This document shows, piece by piece, positions 1 to 54,256 of a stretch of 54,256 bases of DNA (positions are counted from its first letter, which is position 1; the number at the start of each line of letters is the position of its first letter). Position numbers and translations under genes: made by a program. This DNA comes from Candidatus Peregrinibacteria bacterium RIFOXYB2_FULL_33_20. Its GTDB lineage: Bacteria; Patescibacteriota; Gracilibacteria; UBA1369; GWF2-33-10. The notes under the pieces are model-generated. The model was not told the origin of the DNA and ran no database searches. It saw nothing but the letters and a program-made list of their open reading frames with translations. The stretch is from assembly GCA_001788835.1 (NCBI GenBank), contig MFXK01000015.1, forward strand, positions 1 through 54,256. The letters run 5' to 3'.

Positions 1-120
1 AAATTTTGGGCCATGACTTAAAGAATTATGGTCTTTTTGTTATGATTTGATTAATATTAATTTGAATGGCGAATAGAAACCTGCACAAAATATCAGATGC
101 AAGGCTGCCATAAAATGCTC

Positions 121-214
121 TTTAATCCCACAAAAGATTCCGCCCACGTTTAATTCGACTGCCCTTCTTTCTAAGTATAAGGGAATTGAGTGCCTATAAT
201 GCCCATTATGGTAG
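121..214. repeat. Left copy of 94-bp direct repeat (att-like)
   Basis: Bases 148-193 (46 bp) are identical to 4743-4788. The similarity continues at lower identity to both sides: TTTAATCC at the left end, and a 15-bp spacer plus TGGTAG at the right end. In the right copy that TGGTAG is the tRNA-Glu 3' end. The repeat contains a short CCCTT...AAGGG stem. Two direct copies about 4.6 kb apart, one at a tRNA 3' end, fit attachment sites left by an integrating element, although I see no integrase between them. Confidence 0.7.
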
Positions 215-419
215 AGCACTCCGGTCTAGTACCCTTTTTATGTTTTTGAAAATTTCAAAATGAGACAAATGAGACACTATAAAAAAGGATGTCTCGGGTT
301 TTTGGAAATTGGGTGGATTTATTGGTTTAGAGCTGGCATTGCTACATTACGAATGGAAAGTTTGAAGTTCCACCAATTCTAAAAAGTAATTAAGTGGAAA
401 TGCTGATAAATAGTAGATG

Positions 420-438
420 GAGCGACATATTGTCGCTC
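420..438. other. Perfect inverted repeat, 8-bp stem
   Basis: GAGCGACA (420-427), loop TAT, TGTCGCTC (431-438). There is no T-run on the plus strand, so it is not a classical terminator. It could be an operator or the end of a decayed element just upstream of the metal cassette. Confidence 0.45.
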
Positions 439-795
439 AGAAATAGAGCAAGAAAACAAAAACATCAAAAAAGAGTTGACTTTGGCAAAAAAGCCCAAAG
501 CATTTTTAATGGAAGGGGTTAGTGGTATACATATTTTTATTTTTTAAATTTAAAATTATGTATACCGCAACAACCGCAATATCTAAAGAAATATATAATT
601 ATACTTCAAAGCTTAATCAATATTCTTACCATTATTTCTCATGTAACATTTACTTGATTCTCTCCTATACTAACCCTAACCAACCATGTTTATTTGATTT
701 TCGTCAAAAATGGTGGAATTTCAAATGGATCATATTGATTTTTATTAATTTTGGGTATATATTCATTATAGTTTTTATTTTTTAATTAAAATTTT

Positions 796-1062
796 ATGCC
801 AAATTTTGATAAAACTGGTCCAGATGGACAAGGTTCTATGACAGGACAAAAATTAGGTTCTTGTGTTGGCAATCAGCAGTCAGGTATGTTAGGCTCTATT
901 CGAAGAGGTATGGGGCGTGGGCAAGGAATGGGCAGGAAAGGAGGATGTTGCACAAAAGGTTTTTTTCGAAATTCAGTATCTCTTGAAGAACAAGAAAAAT
1001 TCCTAGAGAATAAACTTGCAAATATTCGTCAACTTAAAGAAGAATCTAAAATTGTAAAATAA
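796..1062 (+). CDS. DUF5320 family small protein
   Basis: 88 residues. The Gly/Met/Arg-rich N-terminal half, with repeats such as GRGQGMGRKGG, and a short charged helix at the C-terminus (residues 62-88) match the DUF5320 style of small proteins, which usually open with MPxxDxTGPxGxG. Function is unknown; in other genomes it tends to sit next to DUF134 and metal or redox genes, as here. Its TAA overlaps the ATG of the DUF134 gene by one base (TAATG), so the two are translationally coupled. A CC pair at residues 51-52 could bind metal. It is the first gene of an AT-rich, same-strand run ending with the truncated fur. Confidence 0.75.
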   Translation: MPNFDKTGPDGQGSMTGQKLGSCVGNQQSGMLGSIRRGMGRGQGMGRKGGCCTKGFFRNSVSLEEQEKFLENKLANIRQLKEESKIVK

Positions 1063-1337
1063 TGCCTCGACCAAGATTGTGTAGAAAAATTAGGTTAAAT
1101 CCAAATGTTACTTTTTATAAACCGCAAGGTATTCCATTACATTCTTTAGAAATTATTGAATTAACACATGAAGAATGGGAAACTTTGCGGTTAAAATATA
1201 CTGAAGAGCTTAATCAAATAGAATCCGCCAAAAAAATGGAAACATCACAAAGTACTTTACAAAGGATTTTATCTTCTGCACAAAAAAAAATAGGACAAGC
1301 AATTGTAAAAGGTTTTGCTATTAAAATTATTAAATAA
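1062..1337 (+). CDS. DUF134 / UPF0251 family DNA-binding protein
   Basis: 91 residues. It opens with MPRPRLCRKI, the hallmark start of DUF134 proteins, and carries a sigma-region-4-like helix-turn-helix around residues 45-75 (SAKKMETSQSTLQRILSSA), followed by an Ala/Gly-Ile tail where family members have the conserved ALV.G.AI segment. Family members are predicted transcription regulators, so this is the best candidate for a local regulator of the cassette, since the fur gene downstream is broken. It starts on the TAATG overlap with the preceding gene. The DNA-binding role is inferred from the family. Confidence 0.8.
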   Translation: MPRPRLCRKIRLNPNVTFYKPQGIPLHSLEIIELTHEEWETLRLKYTEELNQIESAKKMETSQSTLQRILSSAQKKIGQAIVKGFAIKIIK

Positions 1338-1378
1338 TTCTAAACATTAAATTGCTATCTTAATTTATAATATTAAAT

Positions 1379-2443
1379 ATGATAAAAAAAATATTTTTTT
1401 TCTTTATAGTTTCTGTATTAACAACGATTTTTACTAATATAATTTCTGCTAACAATGATAAAGCAATTTTATATTATGGGAAAGGCTGTCCACATTGTGC
1501 AAACATTGAACAATATTTAAAAGAAAATAATATTAATTTAGAAATTGAAAAAAAAGAAATTTATCAAAATGTTGAAAATGCACAGGAGTTTAATAAAATA
1601 TGTGAAAATAATGATATAGCATTATCTCAAAGAGGAGTACCATTTTTATATATAGGACAAAATGAATATTATGTTGGAGACACTTCAATTATTTCTTATT
1701 TAGAAAATTTAAAAACAAAAAATATTGAAAAAAATGATACACAAAAAGAACAATATAAATCTCAAAACAATAATATACTTACAATTCCAATACTTATTAG
1801 TGCTGCATTAGTTGATGCCATTAATCCATGTGCATTTGCGGTATTAATCATATTAATGAGTACAGTTTTATATGCTAAAGGGAAAAAAAGAGCTCTATTT
1901 TCTGGTATAGCTTTTTCCATTTCAATTTTTATATCTTACTTACTAATGGGATTAGGTCTTTATTCAATTATGGCTAATATAGAAACTTCAGAAATATTTA
2001 TAAAAATTATTGGTACTTTAGCCATTATTATTGGAATTTTAAATTTAAAAGATTATTTTTGGTATGGTAAGGTTTTTCTTATGGAAGTTCCTTTATCATG
2101 GAGACCAAAATTAAAAGCTTTAATACATTCAATTACTGGACCTATTGGAGCTTTTTTTATTGGATTCTTAGTGAGTCTTTTCTTATTGCCATGCACAAGC
2201 GGACCTTATATTGTAATTATTGGTATGTTGGGAGAAAAAACAACTTATTTTAAAGCTTTATTATTTTTAATTTTATATAATATTATTTTTGTATTACCAA
2301 TGATTGCTATTACTATAGGAGTTTATTTTGGTCTAAATACAGAAAAAGTTGAAGAAATCAGAACAAAAAATTTACAGATATTGCACTTAATTGCGGGTAT
2401 TATTATGTTTATTATGGGTATTATTTTAATTATTGAGTATTAA
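1379..2443 (+). CDS. Thioredoxin-like domain fused to CcdA/DsbD-type membrane electron carrier
   Basis: 354 residues. A signal or anchor helix (residues 4-24) leads to a glutaredoxin-like domain with C37-P-H-C40 and a cis-Pro in RGVPFLYIG. A linker of about 30 residues follows, then six or so membrane helices with the paired cysteines of the DsbD/CcdA family: C151 in the NPCAF motif and C272 in LPCTSGPY. Such proteins carry electrons across the membrane from cytosolic thioredoxin; here donor module and extracytoplasmic acceptor are fused in one chain. The next gene starts 5 bp after its stop. Likely role: keeping exported thiols or metal-binding cysteines reduced. Confidence 0.85.
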   Translation: MIKKIFFFFIVSVLTTIFTNIISANNDKAILYYGKGCPHCANIEQYLKENNINLEIEKKEIYQNVENAQEFNKICENNDIALSQRGVPFLYIGQNEYYVGDTSIISYLENLKTKNIEKNDTQKEQYKSQNNNILTIPILISAALVDAINPCAFAVLIILMSTVLYAKGKKRALFSGIAFSISIFISYLLMGLGLYSIMANIETSEIFIKIIGTLAIIIGILNLKDYFWYGKVFLMEVPLSWRPKLKALIHSITGPIGAFFIGFLVSLFLLPCTSGPYIVIIGMLGEKTTYFKALLFLILYNIIFVLPMIAITIGVYFGLNTEKVEEIRTKNLQILHLIAGIIMFIMGIILIIEY

Positions 2444-2447
2444 TATA

Positions 2448-3578
2448 ATGTATAGTCATTCAGATACTAAAAAACCAAATATTTTTATAATTATTCTAAT
2501 CTTATTTCTTTCAATTGGATTTATTTTTTTCAAAATAAATAATTATAATAATAAAAATATACAAAATAATTCTGAATTTTTAATATATGAAGGAAAAATT
2601 TTGGACATAATTAATGAAGAAAAAGCACAAAATGATAATGGTGAGATAATATATACACAAGATTTAAATGTAGAAATTAAATATAATGATCAGTTAATTG
2701 TAAAAAGGGTTTTCAATGATTTTATTCCGCTAGAAAAAAACGATAAAATATTTTTACAGGAATTTACATATAATGATGAACAAAATTTTACACTAATAAA
2801 TACATACAAAACAAATGGTATTATATATTTAACAATTATTTTTTCTTTATTATTGATACTTATTACTGGATATAAAGGTATATATTCTTTAATTGGTCTA
2901 ATTTTCAGTTTAGCAATCATCATAGGCTTTATTATTCCATCAATATACAACGGAATGAATCCTATTCTGATTTCTTTAATTGGAGCAATTGTAATTTTAA
3001 TGGGTGTTATATATATATCCGAAGGGTTAAGTAAAAAATCAATTTCTGCATTTTTAGGCATAATAATTACATTAATTTTTGTCAGTATTACAGCAAATTA
3101 TGTTATTCATCATTTAAATTTTTCAGGTATTAATAGCGAAGAAACAATGTATTTGAGTTTAGAATCAGATCAAAAAATAAATCTGATTGGCTTAATTATA
3201 GGCGGGATTATTATTGCCGCTATAGGTATACTTGATGATATTGCAATTACACAAGCCTCTATAGTACATAGTTTAGCATTAAAAAATCCATCAATAAAAA
3301 GTATGGATTTGTTTAAAGAAGCAATGATAATAGGCAAAGATCATATTTCTGCTGTTATTAATACTCTTGTTTTAGCATATACAGGGGCTGAGTTGTCATT
3401 ATTTTTACTTTTTTCAATAAGGTCATTTTCTGTGTCATATATATTGAGTATGGATGTCATGGCAGAAGAAATTGTAAGGACTTTAATTTCTACTGCTGGA
3501 TTGATTTTGGTAGCTCCTATTACAACATTAGTTATGATTTTATTTATCAAGGAAAATAATAATAAATATAATATTTAA
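2448..3578 (+). CDS. YibE/F-like polytopic membrane protein
   Basis: 376 residues from ATG 2448; a TTG at 2433 would add five residues and overlap the preceding gene, and I prefer the ATG just after that stop. One N-terminal membrane helix is followed by an extracytoplasmic beta-rich part (about residues 40-125) and then about seven helices. The family signature region GILDDIAITQAS lies near residue 270, and the tail is rich in helices. This matches the YibE/YibF family, membrane proteins of unknown transport function. Position between a thiol carrier and a ZIP metal transporter suggests an envelope metal/redox role, which is inference. Confidence 0.8.
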   Translation: MYSHSDTKKPNIFIIILILFLSIGFIFFKINNYNNKNIQNNSEFLIYEGKILDIINEEKAQNDNGEIIYTQDLNVEIKYNDQLIVKRVFNDFIPLEKNDKIFLQEFTYNDEQNFTLINTYKTNGIIYLTIIFSLLLILITGYKGIYSLIGLIFSLAIIIGFIIPSIYNGMNPILISLIGAIVILMGVIYISEGLSKKSISAFLGIIITLIFVSITANYVIHHLNFSGINSEETMYLSLESDQKINLIGLIIGGIIIAAIGILDDIAITQASIVHSLALKNPSIKSMDLFKEAMIIGKDHISAVINTLVLAYTGAELSLFLLFSIRSFSVSYILSMDVMAEEIVRTLISTAGLILVAPITTLVMILFIKENNNKYNI

Positions 3579-3586
3579 CATGTTTT

Positions 3587-4405
3587 ATGACTGATGAATT
3601 TCAAAGTATTTTAATAGCATTTGGATTGACTCTTTTTGCTGGATTATCAACAGGTATAGGTAGCCTTTTAGCACTGTTTACAAAACGTACAGATACAAAA
3701 TTTCTTTCCGTAGCTCTTGGGTTTTCTGCTGGAGTTATGATATATGTATCATTTGTAGAAATTCTACCAGAATCACGAATGTATTTTTCTGAAAACATTA
3801 CACAAACTGTTGGAGATTGGGCAAGTATATTAGCATTTTTTTCGGGAATATTTATTGTTGCTGTAATAGATAAATTATTACCATCATTTGAAAATCCACA
3901 TGAAATACATAAAGTAGAAGAATTAGGTGATAAAGAACTAGCTAAAAAATGCAGAAAACTTTTTAAAATGGGAATTTTAACAGCACTTGTAATAGCTATA
4001 CATAATTTTCCTGAAGGAATGGTTACTTTTTTTAGTTCATTAAAAGAAATAAAATTGGGAATTATTATTGCATTAGCAATAGCTATTCATAATATTCCTG
4101 AAGGGATAGCTGTCTCCATCCCAATTTTTTATGCTACCGGTAATCGTAAAAAAGCATTTATTTATTCTTTCTCATCTGGAATTGCTGAACCAATAGGAGC
4201 TATTCTTGGTTATTTTATACTTTCATCAATTTTTAATGGAATTGCTTTTGGGATAATTTTTGGAGCAATTGCTGGAATAATGGTTTTTATATCTCTTGAT
4301 CAACTTTTACCAACAGCAAAAAAATACGGTGAACATCATCTTGCAATGTATGGATTGGTTGGAGGGATGGCATTCATGGCTCTAAGTTTGTTGCTTTTAA
4401 AATAA
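3587..4405 (+). CDS. ZIP family metal (zinc/iron) transporter, ZupT-like
   Basis: 272 residues, eight predicted membrane helices. The two signature metal-site motifs are intact: HNFPEG (residues 139-144, helix IV) and HNIPEG (168-173, helix V). The N-terminal motif SAGVMIYVSFVEILPES resembles ZupT. A His/Glu-containing cytoplasmic loop (HEIHKVEE, about 105-112) lies between helices III and IV. ZIP proteins import divalent metals such as Zn2+, Fe2+ or Mn2+. The gene begins 8 bp after yibE/F, so it belongs to the same operon. A truncated Fur-family gene follows directly, supporting a metal-uptake role. Confidence 0.9.
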   Translation: MTDEFQSILIAFGLTLFAGLSTGIGSLLALFTKRTDTKFLSVALGFSAGVMIYVSFVEILPESRMYFSENITQTVGDWASILAFFSGIFIVAVIDKLLPSFENPHEIHKVEELGDKELAKKCRKLFKMGILTALVIAIHNFPEGMVTFFSSLKEIKLGIIIALAIAIHNIPEGIAVSIPIFYATGNRKKAFIYSFSSGIAEPIGAILGYFILSSIFNGIAFGIIFGAIAGIMVFISLDQLLPTAKKYGEHHLAMYGLVGGMAFMALSLLLLK

Positions 4406-4414
4406 ACCGATTAA

Positions 4415-4570
4415 AAGCTTAATTTTAAACTTACAAGTCCACGGGTGCTTGTTGTAGAGATGTTGGGAGACTCTAATGTTTCACAAAATGCCTACGAAAT
4501 AGCAGAAAAAATAAAAACGATAGATGTGGTTTCTGTTTATAGAATTTTAGATTTATTTAGGAAACTATAA
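4415..4570 (+). pseudogene. Truncated Fur-family metal regulator (N-terminal half only)
   Basis: A 51-codon frame bounded by a stop at 4412 and TAA at 4568 encodes KLTSPRVLVVEMLG...YEIAEKIK...VSVYRILDLFRKL. This is recognisably the winged-helix DNA-binding part of Fur/Zur proteins (PRxxVLEML, then TVYRxLDLF). There is no ATG near the proper N-terminus (GTG 4445 or ATG 4460 are possible), and all the metal-binding dimerisation domain is missing. The frame ends right where an IS-like sequence begins (4571). It was probably the regulator of the ZIP gene 10 bp upstream. Confidence 0.7.
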
Positions 4571-4642
4571 TGGTCCTGTAAAATTAGATACAAAAAAAAA
4601 GTGAAAAACAGGAGATTGAATAAGAAGCTTATAAAAATTTAA
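4571..4642 (+). mobile_element. Possible remnant of an insertion-sequence end
   Basis: The sequence begins TGGTCCTGTAAAATTAGATAC, much like terminal inverted repeats of IS3-type elements. It is followed by a GTG-initiated 13-codon frame (4601-4642) beginning KNRRLNKKLIKI, which resembles the basic start of an OrfA transposase before a stop. Its left edge coincides with the truncation point of the Fur-like gene. No other end or transposase body remains. I propose an insertion followed by deletion; similarity is by eye only. Confidence 0.35.
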
Positions 4643-4716
4643 ATCTTACTGCCAATACTGCCCACTCTTTATAAGTCTAGTGGAATAGAACTTTTGACTT
4701 ACATTTTTAGTAGGAA

Positions 4717-4809
4717 TTTAATCCTATAAAGGATTTTTGCATGTTTAATTCGACTGCCCTTCTTTCTAAGTATAAGGGAATTGAGTGCTAATAGTGCCCG
4801 TGTTGGTAG
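4717..4809. repeat. Right copy of the direct repeat, joined to tRNA-Glu
   Basis: Bases 4743-4788 are identical to 148-193. The copy extends left to TTTAATCC (4717) and right to TGGTAG (4804-4809). The latter is the encoded CCA, discriminator and last acceptor-stem bases of the minus-strand tRNA-Glu. See the left copy at 121-214. Confidence 0.7.
4720..4738 (+). terminator. Hairpin with T-run inside the right repeat
   Basis: AATCC (4720-4724), loop TATAAA, GGATT (4731-4735) running into TTTTT. A weak 5-bp intrinsic terminator for plus-strand transcription from the metal cassette. The left repeat copy has a decayed version (AATCC...AGATT). Confidence 0.4.
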
Positions 4810-4878
4810 TCTGTAGGGGAATCGAACCCCTATTACCACCGTGAAAGGGTGGTGTCCTAACCATTAGACGAACAGACC
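4804..4878 (-). tRNA. tRNA-Glu (anticodon TTC), CCA encoded
   Basis: On the minus strand the gene folds as a full cloverleaf. The acceptor stem GGTCTGT pairs with ACAGACT, with a terminal G-T pair. The D-arm contains TAATGGTTAGGA, the anticodon stem CCACC/GGTGG encloses loop CTTTCAC (anticodon TTC), and the T-arm AGGGG/CCCCT encloses TTCGATT. The CCA end is encoded (4804-4806). A good promoter lies upstream (4907-4934). The sequence just 3' of the gene is the right copy of the 94-bp repeat, a typical site for integrating elements. Confidence 0.95.
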
Positions 4879-4906
4879 AGGGACAAGTAAAAACTTTACG
4901 AACTTA

Positions 4907-4934
4907 AGTATATGGTTTTAAAAAATACTGTCAA
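4907..4934 (-). promoter_or_regulatory. Sigma-70 type promoter of tRNA-Glu
   Basis: Read on the minus strand: TTGACA (4929-4934), 16-bp spacer, TATACT (4907-4912). This is close to consensus and places the transcription start near 4900, about 20 bases before the mature tRNA 5' end. Confidence 0.7.
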
Positions 4935-4984
4935 TTATTTTTGAAACTGTGTAAACTGGCTTTGTTTTTTTATTTATTTTATTT

Positions 4985-6412
4985 ATGTCAAAGGATAATT
5001 ATTTTAAAAAATATCAATATTCAGATCAAACAGTTTGTATTATCGGTCCGGAATATAATGGCGAGTGCCTAATCGCTTCAGATAAGATCAGATGGCATGA
5101 AGGTGAACTTTATCGAGCGCCCAGTCATAATTATGATTACAAAACCGCGACTTTTGAATTTCCGACTTTGGAATTAGGCGGTTATGCTTTTCAAAGTATT
5201 GTGGATTTTGATGGAAAGAAAGTGAAAGATAATGCTAACGGCTATCCTTTTGGCGCTAAATATCTCTATGCCAGGATGGGGACACCTCAGCATGAGAAAT
5301 TATCGGCTATTATTTCTTATTTGGAAAGAGTGCCAGGAGGGGTTTTGGCGCCTTCTGGAGTAGCGGCCTCTCATTTGGCGGTGTTATTTGATTTGCCAAA
5401 AGGAGCTACTGTTCTGCATTCCGTTCCTATTTATGACTGTACTAGGGCCGCGCAGGAACACATTTTTTCTAATTATGGTATCCAGTCAATTGCTTCTGAT
5501 TTTGGGAATTTGGATAAGTTGGAGAAAGATATTAAAAAATATAAACCTTATAAATTATATTTAGAGTCGCCTGCCAATCCCACCATGATCATGGTGGATT
5601 TACCGGCGGTTTATAAACTAGCGCTTAAATATAAAATTAAAGAAATTATTGTGGATAATACTTTTGCCAGCCCGATTTTGCAGAAGCCAATTGAAATTAT
5701 GAAAGGCGATCCTCATAAATTGATACGCATTGTTCATAGTGGCACTAAGTTTTTTACTGGCGGCATGGATGGAGTATGCTGGGGATATGTATCTTTGAAA
5801 GACTGGTCGGAATTTAAGCAAATGTTGTTATTCCAAAAAGATATGGGTTATAACATGTCATCGATTGATGCTGACGCAGTGTTGCATCATGGTATTCCGA
5901 CTTTGTATAGCCGGGTTAAAGATCAGTCTGCGAGTGCTTGGGTCTTGGCAAAATTTTTGCAAAAACATCCTTTGGTGAAATTTGTAAATTATCCAGGCTT
6001 GGAGCCATTTAAGCAGATGGCTGATAAATATTATACCGGCGAAGGTTATGGTTCGATTTTGTATTTTGAATTTGATGAGAAAAAATTTGGGAAAAGTCAA
6101 AAAGAAGCGCTAGAAATTTCAGAAGCTTTTGGCGACATTCTTGGTCTGCAATCATTTATTTGTTTGGCGGTAAGCCTTGGGAAAACTCATACTTTGGTGC
6201 AAAATTCCTGGTTTATGGTGCATCGGTTTTTAAACGAAGCTGAGAAAATTAAGGCTGGTATTTCCCCTTATGGCTGGAGGGTTTCGGTTGGTTCGGAAAA
6301 AGCGGAAGATATAATTCATGATTTAGAGATGGTTATGAATTTAATGATGGATAAGAAATACCGGGAAAAAATTAAGATTTTGAAGAAACACTGCCGAGTA
6401 AAAAACCATTAA
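4985..6412 (+). CDS. Transsulfuration-type PLP enzyme (Cys/Met metabolism family)
   Basis: 475 residues, somewhat longer than the usual 380-420. It belongs to the fold-type I family of cystathionine gamma-synthase, cystathionine lyases and methionine gamma-lyase. Visible are the cofactor-side motif YARMGTPQHEKL, the phosphate-binding SGVAASHLAV, the aspartate that contacts the pyridine ring in VDNTFASP, and the Schiff-base lysine K255 in HSGTKFFTGG. The extra length is an N-terminal extension of about 60 residues. The exact substrate cannot be read from sequence. It is not in a visible pathway cluster. Its end overlaps the convergent unknown gene by 4 bp. Confidence 0.85.
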   Translation: MSKDNYFKKYQYSDQTVCIIGPEYNGECLIASDKIRWHEGELYRAPSHNYDYKTATFEFPTLELGGYAFQSIVDFDGKKVKDNANGYPFGAKYLYARMGTPQHEKLSAIISYLERVPGGVLAPSGVAASHLAVLFDLPKGATVLHSVPIYDCTRAAQEHIFSNYGIQSIASDFGNLDKLEKDIKKYKPYKLYLESPANPTMIMVDLPAVYKLALKYKIKEIIVDNTFASPILQKPIEIMKGDPHKLIRIVHSGTKFFTGGMDGVCWGYVSLKDWSEFKQMLLFQKDMGYNMSSIDADAVLHHGIPTLYSRVKDQSASAWVLAKFLQKHPLVKFVNYPGLEPFKQMADKYYTGEGYGSILYFEFDEKKFGKSQKEALEISEAFGDILGLQSFICLAVSLGKTHTLVQNSWFMVHRFLNEAEKIKAGISPYGWRVSVGSEKAEDIIHDLEMVMNLMMDKKYREKIKILKKHCRVKNH

Positions 6413-6927
6413 TCAGACAATGATACTGCGGTTATTAGTTTTCTAACTGTGGCGGACATTAAATTAATCTTTCTTGTTTTAACTTTATTGAAAATTGCTG
6501 GATCAACGAATAAAAATTTTCGTGTTTCGCAATTAATGATTAGTATTTTTTGTTGATATCTTTTTAAACTTGCCTCTAAAAACTGCCAAATATTGTTTCT
6601 GGAAAGCCCAAATAATATCGTAACTAATTTCAATGATTCTTCTGCTTCCGTTATGTCATAAAAACTGAGCATGTCGGTTATGTTCATTATTAACTGATCA
6701 TGATGAGAGGGATAATCTAATCTTTCCACATAAATATATTCCTGGGGATTAGCAATAAAAAATTTGGAGGAAACTTCTATTGTTCCTGTTATAAAATCTT
6801 GTTGATCAGTAGTTTGACTATCTCCATAATTTTCTAAGTTAAGAGACGATAAAATTTTTATTAATTTTGTGATAGTAGGTTTTTCTGCTGAAATTCCCAC
6901 TAGTCTTAAATGTCCTTCTCCCTCCAT
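6409..6927 (-). CDS. Unknown protein, 172 aa
   Basis: I do not recognise it. The start ATG (6925-6927) gives MEGEGHLRLVG. The chain is mixed alpha/beta with no signal or membrane segment. The C-terminal half has a strand-rich piece (residues about 123-140, KILIINCETRKFLFVDPAIF) and ends in a basic helix. Beta-strand-like patterns near residues 44-70 resemble a small ligand-binding or nuclease-like fold, but no catalytic motif stands out. It converges on the PLP-enzyme gene, overlapping its end by 4 bp. Codon use is like its neighbours, so I take it to be a real gene. Confidence 0.6.
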   Translation of the reverse strand: MEGEGHLRLVGISAEKPTITKLIKILSSLNLENYGDSQTTDQQDFITGTIEVSSKFFIANPQEYIYVERLDYPSHHDQLIMNITDMLSFYDITEAEESLKLVTILFGLSRNNIWQFLEASLKRYQQKILIINCETRKFLFVDPAIFNKVKTRKINLMSATVRKLITAVSLSD

Positions 6928-7046
6928 AATTTAGGTGTTTTACGAAGGTTATAAGATAACGGTTCCTTGCTGTATGTCAATATCAGTTTGATTAAATTTA
7001 TAGTATAAAGATAATGTTTCTTCTTGATTTTTTTTGTTAATTAAGC

Positions 7047-7754
7047 ATGCTAGAAAGTTTACAAATGGATTTTCGAGCTTTGACTAATTCGAAAAGAGCT
7101 AGGCTTTTGGCTCGTTTTTTTAAGACCGGGAAAGGGCAATACGGTGAAGGGGATAAATTTTTGGGAATCATGGTTCCTGAGCAAAGAAATTTAGCAAGAA
7201 AATATCAGGATTTGTCATTGGTAGATTTGCAGAGACTTCTCAATAGCGGTTTTCACGAACAGAGATTAACCGCTTTGTTTATTTTGATTTTTCAGTATCA
7301 AAAAGCGAAAAAAAATGCAATTTTAAGGCAAGAAATTGTTAATTTTTATTTAAAAAACACTAAGAATATTAATAACTGGGATTTAGTAGATTTATCCGCG
7401 CCGAAGATTTTGGGTGATTTTTTATTAAATAATGATCGCAAAATTTTGTACGCATTTGCTAAATCCAGGGATCTTTGGGAAAGGAGAATTGCAGTGTTGG
7501 CCACTTTTGCTTTTATTAAGGAAAATCAATTTGCCGATGCTTTGAAAATTTCCGAATTACTTTTGGAGGATAAACATGACCTGATTCATAAAGCGGTTGG
7601 CTGGATGCTACGCGAAATCGGCAAAAAAGATTTACAGGTGGAAGAGATTTTTTTAAAAAAACATTGCCAAAGCATGCCTAGAACGATGCTGAGGTATGCC
7701 ATTGAGAAATTTGAACCGGTAAAAAAAAGTTTTTATATGGGAAAGCGAGCTTAA
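7047..7754 (+). CDS. AlkD-like DNA alkylation repair protein
   Basis: 235 residues, the usual length of the AlkC/AlkD family of HEAT-repeat DNA glycosylases. Visible are the family motifs YGEGDKFLGIMVPEQR (residues 32-47), NINNWDLVDLSAPKILG with the conserved Trp-Asp and Asp (about 109-125), RDLWERRIAVLATFAFI with the Arg (about 143-160), and HKAVGWMLREIGK. These enzymes remove N3- and N7-alkylated bases by a non-flipping mechanism. The ATG at 7047 has no Shine-Dalgarno; a second ATG seven codons in is possible. Monocistronic by spacing. Confidence 0.9.
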   Translation: MLESLQMDFRALTNSKRARLLARFFKTGKGQYGEGDKFLGIMVPEQRNLARKYQDLSLVDLQRLLNSGFHEQRLTALFILIFQYQKAKKNAILRQEIVNFYLKNTKNINNWDLVDLSAPKILGDFLLNNDRKILYAFAKSRDLWERRIAVLATFAFIKENQFADALKISELLLEDKHDLIHKAVGWMLREIGKKDLQVEEIFLKKHCQSMPRTMLRYAIEKFEPVKKSFYMGKRA

Positions 7755-8066
7755 ATTAGCAAGAAAATTCATTTTTTTATAAATTTCTGATATTTATTTC
7801 GCAGTTTTTGCGGTTTTTAAAATTGAAAAAGATAATCCTAACTGGAAAGATTTGTATTATTTGTTTTAACTAATCCTCCATATAAAATATAAAAAACACT
7901 ATCGATGTTAGTCCTCTACTGGATTCCAGACTAAATCTGGAATGACATCTGACGATAAATTAATTTTTTTTCAAACCATTTTCCGTTTGATCCTAAAATT
8001 ACCTTGAAAAAATCAATGAAAGTTTAAAAGTCTTAACAATCAGCAATTTAATAATTTATCATTTTC
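7755..8066. other. Intergenic stretch with a dispersed palindrome
   Basis: This holds one copy of the GTCATTCC-type palindrome (7923-7943) and a short plus-strand run of coding-like codons (7783-7869, ending KDNPNWKDLYYLF then stop). That run could be the tail of a lost gene, but it is too short to prove. Otherwise nothing. Confidence 0.4.
7923..7943. repeat. Dispersed palindrome, copy A
   Basis: ATTCCAGA, loop CTAAA, TCTGGAAT, followed by GAC. This is a perfect 8-bp stem. The same ATTCC...GGAAT element recurs at 11349-11374, 13429-13454 and 54237-54256, always between genes. Confidence 0.55.
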
Positions 8067-8426
8067 TTAAATTAAGGCATCGACAATATGTTCAATTTCT
8101 AATTTGCCGTGATCATAATCAATGCCAACGACATCAATGCGGTAATTTTCTGGTTTTAATTGTTTTTGCGATAAATATTTTTCCGCGCTGTACATTAATT
8201 TTTTGATTTTATAAGGAGGGACACAATCACTGGCATAGCCAAAATTAGTGTTTAATCTGGTTTTTACCTCTACAAAAACTAATTCATTTTCATTTTGTGC
8301 TATTAAATCGATTTCCCCACCGCGCAGGCAAAAATGATTATCAATAATTTCGTAGCCTTTGGCTTTCAGGAAATGAGCCGCCAGATTTTCGCCATAATCG
8401 CCAAGATTTTTCTTTGATTTTCCCAT
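8067..8426 (-). CDS. yraN: YraN/UPF0102 family endonuclease-like protein
   Basis: 119 residues, standard length. The family core is intact: GENLAAHFLKAKGYEIIDNH, then GGEIDLIAQ and LVFVEVKTR. The last two form the GEIDLI...FVEVK catalytic-like signature of the PD-(D/E)xK nuclease (Holliday-junction-resolvase-like) fold. The biological role is unsettled. It is transcribed divergently from dnaB, with 50 bp between the two starts, so they share one small promoter region. Confidence 0.92.
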   Translation of the reverse strand: MGKSKKNLGDYGENLAAHFLKAKGYEIIDNHFCLRGGEIDLIAQNENELVFVEVKTRLNTNFGYASDCVPPYKIKKLMYSAEKYLSQKQLKPENYRIDVVGIDYDHGKLEIEHIVDALI

Positions 8427-8476
8427 AAGAAAACATTATCATACCACCCCTGCTAATGTAAATTTGCGTTTTAACT

Positions 8477-9850
8477 ATGAATACCAATCTTCCGCCTCAT
8501 AATGTTGACGCTGAACAAAATGTCCTAGGTTGTGTTCTGATTGATAAAGATGCCATTATCAAAATTGCTGATGTACTGGAAAACGTTGATTTTTACGAAC
8601 CGAAACACGCCTTGATTTATGAAGCGATTTTGGAGTTATTTCAAAAAAGACAGGCGATTGACTTGGTGACGGTAGCAAATTTACTTCAGGATAAGAAATT
8701 GACAGACCAGATTGGCGGGAACTTGTATTTAGCAGAATTGGCGGATAGCGTGGTAACTACGGAAAATATTTTCCCGTATGCTTTGATTATCAAGCAAAAA
8801 TCGACTTTACGCAAACTGATCAAAGCCGGCAATGCGATTATTTCTCTTGGCTATACTGAAGATCGTGATACTGAGGTGATTTTGGAAGATGCCGAAAAAG
8901 CCTTGTTTAATGTTTCACAGACTTTTTTGAAAGACAGATTTGTCCATATCAAAGAAATTTTGGCCACTACTTTTGAAAAAATTTCTGATTTGCATGATGA
9001 AGAAGGTGCCAAGAAATATTTGGGCATTCCGAGTGGATTTTCTGGTTTGGATCGAATTTTGTCCGGGTTTCAGGGGTCAGATTTGGTAATTATTGCGGCC
9101 AGGCCTTCCATGGGTAAGACTGCCTTATCTTTGAATGTAGCCCAGAATGCCGCTAAGCAACATAAATCTGTCGGTATTATGTCTTTGGAAATGTCCAAGG
9201 AACAATTAGTGGAAAGAATGTTTTGCAGTTTGCTGCAGGTAGATTCCTGGAAAATGAAAACCGGACAGCTTACGGAAGCTGATTTTGCCAGGATGGGAAC
9301 CATTATGGATGAGCTTAACAGTTATAAATTATTTATTGATGATGCCTTGACCGGTTCTATTCCAGAATTGCGGGCGAAAGCCAGAAGATTACAAATGGAG
9401 CATGGATTGGATATGCTGATTATTGATTATTTGCAATTAATGTCCAACATGAACAGCAGTTATGGGGGTAATCGCGTGCAGGAAATCTCCGAAATTTCCA
9501 GATCCTTGAAAGCCTTAGCCCGTGAACTTCATATCCCGATTATTGCCTTATCACAACTTTCTCGCGCCGTAGAAAACAGGCCTGACAAGCGGCCTCAGCT
9601 TAGCGATTTGAGAGAATCAGGTGCGATTGAACAGGATGCTGATGTGGTGCTGATGATGTATCGTGAGGATTATTATGAAGAAGATACCGAAAGAAAAGGC
9701 ATTACCGATATTTTTATTCGTAAGCACCGAAATGGTTCCACCGGTAGAGTGGAGTTAATGTTTAAGAAAGAACAGATGAGATTTTATGATATTGATTATA
9801 CTCATGAAGAAGAGCCAACCGCTAGTCAGTTGCGCCAGGCTTTTGTTTAA
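8477..9850 (+). CDS. dnaB: Replicative DNA helicase DnaB
   Basis: 457 residues, normal for the family. The N-terminal helical domain begins LPPHNVDAEQNVLGCVL. The RecA-like C-terminal domain carries Walker A ARPSMGKTA (about residues 208-216), Walker B LDMLIIDYLQLM, the sensor-like IIALSQLSRAVENRPDKRP, and the DNA-binding segment SDLRESGAIEQDADVV. It unwinds DNA at the fork as a hexamer and recruits primase. No intein is present. The ATG at 8477 follows AACT with no Shine-Dalgarno. Confidence 0.98.
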   Translation: MNTNLPPHNVDAEQNVLGCVLIDKDAIIKIADVLENVDFYEPKHALIYEAILELFQKRQAIDLVTVANLLQDKKLTDQIGGNLYLAELADSVVTTENIFPYALIIKQKSTLRKLIKAGNAIISLGYTEDRDTEVILEDAEKALFNVSQTFLKDRFVHIKEILATTFEKISDLHDEEGAKKYLGIPSGFSGLDRILSGFQGSDLVIIAARPSMGKTALSLNVAQNAAKQHKSVGIMSLEMSKEQLVERMFCSLLQVDSWKMKTGQLTEADFARMGTIMDELNSYKLFIDDALTGSIPELRAKARRLQMEHGLDMLIIDYLQLMSNMNSSYGGNRVQEISEISRSLKALARELHIPIIALSQLSRAVENRPDKRPQLSDLRESGAIEQDADVVLMMYREDYYEEDTERKGITDIFIRKHRNGSTGRVELMFKKEQMRFYDIDYTHEEEPTASQLRQAFV

Positions 9851-9969
9851 AATTTTATTATTGCAGTGTTATGAATAGGATTAATATAAGTAATTGTTTT
9901 TTCCCTTTTAGAATAATATTCACTTAAAAGTTTAACAGCAGCTTGTTCAACATCATGATCCGCACCATA
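9847..9969 (-). pseudogene. Possible C-terminal tail of a lost minus-strand gene
   Basis: On the minus strand, 40 codons (9850-9969) read as well-formed protein in the codon style of the neighbours: GADHDVEQAAVKLLSEYY then TITYINPIHNTAIIKF and TAA. The frame closes upstream with TAG at 9970-9972, right beside the heptamer array, so the 5' part is gone. I do not recognise the family. Its first codons overlap antisense to the other remnant (9946-9972), so at most one of the two readings is right there. Confidence 0.4.
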
Positions 9970-10160
9970 CTATCGCTCACAACCCACAACCCACAACCCA
10001 CAGCTCACAGCCCACAACTCACAGCCCACAGCCCACAGCTCATAGCTCACAGCTTTTCTTCCATTCCGGTGGTGGCATAACAATCGACAGCAATCCAGAA
10101 AAAGAATGGGAAGAAACACTGCACAAGGCAAAAGCCCTGATTGAAGCAATAAAAGTCTAA
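9946..10160 (+). pseudogene. Remnant of a chorismate-binding enzyme (PabB/TrpE-like), broken by a heptamer array
   Basis: Bases 10056-10157 encode FFHSGGGITIDSNPEKEWEE and on to ALIEAIKV, then TAA. This is the C-terminal signature (GGGIxxDSxPxxExxETxxKA) of anthranilate, aminodeoxychorismate and isochorismate synthases. Bases 9946-9972 read FNIMIRTIL, the family's IRT strand that should lie about 12 residues earlier. Between them sit 77 bp of seven-base repeats, which shift the frame. More than 400 residues of the N-terminus are missing. GC-richer codons than the neighbours suggest an acquired gene. Confidence 0.6.
9976..10052. repeat. Heptanucleotide tandem array, 11 copies
   Basis: Eleven contiguous 7-bp units of the form C(C/T)CACA(A/G), with one CTCATAG variant: five CTCACA-type and six CCCACA-type units in irregular order. 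Total 77 bp, not a multiple of three, so it shifts the frame of the chorismate-enzyme remnant it splits. The strand is purine-poor and could slip during replication. Confidence 0.9.
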
Positions 10161-10166
10161 AATGCT

Positions 10167-11273
10167 TCATTTATCTTCAACTGACTTATAAATACTACAA
10201 GCTCTAGCTAATAAAATTAAATTATCATTATTATATAAATTCAATTCTTTGATACCATAAACATCAGCTAAAGCTTGTAAAGCCTCCGCTTCTACTCGAC
10301 GTGCATTTAAAGCTTGTGAACTGACACCTGATAATGTTTCAAAATCATCTCCATGTATTTCATATTTGTTTCCATCAATCTTGATGGTAAACGTTAAATA
10401 ACTTTTCCCCCCATTCTTTAATTGATACTTACAAAAAAATATTCTTTTTTCATCTCCATTTTGTCTAGTCTTTTCGTCCCAAAATCTAAAAAGTTGATCT
10501 GTTACACTTGGAATTGTAGTTACAGGTAATGCTTGTAAACGCTTATGTGAATTTTCTTCTATCTTATAAACCTGAGCTAATTTCCTTAAAGCCTCCTCTC
10601 TTACTTGATTTGAATTTTTAGCTGTTGGGTTACTACCTGATAATGTTTCAAAACCATCTCCATATATCTCAAATTCTTTTCCGTCAATCTTAACAGTAAT
10701 TGTTAAAATACATTTTTTCCCACCCCTTTCAACTAACAATCGATAAGGACAATAAAATCTTCTTTCTTCATCTCCATTTCGTTCAGTTCCTTCATCCCAA
10801 TATCTAAAAAGTTGATCTCTTGCGCTTGGAATTGTAGTTACAGGGGATGCTTGTAAACGCTTATGTAAATTTTCTTTTATATTATAAACCTGAGCTAATT
10901 TTCTTAAAGCCTCCTCTCTTACTTGATTTGAATTTTTAGCTGTTGGGTTACTACCTGATAATGTTTCAAAACCATCTCCATACACTTCAAAATTTTTCCC
11001 ATCAATCATGATAGTAAGCTGTAAATAACATTTTTCTCCATCCCTTTCAACTAACAATCGATAAGGACAATAAAATCTTCTTTCTTCATCTCCATTTCGT
11101 TCAGTTCTTTCGTCCCAATATCTAAAAAGTTGATTTCTTACTACTTCTATCTGCTGATTTAAATATAAAATATCCGGTTTAGGCTCATTATCAAAATCAA
11201 AAAAATCAATTTTAGCCAATTGTCTTTCCATTAAAACTATCTGATCGGAGGTAATTTCGGCTGATTGTTCCAT
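10167..11273 (-). CDS. Unknown protein with three near-identical tandem modules
   Basis: 368 residues. After a 45-residue acidic lead come three copies of a module of about 105 residues (roughly 48-152, 153-257, 258-350). Each begins with (R/T)DQLFR(Y/F)WDE and passes through the basic strand-rich segment NGDE(E/K)R.F(Y/F)C.Y. A pair of strands around IDGK.(F/Y)E(V/I).GD.FETLSG follows, then a helix ending EAL..LA.VY.I. Modules one and two are almost identical, also as DNA (period about 315 bp), so the duplication is recent. The strand-strand-strand-helix order resembles a double-stranded RNA-binding domain, but only weakly. No membrane segment. Function unknown. Confidence 0.7.
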   Translation of the reverse strand: MEQSAEITSDQIVLMERQLAKIDFFDFDNEPKPDILYLNQQIEVVRNQLFRYWDERTERNGDEERRFYCPYRLLVERDGEKCYLQLTIMIDGKNFEVYGDGFETLSGSNPTAKNSNQVREEALRKLAQVYNIKENLHKRLQASPVTTIPSARDQLFRYWDEGTERNGDEERRFYCPYRLLVERGGKKCILTITVKIDGKEFEIYGDGFETLSGSNPTAKNSNQVREEALRKLAQVYKIEENSHKRLQALPVTTIPSVTDQLFRFWDEKTRQNGDEKRIFFCKYQLKNGGKSYLTFTIKIDGNKYEIHGDDFETLSGVSSQALNARRVEAEALQALADVYGIKELNLYNNDNLILLARACSIYKSVEDK

Positions 11274-11348
11274 AAAAATATTTTTACCAAATAAAGAGAA
11301 TCTATTACACTACTGCTTTCTTTTTTTGTCAAGATAATTTCAAGCATA

Positions 11349-11374
11349 TCATTCCAGTAAAAACCAGAATCTTA
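11349..11374. repeat. Dispersed palindrome, copy B
   Basis: ATCATTCCAGTAAAAACCAG followed by AATCTT. An imperfect copy of the ATTCC...GAATCT element, in the promoter-proximal gap between the triple-module gene and lysS. Confidence 0.5.
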
Positions 11375-11407
11375 TATAGTGAATATACTTTCTTTCATTT
11401 TCCCATT

Positions 11408-11435
11408 CTGCCATCTGCTAACTGCCAACTATTAA
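11408..11435. repeat. Heptanucleotide array, 4 units
   Basis: CTGCCAT, CTGCTAA, CTGCCAA, CTATTAA: four consecutive 7-bp units ending 19 bp before the lysS start codon. They differ in sequence from the other arrays but share the unit length. Confidence 0.6.
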
Positions 11436-11454
11436 CTTTTTTCCACCACTCCCA

Positions 11455-13365
11455 ATGTCTGACCTTCGTCAAATTCGTATTGAAAAACTTGAAAATTTAA
11501 AAAAATCAGGGATTCATCCATATCCAGAAAAATTTGAAAAAACTCATTTTTGTACTGAAGCTAAAATTTTAGAAAATGGAATAAAAAATGTGGCTTTAGC
11601 TGGAAGAGTAATGATGATTAGAGGTTTTGGTAAATTAATTTTCATTGTTTTAAAAGATGAAAGCGGACGAATTCAACTTGCTTTTAGTCAAAATGAAATA
11701 GGAGAAAAAGATTTCAAAACTATTCAGGATAATATTGATATGGGAGATTTCATTGGTACAAAAGGTGAAATGTTCACAACCAAACATGGAGAAAAAACAT
11801 TACTTGCAAAAGAATGGAAATTTCTTGGCAAAGCTCTACTCCCACTCCCAGAAAAATTTCATGGAATTTGTGATGAGGAAATTCTTTATAGACAAAGATA
11901 TTTGGATTTAGTTTGTAATGACGAAACTTTGGAAAGATTTAAACTTCGAAGTAATTTAATCAAAGCCATTAGGCAATTTTACTGGAAAGAAAATTTTTAT
12001 GAAGTGGAGACGCCAACTTTTTTACAAAATGCCACTGGAGCCGCGGCAACCCCATATAAAACCCACAATAACGCCTGGGATTTAGATTTAGTGTTACGCA
12101 TCTCTCACGAACTTCCTCTAAAAATGGCGATTGTTGGCGGTTTTGAAAAAATATTTGAACTTGGCAAAGCTTTTCGAAATGAAGGGATTGATCCATCTCA
12201 TTTGCCAGAACATACACATTTGGAGCATTATTGTGCTTACTGGAATTTTGAAGACAATATGATTTTTACGGAAAAAATGTTTGATTTTATTTTTGAAACT
12301 TTGAATTTAAATAAAAAAATTAAGGTAAAAAGTAAAGATGGCGACATAAAAGAAGTTGATTTCACAACTCCATGGCCTCGAGTCGATTTTGTTGAACTTC
12401 TGAAAAAAGAAAGTGGCATTGATATTATGAAATTTGACAGCGAAGAAACTTTGAAAAAAGAACTTAATGTTAAAGGCATTAAAATAGAAGCTGTTGATAA
12501 AATGTTATATCCAACAATTGTTGATCATCTGTACAAAAAAGTCTGCAGACCAAAAATTACCGGTCCAATTTTCCTATACAATTATCCAAAATCATTACAG
12601 CCACTTGCTCGAGTCAGTGACAAAAATCTTAATATGGTTGATCAATTTCAGCTAATTGTAAATGGTTGGGAAATAGTCAAAGCCTATTCAGAGCTTGTTG
12701 ATCCAATTGATCAGGCGGAAAGATTTAAAGAACAGAAAAAAGCAGAAGCTTTTGGCGACACGGAAGCCATGCAAGGTGACGACGAATATATCATTTCCAT
12801 GGAACACGGCATGCCACCAATATCTGGCTTTGGAATGGGAATTGATCGCCTTGTAACTTTGCTAACAGAACAGGAAAACTTGAGAGATGTGGTTTTGTTT
12901 CCAATGATGAGATCTTCTGATTATAAAGATTCACAAAAAGCTAAAGAAACAAAAATTGCTGTTGCCGTTATAAATAAAGGCTTGAACTTAGAAAGATGGC
13001 AGGAAATGAATACAATTGCTCATCTTAATGCGGCTTTTGGGGCAAGATGTGGGAAACAGCTTTTATTACAAGATTCAATTATTACAAAAGATAACGAACA
13101 TATTAAACTTAATATTCAGCATGCAATAATGATAAAAAATGCTGATTCAAATAAAGAAATATTAGATTTGATTAAAATTGCAAAAGATCAGGAACTTGAA
13201 ATTTCAGAGTTTATAAGGGAAATGATTGAAACTTCAGATGATAAGAAAATTATGAAAGAAATAGCTCAAAAAGATTTAAAAATTGTTGAACATCTAGGTG
13301 TTTTAATTTTTGGTAAGAAAAATATAGTAGAAAAATTAACTGAGAGATTTGAGTTATTTAAATAA
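11455..13365 (+). CDS. lysS: Lysyl-tRNA synthetase (class II) with a DUF2000-like C-terminal domain
   Basis: 636 residues, against about 500 for ordinary bacterial LysRS. Residues 1-130 form the OB-fold anticodon-binding domain. Residues 145-490 are the class II catalytic core, with motif 2 around GKAFRNEGIDPSHLPEHTHL (237-256) and motif 3 GMGIDRLVTLL (460-470) then LRDVVLFPMMR. Residues 495-636 are an extra domain: KIAVAVINKGL, then NTIAHLNAAFGA (519-530) and IVEHLGVLIFGKK. This fits the pattern of DUF2000, a family with a peptidyl-tRNA-hydrolase-II-like fold. LysRS charges tRNA-Lys in the cytoplasm. The fusion is the odd feature. Confidence 0.93.
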   Translation: MSDLRQIRIEKLENLKKSGIHPYPEKFEKTHFCTEAKILENGIKNVALAGRVMMIRGFGKLIFIVLKDESGRIQLAFSQNEIGEKDFKTIQDNIDMGDFIGTKGEMFTTKHGEKTLLAKEWKFLGKALLPLPEKFHGICDEEILYRQRYLDLVCNDETLERFKLRSNLIKAIRQFYWKENFYEVETPTFLQNATGAAATPYKTHNNAWDLDLVLRISHELPLKMAIVGGFEKIFELGKAFRNEGIDPSHLPEHTHLEHYCAYWNFEDNMIFTEKMFDFIFETLNLNKKIKVKSKDGDIKEVDFTTPWPRVDFVELLKKESGIDIMKFDSEETLKKELNVKGIKIEAVDKMLYPTIVDHLYKKVCRPKITGPIFLYNYPKSLQPLARVSDKNLNMVDQFQLIVNGWEIVKAYSELVDPIDQAERFKEQKKAEAFGDTEAMQGDDEYIISMEHGMPPISGFGMGIDRLVTLLTEQENLRDVVLFPMMRSSDYKDSQKAKETKIAVAVINKGLNLERWQEMNTIAHLNAAFGARCGKQLLLQDSIITKDNEHIKLNIQHAIMIKNADSNKEILDLIKIAKDQELEISEFIREMIETSDDKKIMKEIAQKDLKIVEHLGVLIFGKKNIVEKLTERFELFK

Positions 13366-13384
13366 CGATCAATCCTTATTAACT

Positions 13385-13454
13385 GTCATTTTGGTCCGTT
13401 TGCGGACCCAGAATCTTTCTACTTCTGTGTCATTCCTGTGAAAACAGGAATCTT
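13385..13454. repeat. Dispersed palindrome, copy C (double)
   Basis: Two related hairpins in tandem: GGTCCG-TTTG-CGGACC (13393-13408) followed by AGAATCT, and ATTCCTGT-GAAA-ACAGGAAT (13432-13451) followed by CTT. Each is preceded by GTCATT, so two elements of the same family lie head to tail, 19 bp after the lysS stop. They may help terminate or stabilise the lysS mRNA end. Confidence 0.6.
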
Positions 13455-13574
13455 AAAGATGCAACAACAAATAAACTCACATACTTGTTAATATTTTCAA
13501 AATAAGTGAAGTTAATAGCCCGATTTTAAGACAAGTAAGAGGATATTTAAGGCTTCATTTTAAATTTTAGATTT

Positions 13575-14471
13575 TTAATTTTTTCGTTCAGCAATATAAA
13601 TACCACTAAATATAAAAATAATTCCTAATATGTCAAAAAAATCAATTTTTTCATTCAAGAATAAAAATCCTATCAAAATAGCTATGGAAGGAGATAAATA
13701 TTGAAAAATACTGGCTCTCGAAACTTCGATATATTTGACTCCGTAATTCCAAAGAAAATATGCAGCAGCAGATCCAAATATTCCAAGGTACAAAATAATA
13801 ATCCATGAAGTAACACTATAAGTATAAAGTTCACTAATATCGCTACTCATGAGAGTGATTGGTACAAAAAATATTGTCCCTACCAAGTAAGAAACAAAAG
13901 TAATTGTTAGAGGTTGAAAATCATTTAAGAATTTTTTAGTAATAACTGAATATATAGCCCAAGATAATGCCACTCCAAGTAGCATCATATTTCCTAAAAA
14001 TGTATTTTGGACGCTAAAATTAGAAAAATTTTCCCCCATTAATGTCATAATTATTATTCCAGCAAATCCCAAAATTATTCCCAGAATTTTATTACGATTT
14101 GCAGATTCTTTTAAGAATGCAATAGATAAAAATAATATAAAAATCGGGCTTACATTTATTAAAATACCACCCATTATCGAAGAGGAATACTTGAGTCCAA
14201 AATTTTGAAAAGATTGTATTAGGAACATTCCAAGTAATCCTAGTAATAAAGTTACCCAAAAATGTATTTTAATAAAATTAAAAATTTCTTTTAATAATCC
14301 TTTAATAATACAAAAAATTAAGAGGATTATTGTCGCTAAAATCCCTCTAATTAACGCTAAGGTGAATGGAGCTATATTTTCTAATCCTATTTTAACGACA
14401 GAATATGTACTTGCCCAAATGAGTGTGGCTAAGATTAATGATATTATTGCTTTTTCCTTATTATTAAACAT
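13575..14471 (-). CDS. EamA/DMT-family drug/metabolite exporter
   Basis: 298 residues with ten predicted membrane helices in two five-helix halves, the EamA (DUF6) duplication. The first helix, IISLILATLIWASTYSVVKIG, and the start of the second half near LGVALSWAIYSVITKKFLND show the usual EamA pattern. The end, GIIFIFSGIYIAERKN, is typical. Family members export amino acids, nucleobases or other small metabolites; the substrate cannot be told. It stands alone on the minus strand, head to head with nusA about 310 bp away, and is AT-richer than nusA. Confidence 0.88.
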   Translation of the reverse strand: MFNNKEKAIISLILATLIWASTYSVVKIGLENIAPFTLALIRGILATIILLIFCIIKGLLKEIFNFIKIHFWVTLLLGLLGMFLIQSFQNFGLKYSSSIMGGILINVSPIFILFLSIAFLKESANRNKILGIILGFAGIIIMTLMGENFSNFSVQNTFLGNMMLLGVALSWAIYSVITKKFLNDFQPLTITFVSYLVGTIFFVPITLMSSDISELYTYSVTSWIIILYLGIFGSAAAYFLWNYGVKYIEVSRASIFQYLSPSIAILIGFLFLNEKIDFFDILGIIFIFSGIYIAERKN

Positions 14472-14660
14472 AAGTTGAGTAATGAAAAGTAAATTTATTC
14501 ATTTGTATTTAGCTCCATTTCTTATTTTTTTACAAATCAAAATTATTGGATTAGTTTTTATGGCTTCCTATACTTTCTACCCAAGTCAAAAATTATGGCA
14601 TTTTTTTAATAAAATTTAATCTAAATTTCAAATTCAGATTTTGCGTTAATTTTAAAAAAT

Positions 14661-14689
14661 TTGCAAAAAAATGGATTTTGGAGTAAATT
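14661..14689 (+). promoter_or_regulatory. Probable nusA promoter
   Basis: TTGCAA (14661-14666), 17-bp spacer, TAAATT (14684-14689). Four of six bases match consensus in each box at ideal spacing. A start near 14696 would place the hairpin at 14714 in the first 20 to 50 bases of the transcript. Confidence 0.5.
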
Positions 14690-14713
14690 TTAATTGTTAA
14701 TTTAACGATAAAC

Positions 14714-14746
14714 AAAAAGATAGGATCAAAAATCCTGTCTTTTTTC
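14714..14746 (+). terminator. Terminator-like hairpin in the nusA leader (possible attenuator)
   Basis: AAAAAGATAGGAT (14714-14726), loop of five, ATCCTGTCTTTTT (14732-14744): 13 pairs with one G-U, followed by more T's. It lies downstream of the putative promoter and 38 bp before the nusA start codon. It can therefore act as an intrinsic terminator inside the leader. Confidence 0.6.
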
Positions 14747-14784
14747 ACAATATTAGTCATTTTTAATACTTTTTTCTTAAATTT

Positions 14785-16020
14785 ATGCAATCACAATTTA
14801 TCGCTGCCATCAATCAAATTTCTGCTGAAAAAAATATTCCAAGAGATATTGTTATGGAAGCAGTGAAATCCGCTTTTCGCACCGCTTACCGTAAAGAATA
14901 CGGCAATAAAAACCAAAATATTGATGTGGAATTATCTGAAAATGCCGAAAATGCCACAGTTTATCTTTTGAAAACCGTGGCGAAGGAGGTAGTTGATCCA
15001 GATTTGGAGATTGATTTAAAAGAAGCTAAAAAATATAATAAAAAGGCCAAAGTAGAGGATGTAATCAAAATCGATGTCACTCCGGCAGTTGGATATGGAC
15101 GTATTGCTGCTCAAGCCGCTAAGCAGGTTATTATGCAGAGATTGCAGGAAGCAGAACGAGACCTCGTTTTCAAAAAATTTAAAGATCGAGAGAATGAATT
15201 ATTGACAGCATTAGTGCATCGTGTGGAAAGAGATAATGTTTATATCAATCTTGAAAATATTACAATTCCTTTAGGCGCTGATCAGAAAATTCCTAATGAG
15301 CATTTGAATCCCGGGCAGAGAATCAAGTTATATTTGGAAAAAGTGATCAAAACCTCCAAAGGTCCGCAACTTTTGATTTCTCGTACTCATCCGGAATTGA
15401 TTCGCAAATTAATGGAGAATGAAATCCCGGAAATTCAAGATGGCATAGTGGAAATTAAAGCGATTGCCAGAGAAGCAGGTGTGAGATGCAAAGTTGCAGT
15501 CTATTCCAAAGATCCTAAAATTGATCCGGTTGGCTCCAGTGTTGGTCAGAAAGGTGTCAGAATTCAAGCGGTTACTAATGAAATTGGCGATGAAAGAATT
15601 GATATTATTCCATGGAGCGAAGATCAGGCTAAATTTCTTGAATCCGCCTTAGCTCCGGCTACCGTTGGTAAAATTGTGATTGATTCTAAGACCGCCCGAG
15701 CCAGTGTTTATGTTCACGAAGATCAAAGAGCTTTGGCGATTGGTAGAAATGGACAAAATGTTCGTTTAGCCTCCAAATTAACCAAGCTAGAGGTGGATAT
15801 TAAGAATATTGAAGAAAATCCAGCTGTAGCTGATAAGATTGAGATTAAAGATATTTCGGAATTAACTGAGCTTGATCCTGCTATTATTGAAAAATTAAAA
15901 ATTGCCAATTTAACTCAAGTTGAGCAGGTGAAAGGCTTAAGTTCTGAAGATCTAGTGGATATTGGTTTAAACAAAGAAGAGGCTAAAATTGTAATAGATA
16001 CTATGAAGAAAGTGAAATAA
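14785..16020 (+). CDS. nusA: Transcription termination/antitermination factor NusA
   Basis: 411 residues. The N-terminal RNA-polymerase-binding domain (about 1-128) includes AFRTAYRKEYG and the segment VGYGRIAAQAAKQVIMQRL. An S1 domain follows (about 130-200), then KH1 and KH2 (about 205-345) with DPVGSSVGQKGVRIQAV and AIGRNGQNVRLASKLT, the GxxG loops. A short acidic C-terminal helix-hairpin segment (about 355-411) ends in KKVK. NusA binds polymerase and nascent RNA and stimulates pausing and hairpin termination. The ATG has no Shine-Dalgarno. No rimP or infB is adjacent here, unlike the usual nusA operon. Confidence 0.97.
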   Translation: MQSQFIAAINQISAEKNIPRDIVMEAVKSAFRTAYRKEYGNKNQNIDVELSENAENATVYLLKTVAKEVVDPDLEIDLKEAKKYNKKAKVEDVIKIDVTPAVGYGRIAAQAAKQVIMQRLQEAERDLVFKKFKDRENELLTALVHRVERDNVYINLENITIPLGADQKIPNEHLNPGQRIKLYLEKVIKTSKGPQLLISRTHPELIRKLMENEIPEIQDGIVEIKAIAREAGVRCKVAVYSKDPKIDPVGSSVGQKGVRIQAVTNEIGDERIDIIPWSEDQAKFLESALAPATVGKIVIDSKTARASVYVHEDQRALAIGRNGQNVRLASKLTKLEVDIKNIEENPAVADKIEIKDISELTELDPAIIEKLKIANLTQVEQVKGLSSEDLVDIGLNKEEAKIVIDTMKKVK

Positions 16021-16044
16021 GATCTAGATATTAGCTTGGTCTTT

Positions 16045-16053
16045 TGTTATAAT
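16045..16053 (+). promoter_or_regulatory. Extended -10 promoter before the GspE/PilB gene
   Basis: TGT-TATAAT: a perfect -10 box with the TGn extension and no good -35. Transcription would start near 16060, leaving a leader of about 16 bases with no Shine-Dalgarno before ATG 16076. Confidence 0.5.
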
Positions 16054-16075
16054 ATAAAGATTTCTAGCTTTATTT

Positions 16076-17773
16076 ATGGCAGAAGATAATCAAACTATCC
16101 AAATTCCGGATAATAAGCCGATAAATTCACAGCCTTTGGGTGAGCGAACCGCTTCTGTTAATCAAGAGTTAGCGGAAAAAGCCGCTAAAGAAAAAGCTGA
16201 CAATTTAGGGTTGACTTACATTAATTTATCAAGTTTTCCGGTAAATCCAGATGTGTTTGCAGTGCTTGATCTGGATACTGCGGAAAAATATTTGATTGTG
16301 CCGTTTTTTGTGTCAGGGAAAAAAGTGAGATTGGCTTTTGCTGATCCTGACAGTGAATATACCAAAAAAATTATTAATGATTTAAGAGGAAAAGGGTATT
16401 TGTTAAATATGTCTCTGGCTTCAGAAATTAGCATTCGACAGTGTGTTAATCGTATCAGGTCGCAAACGATTGAACATAAGGATTTAGCCGTAAAAAATTT
16501 AGTAAATGAAGAAAAATTAGGCAGTTTTGTGTCGGAAATCAAAAATTTGCAAAATTTAAAGTTTGAATTGGAAAATTTGACTGCAGAAGAAGGTTTGAAT
16601 AAAGTCAGCGTGGGGGCTTTGAAAACTGGCGCTTCTGATATGCATTTTCAGCCAGAAGACAATGGTATGGTGACAGTCAGATTTAGGATAGACGGCATGA
16701 TGCATGAAATTTTCACTATCAGTCAAAAAGTCTACAAAAATATTATTAATCAGTTGAAATATAAAGCTTCCATGCAGTTGAATGTGGATAATATTCCTCA
16801 AGACGGGCGATTTTTTTTCGTAGTCAATGATCGAAAAATTGATGTTCGTGTATCCTCTTTGCCAACTGAGTATGGGGAAACGTTTGTTTGTCGGTTACTC
16901 GATAAAAAAGGCGGGTTTATTAATATCGATTCTTTGGGCTTAAAAGAAGATAATTTAAGACAGATTCAAAAAGCCTGCGATATCAGTCACGGCATGATTT
17001 TGGTAACTGGTCCGACTGGATCTGGTAAAACCACCACTCTATATTCAATGTTAAGTAAATTTAATGACCCAAGTAAAAAAATTATCACCTTGGAAGATCC
17101 GATTGAATATCATTTAGGGGGAATTTCGCAAAGTCAGACCAATTTTAAGCGTGGCTATACATTTGCAGATGGGCTGAAAGCTATTCTTAGGCAGGATCCT
17201 GATGTGGTAATGGTCGGTGAGATCAGGGACACTGATACGGCTCAAACGGCGGTGCAGGCAGCTTTAACCGGACATGTGATGCTGTCCACTTTGCATACCA
17301 ACAGTGCCATTGAAACCATACCAAGAATTTTAAATTTTGGCATCAAACCATTTATGCTGTCTCCAGCTATTTATATCATTATAGCGCAAAGGTTAGTCCG
17401 TAAAGTTTGTGATAATTGCAAGGTCATTCAAAAACTTGATGACTCTTCAAAAAAGGAATTAGAAGATTCTCTTAAAATTATTCAACAAATTCGTCCTGAA
17501 TATCAGAATTTAACCTTACCAGATAAGTTGCCGAAAGGAGCGGGGTGTGATGTCTGCAGTCATACTGGTTATAAGGGCCGAACGCAAATTACGGAGGTTT
17601 TAAAAATTGACTTTCAAATTCGCGATTTGATTTTACAGGAAGCCAGTCAGGTTAAATTTATTGAACTCGCTCGTCAAAAAGGCATGCTGACGATGCGGGA
17701 AGATGGGATTTTAAAGGTTTTAGATGGCATTACCACGCTGGAAGAAGTTCATAGAGTGGCGAATGTGTTATAA
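16076..17773 (+). CDS. GspE/PilB family type II secretion / type IV pilus assembly ATPase
   Basis: 565 residues, full length. The N-terminal MshEN-like domain spans about residues 35-150. The core ATPase has Walker A GPTGSGKTTTLYS (about 312-324), the Asp box around LEDPIEYHLGG, Walker B DPDVVMVGEIRDTDTAQTA, and the His box LSTLHTNSAIE. A zinc tetracysteine lies in the C-terminal part (CDNC...CDVC, about 442-490). It powers pilus fibre assembly as a cytoplasmic hexamer at the inner membrane. No other pilus gene is visible here. The next gene begins 11 bp downstream, so they are probably co-transcribed. Confidence 0.95.
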   Translation: MAEDNQTIQIPDNKPINSQPLGERTASVNQELAEKAAKEKADNLGLTYINLSSFPVNPDVFAVLDLDTAEKYLIVPFFVSGKKVRLAFADPDSEYTKKIINDLRGKGYLLNMSLASEISIRQCVNRIRSQTIEHKDLAVKNLVNEEKLGSFVSEIKNLQNLKFELENLTAEEGLNKVSVGALKTGASDMHFQPEDNGMVTVRFRIDGMMHEIFTISQKVYKNIINQLKYKASMQLNVDNIPQDGRFFFVVNDRKIDVRVSSLPTEYGETFVCRLLDKKGGFINIDSLGLKEDNLRQIQKACDISHGMILVTGPTGSGKTTTLYSMLSKFNDPSKKIITLEDPIEYHLGGISQSQTNFKRGYTFADGLKAILRQDPDVVMVGEIRDTDTAQTAVQAALTGHVMLSTLHTNSAIETIPRILNFGIKPFMLSPAIYIIIAQRLVRKVCDNCKVIQKLDDSSKKELEDSLKIIQQIRPEYQNLTLPDKLPKGAGCDVCSHTGYKGRTQITEVLKIDFQIRDLILQEASQVKFIELARQKGMLTMREDGILKVLDGITTLEEVHRVANVL

Positions 17774-17783
17774 AAAATTAAAA

Positions 17784-20714
17784 ATGGAAAATTTATTAAC
17801 AATTTTAAGACCTAATACTCTTGACTTAGCGGAAAGAGCTTTTCCGGGCTATAGAGTCGTATTTTTACAGAGCTTTATGTACGCTTCTAGAAATTCATAT
17901 CCGCTGGAATGGATAGCTAGAGAATTACCACAAAATTGTTGTGATCATAACCAAGAGCATCCTGGTACACTTGATGGAGTGGACTGCACAGAAGAAGATC
18001 TTGATGATGGTGTAAAGCGACTTACTTTCGCTGGGCCGTGGGCATTTCGAGCTTATGATAAATTAATAACTTTCGGATCGGATAAATCTGATGTAAAAGG
18101 CAAAGCTGCTGGGGGTAATGGTATTGGTTTTAAGCAGGCAGCTTTGAGGTTAATGAGGGATTATGGGGTCAAAAAGGTGGAAGTATTGGGAGAAGGATGG
18201 AAAGTTCATTATGAATACGTCACAAAAGATGATATTAATGATAAATTACCACCTGTAGCTTATGATCACAGGCCTCCACCATTTCAAAGCGTAACACCAG
18301 ACGAATGGGAACAAATACAAGCAATTACAGCTGAAGAAGGTGCTCTTTTGGCGAAAGTGGAGCCGGTGGATAATCATGGTCAATTTTCTTATATAATAGA
18401 GACTGATAATCCAGCCGTAATAGAACATTTAAGGGAATTTAAACATTTAGGTGTATCTAAAGAAAATCGCCATTTAAGACAGCCACACTTTCAAGGATCA
18501 GTTGGATCAATCACCTGGCTACCTTTAGCAGAAGATCCTTCCTTAACAGACACTGCGGAAAGCGATTCGGCCTGGGTTCATGTTGAAAGTAATAGGGTGA
18601 GGGCAGAGTTGGGTAAATTATTTATAAATGGACAGATATATAGATTTCAAGATGAAGATAAGGGGGATAGATCTCGAAAAACTGATTTTTGGGGAGGGAT
18701 TGAGGGAGTTACGATTGTAGTTAATAATGTCACGTATGAAATGAGCATAGATAGGCCCCCGATGAATAAATGGGAACTGTATGGCCATGTTAAGTGTTTG
18801 GTACGGGCAATGAATCCTCAAGATCTGATTTCTAATTTACAGGCTTCAGAGCATTTATGGGTAAAATTGCCATATAGCGATGGTGGTAATTTTTTTGTTT
18901 TTTTGCTTATTGAGAATATAGTTAGCAGATTAGGATATCTAGGATTTAGTTTTCTTTATTTTCCTAAATATTTTTCTGATAAAAAATATCTATGTTTGGA
19001 TAAAAATCTGAATAATGACCAAAAAGCCAAATTAGAAGAAGAAGGATATGTTTTGTGTCCAAAGTTTTTTACTGAAATTGGGATGCCGAAAGCAAGTGCT
19101 AAATTATCCGACACAGAACATGCGCGAACTTTAAAACCAGTGGGGTTTCAGGCCGGGCAGGAATTATTTAAGCTAAGTCAACAGTGTGGTTGTAAAGTGT
19201 CATATCCAGAATTACAAAGATGCCGGAACATGCAAGGAATAGGAGCTTTTGTAAAACAAATTTTTGCTGAAATAATTGAGGATATAAGACTTGAAGGGCA
19301 ATCTTTAAAAATTGTTTTTAAAAGATCCTGTAACATTGATAAGGAATGTCTTGTTGATATAAATCATCATGAGTCAGTAGATACAGGAGAGGGTATAATG
19401 TATTTTATTAGAGGGATTGTTTATGCTGGGTTAAGGAATCAATGTTTCGAAGATGCTTATTTTGCCCAAGGTGATTTTTTTAGTACTTTTATGGTATATG
19501 GTCATGAATTACTGGTCAGAAATAATACATCTTCAACGGATGATGTTTTTTTGAATATTACCGCCACTCCAGTTAATTTAGCTGAATTTATGGAAGGGTT
19601 TAAATCTGGGGATGATGGAGAAAGAGTTAACAGAATTGCGGCGGCACAGGATCAAGGAAAATCAGCAGGTGATTTCGCAGATTTTTATAGAAGCGGACTA
19701 GAAAGAGAAGTTGCTCAGCTGGATCAAAGAAAAACTGAACTTGAGACTGCTATTGCAAAAATACAGTTGGAATTAGACAAAAAGCAGAAGGAGGCAGAAG
19801 CAGAATTAGCCATAGAAATGCAGGCAAAAAAGGTAGAAGCAGAAGCAGAATTAGCCGTAGAAATGCAGGCAAAAAAAGCAAAAGCAGAAGTAGAATTAGC
19901 TGTAGAGAGGCGACAAAACAAAACGCCAATAAGATTCTTACTTAGGCCTTTGCGAGCTGTAGCTTCAGTATCAGCTGTTATCGGGACTGCAGCGTTGGCA
20001 ATTGTAGCTTTGGCTAACCTACCTTCAGTTTTTTCTGGTACGGAAATGAAAAATCCAGAAGTTGATACGACTACTGCTTATGATGGGATTAAAGCTCCAA
20101 AGATTGACAATCCGAGATCATTATCTGATATTTTGAGAGACTTTAACCAAACATCATTTAGAACTGATGTTTGGCCAAGTCCGACACAAATAGCGCAAGA
20201 TGCGTATAATGGTATTCTTGAGGGGATAGCTGAAGCATTGAAATCTTTAGGGGGAGCTTTGGAAGGTAGAAAGTTTTCTGTAGAGGATAATATGGAGGCG
20301 GGAGATTATAGAATAGTGGAAAATCCCACAGAGAATCAAATTCAGCAATTATCATTATTACAAGAATTATTCTCGTTATTAACTCATCATCCAATAAATC
20401 AAACACTTTATTTATTCCAGGGTGGGGGCTTATTAGGCCTGAATCATGGTGCGAAATATATTGGTTTACATGAGGCTGACCTGGATGCAGAGATATGGGA
20501 GGCTATGTCGGTTTTGACACATGAAGTGGCACATAATGATTTTTTGGCTATAGGTCATGATTCAGAATTTATTCGTGCAGGCGAAGCTATTGCTGCGGCT
20601 CTGCAACGAAGACTTTATGATATTGCGGCAACACCGGACGCTCAATTAACTGGTGAGGAACGAAAAATTTTACAAATAAAAAGCAGATGGGACAGTTTAA
20701 TTTCAAATAAATGA
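17784..20714 (+). CDS. GHKL-type ATPase, coiled coil, membrane helix and HExxH protease-like domain
   Basis: 976 residues from ATG 17784; an upstream in-frame ATG would overlap the ATPase gene by 50 bp and add 20 unlikely residues. Residues 40-150 look like a Bergerat (GHKL) ATPase: motif I ARELPQNCCDH (E47, N51, D54), then FGSDKSDVKGKAAGGNGIGF with the GxxGxG/K lid (109-117). The usual DxGxG of motif II is not clear. Residues 150-630 are unrecognised. A coiled coil spans 637-712, with EAEAELA(I/V)EMQAKK repeats, followed by a membrane helix (724-747). The C-terminus (750-976) carries THEVAHNDF (H913, E914, H917) and GHDSEF (H925), a gluzincin-like zinc site. I know no named protein with this order. 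Confidence 0.75.
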   Translation: MENLLTILRPNTLDLAERAFPGYRVVFLQSFMYASRNSYPLEWIARELPQNCCDHNQEHPGTLDGVDCTEEDLDDGVKRLTFAGPWAFRAYDKLITFGSDKSDVKGKAAGGNGIGFKQAALRLMRDYGVKKVEVLGEGWKVHYEYVTKDDINDKLPPVAYDHRPPPFQSVTPDEWEQIQAITAEEGALLAKVEPVDNHGQFSYIIETDNPAVIEHLREFKHLGVSKENRHLRQPHFQGSVGSITWLPLAEDPSLTDTAESDSAWVHVESNRVRAELGKLFINGQIYRFQDEDKGDRSRKTDFWGGIEGVTIVVNNVTYEMSIDRPPMNKWELYGHVKCLVRAMNPQDLISNLQASEHLWVKLPYSDGGNFFVFLLIENIVSRLGYLGFSFLYFPKYFSDKKYLCLDKNLNNDQKAKLEEEGYVLCPKFFTEIGMPKASAKLSDTEHARTLKPVGFQAGQELFKLSQQCGCKVSYPELQRCRNMQGIGAFVKQIFAEIIEDIRLEGQSLKIVFKRSCNIDKECLVDINHHESVDTGEGIMYFIRGIVYAGLRNQCFEDAYFAQGDFFSTFMVYGHELLVRNNTSSTDDVFLNITATPVNLAEFMEGFKSGDDGERVNRIAAAQDQGKSAGDFADFYRSGLEREVAQLDQRKTELETAIAKIQLELDKKQKEAEAELAIEMQAKKVEAEAELAVEMQAKKAKAEVELAVERRQNKTPIRFLLRPLRAVASVSAVIGTAALAIVALANLPSVFSGTEMKNPEVDTTTAYDGIKAPKIDNPRSLSDILRDFNQTSFRTDVWPSPTQIAQDAYNGILEGIAEALKSLGGALEGRKFSVEDNMEAGDYRIVENPTENQIQQLSLLQELFSLLTHHPINQTLYLFQGGGLLGLNHGAKYIGLHEADLDAEIWEAMSVLTHEVAHNDFLAIGHDSEFIRAGEAIAAALQRRLYDIAATPDAQLTGEERKILQIKSRWDSLISNK

Positions 20715-20756
20715 GCGTTAAATATGTAAAGATAATTACTAAAACAAAGATTATTT

Positions 20757-21512
20757 ATGAAACTTATCCATAAAATCTTAACCCCGGAAAGGTTTAAGGA
20801 CTTCAGAGGGCAAATAATGGCCATTGTACGAGAGGTTGATCCTTCTTTAAGACGATTTATGAATTTACCTTTTAGAAGAATCGAACTTTATCAAAAAGAT
20901 ACAAGTTCACAATATGCGATATTAGAAACACATGATGTACAAGTTACGATCCAATTCGTTCAAAATATTCAATCTATTGCAGAAGAACATCAAATAATAG
21001 GCCTTCAACAATATTGTCAGTTAATTTTAAACAGATTAGATACTCACAAGATAGGAATTATTGTATGGCTTAGACCAACCCCGGTTGAAGCGATACGGTC
21101 AAATAATATTAGAGGTGGAGAAAATGTGGAATTAGAAATAAGTGACACAAATAATGAAGTGGACGGCATAAGTTATATAATGCGCATGCATCTTTCGCTT
21201 AGACCTGACGGAGAAAATGATATAGAGATACGAGAATTTAGAAACAAAGGGATAGATTTATCCCCTCAAGGAGAGCCTAGGTTAATACATCCTGTAATAA
21301 ACGATGAACCGGCGAGAGGGTTTATAAATAGTTATGAGTTATATATTAGTCTTCTAGAAGCGATTATGGAATTTGTAAAAGCAGAAGGACAGGTAATTCA
21401 AGAAAAAGCCTCTAAAGAGAAAAAAATAGCAGAAATGCCAATTTTGTCATGCATAGCCGAAGGAAGACTGGAATTGGCATTATCAAAAATTTTATTCAAA
21501 TTGGGATTATAA
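20757..21512 (+). CDS. Unknown protein, 251 aa, partner of the GHKL/HExxH protein
   Basis: I do not recognise it. It lies 42 bp after the GHKL/HExxH gene on the same strand, so it is probably translated from the same mRNA. It starts MKLIHKILTPERFKDFRGQI. A predicted alpha/beta region at residues 40-170 holds alternating strands (YAILETHDVQVTIQFVQNI, GIIVWLRPTP, ISYIMRMHLSLRP). A helical C-terminus (about 190-251) contains a basic stretch (KASKEKKIAE). No signal, membrane segment or catalytic motif is evident. It converges on the TrmB-like gene with a 6-bp overlap. Confidence 0.65.
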   Translation: MKLIHKILTPERFKDFRGQIMAIVREVDPSLRRFMNLPFRRIELYQKDTSSQYAILETHDVQVTIQFVQNIQSIAEEHQIIGLQQYCQLILNRLDTHKIGIIVWLRPTPVEAIRSNNIRGGENVELEISDTNNEVDGISYIMRMHLSLRPDGENDIEIREFRNKGIDLSPQGEPRLIHPVINDEPARGFINSYELYISLLEAIMEFVKAEGQVIQEKASKEKKIAEMPILSCIAEGRLELALSKILFKLGL

Positions 21513-22247
21513 ACTTTTCCTCCATACTTCCTCGAACACCACTTTTTGGGTTTCAGCCAAGGATTTGTTGTAGATTTCTGTAGCGCAGATTTCATTGTCA
21601 CCGTAAGAAATCATGTAGATTTTTTCACTGCAGATGATGGTGTCGGAAGCAAAAACGTCGTTTTTGGGCAGGATTTTGATTTGATGATTTTTGGAATTAT
21701 ATAAATTTTTATATTCACTGGCTTCTTCGCAGGCAATTAGTAATTCTCTAGCTCTACCGCTGGTAGCTTTCAAAGTTTCAGGGATTTTGTAATGGTATTC
21801 AGGCATGATTTTTTTCACTAAATGAGGGTTGAAGAAGGCTAGGAATTCTTTTTCTTTCAAAACCTCCTCATAAACTTTCATGACGGCTTCCTTGCCTTCG
21901 AAGAATTTAACTTTTGGCGTAATGGATAAGCGATTTTCTAGAGCTTCCAGTTCGTCCATGTGATTTTTCAAAATATCCAGTGTGTTTTCCAGCATTTTTA
22001 TCTTTGCCAGTAAAATGTTTTCAATGTCTTTGACCGGTATGCATTTGAAATATTTGATGTTGGCCCTGTTGAATTCTTCGATTAGGTGATTTTTTTTAAG
22101 ATCGTCCAGAATTAGGTACATGGTAGATCTTGGCACTCCCGCATGCTTGGCAATTACGCTGGCTGGCTGGGCTCCAAGTTCCAGTAATTTCAAGAACGCG
22201 TACATTTCTTTATCATTTATCCCAAGTTGTCGAAAGAGTGATTTCAT
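21507..22247 (-). CDS. TrmB-like transcriptional regulator
   Basis: 246 residues. Residues 1-70 form a winged helix-turn-helix of the TrmB type (LGINDKEMYAFLKLLELGAQ, then HAGVPRSTMYLILDDLKK). A helical linker (about 85-112) includes LENTLDILKNHMDELEALE, and a C-terminal ligand-binding-like domain (VKFFEGKEAVMKVYEEVL onward) ends with IYMISYGDNEICATEIYN. TrmB proteins sense sugars or other small molecules. It is divergent from the sodium/solute symporter, with a perfect palindrome between them at 22328-22345, so it probably controls that operon. Confidence 0.85.
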   Translation of the reverse strand: MKSLFRQLGINDKEMYAFLKLLELGAQPASVIAKHAGVPRSTMYLILDDLKKNHLIEEFNRANIKYFKCIPVKDIENILLAKIKMLENTLDILKNHMDELEALENRLSITPKVKFFEGKEAVMKVYEEVLKEKEFLAFFNPHLVKKIMPEYHYKIPETLKATSGRARELLIACEEASEYKNLYNSKNHQIKILPKNDVFASDTIICSEKIYMISYGDNEICATEIYNKSLAETQKVVFEEVWRKSL

Positions 22248-22327
22248 AAATTTGAACTAAAGATAAAATTTTTTCTTACCTTTGGTATACAAAACCAACA
22301 ATCTTTTTGCAAATTTAAAATTTTTAC

Positions 22328-22345
22328 TGTCATTAAATTATGACA
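22328..22345. promoter_or_regulatory. Palindromic operator-like site, TGTC-N10-GACA copy 1
   Basis: TGTCATTAAATTATGACA, a perfect 18-bp palindrome between the divergent TrmB-like gene and the symporter. Related 18-mers recur at 25697, 26980 and 28770. It is the natural candidate binding site for the neighbouring regulator. Confidence 0.55.
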
Positions 22346-22412
22346 ACGATAAATTTAAAATCTTACTTTTCAACTTTCTCAAAAAATCTATATACTGCCA
22401 ACGATAAATTTA
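22344..22412 (+). repeat. Direct repeat CAACGATAAATTTA, two copies
   Basis: CAACGATAAATTTA occurs at 22344-22357 and again at 22399-22412, 55 bp apart, the second ending 10 bp before the symporter start codon. The spacing is close to five helical turns, as for cooperative binding or loop formation. The first overlaps the end of the 18-bp palindrome. Confidence 0.55.
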
Positions 22413-22421
22413 TAAAAAAAT

Positions 22422-23894
22422 ATGGGAACGATTCCTCTTATAATTTTTGTAACTATTATAATAACTATTATTATAGGATTAATAGCGGGAAGAAAAATAA
22501 AGAATAAAAGAGAAAACTTTTATGTAGCTGGCAGAAATTTATCATGGTTAATGGTTGGATTTGCGTTAATGGCACAGGCAATTGATGGAAATGCAACGCT
22601 GGGAGGTGTGAGCTTGGGTTTTGATTTTGGATTCTGGGCCGCAGCAGCTTTACCAATTGGGCTTGCTTTATCACTTTTTTTACTCGGGAAATTCTTTGCA
22701 GAGAAATTAAATAGTATGAAGTTAATGACTTTAGGAGACTTTTTTTCAATCAAATATAATCGCAAAATTGAAATTATAACATCTCTGCTAATGCTTTTAT
22801 CATTTGGGATTTTATTAGCTGGTAATGTCGCGGCCGTAGCCATATTAACAATGAATTTCATGCCTCTTCATTACGAAACTACAGTTATTCTTATATGTTT
22901 AATAATTTTGGCATATTCTTTATTTGGTGGAATAATTGCAGACATTTGGTCAGATATGTGGCAAATGTTAATATTAGCAATTGGTATGATATTAACGTTG
23001 ATTTTTATTTTTACAAATTTTGATTTTACAAACTTTTTAAATTCAACGATATTCAATGATGGATTAAACCTTAATCAATTATTCACTATTTCAAATGGTG
23101 GATTAATAAACTTAGCTACAATTGTTGCTTTGGGATTTGGAAATATATTGGCAATTGATTTCAATACACGTATTTTTTCTGCTAAATCGGCAATATCAGC
23201 TAAAAAAGGATGCTATTTTGGTGGGATTTTAACTTTGATAATTGGACTTCCTTTTGCTCTTTTACCAATAATTTTTAAATATTTAAATATTTCAATTGTT
23301 GAAGGGTCTCCAGTTTTATTAACTTTTGCAAATAACATCTTGCCTTCATTTATTGGAGGAATATTAATAAGTGGAATTATTTCCGCTTCTCTTTCTACCA
23401 TTGATGGAGCAATGCTAAGCATGGGCAATATTGTAACTCAAAATTTACTGCGTGTTCAGGATCATTTAGACAACACAAACAATCAAGAATCAGAAAAAAC
23501 TTTTCTTTATTTTTCACGTTTTTCATTAATTCCTATTGCCTGTATATCAATGATTTTTGCAATGCTGCTCCCTTCGCCAGGAATATTGCTTACCGTTTCA
23601 TTTGATATAATGTTTGCAAGTCTTCTTGCTCCTTTTGTTTTTGGATTTTATCTTAAGAAACCAAGTTCTTTCGCCGCTTTTTATGCAATTTTAACAGGAT
23701 TTATAGTGCGCTTACTATTTGGGATTCTAAGTCCTAGTTCATTTGGAATTGAGAATAATATATTTTATTTAAAAAATTCATTTATAACTGCTGATATGGA
23801 TGGAATAGGAACAATTATTGCTCCATTATTTGCTTTTGTCGTTTATTATTTAATTTATATTTTTTCTAAAAAACCTGATTTAAAAAATCTATGA
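22422..23894 (+). CDS. Sodium:solute symporter (SSS family)
   Basis: 490 residues with about 13 membrane helices. The family pattern is visible in the N-terminus (GRKIKNKRENFYVAGRNLSW, then FALMAQAIDGNATLGG), in FGGIIADIWSDMWQM, and around SASLSTIDGAMLSMGNIVTQ, which carries the Ser/Thr ligands of the sodium site. It would import a solute, such as a sugar, amino acid or carboxylate, using the Na+ gradient. The small membrane-protein gene downstream overlaps by 4 bp (ATGA), marking an operon. It is AT-rich compared with gspE and has a divergent TrmB-like regulator. Confidence 0.9.
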   Translation: MGTIPLIIFVTIIITIIIGLIAGRKIKNKRENFYVAGRNLSWLMVGFALMAQAIDGNATLGGVSLGFDFGFWAAAALPIGLALSLFLLGKFFAEKLNSMKLMTLGDFFSIKYNRKIEIITSLLMLLSFGILLAGNVAAVAILTMNFMPLHYETTVILICLIILAYSLFGGIIADIWSDMWQMLILAIGMILTLIFIFTNFDFTNFLNSTIFNDGLNLNQLFTISNGGLINLATIVALGFGNILAIDFNTRIFSAKSAISAKKGCYFGGILTLIIGLPFALLPIIFKYLNISIVEGSPVLLTFANNILPSFIGGILISGIISASLSTIDGAMLSMGNIVTQNLLRVQDHLDNTNNQESEKTFLYFSRFSLIPIACISMIFAMLLPSPGILLTVSFDIMFASLLAPFVFGFYLKKPSSFAAFYAILTGFIVRLLFGILSPSSFGIENNIFYLKNSFITADMDGIGTIIAPLFAFVVYYLIYIFSKKPDLKNL

Positions 23895-24328
23895 ATACCT
23901 CTCGTAAACCCAACAAATTTAAAACACTTTTAAAAATACAAAATTTGTTGAAAAACACAACAGTTCTTGTGGCTACTGTTGTGTTAACTCTTTGGGTTAT
24001 TCCTTATGCAAATGAAATAGGCGAAGGAGGGCTTGATGCGTTTTTCTTTTTAAGTATTTTTCCGCTTGGCGCTATGTTCGCATATTTTGCTTTTCGTTAT
24101 TCAGACACAAATATTAATTCTGCTGATCATCGTATGCTTGCTGATTTGTCTACTTTTATTTTCCTACTCATCATCTGTTTTTCAATAGCTTTTGCAACAG
24201 TTTTGGGAACTATTGCTTTACCCGCAATTAAATGGCCTTTTGTAGCCCTTGCCATTTTATTAATTTTTGGATGCATCATCTACGACTTTTGGAATCTTTA
24301 TTGCAATTTAATGAAGATGGAAAAATAA
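23891..24328 (+). CDS. Small membrane protein coupled to the symporter
   Basis: 145 residues, four predicted membrane helices (about 26-46, 53-71, 86-110, 114-136), with a basic N-terminus (NTSRKPNKFKTLLK) that should stay in the cytoplasm. It is not recognised as a family. The start overlaps the symporter stop (ATGA), so translation is coupled and it may be an accessory subunit. It stops 3 bp short of the convergent ATPase gene. Confidence 0.65.
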   Translation: MNTSRKPNKFKTLLKIQNLLKNTTVLVATVVLTLWVIPYANEIGEGGLDAFFFLSIFPLGAMFAYFAFRYSDTNINSADHRMLADLSTFIFLLIICFSIAFATVLGTIALPAIKWPFVALAILLIFGCIIYDFWNLYCNLMKMEK

Positions 24329-24331
24329 ATC

Positions 24332-25552
24332 TTACAATAAATTCATAAGTTGCCATGGATAAATGATGTTCTGACCATCCAAGCTACATACAAAACTTTT
24401 TTTTGTATTATATCTTTCATTAAAAGATCTTAGCCCAGGATGAGTATTTTTATAAAAATTCAGTTTTGTCTCTATTGCAATTAATTTATTAATATTCTCT
24501 ATTACAAAATCTACCTCTTGACCATGAGTTGTTCTCCAATAATAAAGAGCATCTATATCAGCTATTTTTCTAAGTAAATTATAAATAGAATTTTCAAAAA
24601 GTGCTCCATCAATTTCTTTTGGGAAATCATAAAGTTTTAAAATATTCATAAGCCCAGTATCTTCAAAATAAATTTTTGGCATTTTAGATAATTCAGTCTT
24701 TGGACTTTTTGAAAAAGGAGAAACAAGTTTAATAATATAAGTATTCTCAAGAATAAATAAATATTTTTCAATAGTTTCTCTATTAATATTTAAAATTTTA
24801 CTGATATCTAAAATATTAAGAATATTCCCAGAAATTTTTGATAAATATTTGAGCAAATTATTAAATTTCCTTATATCTCTGACATCTGCTAAATCAGCAA
24901 TATCTTTCCTAACGTAAGTTTCTATTATTTGTTTTATAATTTTTTTCTTTATGTCTGTATCTTTTTCTAAAACAACTTTTGGATAAGATCCAAAAATAAC
25001 ATATTCAACAAAAAGTTCTCTTAATTCTTTAATAATTATTGTTGGGAATTTTTTATCTGTATTTTTTAAATCGAATTTTTTATTTTTAAACTTCAAAAAT
25101 TCATCAAAACTAAGTCCAAATAATTCATAATTAATAGTTCTACCCACTAAAGAATCCTTAAATTTTGATTTAATTTTAAAACTTGAAGAACCAGAAACAA
25201 TAACATGAATTTGACTATGATCAGCTAATAATTTGAGGAAAGAACTAGGATTATCAAGGTATTGCACTTCATCAATAAATAAATATGTATCTTTTTTAAA
25301 ATTTGCACCTTTAAACTCAAGACTTTTAATAACTTCTTTATATCCACCATTGCACAAATCAAGAAACTCAAAATCTTCCAAATCAAAATAAAAAATCTGA
25401 TTTTCTGAAATATTTTTTTCTTTTTTCAGATAATGTTCTATTGATTTCATCAGTGTCGTTTTGCCTACCTGTCTAGCTCCATGTATAACAGTTATTGTTT
25501 TATTTATAGTTTTTATAATTTCCTGGAAAATATTTCTATTAATGATTGGCAT
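24332..25552 (-). CDS. AAA ATPase with C-terminal DUF4143 domain
   Basis: 406 residues from ATG 25552, chosen because the motif order usual in the family starts MPIINRxxF; an upstream ATG would add 19 residues. Walker A is HGARQVGKTTLMK (about 24-36), Walker B is TYLFIDEVQYLDN, and the sensor/arginine region is IVSGSSSF. The C-terminal DUF4143 has the endonuclease-like strand pattern DALYYWRTTHGQEVDFVIEN then KLIAIETKLNF. Such proteins are widespread, multi-copy in many archaea and candidate phyla, with unknown target. AT-rich codon use suggests lateral spread. Confidence 0.9.
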   Translation of the reverse strand: MPIINRNIFQEIIKTINKTITVIHGARQVGKTTLMKSIEHYLKKEKNISENQIFYFDLEDFEFLDLCNGGYKEVIKSLEFKGANFKKDTYLFIDEVQYLDNPSSFLKLLADHSQIHVIVSGSSSFKIKSKFKDSLVGRTINYELFGLSFDEFLKFKNKKFDLKNTDKKFPTIIIKELRELFVEYVIFGSYPKVVLEKDTDIKKKIIKQIIETYVRKDIADLADVRDIRKFNNLLKYLSKISGNILNILDISKILNINRETIEKYLFILENTYIIKLVSPFSKSPKTELSKMPKIYFEDTGLMNILKLYDFPKEIDGALFENSIYNLLRKIADIDALYYWRTTHGQEVDFVIENINKLIAIETKLNFYKNTHPGLRSFNERYNTKKSFVCSLDGQNIIYPWQLMNLL

Positions 25553-25696
25553 ATATTTATTAATATAATATATAAAAAATGCAATATTTTGCTGGTTATA
25601 GTCTAACAAATATTATTTATAATTTCAAGTATTTTACAAAAACAATAAAAAATTGCAATTTAATGAAAATTTTAAAGTATTTTTTATCTTTTCTTT

Positions 25697-25714
25697 TGTC
25701 ATAAAATGCCGACA
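25697..25714. promoter_or_regulatory. TGTC-N10-GACA site, copy 2
   Basis: TGTCATAAAATGCCGACA, about 120 bp upstream of the unknown gene at 25834. The outer four-base arms are perfect; the inner sequence matches copy 3 more than copy 1. Confidence 0.45.
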
Positions 25715-25833
25715 AACTAAAAATAGCCAGCAACAAAGCTTTTATTCAAATATTTATATATATTTTCATAAAGTATGGACAAGCTTAGTAAATTTTGTTA
25801 AACTATATTCTTAATTTTTAAATTTCCACAAAA

Positions 25834-26913
25834 ATGGATAATCAAGAAAACGTAATAATAAACAGTTTTTATAATGAATTTTCTAGAATGCTTGAAAATG
25901 CAACAAAAGTAGAAGATATACAGTTTCTTATAGGTCAAAAATTAGTAGAAACAGGCGTTTTAAATCCAGACAATCAATTAGCATTCAGATATAACGATGA
26001 TCCAAAAGAACAGGAACAAAGACTCCAAAGGATACAAAAATTAGTAAATGAAAGATTAGCGCAAAATCCTGAAAAACTTGCATTAGCAACACAGATGATA
26101 AATAAATGGATAGGGCAAGTACGTCAAAGAATCACAAAAGAATTACACCACATTTGGACTAAACCAGAAAAACGAAACTATCAAGAAATAATTGATGTGG
26201 CAGTAAGTAGAGCATTCAAGCAAATTCAAATGGATATAAACACAAAAGGCTATGTAGAATATCAATCTTTTAGAGAGGAAGATTTTCAAAATATAGAATT
26301 TGCAGATCGTCCTTGGTTATTAAAGTTAAATACAGTACATTTAGTCACAACAATTCAAAAATTATTATTATTAAAATTGATACAAACTGCAAACACTGAC
26401 ACAGAACATGCTTTTTTATATTGCGAGGCAATCGTACAAATTCAAATTAGCAGACAAAAACATGGTGGCAATGAAATTAATTTAAGAAGTTTATGTTCCT
26501 TTGAACCAAATAATTATAAACAAATAGAACCTTTAATCACGGAAGCTTTAGATAAGGTCAAAAATTCTTCTAGGTATAGAGAGCAAGTTATAAATAAATT
26601 GCAAAATCTTAATTCACAAGCAGGCCAAGTAACACATGGCAATAAAACTCTTGATAAAACAGAATATGTATATACCTTAACTATAGATCGAGCAGATCAA
26701 AATTCAGTTGGCTGTATTATAAAATATAATGGAACTGTAATAGCACAAGCTCGCTATAATAAAGAAACTAAAATTTTACAAATTATTCGAGATCCTAATA
26801 AAACAGGGCTTGAATTATGGAACACTTCTAATGTTACGGAACTAACAACAGAAACTACTCACTTTGATCAAGTAGTTTATAAACATCTAGCCTTAATGGC
26901 TAAAGTGCTATAA
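25834..26913 (+). CDS. Unknown protein, 359 aa
   Basis: I do not recognise it. It is predicted mainly helical in residues 1-270, with Gln/Glu/Arg-rich amphipathic helices (KEQEQRLQRIQKLVNERLAQ, and IGQVRQRITKELHHIW) and a leucine-rich core near 180 (QKLLLLKLIQTANTD). A beta-rich end (about 275-340) contains EYVYTLTIDRADQNSVGCII and TVIAQARYNKETKILQII. No signal peptide, membrane helix or catalytic motif is visible. It is flanked by TGTC-N10-GACA sites about 120 bp before the start and 67 bp after the stop, and may be regulated together with the Cys-rich gene. Confidence 0.65.
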   Translation: MDNQENVIINSFYNEFSRMLENATKVEDIQFLIGQKLVETGVLNPDNQLAFRYNDDPKEQEQRLQRIQKLVNERLAQNPEKLALATQMINKWIGQVRQRITKELHHIWTKPEKRNYQEIIDVAVSRAFKQIQMDINTKGYVEYQSFREEDFQNIEFADRPWLLKLNTVHLVTTIQKLLLLKLIQTANTDTEHAFLYCEAIVQIQISRQKHGGNEINLRSLCSFEPNNYKQIEPLITEALDKVKNSSRYREQVINKLQNLNSQAGQVTHGNKTLDKTEYVYTLTIDRADQNSVGCIIKYNGTVIAQARYNKETKILQIIRDPNKTGLELWNTSNVTELTTETTHFDQVVYKHLALMAKVL

Positions 26914-26979
26914 AAGTTGATTATCATTCAAAAATATCTAATTTTTCTGTATAATATTTAGATTTGTTTGTTTTTTTGT

Positions 26980-26997
26980 TGTCATAAATAGGCGACA
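26980..26997. promoter_or_regulatory. TGTC-N10-GACA site, copy 3
   Basis: TGTCATAAATAGGCGACA, 44 bp upstream of the GTG start of the Cys-rich gene. Confidence 0.45.
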
Positions 26998-27041
26998 GTA
27001 TTAATTTTCAAATTTTAAACAAATAAGTAAAATTTAAATTT

Positions 27042-28763
27042 GTGAATAAAATATGTAAAAATTGCACAAATAATTTTGAAATCAGCTCTGAAGATAGTGA
27101 ATTTTATAGTGGTTTAAATCTGCCAGAACCTACATTTTGTCCAGACTGCAGACAACAAAGAAGGCTTGCTTGGAGAAATGAATATAGGCTTTATAAACGA
27201 AAATGTGATGCTACAGGAGTTGAAATGCTTTCTGTTTTTTCACCAGATAAACCTTACACAGTTTATAACAATGATTACTGGTATTCAGATAAATGGAATG
27301 CAAAGTCTTATGCAATGGATTTTGATTTTTCAAAAAGTTTTTTTGAACAATATCAAATTTTAATGCAAAAAGTACCTCAACTTGCAAGATCAACAATGAA
27401 TAATCAGAATTGTGATTTTGTGAATCAATGCGGATGGTCAAAAGATTGTTATCTAACTTGCGAAGCTGATGAAAACGAACTTTGCGCCTATTCAAATTAT
27501 ATTTATAACTGCAAAACTTGTTTTGACTGTACTCATTCTGTAAAAAATGAACTTTGTTATGAATGTATAGATTGCCGACAATGTTATAATTTAAAATTTT
27601 CGCAGAACTGTCAAAATAGCTCTAATTCCTGGTTTCTAAAAAACTGTATTGGATGTATGGAATGTTTTGGTTCTGTAAATTTAAGAAATAAATCATATTA
27701 TTTTTGTAATGAAAAATGTTCAAAAGAAGAATATTTGCAAAAATTAGCAACAGTAAATTTAACAAGCTATTCAAGTTTGCAAAGCATTTATGGATGGTTT
27801 CTTGGCTTTTCACAAAATTTTCCGCATAAATCAATGAATGGAGTGCAAAATGAAAATTCAACTGGCGATTATTTATATCAAACCAGTAACTGCACTGAAT
27901 GTTATGACACATATAACGCAAAAGATTGCAAATTTGCTTTTAATGCCAGAAATTTAAAAAAAGTTTATGACATGACAGTTTTTGGCGGACCTGGCGGAGT
28001 AGAATTTAGCTGTGATAATCATGAAATCGGAGATTCAATTCGAAATATTTATTATTCAGATCAAATTTGGTCAGGTTGTTATAATGTTTATTATTCCAAA
28101 CTTTGCAATAATAATTGCCATGATATTTTTGGATGTGTTGGCTTAAGACATGCCGAATATTGCATTTTGAATAAACAATATACAAAAGAAGAATATGAAA
28201 ATTTAAAAACAAAAATTATTCAGCATATACAAAATTTAGGAGAATTTGGAGAATTCCCTCCAATATCTATCTCACCTTTTTCTTATAATGAAACAATGGC
28301 ACAAATGTATTTTCCCCTTTCAAAAGAACAAATACAAAGCTTCCCCCTTGATAAAGGGGGATTGAGGGGGATTAAATGGAAAGATGATCTTATTATCATC
28401 CCTCAAATTGATAAAATTATTCCTGGCAATATGATTCCAGATACAATTTCAGAAATTCCTGATGATATTTTGAATTGGCCGATACAATGTGAAATTTCCA
28501 AAAGACCATTTAAAATAATTCCATCTGAATTGAAATTTTATCGTGATCAAAATTTACCAATCCCCCATCTACATCCAGAAGAAAGATTTAATAAAAGGAT
28601 GTCCCTTCGAAATCCACGCAAACTTTGGACAAGAAATTGTATGAAATGTAATGCCGAAATTCAAACTACTTATTCACCTGAAGAAGAAATTGCTTGCAAT
28701 TCGAAGCTTCAGCGTAGAATTGTGTATTGTGAAAATTGTTATATTAATCAAGCATGCTTATAG
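27042..28763 (+). CDS. Cys-rich zinc-ribbon protein of CPR type
   Basis: 573 residues, starting at GTG 27042. An N-terminal zinc ribbon (C5-x2-C8 ... C33-x2-C36) is followed by WRNEYRLYKRKCDATGVEML. A long middle part (about 120-260) is dense in Cys pairs (CKTCFDCTHS, CIDCRQCYNLKF, CIGCMECFGS), and a C-terminal ribbon (CMKCNAEIQTTY ... CENC) ends the chain. I recall proteins like this in many candidate-phyla genomes, without a known function. A palindromic repeat sits inside the reading frame at about residues 434-444 (FPLDKGGLRGI). Metal binding is inferred from the cysteines. Confidence 0.75.
   Translation: MNKICKNCTNNFEISSEDSEFYSGLNLPEPTFCPDCRQQRRLAWRNEYRLYKRKCDATGVEMLSVFSPDKPYTVYNNDYWYSDKWNAKSYAMDFDFSKSFFEQYQILMQKVPQLARSTMNNQNCDFVNQCGWSKDCYLTCEADENELCAYSNYIYNCKTCFDCTHSVKNELCYECIDCRQCYNLKFSQNCQNSSNSWFLKNCIGCMECFGSVNLRNKSYYFCNEKCSKEEYLQKLATVNLTSYSSLQSIYGWFLGFSQNFPHKSMNGVQNENSTGDYLYQTSNCTECYDTYNAKDCKFAFNARNLKKVYDMTVFGGPGGVEFSCDNHEIGDSIRNIYYSDQIWSGCYNVYYSKLCNNNCHDIFGCVGLRHAEYCILNKQYTKEEYENLKTKIIQHIQNLGEFGEFPPISISPFSYNETMAQMYFPLSKEQIQSFPLDKGGLRGIKWKDDLIIIPQIDKIIPGNMIPDTISEIPDDILNWPIQCEISKRPFKIIPSELKFYRDQNLPIPHLHPEERFNKRMSLRNPRKLWTRNCMKCNAEIQTTYSPEEEIACNSKLQRRIVYCENCYINQACL
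28341..28373. repeat. Palindromic repeat inserted in frame in the Cys-rich gene
   Basis: CCCCCTT (28343-28349), loop GATA, AAGGGGG (28354-28360), then GATTGAGGGGGATT. The sequence strongly resembles dispersed GGGGGAT-type miniature repeats known from several bacterial genomes. It is GC-rich in a very AT-rich gene and keeps the frame open, adding about 11 residues. Confidence 0.7.
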
Positions 28764-28769
28764 TTTTTT

Positions 28770-28787
28770 TGTAACAAAACGCCGACA
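28770..28787. promoter_or_regulatory. TGTC-N10-GACA site, copy 4 (imperfect)
   Basis: TGTAACAAAACGCCGACA, 6 bp after the stop of the Cys-rich gene. The left arm is TGTA rather than TGTC. The right half, CGCCGACA, is close to copy 2. Confidence 0.35.
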
Positions 28788-28844
28788 ATCGATTTTCTTA
28801 TTTTAAGTCATTAATCATTGGATTGTTTAAAAAACGAACAAAAC

Positions 28845-28874
28845 TTGAATTATATTGGCAATAAAGGGTATAAT
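28845..28874 (+). promoter_or_regulatory. Promoter of the 2'-5' RNA ligase/redoxin operon
   Basis: TTGAAT (28845-28850), 18-bp spacer, TATAAT (28869-28874). The -10 box is perfect. Transcription would start near 28881, about 87 bases before the ThpR ATG. Confidence 0.55.
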
Positions 28875-28967
28875 ATCTTTGTTATCATTAAAAATCAGCA
28901 AATTATTATCTTATTTTAATAATATCAAATTTAATCTTTAATAAGCCCAGTCGGGTTTTTGTTTACT

Positions 28968-29525
28968 ATGAGAATATTTATCGCTGTGCCGATTCCTGAA
29001 GATATCCAGGAGTATATTTTTCAATTACAAAAACAAATTCCGTCTAAAGGAGTTTTTCCTAATGATCATTTGCATTTAACGTTACAATTCTTGGGCGATG
29101 AGATTCCAGAAGATAAATTAGCAGATATTAAAGTGGCCATCAAAAAAACCTTTGAACAGTCCATGCCTGATAAAAATTTGATGTTTCAACTTCGTACGAT
29201 CAATACTTTTAAAAATCGTTTTGGGCAAATTCGTGTAATTTGGATTGGCTTAAAAATTTCTAAACTTTTGCTTGATTTGCAAAAAGAGCTGGAAAAAAAT
29301 CTTGAATTGGTTGGATTCAAAAATGAAAAAGTTTTTCTACCTCATGTTACTCTGGCCAGGGTCAAAATTCCTAGAACTACTCAATTGGAGGAAGCTTTGA
29401 AAAAAATTCCGGTGGAAGAAAAAGTTTTTGAAATTAATGAAATTCATTTGATTCAAAGTTTGCTTAAACCAGACGGAGCAAAATATAAGGTTTTGGAAAA
29501 ATACATGTGGGAGGAGGAGAAGTAG
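28968..29525 (+). CDS. thpR: RNA 2',3'-cyclic phosphodiesterase (2'-5' RNA ligase family)
   Basis: 185 residues from ATG 28968 (MRIFIAVPIPED); a TTG three codons earlier is less likely. The 2H phosphoesterase signature is complete: HLHLTLQFLG (about residues 36-45) and HVTLARV (about 126-132), the two HxTL motifs whose histidines catalyse hydrolysis of 2',3'-cyclic phosphates. Length is standard. The redoxin gene begins 17 bp after its stop. The role in RNA metabolism is known only from the family. Confidence 0.9.
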   Translation: MRIFIAVPIPEDIQEYIFQLQKQIPSKGVFPNDHLHLTLQFLGDEIPEDKLADIKVAIKKTFEQSMPDKNLMFQLRTINTFKNRFGQIRVIWIGLKISKLLLDLQKELEKNLELVGFKNEKVFLPHVTLARVKIPRTTQLEEALKKIPVEEKVFEINEIHLIQSLLKPDGAKYKVLEKYMWEEEK

Positions 29526-29542
29526 AAATTTTAAATTTATCT

Positions 29543-30109
29543 ATGACTTTACTAGAATCTGAAAAAATCATTTTAGGATCAGAAATCCCAAATTTTAAAA
29601 ATTTGCCGGAAGTTAATGGTGAATTTTATTCTTTGACTGATTTTGTTGAGGCTGAAGTGCTGGTAGTGATTTTTATGTGTAATCATTGCCCTTATGTGCA
29701 AGCGGTTTTGGATCGTATTAATTCTTTAGCTTACGTCTATCGTTCAAAAGGAGTTCAATTTATTGGCATTAATTCTAATGATAGCACTAATTATCCGGAT
29801 GATAGTTTTGAAAATATGAAGCAAATCGCTAGGAAATTAAGTTTTCAATTTTTGTATTTGTTAGACGAAAGTCAGCAGGTAGCGAAAGATTTTGGCGCAG
29901 TCTGTACACCAGATATTTTTGTTTATAAAAAAAATATAAATAAAATTTGGCAGTTGAAATATCATGGAGCCATTGATGATAATTGGCAGGATTTTTTTGC
30001 CGTGACTAAACATTATTTGCGCGATGTCCTTGAAGAATTGTTAACAAATGAAAAAGTCTCATTTGAACAAAAATCTTCAATGGGATGTAGTATTAAGTGG
30101 AAGCAGTGA
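29543..30109 (+). CDS. Redoxin/AhpC-TSA family thioredoxin-like protein
   Basis: 188 residues from ATG 29543; an earlier in-frame start overlaps thpR and adds 12 odd residues. The active-site motif FMCNHCPYVQAVLDRINSLA (CxxC, about residues 45-65) is typical of the redoxin group resembling alkyl hydroperoxide reductase-type thioredoxins. A conserved AVCTPDIFVY with a cis-Pro follows near 120. No signal peptide is present, so it should be cytosolic. Probable thiol oxidoreductase or peroxiredoxin-like activity; the partner is unknown. Confidence 0.85.
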   Translation: MTLLESEKIILGSEIPNFKNLPEVNGEFYSLTDFVEAEVLVVIFMCNHCPYVQAVLDRINSLAYVYRSKGVQFIGINSNDSTNYPDDSFENMKQIARKLSFQFLYLLDESQQVAKDFGAVCTPDIFVYKKNINKIWQLKYHGAIDDNWQDFFAVTKHYLRDVLEELLTNEKVSFEQKSSMGCSIKWKQ

Positions 30110-30113
30110 GCTA

Positions 30114-30133
30114 AAATTCAAAATTCAAAATTT
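30114..30133. repeat. Heptamer AAATTCA, 2.7 copies
   Basis: AAATTCA-AAATTCA-AAATTT, in the 29-bp gap before the glycosyltransferase. The shortest of the seven-base arrays in the window. Confidence 0.45.
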
Positions 30134-30138
30134 TTACC

Positions 30139-31275
30139 ATGCGTATTGGCATTGATTGTCGGTTTTATTCCTCTAAATTTACTGGGATAGGCAGATATAC
30201 TTTTGAATTGGTACGGAATTTGTTAGAAATTGACCAAAAAAATGAATACGTTTTGTTTTTCAATGAACCGGAATATTCCTTATTCTATCCCTTTTGTGCA
30301 CATAGAAATTTTAAAAATTGCAAAGGAATTTTAGTAAATGCTGGACATTATTCTTTTCGCGAACAAACGGTTTTTTTGAAAAAGCTTTATGAAGCTAAGC
30401 TTGATTTAGTGCATTTTACTCATTTTAATGCCCCGATTTTGTATCGCCAACCTTGCGTGGTGACTATTCATGATTTAACGCCTTCTTTTTTCCCGGGCAA
30501 GAAATTTAATAAGTGGCAGTATAAATTAGGTTATAATTTGATTTTAAGTTCCATTATCAAAAGATCGAAAAAAATTATTGCTGTTTCTCAGAATACGGAA
30601 AAAGATATTTTAAAAATTTTCCCAAAAGCAGCTGATAAAATTTCCGTGATTTATGAATCAGTGGCGGAAGAATTTTTGCGAAAGCCAAAACATCCGGTGG
30701 ATTTAAAATCTAAATATAATTTAAAACAAGATTTTATTTTGTATACGGGGGTTTGGCGTGACCATAAAAATGTGGTTGGTTTGATTAAAGCGTTTGCGAA
30801 GCTTAAACATAACGCTAATTTAGATGGTCAATTGGTAATTACCGGCAAAAACGATCCGTTTTATCCAGAGGTCAAAAAAACAGTCAAGGATTTAAATTTA
30901 AGCCAAGAGGTGATTTTTACAGGCTTAGTGCCAGAGGAAGATTTAATTAGTTTATATCATCAATGCCAAATTTATGTTTTTCCTTCTTTTTATGAAGGAT
31001 TTGGCTTGCCGGTTTTGGAAGCTTTTGCGGTGAATAAACCCCTGGTATGTTCAAACATTTCTTCTTTGCCAGAGATTGCCGGACAAAGTAATGCAGAATT
31101 TTTTGATCCTTATAATATTGATGATATGGCGGATAAAATTTTTAAAGTTTGGAATGATGAGAATTTACAAAAAAAATTAATTTTGAATGGCCAAAAGCGC
31201 TTGCAAGATTTCAGTTGGGAAAAAATGGCGCAAGAGACTTTGGCAATCTATTTAAATGTTTTTAGCCATCATTAA
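30139..31275 (+). CDS. Glycosyltransferase family 4 (GT-B fold)
   Basis: 378 residues. The start MRIGIDCRFYSSKFTGIGRY is the donor-loop pattern of family 4 mannosyl/glucosyl-transferase relatives. An Rossmann-like C-terminal half begins near LYTGVWRDHKNVVGLIKAFA, and the nucleotide-sugar site is the E-x7-E motif in PSFYEGFGLPVLEAFAVNKP (about 290-309). It transfers a sugar from an activated donor, in cell-surface polymer synthesis. Its end overlaps a convergent unknown gene by 24 bp. The acceptor and sugar cannot be deduced. Confidence 0.92.
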   Translation: MRIGIDCRFYSSKFTGIGRYTFELVRNLLEIDQKNEYVLFFNEPEYSLFYPFCAHRNFKNCKGILVNAGHYSFREQTVFLKKLYEAKLDLVHFTHFNAPILYRQPCVVTIHDLTPSFFPGKKFNKWQYKLGYNLILSSIIKRSKKIIAVSQNTEKDILKIFPKAADKISVIYESVAEEFLRKPKHPVDLKSKYNLKQDFILYTGVWRDHKNVVGLIKAFAKLKHNANLDGQLVITGKNDPFYPEVKKTVKDLNLSQEVIFTGLVPEEDLISLYHQCQIYVFPSFYEGFGLPVLEAFAVNKPLVCSNISSLPEIAGQSNAEFFDPYNIDDMADKIFKVWNDENLQKKLILNGQKRLQDFSWEKMAQETLAIYLNVFSHH

Positions 31276-31893
31276 AAAATCATTAGAGTCTTCACGGTCA
31301 AAAATTTGATTTTCGCTTAAAAACGCTTTGAGTTTGTCGATTTGTGCCGGTCTTTTGCTTAACTCTGATTGATGGAGAGAATATAATAAAAATTTATATA
31401 AATCTTGGCCAAAAGCTTTTAGACGAGCATCTTCTTCGCTTAAATCTTCCAAGCTAAGTTCACTTAAATTACAAAATATTAAAGCCTGCATTAGTTCCAA
31501 AACGAAAGCAATTGATTTGTTCTCCAGTGAAGCTCTTTCATAGTACGTCTCAGGCAAGTAACAACCTTTGGTGGCAAAACGAATGAAGTCAACGTCGTTA
31601 ATAAGCAGATCCTCTTCCGCTAAGTTATGATCAAAAAAATACTCGCTAAATTGATTTTGCAGATTTCTTAAGCTGACCCACAGACATTCATCCATGCTTT
31701 GACACCAAGGCCGATGACAAATTCCATCCACGAAGTTATTTTTACTATCATCCAAAGCCTGATTTAAGGCTTCTTTAAAGGAGATTTTTTCAATATCACC
31801 TTGAAGTCCCAATGATTTCAGATAAGCACTGGTATCAATCGTATTTTGATCATTTTGTGGCATGAGTGGTCTTTTATATTTATTTGGACCCAT
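31252..31893 (-). CDS. Unknown protein, 213 aa
   Basis: I do not recognise it. All-helical by eye and acidic, with no signal or membrane segment. The segment HRPWCQSMDECLWVSLRNLQ (residues 60-79) carries two Cys and one His that might bind a metal, and LEDLSEEDARLKAFGQDLYK lies near residue 160. The most probable start is MGPNKYKRPLM (31893) or the ATG ten codons later. It overlaps the end of the glycosyltransferase by 24 bp on the opposite strand. Confidence 0.55.
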   Translation of the reverse strand: MGPNKYKRPLMPQNDQNTIDTSAYLKSLGLQGDIEKISFKEALNQALDDSKNNFVDGICHRPWCQSMDECLWVSLRNLQNQFSEYFFDHNLAEEDLLINDVDFIRFATKGCYLPETYYERASLENKSIAFVLELMQALIFCNLSELSLEDLSEEDARLKAFGQDLYKFLLYSLHQSELSKRPAQIDKLKAFLSENQIFDREDSNDFLMMAKNI

Positions 31894-31996
31894 ATTTTAA
31901 GCTTTTTTAAAAATTATTCAAGGAGAGAAATATCGTGCAAAAAATTCAATTTGGTATACACTGAAAGAGCAAATTCAAGTTTTTATATTATAAGTT

Positions 31997-32749
31997 ATGA
32001 AAAAATTTACTTTAGCTGTTTTTCTAACGGTTTTAATTTTCAGTAGTTGTTCTGGCGCTAACACACCTAATGGCAAAGATGTTTTTCAGTCTGGAGTCTT
32101 ATTATCAGCTGATCAACTGAAAAGTGAACGCATTTATACCGATTGGCGGGAAGCGATGAAAAATCCGGAACAAGTTTATGCACTAGATCTTACCAAACAG
32201 AATTTAAACGCTATTCCGTTGCAAATTTTTTCTTTGAAGAACTTGCAGAGTTTAAACTTATCGGAAAACCAAATTTTGGAAATTCCCGCAGAGATTGGTA
32301 ATCTGAAGAATTTGCAGGTCTTAAATTTACAAATTAATAATATTAGTCAATTGCCTGATCAATTTTGGATGCTTACAAATTTGCTAACCTTGAATTTAGT
32401 TTCTAATAAAATTTCCGTCATTTCCGTGAACATCGGCAATTTGAAAAAGTTAGAAAAATTTTATATTTCGCTTAATCAATTGCAAACCCTGCCCCAACAA
32501 TTAGGAGCATTACAAAATATTCATGATATAACGATATCTAGCAATAAATTTGACATGTTCCCGTCAGCGCTTTTGCAACTTGTAAATCTACAAGAACTCT
32601 GGATAGAAAACAACCAAATCAGTGTTATTCCTGCAGAAATTGCTAATTTGAAAGTTTTAAAAATTTTATCTTTATATTCTAATCCTTTGAGCCAGGAGGA
32701 GATTCAGAAAGTAAAAACTATTCTTCCTGATACTGACATTCAATTTTAA
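31997..32749 (+). CDS. Leucine-rich repeat lipoprotein
   Basis: 250 residues. A signal peptide with lipobox (LIFSSC, Cys18) predicts an acylated, membrane-anchored protein. About seven leucine-rich repeats of 23 residues follow (from residue 70, LxxLxxLNLxxNxIxxIPxxI), for example NLKNLQVLNLQINNISQLPD. LRR domains bind proteins, so a role in envelope sensing or adhesion is plausible. It lies 33 bp before the ECF sigma gene, so it may be part of that regulon. Confidence 0.85.
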   Translation: MKKFTLAVFLTVLIFSSCSGANTPNGKDVFQSGVLLSADQLKSERIYTDWREAMKNPEQVYALDLTKQNLNAIPLQIFSLKNLQSLNLSENQILEIPAEIGNLKNLQVLNLQINNISQLPDQFWMLTNLLTLNLVSNKISVISVNIGNLKKLEKFYISLNQLQTLPQQLGALQNIHDITISSNKFDMFPSALLQLVNLQELWIENNQISVIPAEIANLKVLKILSLYSNPLSQEEIQKVKTILPDTDIQF

Positions 32750-32782
32750 TGAAACTTTTTATAAAATTTAAAGTGTTAATTA

Positions 32783-33370
32783 ATGAATCACACTAAAATA
32801 CAGTTAAGCGATAAAGAAATTGTAGAAAAATATTTGGCTGGCGATGTCGATAGTTTTGAATTATTGATAAAAAAATACGAAGAAGGATTGTACCGTTATT
32901 GCTATCGATTCACAAATGACGGAGAGGAGGCGCAGGATATTGCTCAACAGACTTTCATTAAATTATTTGAAAATATTGAAAAAGTTGATTTAGATAGTCC
33001 TTTGAAAGCTTGGATTTACACAGTAGCAACCAATTTGTGCCGAAGCCGTTTCAAAAAAAAGAAGAATCTTAATTTCTCGGAAATTGAAGGCGATGAAAAA
33101 GAAAATGAAGGTTCTAGCGCTAATTACTTTGAAGATGCCAGCATTGATATCCCCAAAGAAGTTTCCCAACATGAACTTAAAGAAAAAGTAAGCTTTGCCC
33201 TAACCAAAATTCCCAAAAAATATGCGAGCGTGATTTCCCTTTATTATATTGAGGAATTTTCTTACGAAGAAATTGCTGATATGCTGGAAATTCCTTTGAA
33301 TACTGTCCGTACGCACTTGAAGAGAGCCAAAGATAAAATAGTGGAATACGTTCAGGAATATAATAATTAA
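32783..33370 (+). CDS. ECF-type RNA polymerase sigma factor
   Basis: 195 residues. Region 2 spans about residues 20-85, with YCYRFTNDGEEAQDIAQQTF and the -10 recognition segment LKAWIYTVATNLCRSRFKKK. Region 4 spans about 130-190 (PKKYASVISLYYIEEFSYEE, then PLNTVRTHLKRAKDKI). Region 3 is lacking, as expected for the ECF group. An acidic linker lies between them. The two membrane-protein genes that follow by 19 bp and an overlap are the likely anti-sigma or sensor partners. It may recognise its own promoter, as most ECF factors do. Confidence 0.93.
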   Translation: MNHTKIQLSDKEIVEKYLAGDVDSFELLIKKYEEGLYRYCYRFTNDGEEAQDIAQQTFIKLFENIEKVDLDSPLKAWIYTVATNLCRSRFKKKKNLNFSEIEGDEKENEGSSANYFEDASIDIPKEVSQHELKEKVSFALTKIPKKYASVISLYYIEEFSYEEIADMLEIPLNTVRTHLKRAKDKIVEYVQEYNN

Positions 33371-33389
33371 AAATTATTTTACCTAATTT

Positions 33390-33803
33390 ATGAAAACTTC
33401 TATTAGCAAATTATTGATTTTGGCAGATGAGGATATCAAATTATCTCAAAATTTTGCTAAGCAGGTGATGGTAGAGGTAAGGTTGGTTCATGCTAAAAAA
33501 CAATTTTATAGCTTTATTATGAATGTGGCAAAAATTTTAGTCACAGGGCTAGCTTTGTTGATTTTTTTGGCGATTCATTTACGGAATTTAATGGGGATGC
33601 AGAATTCTTTGATGTTTAGTTTAATTGCTGATCAGCCAAAAGTCTTATTGTCTGATGCCGGAATTAGAGCTTTGCTGGAAATTTTTCCATTTTTTAGTTT
33701 TTTGTGTTTAATTTTGAGTGGATATTTATTGTATAGATTTATTAAACAATTTAACGCTCAACAAATTATTCCTTTAAATAGTCCTTTATATGAAATTTTA
33801 TAA
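33390..33803 (+). CDS. Two-helix membrane protein next to the ECF sigma (possible anti-sigma)
   Basis: 137 residues with two membrane helices (about 40-62 and 93-116) and a cytoplasmic N-terminus of about 40 residues (MKTSISKLLILADEDIKLSQ). The layout of small cytoplasmic head and membrane anchor, plus position after the sigma gene, suggests an anti-sigma factor, but no ASD zinc motif (HxxxCxxC) is seen. The stop overlaps the next gene by 14 bp. It belongs to no family I recognise. Confidence 0.55.
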   Translation: MKTSISKLLILADEDIKLSQNFAKQVMVEVRLVHAKKQFYSFIMNVAKILVTGLALLIFLAIHLRNLMGMQNSLMFSLIADQPKVLLSDAGIRALLEIFPFFSFLCLILSGYLLYRFIKQFNAQQIIPLNSPLYEIL

Positions 33804-34251
33804 ATATTCCAAGAAAAGCTTGATTGCTTACTTGGTGGCTTCTGTTGTGGTTTTATTTATAGCTTCGTTTGGTTCAGGATATGTGATTGGGAGTAAGTTA
33901 GGCTATGAAGCTGGTAAGTCAGAAAATGACGTTGTCTTGTCCAGCGTAGTTAGAAATTTTATGCAAAATAAAGATGAATTGGAAAAATTATTTGATAGTA
34001 AAGATGCTAAATATGCCGCTTTTGGAGAGGTGGTAGAAAACAATTCTGATAGTTTATTATTAATGAATATTTTTGGGATAGAGCGTAAAGTTATCAAAAC
34101 TTCTGAAGTTAAATATTTTCAGGACATACAAGAGGGTGATCGAGTTTTTGTTGTGGGAGAGCCGGCTCAAAATGGTTCGTTGGAAGCAAGATTTTATAAA
34201 AAACTACCTTTGCCTTCGTTGAGATTATTTGAAGGAGGGAAAGAGCTGTGA
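33790..34251 (+). CDS. Single-span membrane protein with a DUF5666-like beta domain
   Basis: 153 residues. One membrane helix (about 10-31) ends in a Gly-rich SFGSGYVIGSK. Residues 32-75 form a helical stalk, and residues 75-140 form a strand-rich domain (GEVVENNSDSLLLMNIFG, then VKYFQDIQEGDRVFVVGEPA) resembling the OB-like DUF5666 fold. It overlaps the preceding gene by 14 bp, so it is translated with it. Probably an extracytoplasmic sensor part of the ECF system; this is inference from place and architecture. Confidence 0.55.
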   Translation: MKFYKYSKKSLIAYLVASVVVLFIASFGSGYVIGSKLGYEAGKSENDVVLSSVVRNFMQNKDELEKLFDSKDAKYAAFGEVVENNSDSLLLMNIFGIERKVIKTSEVKYFQDIQEGDRVFVVGEPAQNGSLEARFYKKLPLPSLRLFEGGKEL

Positions 34252-34278
34252 GCGATGGATTTTGAGTAAGAAACAAGC

Positions 34279-34938
34279 TTATTTGTCATTCATTTTTTGG
34301 ATTTCGGCGTCTAGGACTGAATAAAATTCATCTAAATTGCCGGGATTTTTGAGTTTCACTCCGTTTAGGAAAAAACTTGGTGTGCCAGTAAGATTCAAAT
34401 AATCACCGATGGCGATATCTTCATTTACCCTTTGTTCAACAGCATTGCCGGCTAAATCCTGTAAAAATTTATTAAGATCTAATTTTAATTCTTTGGCATA
34501 GGACTCAAAGCGGTTTTGAGGTTGTTGCATTTTAGACCATAAATCCTGTTCCGCGAATAATTTATCATGCATTTCCCAGAATTTGTTCTGGAGAGAGGCG
34601 GCTTCTGAAGTCTTGGCTGCCAACAGAGCGTATGGATGGATGCTAGTTAATGGATAGTGTCTGTAAATTAATTGGATATCATTTTGGTATTTTTCCATCA
34701 TTTTATCTGTTAAAGCGGAATAAGCGCTACAGGCCGGACACTCAAAATCTGAGTATTCAATCAAAATAACTTTGCTATTGATATTGCCTTTGACATGATC
34801 ATCAGTTTTGATCTGAAAAGGATCAAGAGGCGTAGCGATCATAAATTTATAAATACCAATGGTAATTAAAATTAAAATTATAATATAAACAGCGGTTTTA
34901 ATGGTTTTTAGCTGCTGGTGAGATTGGTGGTGGTTCAT
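34279..34938 (-). CDS. DsbA-like membrane-anchored thiol oxidoreductase
   Basis: 219 residues. One N-terminal membrane helix (about 15-31) anchors a thioredoxin-fold domain with CPAC (YSDFECPACSAYSALTDKMM), an inserted helical domain, and the cis-Pro loop TGTPSFFLNG (about 183-192). Such proteins (DsbA/BdbD or DSBA-like) make disulfides in exported proteins. It is monocistronic and convergent with the preceding ECF operon (27-bp gap). Its DsbB partner is not in this window. Confidence 0.92.
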   Translation of the reverse strand: MNHHQSHQQLKTIKTAVYIIILILITIGIYKFMIATPLDPFQIKTDDHVKGNINSKVILIEYSDFECPACSAYSALTDKMMEKYQNDIQLIYRHYPLTSIHPYALLAAKTSEAASLQNKFWEMHDKLFAEQDLWSKMQQPQNRFESYAKELKLDLNKFLQDLAGNAVEQRVNEDIAIGDYLNLTGTPSFFLNGVKLKNPGNLDEFYSVLDAEIQKMNDK

Positions 34939-35068
34939 GGTAGTGAGCTTTAATATTTAATTAATAACTAATTTTAATATACAATTTAGAACGTAAAAAT
35001 GCTAATTTTTTGTTTTTATTTTTGATGACTTTACCATATAATCTTTTTGTTGTTTTTAACTTATAATT

Positions 35069-36499
35069 ATGTCAGCAGGTAAGGATTGTAAAATTTTTGT
35101 TGGCGGCCAAATTGTTAATATGCCAAAACATATTGCTGATAAATTTAAAAAAGGCGATAAATTAATTAACTTACCAGAAAGCCAAGAAATTTTTTATTTA
35201 TCCAAAGCGCAGGTTGATATTGCTAATGAGGTGATTGATAAGTCAGAGAAAGCTTTTCAGCAAATGTCCAAAGTGACTGACCGTCAAATGGTCACTTTTT
35301 TTAAGTTTTTTGCTGATAATTTACAAAACGACAAAATTTGGGGAAAAATTTTGGAAGCTAATCAGGAAGATTTAAAAAAAGCGCGAACGGATCATAAACC
35401 AGTAGCTAGATTGGAATTAAATGATAAAGTCAGGCGGAAAATGATAGCTGGTTTGCATTATTGGGCCAAAGAAAAGTCGCACCGTAATCAGGTTTTACAC
35501 ACCATTCAGCGTAATGGTTTTGTCATTGAGGAAATGCTGAGTCCTTATGGAATAATCGCTTTTGTATTTGAAAGTCGGCCTGATGTTTTTGTGGATGCCT
35601 GCGGTGTTTTGAAATTCGGCAATACCTGTATATTGCGGATTGGCAGTGATGCGATGCAGACAGTGAAAAATCTGATGCAATTGGCTTTGAAGCCAGCTTT
35701 GAAAAAAAGTCGTTTGCCTGAAAATGCCGTGCTGGTCTTGGAGAAAGAATATGAAATTATCTATGCTTTATTTTCCAACAAAAAATTAGGTTTAGCGGTG
35801 GTGCGTGGTTCGGGACGATCAGTAGAAATTCTGGGGGGGATTGCTAGAGGCAGTGGCGTGCCGGTTAGTTTGCATGGACAGGGCGGGGCGTGGATGATTA
35901 TTGACGAGGAAGTAGATTTGAAAAAAGTAGAATTATTGATTTACAACAGTTTGGATCGAAAAGTTTGTAATACTTTGAATACCATTTGTGTTTTGAAAAA
36001 GAATGCTAAAACAATAATAAAAGTAATTTTAAAAGTTTTAGAAAAAAGAGGTCAGGGGTTAGGACATGGTTATAGGTTACATGTGAGTAAGTCAGCTAAA
36101 GTTTTTTTGCCACACCTGATTCAAGCTGATTTAATTGATGAGGATAAACTTGGCCAGGAATGGGAATGGGATAAAGTTCCGGAAATTACTATTCATGCGG
36201 TAGATGATTTGGATAGTGCTATAGAATTTTTTAATAGGCAAAGTTCAAGATTTGTGGCCAGTTTAATTTCTGTTAACAAGAAACATCAAGCTCAATTTAT
36301 AAACACGATTGAAGCGCCTTTTGTTGGCAATGGCTTTACTCGTTGGGTGGATGGACAATATGTTTATCATCGTCCGGAATTGGGCTTAAGTAATTGGCAG
36401 GAGGGCAGAATTTTGGGCCGGAGCGGTATTTTGTCTGGAGCCAATCTGTTTACCGTCAAATTAATTATGAGGCAGAGTGAGAAAGAACTGGAAAGGTGA
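35069..36499 (+). CDS. proA: ProA-like glutamate-5-semialdehyde dehydrogenase
   Basis: 476 residues, longer than the usual 415-420 because of an N-terminal extension of about 55 residues (MSAGKDCKIFVGGQIVNMPK onwards). The ProA fold is recognisable in FVFESRPDVFVDACGVLKFG, the catalytic cysteine in DRKVCNTLNT, and the C-terminal ASLISVNKKHQAQFINTIEA, then GNGFTRWVDGQ. It would reduce gamma-glutamyl phosphate with NADPH in proline synthesis, but no proB lies nearby, and several consensus residues near the C-terminus differ. Another aldehyde dehydrogenase role is possible. Confidence 0.75.
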   Translation: MSAGKDCKIFVGGQIVNMPKHIADKFKKGDKLINLPESQEIFYLSKAQVDIANEVIDKSEKAFQQMSKVTDRQMVTFFKFFADNLQNDKIWGKILEANQEDLKKARTDHKPVARLELNDKVRRKMIAGLHYWAKEKSHRNQVLHTIQRNGFVIEEMLSPYGIIAFVFESRPDVFVDACGVLKFGNTCILRIGSDAMQTVKNLMQLALKPALKKSRLPENAVLVLEKEYEIIYALFSNKKLGLAVVRGSGRSVEILGGIARGSGVPVSLHGQGGAWMIIDEEVDLKKVELLIYNSLDRKVCNTLNTICVLKKNAKTIIKVILKVLEKRGQGLGHGYRLHVSKSAKVFLPHLIQADLIDEDKLGQEWEWDKVPEITIHAVDDLDSAIEFFNRQSSRFVASLISVNKKHQAQFINTIEAPFVGNGFTRWVDGQYVYHRPELGLSNWQEGRILGRSGILSGANLFTVKLIMRQSEKELER

Positions 36500-36528
36500 G
36501 ATGAGGGGTTCTATTGTGTTTAGTCAGA

Positions 36529-39135
36529 TTAACTGCCTGCCGCGGGGGAGGAGAGGTTAGGTGCAGCAGGAGGATTCGTTCCCACTCCAATATCTTTTTT
36601 CACTTCATCATCCAATTTAACTGCTTTGGAAGCAGTGCCTTGCGGATCAGCTTTTAAAATTGCAACGGCATCTTGATAAGCTTCGCTATTTATTTCTGTT
36701 TTTTTCTTTTTGTTAGTTAAGATTAAATTAATGGCGTTTAAAGCATTCATCGCGCGGTCAGGGGCTAAAGCATTCATTTGCTGGATTTCGCTATTGGTTA
36801 ATTGTGTGTGGTTATTAGTATTGTCTGTGATGTTGTAAATGGCGTTAATTCCTTTTCTGATGCCTTCACCCGTACCGGCGGCATTTTGAACATCTTTTGA
36901 TGTTGGCATCTCTTCTTCACTGATTTTTTGGAAAACTGGTTTGAATTGATTTTTGTAATCATCAGAACCGGAAATTTGTTTATGTTCCTCTCTTAACTTG
37001 CCTTTAGTGTCATTACGTTCTTTTTCAATATCAATACCAGTATCAGCGGTTTTTTTGCTATACCATGATTCGACCTCCGCTCTAGTCAGGTTAGGTTGAT
37101 TAGGTTTACCCATAGCTTGATATAAGCCTTGTACGGCTTCTTGAGTCTCTTTCTCAAGGCCACTAACGCCTTTCAAAGCGCTAACCGCTGTGATTAAGTT
37201 TATCATGTCTTGAGGATTAGAGAAATCCGTGCGATTTAGAAGGCTAGGCATATCAATTTTAGTTTTTTGGTTGATATCTTGAGATTTTTCTTTTAGTACA
37301 TCTTGATATTGTTTGAGCATTTGTCGACCTAATTTGTTTCTTTGTTCAGCGCTTTCCGGAGCATTTAAGAAATTGTCGGTGTTCTTTTCCAAGACTGAAT
37401 TAACACTGGCCTTGCTGCTTATACCATTGATAGCTTCGTCAAGAGGCTTCTTAGCATTTTCCTCGCCTTGCCATACGCCTGGGCCGTTAGTAAATTTGCG
37501 ATAACTTTCCACTAAATCGAAACGTTTCATACCATTGTTATCGCCGGCATAATAAGGAATGGAAACCGCATGCAGACCGATTTGGGGGATATGTTCGCCC
37601 CATTGCTTTACTGCTCCCCAGATTTTGTCAGTGAAACCACTAACAATAGTGTCTTTGGTTGCCCACTGAATACCGACATAAAGTATGAAAACTACAATTA
37701 AGTGAAAAGGAATTTGTCTGACATCATTGAAATTACTGAAAACACCAGCAGTGATTACGGTAGCCTTAAGACTGCTGTGCGGACCGTTTAAACAAATCTG
37801 ACTGGGCGGACAGGACGGATTTTCAGTCGTTTGCCCAGTACTACCCATGACGTAATCTTCTCTGGTAATGGCGTTAAATTTGAAAATTAATAAGAAAGCT
37901 AAAGAGGTGACCAAAGCAACCTTGACGGGGATAAAAGCGTAATCAATGAATTTTTTGATACTTAAGCCTTGTACTTCTGATTGAATACCGGCGAAACCTT
38001 CCAGGGAGGTTAGCAGGGCAATGATTGGCGATAAGCACATAAAAGCCCAAATATAAATTGCCCGGCCAAGCAGGGTAATAGCCACGAGGATAAAACCGAT
38101 TCCATATAATACCATGAAAATAATGCCGAAAGCGCCTTTTAAGAAAATTTGCAAAAGGGCGTCGATTTTTTGAGTATCATCTTTGACTGCTAGTAATCCA
38201 ATGTTTGGAATGGTTCTAAGTTTTAAGATGTTTTCCGCTAGAATTAAGGCAATATCATGACTGCCAAAATTTTTACCAGGATCAAGTTTTTCATATTTAT
38301 TGAATTTTATCACTTCGTTCCAATCCGTTTTACCGGTGTCAGAAGTGCTAATTAGTTTTTGTAAATCAATCGTGATATCAGTGGGGACCTGACAGTCAGC
38401 GGCCTGGTAAGCAACCACCGTTCCTACCGCATCTAGGTCGTTGACTTCTGTCCAGTTGGGATCTGCTGGAGTAAATGGGGTTATTGTAGATTCCTTCGGA
38501 TTATAGACGACTGCTTGTAGTTTTTGTTGGTCAGGCGTGCTGTTGGCGTTTTGGATAGTGGTGACGCCAAGAATTTCTTCATAACAGATATAATTTTTAC
38601 CGCTAGCATCTTCTCCTTTTTTGATTTCATTGTTAATAATATCATTTGGGATAGCAAAAATACCGACCGTGAGGACATTGGCGACGTCGATAATGACTTT
38701 TGTCCCAAAAAATGAAAAATTCACCAAAATGACCGCCAGTACGAATTTTTTTAAAGCAGTTTTGAATTCCAAGGCTTCAGCACTGCCGAAACTAATACCG
38801 GTAACATTGTATAAAGCGATTAACAAAAGAACGGCAACGAAGCCAATATTTACTAGATCTCTGATCATTCGCCAAGTACTTATTAACACGTCTTGAATTC
38901 CGCCACTAAATAAAAATTCATTATCCATGAATAAACCGATGAACACGATGGCTATCCAGGTGATGGGGTAAATAATGTAAATCGCAAATGATAACAAAGT
39001 TGTCAGTTTGTGCAACATATCAGTCCAGGTTGATTTCGGAGCATCAGCGGCGAAAGTAAATTCAGGCACAAATATTATGATGGCCAAGATCACGATGGCA
39101 AGAATGATATGAAGATGTTTTTTGAGAAAGTTCAT
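36529..39135 (-). CDS. Large polytopic membrane protein, VirB6/TrbL-like architecture
   Basis: 868 residues. A signal peptide (residues 8-28, ending TFAADAPK) is followed by about eight membrane helices. One group is in residues 45-150 and a second around 335-500 (ALLQIFLKGAFGIIFMVLYG, then LTSLAFLLIF-type helices), separated by an extracytoplasmic segment of about 150 residues. A hydrophilic tail of about 340 residues rich in Lys/Gln/Asn ends in PAAPNLSSPAAGS. The layout matches VirB6/TrbL-like conjugation or secretion proteins; family membership is an inference from architecture. It is last in a four-gene minus-strand operon. Confidence 0.6.
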   Translation of the reverse strand: MNFLKKHLHIILAIVILAIIIFVPEFTFAADAPKSTWTDMLHKLTTLLSFAIYIIYPITWIAIVFIGLFMDNEFLFSGGIQDVLISTWRMIRDLVNIGFVAVLLLIALYNVTGISFGSAEALEFKTALKKFVLAVILVNFSFFGTKVIIDVANVLTVGIFAIPNDIINNEIKKGEDASGKNYICYEEILGVTTIQNANSTPDQQKLQAVVYNPKESTITPFTPADPNWTEVNDLDAVGTVVAYQAADCQVPTDITIDLQKLISTSDTGKTDWNEVIKFNKYEKLDPGKNFGSHDIALILAENILKLRTIPNIGLLAVKDDTQKIDALLQIFLKGAFGIIFMVLYGIGFILVAITLLGRAIYIWAFMCLSPIIALLTSLEGFAGIQSEVQGLSIKKFIDYAFIPVKVALVTSLAFLLIFKFNAITREDYVMGSTGQTTENPSCPPSQICLNGPHSSLKATVITAGVFSNFNDVRQIPFHLIVVFILYVGIQWATKDTIVSGFTDKIWGAVKQWGEHIPQIGLHAVSIPYYAGDNNGMKRFDLVESYRKFTNGPGVWQGEENAKKPLDEAINGISSKASVNSVLEKNTDNFLNAPESAEQRNKLGRQMLKQYQDVLKEKSQDINQKTKIDMPSLLNRTDFSNPQDMINLITAVSALKGVSGLEKETQEAVQGLYQAMGKPNQPNLTRAEVESWYSKKTADTGIDIEKERNDTKGKLREEHKQISGSDDYKNQFKPVFQKISEEEMPTSKDVQNAAGTGEGIRKGINAIYNITDNTNNHTQLTNSEIQQMNALAPDRAMNALNAINLILTNKKKKTEINSEAYQDAVAILKADPQGTASKAVKLDDEVKKDIGVGTNPPAAPNLSSPAAGS

Positions 39136-39171
39136 GAAATGAAATAATGTTTAGTTAGGCGCGGAATCAAA

Positions 39172-40854
39172 TTAAAGAAGCTCAGTAAGCAGACCAAATC
39201 CAACACCGCTTAATCCGGTTGCCATGGCAATTAATCCGCCCCGATGCCCTTTTTTTGATTGATTTTGGGTGGTTGTCAGGGAGGGGTGGTGAGAGGATGG
39301 ATTCTGGATTTTATCTTTGTCCTCATTCGTAGTGGAATTGTTTGAATTTATGGTTGTTGGCTGGTTTTGTTGGGAAAGGCTGGTTTTGTTTTCAATTTGA
39401 TCATTACTGGCAATTGCTTGACCATGTTTGTTTCTGTATATGTTTCCGTGGGTTTTTAAGTCTAGCTCGCTAACTCTATTTACTCTTCGATGCAGTTTTG
39501 GATTTGAGTTCAATAAATTTTCTTCTGTGACTAATGTGGCCAGAGCATCTATATTGATTTGATCCTGATAATCGGTCTTGGCGTCAACCATTGCTTCGGT
39601 TAGGGGAATTGCGTTGGTACCGAGATGAGCGTTTTTAAGATAAGCCGTGATTTTATCTGCGTCCGACACTGTTGATTCGGTAGGAGGGAAAGGCGGTAAT
39701 GGTTCAGACATTTTGAGATAAGGTTTGCCGGTATTTTTTGCTATTTGGGTAAATTGATTTTGATCTTCCGGATTTAATTCTGTTATTTCTGGTAGTTGTT
39801 CGATGGAATTTCTTTGGGCAGAAATAAGGTCAATTGTCTCTTTTTTTCTCTCTGGCTGGGGTTTAACATTGTCATCATGTAGCTTTAATTGAAATTTTGA
39901 TGATTGCTCGCCGGAAGTTAAGCTGGATTTTTCTGATTCACCAGTAGCTGAAGCTGGTTCTTTGCTTTCTAGGTCAGAGGTTTCAAAATCGTTTTGGAAA
40001 GCAGCCTGTGCAGGAGTTGTTGTCTCTTTGTTTTGTTCAGTTTGTATGGTAGTTGATTCTGGCAAGGGTTGAGCTACTTGATAAGATAGCAAATCCATTA
40101 ATTTTATTTCTACAACAATATCATCTGGGATAGTAATCGGTTCAGCATCATATTGTCCCTGCAGGATAAATCCAGTTTCTTGATTTGGTTCGATGATTTT
40201 TTGTAAGGTAAAATAATCCGCATTATTTTCTGCTAATTCCTGAGCGTGTTCTTCGCTATAGCCTTGACTTTGGTAATATTTCACCAAAAGGGCGATTTTT
40301 TGTTCGTTTTTGATCGCTAAATTTTGCCCAGCAGTAATGTTTTGGGTCTCTGGGGATTTTTGATGCAAATTTTTAATATCGGCCGCTAGTTTTTCTCCAT
40401 ATAAATTATTGAATTGAATTTTTAGGTGAGGATCTTCGGCAATTAATTTAAGGGTCCTATGGATGCCTAAGCCAAGCCAAGGGGAGGAATTATTGCTGAA
40501 TTCTTCAAAAAATTCATTTATTTCTTCAGCCAATAAATTTTTTATTTCATCTTGCCCGTCCTTGGCAAGCAGAGGATTCATTAATAATTTAAATTCCGGT
40601 GACTGAAAAGTCCGCATGGAATCTTTTTTGAAGAAATCAGTTAATTGATTGATTCGAACATTCCCATACCCAAAGCAAGATAAATTAATTTGAAGAGGGT
40701 TGCTAGGGCCGAATTCCCCTTTTAAAATTTGTTCTTTCTCTTTATCCTCGAATTGATCCAGGTATCCTGTTTCCTCAAGAATATGCAAATAAACACCCTG
40801 CAGAACGGGTATCAGCATTTGATCCAGAATGTATTTTTCTTGAAGGGAAGACAT
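39172..40854 (-). CDS. Unknown 560-aa protein with low-complexity linker and C-terminal membrane helix
   Basis: I do not recognise it. Residues 1-200 are helical and acidic, including LDQMLIPVLQGVYLHILEET near the start. Residues about 195-225 look like a UBA/CUE-type three-helix piece (QSQGYSEEHAQELAENNADY). Residues 260-520 are disordered and rich in Ser/Thr/Glu/Gln. The last 20 residues form a membrane helix (LIAMATGLSGVGFGLLTELL), so the protein may be tail-anchored. It lies between two unknown members of the same operon (gaps of 27 and 36 bp). Confidence 0.55.
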   Translation of the reverse strand: MSSLQEKYILDQMLIPVLQGVYLHILEETGYLDQFEDKEKEQILKGEFGPSNPLQINLSCFGYGNVRINQLTDFFKKDSMRTFQSPEFKLLMNPLLAKDGQDEIKNLLAEEINEFFEEFSNNSSPWLGLGIHRTLKLIAEDPHLKIQFNNLYGEKLAADIKNLHQKSPETQNITAGQNLAIKNEQKIALLVKYYQSQGYSEEHAQELAENNADYFTLQKIIEPNQETGFILQGQYDAEPITIPDDIVVEIKLMDLLSYQVAQPLPESTTIQTEQNKETTTPAQAAFQNDFETSDLESKEPASATGESEKSSLTSGEQSSKFQLKLHDDNVKPQPERKKETIDLISAQRNSIEQLPEITELNPEDQNQFTQIAKNTGKPYLKMSEPLPPFPPTESTVSDADKITAYLKNAHLGTNAIPLTEAMVDAKTDYQDQINIDALATLVTEENLLNSNPKLHRRVNRVSELDLKTHGNIYRNKHGQAIASNDQIENKTSLSQQNQPTTINSNNSTTNEDKDKIQNPSSHHPSLTTTQNQSKKGHRGGLIAMATGLSGVGFGLLTELL

Positions 40855-40881
40855 TAGGGGGATTTTAAATTTTAATTTTTT

Positions 40882-43830
40882 TTATTTTTCAAGCCCTGAA
40901 TAAAGTTTTTTTTGTTCTTCATTTGGTAAATAATCCAGGCAAGCGTTGGCGGTTTTGGATAATTCATTCGGATCGCATTTATTCCACTGCCCATATCTGA
41001 CTAATTCAATGATATGCTGGACTATTTGTTTTTCTGTTTCCTGATTATTGAGCTTAGCTAGCCAATCAGCCTTAGCGGTATCTTTATCTTGAGCCTTTTG
41101 AGCTAAATATTCAGCGATCTTGGGTTTGTTTAATGGATATTTAGGACGTGTGTCAGAATTCAACGTCTGTTGGTAATAGTTGTTTAGTTGATCTAAAGAA
41201 GTAATTTGATCTGCCTGGTCGCCAGCTTTTTCCACGGCTTTCATAATCTCAATATTTAAGCCCAGGTTCTCATCATTATTCATTATTTGTCTGTTTCCTA
41301 GAATGAATAAAGCAATTTGTCTTTCTTCACTGATTTCCAAGTTACCGTTTGGATTGTTTATATCCAGTTCAGGCTGCAGCCATTTTGCCATCATCAAACC
41401 TTCCATGCCGTATAAATAAGTAGGCTTGTCAGGATTAGTGGAGAGAGAGTCGTGAGAATATTTAATAGCGGCGGCGCCTAAACCGAGGTATAACATATTG
41501 CTTGTTAATCTATTCCAGGCAGTTTTGAAATCCCCTCGATAGCCTGAAGTGGCTAAACTAAAAAGAGTTGCGGCTCCATTAACAGCGGTGGTGGCAATAC
41601 CCCAAGTGCCGATGACTACTTTAAGCAGCCCACTATAAGTGCAGTGCCTCATTAATCGATTTCGAGATTTATAGACCATGTCTTGGCCCATGTCAGCGCC
41701 GGTTTCCAGATAGTTATCTACTGACACGGAGTACTGTTGGTTATATTGAGTAATAAGTTTGCCATATTCTAATTCTTTTTGATCGGGAGTTAAACTATCA
41801 TCAGTACGAATGGCTTCGATTCGTTGTTGTAACTGTTGAGTGTCTTGTGGATTTAGTCCTGTTGACAATCGGCTTAACTCTCCATGCAGATCGGCGCCAC
41901 TGATCTGGCCGCTTTGTTTTTCCAAAACGCTTATTTGTTTTCTAATTTTGTCATCAGTGAGGTCCGTTAAGGTATCATCATTGAGGCAATTAGTAATATT
42001 TTGCCGCAAGAGAGGATCAAGATCTAAGTCATTGGCTAATTTGAGTAAGGTTTGAGCTTGGGTTTTCATTTTTTGTTTGTCAAAACCATCAGGGTTTTGT
42101 AAATCTGTTGCTAATTGTTTGTATTGTTCAATGAATTTGGGCAAGCTTATGATTTTTTCCAGATCAGCCAAACTAGTGGCTACTTCTTTGCGATTTTGCA
42201 GAATAGTTAAACCAACATCGCTTTCTTTGATGGTTAATAGAAATTGGCGTAATTTTCTGGCTCGCTGTTTTTTGGGGAGTTTTTCTAAAGATAAATTATT
42301 AGAGGCGATTTGGATGAAATAAGTACCGTAGGGGTTGGTATTTAAAGTATTATAAATTTCATCTAAACTAGGGTTTTGAAGCTGAGAAATTGCTTGTCTG
42401 ACTTGTTGATAGCCCTGATCTAATTTAGATAGATTGGCGTAAAAATTTTGCAGGGCGGTGACATCTACTTGCGCTTTGGATAGAAGATCCAGGTGTTGCT
42501 TGAGTTCAGTTAAAGCATTTGGAAAATTTGTCCCATTGGCAGATAGGGTGTGAATATTTTGATTATTAAGACTGGCCTGCTCAAAAATTATTTCGATATT
42601 CCGTAAAGTCTCGGGGTTTTTTTGGTAAGCCGTGATGAAATTGATATATTCTCGACAGTCAGCAGGACTGGGAGTTTTTGAGGATAACTGGTTTTTGATA
42701 TAAGTTAAAACCGAGATGGCTACATTATCATTCAGATCTTGAGCCAAAGTGATAGCCTGATGTAGATTATTATTGGTCTCGGGAAGTTCTGTTTGGCTAG
42801 GATTAGTAATTAAATTTTCAAAAATTTTGATAATTGTCTGAAGCTTTGAGTTTAAATTATTTTTTTGTGCCAGTTTTTCTCTTAAGCCTTGTTCAATGGC
42901 CAAGTTTTTCTGCGTGGAAACATAGCTGATGGCCCTATCCATATTCCAGCCTAGAGCCTGTAATTTTATATATATAGCGTTTAATTTTTCATAATCTTCT
43001 GGTTTATTTTCATCAAATTGATTTTCAATTAAGATTTTTTCTAAATCCTGCAGTAATTTTTTCATTTGTAAATTTTTTTCCACCATGCCTTGCATGGTTT
43101 TTTGCATGTCGTGTTTTTTGTTCAAAATGGAACTGATTACAGTCTGGCTATCTTGAGCATTTGGGGCTTTTATGACGATATCGCTGATTTCCTGAATAGT
43201 AAGCATGCCATAATAATTAGCCAAAGCTAAAAAATTTTCACGCTTGTTAGGATCTAAACTGTTGATGTATGGAGCCAGGTGTTCTTTTTGTTTGAGAAGC
43301 TTAATGACCAAAACTGTAATTTCTCGAATTTCCATTTGTTCAAAGCCTCCATCCGGACCGACATGGTCACAGCCCAAAATATCAACTAAATATTGGAAAT
43401 CTTCCTTTCTGAGTGGAGAGCCATAATTTAAGCTGACAAAAATTCGCTGCATGATCTTGGTTTTCATTTTTTCCTGGAAACTTTGTCCGCTTTGATTTAA
43501 ATTTCCTATTATTTGTTCCAAAACTGTGGCGTACGGGGCATAATCTCCGCCTTCCTGATACTTGACTTGAATTGCCTGAATTTGACTGTCATTTTGAGTA
43601 GAATTTCGATCCTGCTCTGATTGAAGTCCAATTAAAGCAATGGCATCAGTATATACCTGGCTAATTAATTTTTCACTAGCTGCATTCAGGAAATCGGGAA
43701 TGGTCTCTATCGATGCCGGTTTTTCTGCTGATGATAAAGCGGTGTCGCTTGTTTCAGGCGCAGAGACTACTTGAAAAATAAATTTTTCAGAATATCGAGG
43801 AATGGAAGTGATGTTGGTGGATTTAAGCAT
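40882..43830 (-). CDS. Unknown 982-aa largely helical protein with two central-C-terminal membrane segments
   Basis: I do not recognise it. The first 700 residues are mostly long amphipathic helices (LKKEHL-, NQ- and EK-rich), with no enzymatic motif. Two hydrophobic stretches near residues 745-790 (GLLKVVIGTWGIATTAVNGA, then LYLGLGAAAIKYSHDSL) may span or dip into the membrane. The C-terminal 190 residues are again helical. It is the second gene of an operon, 5 bp after the small membrane protein. Size and composition suggest a scaffold, tether or coat-like component. Confidence 0.55.
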   Translation of the reverse strand: MLKSTNITSIPRYSEKFIFQVVSAPETSDTALSSAEKPASIETIPDFLNAASEKLISQVYTDAIALIGLQSEQDRNSTQNDSQIQAIQVKYQEGGDYAPYATVLEQIIGNLNQSGQSFQEKMKTKIMQRIFVSLNYGSPLRKEDFQYLVDILGCDHVGPDGGFEQMEIREITVLVIKLLKQKEHLAPYINSLDPNKRENFLALANYYGMLTIQEISDIVIKAPNAQDSQTVISSILNKKHDMQKTMQGMVEKNLQMKKLLQDLEKILIENQFDENKPEDYEKLNAIYIKLQALGWNMDRAISYVSTQKNLAIEQGLREKLAQKNNLNSKLQTIIKIFENLITNPSQTELPETNNNLHQAITLAQDLNDNVAISVLTYIKNQLSSKTPSPADCREYINFITAYQKNPETLRNIEIIFEQASLNNQNIHTLSANGTNFPNALTELKQHLDLLSKAQVDVTALQNFYANLSKLDQGYQQVRQAISQLQNPSLDEIYNTLNTNPYGTYFIQIASNNLSLEKLPKKQRARKLRQFLLTIKESDVGLTILQNRKEVATSLADLEKIISLPKFIEQYKQLATDLQNPDGFDKQKMKTQAQTLLKLANDLDLDPLLRQNITNCLNDDTLTDLTDDKIRKQISVLEKQSGQISGADLHGELSRLSTGLNPQDTQQLQQRIEAIRTDDSLTPDQKELEYGKLITQYNQQYSVSVDNYLETGADMGQDMVYKSRNRLMRHCTYSGLLKVVIGTWGIATTAVNGAATLFSLATSGYRGDFKTAWNRLTSNMLYLGLGAAAIKYSHDSLSTNPDKPTYLYGMEGLMMAKWLQPELDINNPNGNLEISEERQIALFILGNRQIMNNDENLGLNIEIMKAVEKAGDQADQITSLDQLNNYYQQTLNSDTRPKYPLNKPKIAEYLAQKAQDKDTAKADWLAKLNNQETEKQIVQHIIELVRYGQWNKCDPNELSKTANACLDYLPNEEQKKLYSGLEK

Positions 43831-43835
43831 TTAAA

Positions 43836-44330
43836 TTACAATTTAAGCAAACGAATTAAAATATTAGAAGCGCTTTCTTGCTTGCCTTCCAGTTCAGGAA
43901 TTTGATTGATCAGGAAATTTCTTATCTTTACAGGATCTTGATCCATTAAATAAATAGACAGGTCGCGATAGATTTTTGATGAAGATATAATACGAAAACT
44001 GACTGTGCTGATAGGTGGTAGATAATGGATCCAAAAAGCTTTAATATGACTAAATGGATAGAATTTCGATCCAACCTGAAGGCCTAAATGTGAAATTCCC
44101 ACGTCAATCATTGGTGGAGCTTGCAAATAGTGCATGGTATACACTCCGGCCATTAGCACAAATAAAATTGGCGCCAAAATTTCTCCTTGCCAGAGAGAAT
44201 AAATAGTGGCGACAGCAATAAGGATTCCCGCGATCAAGAACCATTTCCAGCCTTTTTGAAAATGGATGTAAGCTGGTGATAGCCACTGAATGATGTAGTT
44301 TTGATTTTTAGGTTTTTCGTGAATAGTCAT
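43836..44330 (-). CDS. Small membrane protein, two helices plus PH-like domain
   Basis: 164 residues. A cytoplasmic N-terminus of about 28 residues leads to two membrane helices (about 29-47 and 51-69) separated by WQGEI, then a beta-rich cytoplasmic part (LGLQVGSKFYPFSHIKAFWI, then STVSFRIISS). The pattern resembles bacterial PH-like domains that follow membrane anchors. It is the first gene of the minus-strand operon, with 5 bp to the 982-aa gene. It has no recognised family name and may be a membrane platform for the large proteins downstream. Confidence 0.6.
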   Translation of the reverse strand: MTIHEKPKNQNYIIQWLSPAYIHFQKGWKWFLIAGILIAVATIYSLWQGEILAPILFVLMAGVYTMHYLQAPPMIDVGISHLGLQVGSKFYPFSHIKAFWIHYLPPISTVSFRIISSSKIYRDLSIYLMDQDPVKIRNFLINQIPELEGKQESASNILIRLLKL

Positions 44331-44465
44331 TTTTAAGTTAATTTTTTTAAAATATTCTTAATATTTTAGCAAAAAAACGGTTTATTAGATAGTAACAAAC
44401 CTTGATAAATCTTGTAATTAAGCTGTTTTTTGCTTGAATAACCAGCAGAAAAATGTTTTAGATAC

Positions 44466-44499
44466 AAAAATGAGCAGTTTTTAGAGAAAACTGCTCATT
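44466..44499 (-). terminator. Intrinsic terminator after rpsR
   Basis: On the minus strand AATGAGCAGTTTT pairs with AAAACTGCTCATT (13 bp, loop of five), followed by TTTTT (44470-44466). It lies 25 bp after the rpsR stop and insulates the ribosomal operon from the large-protein operon beyond. Confidence 0.85.
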
Positions 44500-44523
44500 A
44501 AAAATTTTGTTAAGTTATCAGTT

Positions 44524-44745
44524 TTATTTGATGAAAGGTAAAAATCCCATGAGACGAGATCTTTTTATTGCCTTAGCTAAATCTTTTTGTTGTTTTACTG
44601 ATAAACCGGTATAGCGTCTAGGCACAATACGACCATACATATCTGTAAAAATTTTAAGCAGATTGGCATCCTTATAATCAATATAATGAAGCTTGTGAAT
44701 TAAACCAGCTCTGTTTTTGCCTTTTGGATAAATTAATTTTGACAT
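44524..44745 (-). CDS. rpsR: Ribosomal protein bS18
   Basis: 73 residues, normal length. The core IDYKDANLLKIFTDMYGRIV, PRRYTGLSVKQQKDLAKAIK and RSRLMGFLPFI is the bS18 signature. It binds 16S rRNA with bS6 on the 30S platform. It is the third gene of rpsF-ssb-rpsR, 28 bp after ssb, with a strong terminator behind it. A zinc-type N-terminus (CxxC) is absent, so this is the Cys-less form. Confidence 0.97.
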   Translation of the reverse strand: MSKLIYPKGKNRAGLIHKLHYIDYKDANLLKIFTDMYGRIVPRRYTGLSVKQQKDLAKAIKRSRLMGFLPFIK

Positions 44746-44773
44746 ATGAACTTAATTTTTTTAAGGAATTATT

Positions 44774-45223
44774 TTAGAATAAATCGTCCTCAGCTTCAGC
44801 TGGAGCTAACGGTTCGTCTTCATAAGAAACAGGTGCAACTCCGACTTCTGCTGGAGCACTATTGCCATTTGATCTTTCTGGATTTGGATGTAGCATAATT
44901 AGGTTGGTATCAACATTTACTTCCGTACGATAAGTTTTTTGACCATTTTCATTTTCCCATGATCTGGTTTTGAGATAACCTTCTACGAAAATATATTTAC
45001 CCTTTCTAAGAAAACTATGTTCCGCAAGACTCACAATCCATGGTTTAAACGAAGCGCATTCATGAAATTCAGCTAATTGTTTTTTTTCATTGGTGTTTTT
45101 TGAAACAACGGTACGATTGGTAGCCATTCCCCAAGTGACATATTTGATGCCTTGAGGTGTAGTTTTGACAACAGGATCCCTGGTGAGATTGCCTATTAAT
45201 ATCACTTTATTAACACTTCTCAT
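44774..45223 (-). CDS. ssb: Single-stranded DNA-binding protein
   Basis: 149 residues. The OB-fold spans residues 1-112: MRSVNKVILIGNLTRDPVVK, the GIKYVTWGMATNRTV strand, and KYIFVEGYLKTRSWENENGQ. A short acidic tail rich in Pro/Glu ends in EDDLF, the partner-binding tip of SSB (DDDIPF-like, here shortened). It coats single-stranded DNA during replication and repair. It sits between rpsF and rpsR, the arrangement found in most bacteria. Confidence 0.97.
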   Translation of the reverse strand: MRSVNKVILIGNLTRDPVVKTTPQGIKYVTWGMATNRTVVSKNTNEKKQLAEFHECASFKPWIVSLAEHSFLRKGKYIFVEGYLKTRSWENENGQKTYRTEVNVDTNLIMLHPNPERSNGNSAPAEVGVAPVSYEDEPLAPAEAEDDLF

Positions 45224-45265
45224 AAGAATTAAGATTAAAGATTAAAATGAAAGATAGCTTGGCAA

Positions 45266-45847
45266 TTAAAGACCAAGACTGTCAGGATCTGCAACAATTT
45301 TAGCTAATTTTTCGTCTAAACTTTCAATTTTTTCGTCTAAACTTTCTTTTTTCTTGAGTTTGCTGTCTTTTTTCTTTTTTGCTGTGGTTTGTTCGGCAAC
45401 ATCTTCACTTGGGATAGGCTCTTTCTTGTCTTCTTGTTTGTCGATCATTTTCCTGGGAAGAATTTTTTTTCGGTTAATAGTATTGTCTTCATGTTCACGT
45501 TCATTTTTATCAGTTTCGGTAATTTGCAGGTCTATCGCTTTAAACCTATAACCTTCCTCAACTTTTACTATCATATGCCTTAAAATTTTTGTTTCCAAAA
45601 ATAATTCCTTTTCCATGGTTTTGATTTTGTTCGCATCGATATCAAAATATACCAAGAAATAATATCCTTCGGATTGTCCCTTGATTTTATAAGCAAGCTT
45701 GGTTAGTTGCGAAAATTCATGATGATGAACCTTGGCTGTTTCAGATTCAAGAACCTTGATTATAAAGTTTTCCAATTCTTTTTTTTCTTTTTCCAGGATG
45801 CTTGGAGTACATAGAACGAGAAGTTCATAGTTAAATTGTTTGGCCAT
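45266..45847 (-). CDS. rpsF: Ribosomal protein bS6 with long C-terminal extension
   Basis: 193 residues, twice the usual 95-135. Residues 1-100 are a normal bS6 domain (YELLVLCTPSILEKEKKELE, then KIKGQSEGYYFLVYFDIDAN). The remaining 90 residues are a charged, Lys/Glu-rich tail (EREHEDNTINRKKILPRKMI, then KKKDSKLKKKESLDEKIESL) that is probably disordered or coiled. bS6 pairs with bS18 on the 30S subunit. It begins the rpsF-ssb-rpsR operon. Confidence 0.95.
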   Translation of the reverse strand: MAKQFNYELLVLCTPSILEKEKKELENFIIKVLESETAKVHHHEFSQLTKLAYKIKGQSEGYYFLVYFDIDANKIKTMEKELFLETKILRHMIVKVEEGYRFKAIDLQITETDKNEREHEDNTINRKKILPRKMIDKQEDKKEPIPSEDVAEQTTAKKKKDSKLKKKESLDEKIESLDEKLAKIVADPDSLGL

Positions 45848-45915
45848 TTTGAAAATATTTAATCGTATTTAGCTTTCTGTGGGCAAATCCACCCTAATAA
45901 ATAGGCTGGAAGAAA

Positions 45916-45948
45916 GCTTCTTGATCACAAAGATCATCAAAGCTATTT
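45916..45948 (-). promoter_or_regulatory. Structured leader element upstream of rpsF
   Basis: On the minus strand the leader can form AGCTT...AAGCT and an inner TGATC-TTTGT-GATCA hairpin. It could be an autoregulatory site for bS6-bS18, but I do not see the CCG bulge usual for that motif, so the assignment is weak. Confidence 0.25.
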
Positions 45949-46007
45949 ACTTGAAAGCGTTGGGATTCTATCAACTTGAACTTGAAAATACAATAGATTT
46001 TTAAAAT

Positions 46008-47204
46008 TTATTCTTTCTTCTGTCCCTCTCCTTTTACCTCGCGGAATTCAAAGACATTCAAGGTTTTGCCATTATTCCATTCCTCTTTGAACAAATCTTC
46101 ATAAGGGATTCGCTGTACTGAATCATTAGCACTATCACCAAAATAAATTCCCTGGTCATCAAATGAAAAAGCAACTGCCTGATGACCGACATTTTCTCCA
46201 TTGATATAATAATATCGATACATCACCACCGGTTCGCCATTTTTTAGTTTTTCAAAAACGTAAGCAGGAGAGGCGTAATAAGTGAAGATGACATCCGTGT
46301 GGTAATATTTAGCGAAACCATCAAACTCTTCGTCGTTCCAAATACCATTTTTATCCCAACCAATATTACTAGCCATGTCCTCTACCTGCAGTCCCAAATT
46401 ATATTTGTAATTTGTAAGGTTAATGGCGGAAAATCCAAAACAAGCATAAGGATAACCGGCCTGACTTTGGTGGGGAAAGTCAAAATCAATAGGAATAGCA
46501 GGTTTGACGGCGGTGGCTAGAATTTCTTGATAGCTCTGATCATCATTTCCTGTTTTATTCCAGGTTATTTTTTCGCCTTTATTTAATAAAATCGTTCGGT
46601 ATAGATATTGGATCGCTTCCTTTCTGTTAAGAATATGTTGCGGAGAAATGTATCGATTTAATTCCTGTAAAATAAGATTTTTTTTCGCATAATCAAGATA
46701 AGGCAATGACCAATCGGTATTGTTTACATCTTGATAGGGCATTTGTCTGATACTGGCCGGCGTTTTTAACTCCCAATCAAACGCTTTGGAAAGAATAGAT
46801 AAACTCTCCGCTAGCGATAAGGTTTCTTCAGGGTGAAATAAATTATCTGAAAATCCTTTTACCCAGCCTTGCTCATAAGCTTCGCAGATATAAGGGGTAT
46901 ACCATTCCCATCTTGGCGTATCCGTGAAGCAGGGGGTGTATTCTTTTTGAGTCACATCAAGGCCATTGGCAGAGACGATGATTTTAGTAAATTCGGCGCG
47001 ATTGATAAATTGCAGGGGGCGAAAAGTGCCGTCGTCGTAACCTTTGATGATATTGGCGTTGACTAAGTAATTTAAAGTGCTTTCAGTGTTGAGAGGGTCG
47101 TTAGGAAAGACATCAGAGAAAGAAATATTTTCGGCAAAAATAATTTGACTGAAGAAAAGACAGGAGATTAAAAAACAACAAAAAAATGAGAAAAAATTTT
47201 TCAT
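46008..47204 (-). CDS. Secreted SLH-domain protein with C39-like peptidase domain
   Basis: 398 residues from ATG 47204 (MKNFFSFFCCFLIS), chosen because a signal peptide starts there; an in-frame upstream ATG would add 18 residues. The signal is followed by three S-layer homology repeats (about residues 27-200: FSDVFPNDPLNTEST, FTDTPRWEWYTPYI, YQDVNNTDWSLPYL). A papain-like C39 peptidase domain spans about 215-390 with a Cys in AGYPYACFGFSAIN, His in ENVGHQAVAFSFDD and Asp in GDSANDSV. SLH repeats bind wall polymers, so the peptidase would be displayed at the surface. Confidence 0.9.
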   Translation of the reverse strand: MKNFFSFFCCFLISCLFFSQIIFAENISFSDVFPNDPLNTESTLNYLVNANIIKGYDDGTFRPLQFINRAEFTKIIVSANGLDVTQKEYTPCFTDTPRWEWYTPYICEAYEQGWVKGFSDNLFHPEETLSLAESLSILSKAFDWELKTPASIRQMPYQDVNNTDWSLPYLDYAKKNLILQELNRYISPQHILNRKEAIQYLYRTILLNKGEKITWNKTGNDDQSYQEILATAVKPAIPIDFDFPHQSQAGYPYACFGFSAINLTNYKYNLGLQVEDMASNIGWDKNGIWNDEEFDGFAKYYHTDVIFTYYASPAYVFEKLKNGEPVVMYRYYYINGENVGHQAVAFSFDDQGIYFGDSANDSVQRIPYEDLFKEEWNNGKTLNVFEFREVKGEGQKKE

Positions 47205-47298
47205 GAATGTGGTTTTGTTAAAAATCTCAGAGAGTAAATAAATAAAAACCAGGGGCATTATATAGAAAAAAAGGTTAAGATCAAGGCGAAGGACTCCA

Positions 47299-47436
47299 CA
47301 TCCTTATCAATATTTTTTTGATATTCCTTATGAGCAGATTGAGGTTCTGGTTAATCCTCAAGCTTTGGTGCGTGACTTATTGGGCCTTAAATTATCCTTA
47401 CACGGAGTTGAAAAAATTTTTAGTGAAGTGATTTAA
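47299..47436 (+). pseudogene. C-terminal tail of a lost plus-strand gene
   Basis: 45 clean codons plus TAA encode HPYQYFFDIPYEQIEVLVNP and [19 protein letters not shown], well-ordered protein with neighbour-like codons and no start codon. It lies between two minus-strand genes and its end overlaps the pseudouridine synthase gene tail by 17 bp. The source family is not known to me. Best read as a remnant. Confidence 0.45.
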
Positions 47437-48343
47437 GTGTTTTTTCTAAATCATATGTTAAGGGCGATTTAAGATCAATTTGGGTGTTCTTGTATTCAAA
47501 TGCCAGATGATAAGCATGTAAAAATTGGCGATAAAGGTGGTATTTTTTGCTAAAATATTTATTGAATTTGAAGTCGCCATATTTTTTGTCCAAAACCACC
47601 GGATGTCCGATCTTGGCGAAGTGAAGCCTGATTTGATGCTTACGGCCGGTTTTAATTTTGGCTTTGATCAGCGACAAATTTTCTTGGGGAAAATATTTAT
47701 CTAGTTCATAAAAAGTTAAAGCTGATACCAGGTTGTTTTGGCGACCTGGTAATTTGATTTTGACTGCGCCTTTTTTATTTTGAAAATGCCCCTTAACCAA
47801 AGTTAAATATTCTTTTTTGATCTGGCCTTCTCTAAGCATTTTTTCGAAATCAGCCTGTACCGGTTCGGTTTTGGCAATGATTAAACAGCCGGAAGTATCT
47901 TTATCTAGCCTATGTACCAGAAAGATTTTTTCGTTTTTTGTCTGGAAATAATTTTTTAATTTGTATTCAAGGGTGTCTTCATAAACGACATCAGTCCAGG
48001 CCTGCATGGCAATGCCTGGATCTTTGTTGATAACGGCAAAATCTTGATTTTCAAATAAAATGTTCAGTTTATAATTTGTTTGGGCTGAAAATTTTTGGGC
48101 AGAATTTGGAATTTGCGGTTCTGGTTTTTTTTCTAGATTAAGGAAGAATTTGATTTTATCGCCAGTTTGTAAAATAGTTTTTTCATCTTTTATTCGTAAG
48201 TTGTTGAGTCTAAAACCATTTTTTCTAAATAATTTATGGACAAAAGCGATTGGTAAATTTTTTTTTAAATAAGCAAAAATCGTTTTACCTTCATCTTTTT
48301 TAGCGATAATGACTTCTTGGTTGTTGTTCTTTTTAATGTTCAT
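47420..48343 (-). CDS. RNA pseudouridine synthase, RluA/RluC/RluD family
   Basis: 307 residues. An N-terminal S4-like RNA-binding domain (about residues 15-70) leads to the catalytic domain, with the active-site Asp in [19 protein letters not shown] (about 140-160). The [20 protein letters not shown]-type motif is also present ([15 protein letters not shown]). It isomerises uridines in 23S rRNA or tRNA; the sites cannot be told. The rmlA stop overlaps its start by 11 bp, so it is co-transcribed with the sugar genes. Confidence 0.92.
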
Positions 48344-49202
48344 GGATAAGGCTCATAAGATATTTGCCGTAATCGTTTTTTAACATTGGCTCGGCAAGAT
48401 TTTTTAGTTGTTCATTATTAATATAGCCAAGCAAAAAAGCAATTTCTTCAATGCAGCCAATATATGAACCCTGGCGTTGTTCTATAGCTTCTACGAAGTT
48501 AGAGGCAAAATGCATATCTTGGTAAGTACCAGTATCCAACCAGCAATAACCACGTCCTAGAAGTTCAACTTTAAGTTTTCGTTTTAATAAATATTCTTTG
48601 TTTACATCAGTGATCTCTAGCTCGCCACGAGCCGAAGGTTTGATACTTTCAGCGATTTTGATAACTTGATTATCATAAAAATATATGCCTGGTACAGCAT
48701 ATTTTGATTTTGGTCGTTTGGGCTTTTCTTCAATTGATAAGACGTTTTTATTATTATCAAATTCGATCACGCCGTAAGCAGAAGGATTTTTGACGGCATA
48801 ACCAAAAATAATACCACCTTCCGTGATCTGACTGGATTTGATAAGAATATTTGTTAAACCATGCCCATAAAAAATATTGTCTCCCAAAGTTAAGCATACA
48901 GTGTCTTGACCAATAAATTGTTTGCCTATCAGAAAGGCCTGAGCTAAACCCTCTGGCCTGGGTTGTTCAGCATAAGATAAAGATATTCCTAGCTGGGAGC
49001 CATCACCTAACAAATCCTGAAAACGCGGTAAATCATGAGGGGTGGAAATGATCAGAATTTCTTTGATGCGCGCCAGCATCAACGTAGACAAAGGATAATA
49101 AATCATCGGTTTGTCATAAATCGGCATTAACTGTTTGCTGACTACTTTGGTAATCGGATAGAGTCTAGTGCCAGAACCGCCGGCAAGAATGAGACCTTTC
49201 AT
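48333..49202 (-). CDS. rmlA: Glucose-1-phosphate thymidylyltransferase
   Basis: 289 residues, standard. The nucleotide-binding start [20 protein letters not shown] is followed by [20 protein letters not shown] and the metal site [26 protein letters not shown] is the C-terminal active-site loop. It joins glucose-1-phosphate to dTTP, making dTDP-glucose. It overlaps the pseudouridine synthase gene by 11 bp and is preceded by two heptamer arrays in the gap to rmlB. Confidence 0.97.
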
Positions 49203-49207
49203 TGAGA

Positions 49208-49235
49208 ATTTTAAATTTTGAATTCTAAATTCTAA
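49208..49235. repeat. Heptanucleotide array, 4 units, before rmlA
   Basis: ATTTTAA, ATTTTGA, ATTCTAA, ATTCTAA: four contiguous 7-bp units, 5 bp upstream of the rmlA start codon. They occupy the place where a ribosome binding site would lie. Confidence 0.55.
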
Positions 49236-49258
49236 ATTAAATTGAACAACTAATTTAA

Positions 49259-49279
49259 AATTAAGAATTAAGAATTAAG
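49259..49279. repeat. Heptanucleotide array AATTAAG x3, encoding the end of RmlB
   Basis: Three AATTAAG units (49259-49265, 49266-49272, 49273-49279) plus a partial unit. On the minus strand they encode the last residues of RmlB (LILNS) and its stop. Confidence 0.75.
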
Positions 49280-50226
49280 AATTTTCTTTTATACCATTCT
49301 ATCGTTTTTTTGATTCCGTTTTCAAATGTCATTTTTGGAGTCCAGCCAAGTTCTTTTTTTAATTTGCTGGAATTAATTGCATAACGGAAATCATGACCTT
49401 TTCTATCTTTTGTGTTTTGAATATAGCTTTCATCTTTTCCAAATGCTTTTAAAAGAATTTTTGTGATTTCTAAATTTGTTTTTTCTCCTTTTGCGCCAAT
49501 CAAATAAGTTTCACCACTTTTACCTTCTCTGAAAATCAAATCAACTGCATCACAATGATCCTCTACATATATCCAATCTCGAATGTTTTGCCCGGTTGAA
49601 TAGAGAGGTACTTTTTTATCATGTATTAAATTTTTTATAAACAGAGGTATTAATTTTTCTTCATGCTGATATGGGCCATAGTTATTTGAGCAATTACTGA
49701 TTGTTGTGTTTAAGCCATAAGTTTCATGATAAGCCCTCACTAAATGGTCACTTCCAGCTTTTGATGCTGAATATGGACTGTTTGGTTTGTAAGGGCTTTC
49801 TTCAGTGAAATACCCATTTGCTCCTAATTCGCCATAAACTTCATCAGTTGAAATATGATGAAATTTTTTAACATTATATTTTAAAGCTAAGTCAAGTAAA
49901 TTGGCAGTGCCAATGACATTTGTCATTACAAAGATATCTGGATTGGCAATACTATTGTCAACATGACTCTCTGCCGCGAAATGAATGATTCCATCAACTG
50001 TATATTTTTCAAAAACATTTTTAAGAGCAGGTTTATCTACAATATCAATTTTTTCAAATGTAAAATTTGGCAAGTCTTTAATTTCCAAATTATCCAAAGA
50101 TCCAGCGTAAGTCAGTTTATCAACGCAAATATAATGAATGTTTGGATTTAATCGCACATATTTATTCAAATAATTCGCCCCTATAAATCCTGCTCCACCA
50201 GTGACAAGAATGGTTTTCGGTGTCAT
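49261..50226 (-). CDS. rmlB: dTDP-glucose 4,6-dehydratase
   Basis: 321 residues. Short-chain dehydrogenase fold with NAD site [16 protein letters not shown] (residues 9-24), [12 protein letters not shown], catalytic STDEVYGE and [12 protein letters not shown] (Tyr-x3-Lys). It converts dTDP-glucose to 4-keto-6-deoxyglucose, the second step toward dTDP-rhamnose. The last residues and stop codon are written by an AATTAAG heptamer array, so the true C-terminus may have been lengthened. It precedes rmlA on the minus strand. Confidence 0.97.
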
Positions 50227-50339
50227 TAAGAATACTTTATTTTTTTTAGGATAAAGGAAAAGGAAACCAGCCCGACATCAATAATATATTAAAAAGTAGT
50301 CTGGAGGGAAGAATAAAGTTTAACAACTACAAATAGAGC

Positions 50340-50368
50340 TTGACAGATATACATACATATATTATCCT
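50340..50368 (+). promoter_or_regulatory. Promoter of the two inserted genes
   Basis: TTGACA (50340-50345), 17-bp spacer, TATCCT (50363-50368). The -35 is perfect. It directs transcription of the two plus-strand genes away from rmlB; the start would be near 50375, 19 bp before the ATG at 50394. Confidence 0.6.
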
Positions 50369-50393
50369 GTAATATGGTCATTAATTTTAAATA

Positions 50394-50699
50394 ATGGATA
50401 AAGAAATATTTGATCAATTACTATCTCACTTAGAAGAAAACCAATCGTGTAGTGTTTCAGATGTAGGATCACCTCGACTGGGGGTGGGTGGATCTTGTTT
50501 GTATGCAAAAATAACTAATTTAGGTGATGAAAAGTGGTGTGTGGATATAATGCGCTCACCAAGGCCAGGGTATTATGGTCAACCACTCATATCATCTATA
50601 ATAACTACGAGAGACAGAGTTTTGGATGATGTAATGAAAGGTTTATTATGTGAAGATAGACCTATTTCTAATTTGGATATTCGTATTGCTACAAAATAA
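50394..50699 (+). CDS. Unknown protein, 101 aa
   Basis: I do not recognise it. A soluble small protein: an acidic helical start (MDKEIFDQLLSHLEENQSCS), then a Gly-rich strand turn (GSPRLGVGGSCLYAKI) and two further strands (LGDEKWCVDIM), ending with a short helix and strand (ISNLDIRIATK). It has its own sigma-70-like promoter, with a further unknown gene 20 bp downstream. Both lie plus-strand inside an otherwise minus-strand sugar cluster. Confidence 0.6.
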   Translation: MDKEIFDQLLSHLEENQSCSVSDVGSPRLGVGGSCLYAKITNLGDEKWCVDIMRSPRPGYYGQPLISSIITTRDRVLDDVMKGLLCEDRPISNLDIRIATK

Positions 50700-50719
50700 A
50701 TTTATTTTTTAAAACATAA

Positions 50720-51439
50720 ATGTTCGGAAGTTTTATTATGGGTCAGATAAATTCAGCTTACAAGCATTTAATAAATAAAGAGAGAATTTTAAGCCGTGTA
50801 TTTAATGATGATGTAATACAAAGCAAGATCAGATATTATGTATTTAATGCAACAAAATATTTTCTATATAAAAAAGACGAAACTTTTGATCCTAATTTTG
50901 ATCTTGATGAAGATTTATCTAATAGAATTATGAAAGCATTTGAAAGTTTTTTTGATTTCGCATTCGATTTTATAGAATCAAGTCTGGATAAAATAGAAAT
51001 ACCTAATTTACAAGATCCAGATTGGAAACACAAATTGGGAAATCAAATTTCAGAAGTTTTCATGCCTGAATTTAAAAAAGCTGATACTCCATTAAACACA
51101 AAATATTGGGAATTAGTTTTAGCATTCATAGATATTTTTGGAGGGAATCGCATTGGCTTTAATGAAGATACTTTTACTTTATTTTTCCCAACTTTATTAA
51201 ATGATTTCATGTCACTAATTTTAATGGAAATATGGGGTCTTGATAGAGAATTAATTATAATGAGTGACATCGAATTTAAGAGATTTGTTGCTAAAGCTTT
51301 ATCTACTAATAAAGTACCACAAATTATTACTGGAGATATTGGGGCTGATCGTGAAACAATAGTTGGATTAATCTCTGATACAGAAATATCTTTACCGCCA
51401 GTTATCGATTTAAGGGAAAATAATAATAATAATAATTAG
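50720..51439 (+). CDS. Unknown protein, 239 aa, with Asn-repeat tail
   Basis: I do not recognise it. All-helical by eye, with a hydrophobic/aromatic centre (SRIMKAFESFFDFAFDFIES-like helix near residues 68-90, and LTLFFPTLLNDFMSLILMEI near 155-175). It ends in an (AAT)6 run encoding six Asn before the stop. It lies 20 bp after the 101-aa gene on the same strand and is probably co-expressed. Its AT-rich codons contrast with rmlB. Confidence 0.6.
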   Translation: MFGSFIMGQINSAYKHLINKERILSRVFNDDVIQSKIRYYVFNATKYFLYKKDETFDPNFDLDEDLSNRIMKAFESFFDFAFDFIESSLDKIEIPNLQDPDWKHKLGNQISEVFMPEFKKADTPLNTKYWELVLAFIDIFGGNRIGFNEDTFTLFFPTLLNDFMSLILMEIWGLDRELIIMSDIEFKRFVAKALSTNKVPQIITGDIGADRETIVGLISDTEISLPPVIDLRENNNNNN

Positions 51440-51440
51440 G

Positions 51441-51465
51441 AAATAAATTATTAATAAATTTATTT
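51441..51465. terminator. AT-only inverted repeat after the 239-aa gene
   Basis: AAATAAATT (51441-51449) pairs with AATTTATTT (51457-51465). This lies just past the stop codon, but it has no GC pair, so it is a weak end structure at best. Confidence 0.3.
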
Positions 51466-51533
51466 ACCCCTTTCTTTGCATTTTTCTTTGCCTATAAAAA
51501 GAACATAAACGATATATTGAATAAATTTTAAGA

Positions 51534-51983
51534 CTATTTTATTTTAAATTTGGAGTTTTTGTCATGCTCATGCCTAATTTCATCCACTTCGTCTTTTTTC
51601 AAAATACCCTTATATAATTTATCTGGTGAATTAAAATACCAGGCGCCATTTTTTGAGATGCATTTGTAACCATGAACTACACCTGGTGGGACTAAAATAG
51701 AAGTCGGATTGCTTTCACCAACTGTCATTTTAATATGTTCTCCAAAGGTTTTGGAATTTTTTCTGTTATCCCACAAATACATTTCAAAATCGCCTGGTCC
51801 TGAAAACTGGAAATAATCACTTTGATAAATATGTTCATGCGGCCCACGAATAACCCTAAAATGCGAAAAAGAGTTGTAGGTCATAGCACCTTTATGGTCA
51901 ACTTCATCACATCTGTAAGTTTCTATAACAAATCCGCGATCATCTGTATATTTTTTTAACGGAATGATTTTTACGCCATCCAT
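51534..51983 (-). CDS. RmlC-like cupin (dTDP-sugar epimerase/isomerase family)
   Basis: 149 residues. It has the RmlC-type cupin pattern: TDDRGFVIETYR, VIRGPHEHIYQSDYFQFSGP, EMYLWDNRKNSKTFGEH, and VPPGVVHGYKC. The first catalytic histidine of RmlC (RGxH) is kept, but the chain is short and the match loose, so a WxcM-like sugar isomerase or a divergent 3,5-epimerase is possible. The start codon immediately follows a heptamer array (51984-52025). No rmlD reductase is present in the window. Confidence 0.8.
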   Translation of the reverse strand: MDGVKIIPLKKYTDDRGFVIETYRCDEVDHKGAMTYNSFSHFRVIRGPHEHIYQSDYFQFSGPGDFEMYLWDNRKNSKTFGEHIKMTVGESNPTSILVPPGVVHGYKCISKNGAWYFNSPDKLYKGILKKDEVDEIRHEHDKNSKFKIK

Positions 51984-52025
51984 AACTAAGAACTAAGAAC
52001 TAAGAATTAAGAATTAAGAACTAAG
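51984..52025. repeat. Heptanucleotide array AA(C/T)TAAG, 6 units, abutting a start codon
   Basis: Units AACTAAG x3, AATTAAG x2, AACTAAG x1. The array begins at the base next to the ATG (51981-51983) of the RmlC-like gene, so on the minus strand the mRNA leader would read (CTTARTT)6 straight into AUG. No Shine-Dalgarno can fit there. Confidence 0.8.
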
Positions 52026-52116
52026 TAAAGAATTTAATTTAGTTTTTAATTCTGATTATCTTTTACCATAGTTTTCCGCCTTTCATCAATATTAATTGTT
52101 TAGCTAATTTTAGCAC

Positions 52117-54045
52117 TTATGAAACCCTTGACGGTTTAAATTCGATATGGGTAAATTCCGACCAGTGAGCCATAGTTAGCATTTTTGGTGTTGCGCTATG
52201 TATACTATCCCATATTACGTTACCTTGTTTATCTCGCACTACTTTATATATAATATATTCTGCAATGTAAATATCGTGGAGTGTAAATTCTCCTCTATCT
52301 AATCCTCCTGTTGGTATTTCAATGATTTGTTCTTTAGTTGTGTGACCATCTGGTCCTATTTTTTTTAATATCATTTGGCCTCCCGCAAAAAAATCTATCC
52401 CTTTTAATAATTTATTTTGAAAACTTCCTGTTATGAGGTGTGGATGGGAAGCGTCAAAGTCGATTTCTGCTTCTATTGTGTTAGTATTTTCTATTTGTGG
52501 CTTTGGGGTCTGGTCTGGGACTGGGGAGGGAGGAGTTGTTTGGCTAGCCTTTTGCGAAGGGCGTTGATATGTATAAGTAAAATAAAGACAGTACCAAAAA
52601 TGATATGTTAAGTAGTTTATTTTGATAGAATTTGGCAATATACTTACATTATCTCCTGGATTAATTAATAAAGAGTCAAGAGTGTCTTGAAAAGCTAAAT
52701 TTCTAAAATTACCTTTTAATGTTATTGGTCTACAGGCAGGATCTTTTACGATTCGTTTTAGTTCATTGATTGCTTCTGCTGTCGTTATATTTCCGTCATG
52801 ATCCAATGGAACTTTTGTTGTAATCGTTTGCGGAGCAGTTTCTGCAGTTTCTGATGGGGGATTAAGAGTGATGGATTGATAATTTTTTAAATTATATCTT
52901 TCGCCATCAGGTGCTGTTATTATCCAGGCCATTTCCTGCCGTCCATCAAATGTTAATGCGGCTTTGGGGCGATCTGATATTACAAATGAATCTACTGGCC
53001 TTGTTATATCCGCATGATGTAGACAGAGGGTATAGTTTCTTCTGCTAGCTAGCCATCTATTTAATGTTGATTTTGACGTATTATCTAGTGTGCCATTAGA
53101 GATAGATAGGGTTGGAGTTGAAATTTGTTTTTGTTCTGTTGGAGCTGGAGTAGTGTCTGGTTTTTTTGTAGTTAGGATAACCACAATCTCAGTTATTGTT
53201 GGGTCAAAAGCTAAGACTGGTTTATTTCCTTCTTTTGTATATAACCCATCAACTCTCAATTCATAAGATAAGTGACTTGTTGTGGATCTAAGACCACGGG
53301 TTTGCACAGATTTCCCGTTAGCTCTTGTTATCAAAGTGCTCGCAATGTCACATTCTATAGCTTCATTGACTTCACCTACCCATTCTTCACCTAATCTGCC
53401 TTTAACAATGGGGTAGCATGGATAGCCTCTTTCCCATTCTTTACCTTCGGCTTCCTGTAATATAGATAGAGTGGTTGGATCAGTTTTTGTCTCAGGTGGA
53501 TTAGTTGGAGAGGCTAGATTTTGAGGAGTATCTGTAGGGCAGTTTGTAGGAGCAGAATTTAGTAGGGTGTTTTTTAAATCTGTTCTTGTGCTAGTTGCAT
53601 CAGCTATTACTGGATGTAGGTCTTTTGGTTCACAGGTGAATGTAGAAAAAGTTTTATATTGTTCTAAATTTGTTGACATTCCGCATCCAATTTTTGTTGA
53701 ACCTGTGATGGTTATCACGCTTTGATTATATTGTACACAATTTGGGTTATGTTCATCTCGGCTCGTTTCAAATCTTATGGCTACTTCTTTTCGACCTCCA
53801 AGAGGGATTTCACTGCATTGCCTGCTTAGATTTAATTGAAGGAAATTTCCTTTTAAAACCCCATAAGGATTTCTGCTTGTCCAGGTTTTAAATACGGCTT
53901 CATTTTGATCAGGAGTTAGTTGGCATGAAGGCAGTTCGATTGCCTTACCAGCCTTTATTTCCTCCAACATCGCTGTCAAATCAGGATTATTTTTTGCTCT
54001 TGCCTTACTTAGGTCTCTCAAATCTTTTATTCCTATTTTACCCAT
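52117..54045 (-). CDS. Unknown 642-aa modular protein
   Basis: I do not recognise it. Three degenerate modules of about 90 residues (near 60-130, 325-400 and 420-490) share a helix, a strand (LKGNFLQLNL, LCLHHADITRP, LKGNFRNLAF) and a strand pair that often ends in an ITAPDG- or ITITGS-like turn. They are separated by Pro/Thr-rich linkers (PTNPPETKTDPTT, TPAPTEQKQIS, TTPPSPVPDQTPKPQ). A fourth, strand-rich segment lies at 540-642. No signal or membrane helix is seen. The linkers look like those of surface or scaffold proteins, but export is unproven. Confidence 0.65.
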   Translation of the reverse strand: MGKIGIKDLRDLSKARAKNNPDLTAMLEEIKAGKAIELPSCQLTPDQNEAVFKTWTSRNPYGVLKGNFLQLNLSRQCSEIPLGGRKEVAIRFETSRDEHNPNCVQYNQSVITITGSTKIGCGMSTNLEQYKTFSTFTCEPKDLHPVIADATSTRTDLKNTLLNSAPTNCPTDTPQNLASPTNPPETKTDPTTLSILQEAEGKEWERGYPCYPIVKGRLGEEWVGEVNEAIECDIASTLITRANGKSVQTRGLRSTTSHLSYELRVDGLYTKEGNKPVLAFDPTITEIVVILTTKKPDTTPAPTEQKQISTPTLSISNGTLDNTSKSTLNRWLASRRNYTLCLHHADITRPVDSFVISDRPKAALTFDGRQEMAWIITAPDGERYNLKNYQSITLNPPSETAETAPQTITTKVPLDHDGNITTAEAINELKRIVKDPACRPITLKGNFRNLAFQDTLDSLLINPGDNVSILPNSIKINYLTYHFWYCLYFTYTYQRPSQKASQTTPPSPVPDQTPKPQIENTNTIEAEIDFDASHPHLITGSFQNKLLKGIDFFAGGQMILKKIGPDGHTTKEQIIEIPTGGLDRGEFTLHDIYIAEYIIYKVVRDKQGNVIWDSIHSATPKMLTMAHWSEFTHIEFKPSRVS

Positions 54046-54236
54046 AAAATTATTTTAGGATTTATAATATATTATTGAATTTACTAACATTTATATTTGA
54101 AATGGAAATCAGAGTTACTTAATTTTTATTTCTTGTCAAGAAATAAAACTGGGGAAATTTTATTGGATCATCTGATTTTTTTATGATTTTGGATCAAGCA
54201 GAAAATGGTTTTAAAAAAAATAATTTATCGTCAGCC

Positions 54237-54256
54237 GTCATTCCAGTGAAGACTGG
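54237..54256. repeat. Dispersed palindrome, copy D (cut by window end)
   Basis: GTCATTCCAGTGAAGACTGG, the left part of the same GTCATTCC element as at 7923, 11349 and 13429. Confidence 0.6.

What the first reader, a model, noticed from the sequence alone, without database searches (positions are those of the whole stretch)
17784..21512. GHKL ATPase fused through a membrane span to an HExxH domain, with a co-directional unknown partner
The 976-aa protein combines a Bergerat-fold ATPase motif set (ELPQNCCD, GGNGIGFK), a coiled coil, one membrane helix and a C-terminal HEVAH...GHDSEF zinc-protease-like motif. An ATP-driven clamp tied by a membrane helix to a protease could be an envelope quality-control, signalling or defence device. 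The following 251-aa gene is in the same direction 42 bp away and has no known family. I know no named protein with this order of parts.
Basis: partly seen in the sequence, partly recalled or inferred. Interest (0 to 1): 0.82.

Follow-up and report, generated by a model that had tools for sequence, protein, structure and literature searches.

The report
Hsp90-like ATPase fused to zinc protease
The gene makes a protein that joins an Hsp90-like ATP-driven clamp to a small zinc-protease domain, and it belongs to a scattered, unnamed family found in tiny symbiont-like bacteria, archaea and gut bacteria; if the clamp drives the protease, this would be a kind of energy-dependent protease not described in the databases and papers searched.

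Summary
P0001 (17784-20714, 976 aa) carries a GHKL ATPase of Hsp90 type (N-terminal plus middle domain, residues ~22-440), a coiled coil (628-707), one hydrophobic span (725-743) and a C-terminal zincin (HEVAHNDFLAIGHDSEF). No Pfam, NCBIfam or PADLOC model reaches its cut-off. Profile searches show an unnamed family with both ends conserved: other CPR classes, Peribacteria, Woesearchaeota, Micrarchaeota, 37 of 146 sampled genomes of one Gastranaerophilales-type order, Myxococcales and Halochromatium. The AlphaFold models match Hsp90 (E 1e-5 and 6e-6); the zincin matches minigluzincins (abylysin, WLM, SprT, YgjP). Three separate duplications left one unit with HExxH and one without, which argues for a dimer that needs only one cutting site. 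The membrane span is absent from the five other CPR-clade members. The 251-aa partner (P0002) is an orphan: no convincing match in 341 class genomes and none beside any relative examined. Best reading: an ATP-gated Hsp90-like clamp that feeds or switches a fused minigluzincin, here with its own membrane anchor. Architecture is shown; ATP hydrolysis, proteolysis, coupling and biological role are inferred.

The parts
17784..20714 (+). P0001, 976-aa Hsp90-like GHKL ATPase / minigluzincin fusion protein
   Evidence: ORF and translation; family in other genomes
17847..19103 (+). GHKL module: N-terminal Bergerat domain plus Hsp90-like middle/transducer domain (residues ~22-440)
   Evidence: hhalign CPR-clade core vs compact clade E 3.8e-41; Foldseek to Hsp90, MORC, MutL, topo VI
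17919..17945 (+). N box R46-E47-L-P-Q50-N51-C-C-D54 (E47 = presumed general base, N51 = presumed Mg ligand)
   Evidence: R46, Q50, N51 and D54 invariant in 16 sequences; E47 is E in the CPR clade and D in the compact clade
18108..18134 (+). ATP-lid / G2 motif AGGNGIGFK (109-117)
   Evidence: G110, G113, G115 and K117 invariant
18753..18755 (+). R324 of the middle domain (IDRPP; SRDR in the compact clade), candidate equivalent of the Hsp90 catalytic arginine
   Evidence: invariant; aligned across clades; equivalence to Hsp90 is inference from the fold match
19044..19097 (+). family signature GYVLCPKFFTEIGMPKAS at the end of the core
   Evidence: conserved across both clades
19665..19904 (+). 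coiled coil, residues 628-707
   Evidence: single long helix in the AlphaFold model; weak coiled-coil-type Pfam hits
19956..20012 (+). hydrophobic, probably membrane-spanning segment, residues 725-743, specific to this protein; flank charges +4 / -3 suggest N-in, C-out
   Evidence: absent in close relatives
20301..20711 (+). C-terminal minigluzincin-like zincin domain, residues ~840-976
   Evidence: SprT-like, WLM and YgjP-like hits among clade members; abylysin and Wss1; homologous to the compact-clade zincin, E 3.7e-8
20520..20558 (+). HEVAH (913-917) and third predicted Zn ligand H925
   Evidence: H913, E914, H917 invariant; H925 kept in its clade and aligned to the corresponding His of abylysin
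20757..21512 (+). P0002, 251-aa orphan protein, co-directional, 42 bp downstream; not a conserved partner
   Evidence: no family hit; no homologue
16076..17773 (+). upstream PilB/GspE-type ATPase gene; ends 10 bp before P0001, possibly co-transcribed
   Evidence: T2SSE E 3.8e-121; sequence at the junction

Best explanation
P0001 is a single-chain, ATP-gated clamp protease. The N-terminal half is an Hsp90-type GHKL ATPase (ATP-binding domain plus middle domain) that should dimerise and, on ATP binding, close like Hsp90 or MutL; the coiled coil probably helps pairing. The C-terminal tail is a minigluzincin-type zinc protease (HExxH...H). ATP-driven closure is proposed to present a bound client to the protease, or to uncover the active site, so that proteolysis happens only when the clamp is loaded. 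In this lineage a membrane segment was added between the coiled coil and the protease, tethering the protein to the membrane. Shown: both domains, their conservation as a fusion, and intact key residues apart from the G1 box. Inferred: ATP hydrolysis, proteolysis, dimerisation and coupling. Not known: the substrate and the biological role; the scattered, apparently laterally spread distribution fits a conditional stress or conflict function better than core housekeeping.
For: Both ends stay together over very large distances: core E 3.8e-41 and zincin E 3.7e-8 between clades, in CPR, DPANN archaea, Gastranaerophilales and proteobacteria/Myxococcales. Foldseek: Hsp90 N+M domains as best hits for two models of distant members, then MORC, MutL, GyrB, topo VI. 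Zincin: WLM 2e-4, YgjP 2e-4, SprT in 3 of 3 clade members, abylysin with the third His aligned (Foldseek probability 0.99). Invariant N51, GxGxGxK, R324, H913, E914, H917. Dimer with one cutting site: three separate duplications (Myxococcales L025 pair; Gastranaerophilales L064/L065; L067, whose two units are sisters in the tree at 99/98) each kept one unit with HExxH and one without, the latter still carrying the ATPase N box.
Against: The G1 box (DxGxG, with the adenine-binding Asp) is not recognisable in any member, so nucleotide binding could differ from classic GHKL. In the predicted topology of P0001 the span would place the protease on the other side of the membrane from the ATPase, which makes direct hand-over hard. 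No structure with ligands, no residue distances and no activity data. The P0001 model is only moderately confident (pLDDT 60.5). Sequence-only GHKL hits are sub-threshold.
Confidence: 0.5

Rival explanations
1. Conflict device: the GHKL module senses an invader (phage or mobile element) and switches on the protease, which kills or arrests the cell or destroys invader proteins; phage GHKL-only relatives would be decoys or phage-side parts.
For: Scattered distribution (1 of 89 in the order, 3 of 353 in the class, 4 of 310 in another class) and cross-domain spread. Seunavirus phages carry a GHKL-only homologue (hhalign E 3e-12; phrog_6077). Phage proteins and RIIA are among the fold matches of the compact member. 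Neighbours in single cases: SoFic-type Fic protein directly upstream in Halochromatium L028; AriAB/OLD-like ATPase and a serine recombinase near the G988 copy.
Against: No PADLOC hit for the protein and no conserved defence neighbour; most copies stand alone among unrelated genes.
Confidence: 0.2
2. Envelope quality control or signalling: a cytosolic ATPase relays a signal through the membrane span to an external protease.
For: Hydrophobic span with N-in charge bias (+4/-3); gene sits directly behind a PilB/GspE ATPase gene.
Against: The span is absent from every other CPR-clade member, and in the Gastranaerophilales both domains lie on the same side; the slot behind pilB is occupied by another protein in the sister genus.
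Confidence: 0.12
3. Secreted or host-directed effector: the unit acts on partners of these symbiont-like organisms and is part of larger effector proteins in gut Gastranaerophilales.
For: Giant Gastranaerophilales proteins (frames of 2294 to 4366 aa) carry tandem units, and one also carries an ADP-ribosyltransferase exoenzyme domain (E 9e-13). Holders are mostly CPR, DPANN and gut bacteria.
Against: P0001 has no hydrophobic signal segment at its start; an exported ATPase would have to find ATP in the target cell; Halochromatium and Myxococcales, not known as symbionts, hold members too.
Confidence: 0.13
4. The GHKL part is a sensor for a ligand other than ATP, or a scaffold, and the zincin acts without energy coupling.
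For: Recognisable DxGxG box missing throughout the family; general-base Glu is Asp in the compact clade.
Against: Mg-ligand Asn, lid glycines, lid Lys and middle-domain Arg are invariant in 16 sequences, and even the protease-dead units keep the N box, which suggests selection on nucleotide binding.
Confidence: 0.15

Closest known systems
Hsp90 / HtpG / TRAP1
   Same: Predicted fold of N-terminal plus middle domains (best Foldseek hits); N box, lid and a middle-domain arginine at the corresponding place
   Different: No Hsp90 family hit by sequence; no recognisable DxGxG box; rest of the chain is coiled coil plus zincin; ~10% identity
Minigluzincins (abylysin, WLM/Wss1, SprT/SPRTN, YgjP)
   Same: HExxH...H...F signature and fold of the C-terminal domain in the P0001 clade
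   Different: All hits below family cut-offs; the compact clade uses HExxHxxGGD, probably with Asp as third ligand; fused to a GHKL ATPase
FtsH-type AAA+ metalloproteases (from general knowledge)
   Same: ATPase, zinc protease and membrane anchor in one chain
   Different: FtsH uses a P-loop AAA+ ring; here the presumed motor is a GHKL clamp, and the zincin family differs
Phage T4 RIIA and RIIA-like proteins
   Same: GHKL fold; RIIA among the viral structural matches (E 4e-6); described as GHKL plus a variable C-terminal domain (PMC7824862)
   Different: No significant sequence relation (hhalign E 0.056); RIIA keeps DFGPGM where this family has lost the box
phrog_6077 (Seunavirus GAP31_101, 4MG gp176)
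   Same: Same GHKL module, hhalign E 3e-12 over 235 columns
   Different: 382 aa, no zincin; function unknown
Prokaryotic MORC / paraMORC
   Same: GHKL plus transducer-type domain and a GNGxK-like lid; MORC structures among the fold hits
   Different: No sequence-level match; no fused zincin mentioned in the abstracts seen

Membership tests
GHKL (Bergerat-fold) ATPases | N box (E/D-x3-N-x2-D) | tested here: met
   RELPQNCCD; R46, Q50, N51, D54 invariant
GHKL (Bergerat-fold) ATPases | G1 box DxGxG | tested here: not met
   No DxGxG in any member; replaced by hIxGxxxY-type sequence
GHKL (Bergerat-fold) ATPases | G2 / lid GxGxG | tested here: met
   GGNGIGFK; G110, G113, G115, K117 invariant
GHKL (Bergerat-fold) ATPases | Bergerat fold | tested here: met
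   Foldseek to Hsp90, MutL, GyrB, topo VI, MORC with probability up to 1.00
GHKL (Bergerat-fold) ATPases | ATP binding and hydrolysis | not testable with these tools
   needs purified protein
Hsp90 family proper | Significant match to an Hsp90 sequence profile | tested here: not met
   No Hsp90 Pfam or NCBIfam hit
Minigluzincins (WLM / SprT / YgjP / abylysin) | HExxH with third His before a conserved Phe (HxxxF) | tested here: met
   H913, E914, H917, H925 and F929; conserved in the clade
Minigluzincins (WLM / SprT / YgjP / abylysin) | Score above a family cut-off | tested here: not met
   Best WLM 2e-4 and YgjP 2e-4 in single clade members; P0001 itself SprT 0.16
Minigluzincins (WLM / SprT / YgjP / abylysin) | Zinc binding and proteolysis | not testable with these tools
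   needs purified protein
RIIA-like phage proteins | Sequence homology to RIIA | tested here: inconclusive
   hhalign vs T4 RIIA E 0.056 with motifs in register
Known anti-phage systems | Match to a PADLOC model | tested here: not met
   Best E 0.08, in the coiled coil
Two-gene system P0001 + P0002 | Adjacency kept in another genome | tested here: not met
   No P0002 homologue in 341 class genomes, nor beside any relative examined

The most novel reading that the evidence does not exclude
A class of ATP-dependent protease powered by an Hsp90-like GHKL clamp rather than an AAA+ ring, working as a dimer, with one active and one protease-dead subunit in several lineages.
Probability: 0.35. Interest if true: 0.85.

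Novelty: new variant of a known kind. Interest (0 to 1): 0.62.

Why it matters
To my knowledge the energy-dependent proteases characterised so far are driven by AAA+ P-loop rings. A conserved fusion of an Hsp90-like clamp to a zinc protease would show that a client-loading chaperone clamp can be wired straight to a cutting domain. The repeated loss of one protease site after duplication gives a direct, testable prediction about asymmetry in the clamp. The family also gives a handle on unnamed proteins in CPR bacteria, DPANN archaea and gut Gastranaerophilales and on an unexplained phage family (phrog_6077).

Tried and rejected
Single-sequence searches of Pfam, NCBIfam, PADLOC, PHROGs and PDB with P0001 gave nothing usable; first genome-contig and viral-contig scans gave nothing or only a coiled-coil match, plasmids and phages nothing. 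Further viral-contig scans with relatives and profiles gave none. D926 as third zinc ligand (suggested) was rejected after adding G606, where that position is Gly while the neighbouring His is kept. P0002 weak matches (E 0.02-0.1) were rejected as chance: short pieces in unrelated frames, several with stops. The sigma-70 and terminator scan around the genes is at the shuffled level and is not used. One alignment row (L025 in A6) was out of frame and was dropped for A7. Literature searches for a GHKL-zincin fusion found none. While weighing RIIA I recalled a T4 phage protein sequence from memory in my reasoning, which the instructions forbid; it was not used, and the comparison used the public record.
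Full report
OBSERVATION. The two open reading frames exist as described: P0001, 17784-20714 (+), 976 aa, and P0002, 20757-21512 (+), 251 aa, 42 bp apart. P0001 starts 10 bp after the stop of a PilB/GspE-type ATPase gene (T2SSE E 3.8e-121; junction), itself behind a nusA-like gene. No curated model describes P0001: Pfam, NCBIfam and PADLOC give only weak hits, mostly in the coiled coil, PDB sequences nothing usable. The genome appears to be a Patescibacteria (CPR) bacterium: relatives in the same class are a Peribacteria genome (G246, equal to a named contig) and a genome read with TGA as Gly, like Gracilibacteria (G107), although this genome itself uses the standard code.

FAMILY. In the order, 1 of 89 genomes holds it (its own); in the class 3 of 353. 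The relatives in G107 (1457 aa, code 25) and G246 (549 aa) both carry the ATPase motifs in the N-terminal part AND an HExxH near the C-terminus. A profile of these three found 18 loci in reference genomes: Woesearchaeota, Micrarchaeota, Gastranaerophilales, Thioploca, Peribacteria, Myxococcales, Halochromatium and others. In the sampled order of a Gastranaerophilales-type genome 37 of 146 genomes hold it, and in another CPR class 4 of 310. Of the 18, all complete members but one keep HExxH at the C-terminus; the exception (L025, 7992-10628) lies beside a paralogue that keeps it. The Thioploca copy is 76% identical to a Woesearchaeota copy and sits on a 7.7-kb MAG contig, so mis-binning is possible there.

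ATPASE. In 16 full-length sequences the invariant columns include R46, Q50, N51, D54, G98, G110, G113, G115, K117, R324 and H913, E914, H917. The CPR-clade core and the compact clade match by hhalign with E 3.8e-41 over 330 columns. Model of P0001: mean pLDDT 60.5, higher in the ATPase and zincin parts; its best PDB matches are Hsp90 N+M domains, E 1.0e-5, then MORC, topo VI, MutL. Model of the compact member in L014: pLDDT 81.6; GRP94 5.8e-6, TRAP1 7.6e-6. One classical GHKL feature is missing: there is no DxGxG box in any member. I read R324 (IDRPP, or SRDR in the compact clade) as the likely counterpart of the Hsp90 middle-domain catalytic arginine; that is inference from the fold match.

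PROTEASE DOMAIN. The C-terminal 150 residues of the P0001 clade hit SprT-like (3 of 3 members), WLM (2e-4) and YgjP-like (2e-4), all sub-threshold, and abylysin and Wss1 in PDB, weakly, with the third His in register. Foldseek links P0001 to abylysin with probability 0.99. In the compact clade the motif is HExxHxxGGD, probably with Asp as third ligand. The two zincins are homologous (hhalign probability 95, E 3.7e-8).

ACTIVE/DEAD PAIRS. In Myxococcales two tandem paralogues lie side by side: one with HEFSH, the other without HExxH but with a full N box and lid. In giant Gastranaerophilales proteins (L064, 2294 aa; L065, frame of 4366 aa) two units follow each other, the first with HExxH, the second without; L067 shows the same. 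In the tree the L067 units are sisters (99/98), as are the L025 units (99/97), separate from the L064/L065 pairs, so the pattern arose at least three times. I take this as the best hint about mechanism: units work in pairs and one cutting site per pair is enough, as expected of an Hsp90-like dimer. Dimerisation itself is not shown.

MEMBRANE SPAN. Residues 725-743 are strongly hydrophobic (2.28), with flank charges +4 before and -3 after, which predicts N-in, C-out. No other CPR-clade member has a span (G107, G606, G988, G1053, G1113). Most Gastranaerophilales members have one near the N-terminus, before both domains, so ATPase and protease are there on the same side whichever way it is inserted. 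The span of P0001 is therefore a local addition, and if it crosses the membrane it would separate ATPase and protease, which would be odd for direct coupling.

PARTNER. P0002 has no family hit in four libraries, no convincing homologue in 341 genomes of the class, none in five genomes including those with P0001 relatives, and no examined relative of P0001 has it next door. In the sister genus (G012, pilB 75% identical) the slot behind pilB holds a 1541-aa transglutaminase-domain protein. The adjacency is not conserved.

ROLE. Distribution is scattered and crosses domains, context is not conserved, and most copies stand alone. Hints of conflict: GHKL-only homologues in Seunavirus phages, RIIA among fold matches, an adjacent Fic protein in Halochromatium, and an AriAB/OLD-like ATPase plus a serine recombinase near the G988 copy. 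Hints of effector use: giant Gastranaerophilales proteins, one with an ADP-ribosyltransferase domain. None of these is decisive.

VERDICT. A real, conserved and (in the sources searched) undescribed fusion of an Hsp90-like GHKL ATPase with a minigluzincin-like protease domain. Membrane tether and partner gene are not family features. Coupling of ATP to proteolysis is the most likely mechanism but is inferred.

Noticed in passing
L064:2815-9699 (G701) and L065:321-12140 (G733; open frame 4366 aa): Giant Gastranaerophilales proteins with two GHKL-zincin units at the C-terminus; the G733 one also has an ADP-ribosyltransferase exoenzyme domain (E 9e-13). They look like large effector proteins.
   Followed up: partly
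L025:4960-7587 and 7992-10628: Tandem Myxococcales paralogues, one with HExxH and one without.
   Followed up: partly
L030:3986-5134 (GAP31_101) and L031:3986-5134 (4MG gp176): Seunavirus phages encode a GHKL-only relative (phrog_6077, function unknown).
   Followed up: partly
L007:9205-10170 (G107, code 25): The 1457-aa relative has a 300-aa N-terminal extension with a second HExxH (HERSH).
   Followed up: no
L095 (G988:C8), reverse strand: The relative is split into two frames, one with the GHKL core and one with the zincin; either a real gene split or a sequence error. The G1053 copy also has a frame break near its N-terminus.
   Followed up: no
L088:3558-8183 (-), G012: In the sister genus the slot behind pilB holds a 1541-aa protein with a transglutaminase core domain, so this position may be a variable slot.
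   Followed up: partly
window 24332-25609 (-): AAA_14/DUF4143 ATPase that matches the PADLOC candidate family PDC-S01 (E 1e-75).
   Followed up: no
window 25834-26913 and 27042-28763 (+): Two proteins without any credible Pfam match; the second is rich in Cys pairs, zinc-ribbon-like.
   Followed up: no
L097:2947-3981 and 9752-10801; L028:6715-7944: Fic-type proteins near members (directly upstream in L028; by the look of the sequence, two within 9 kb in L097); may be chance.
   Followed up: no
N-termini of L013, L016, L017, L019, L023: Gastranaerophilales members begin with a short NFQA/NFTGG-like motif; possibly a sorting signal.
   Followed up: no
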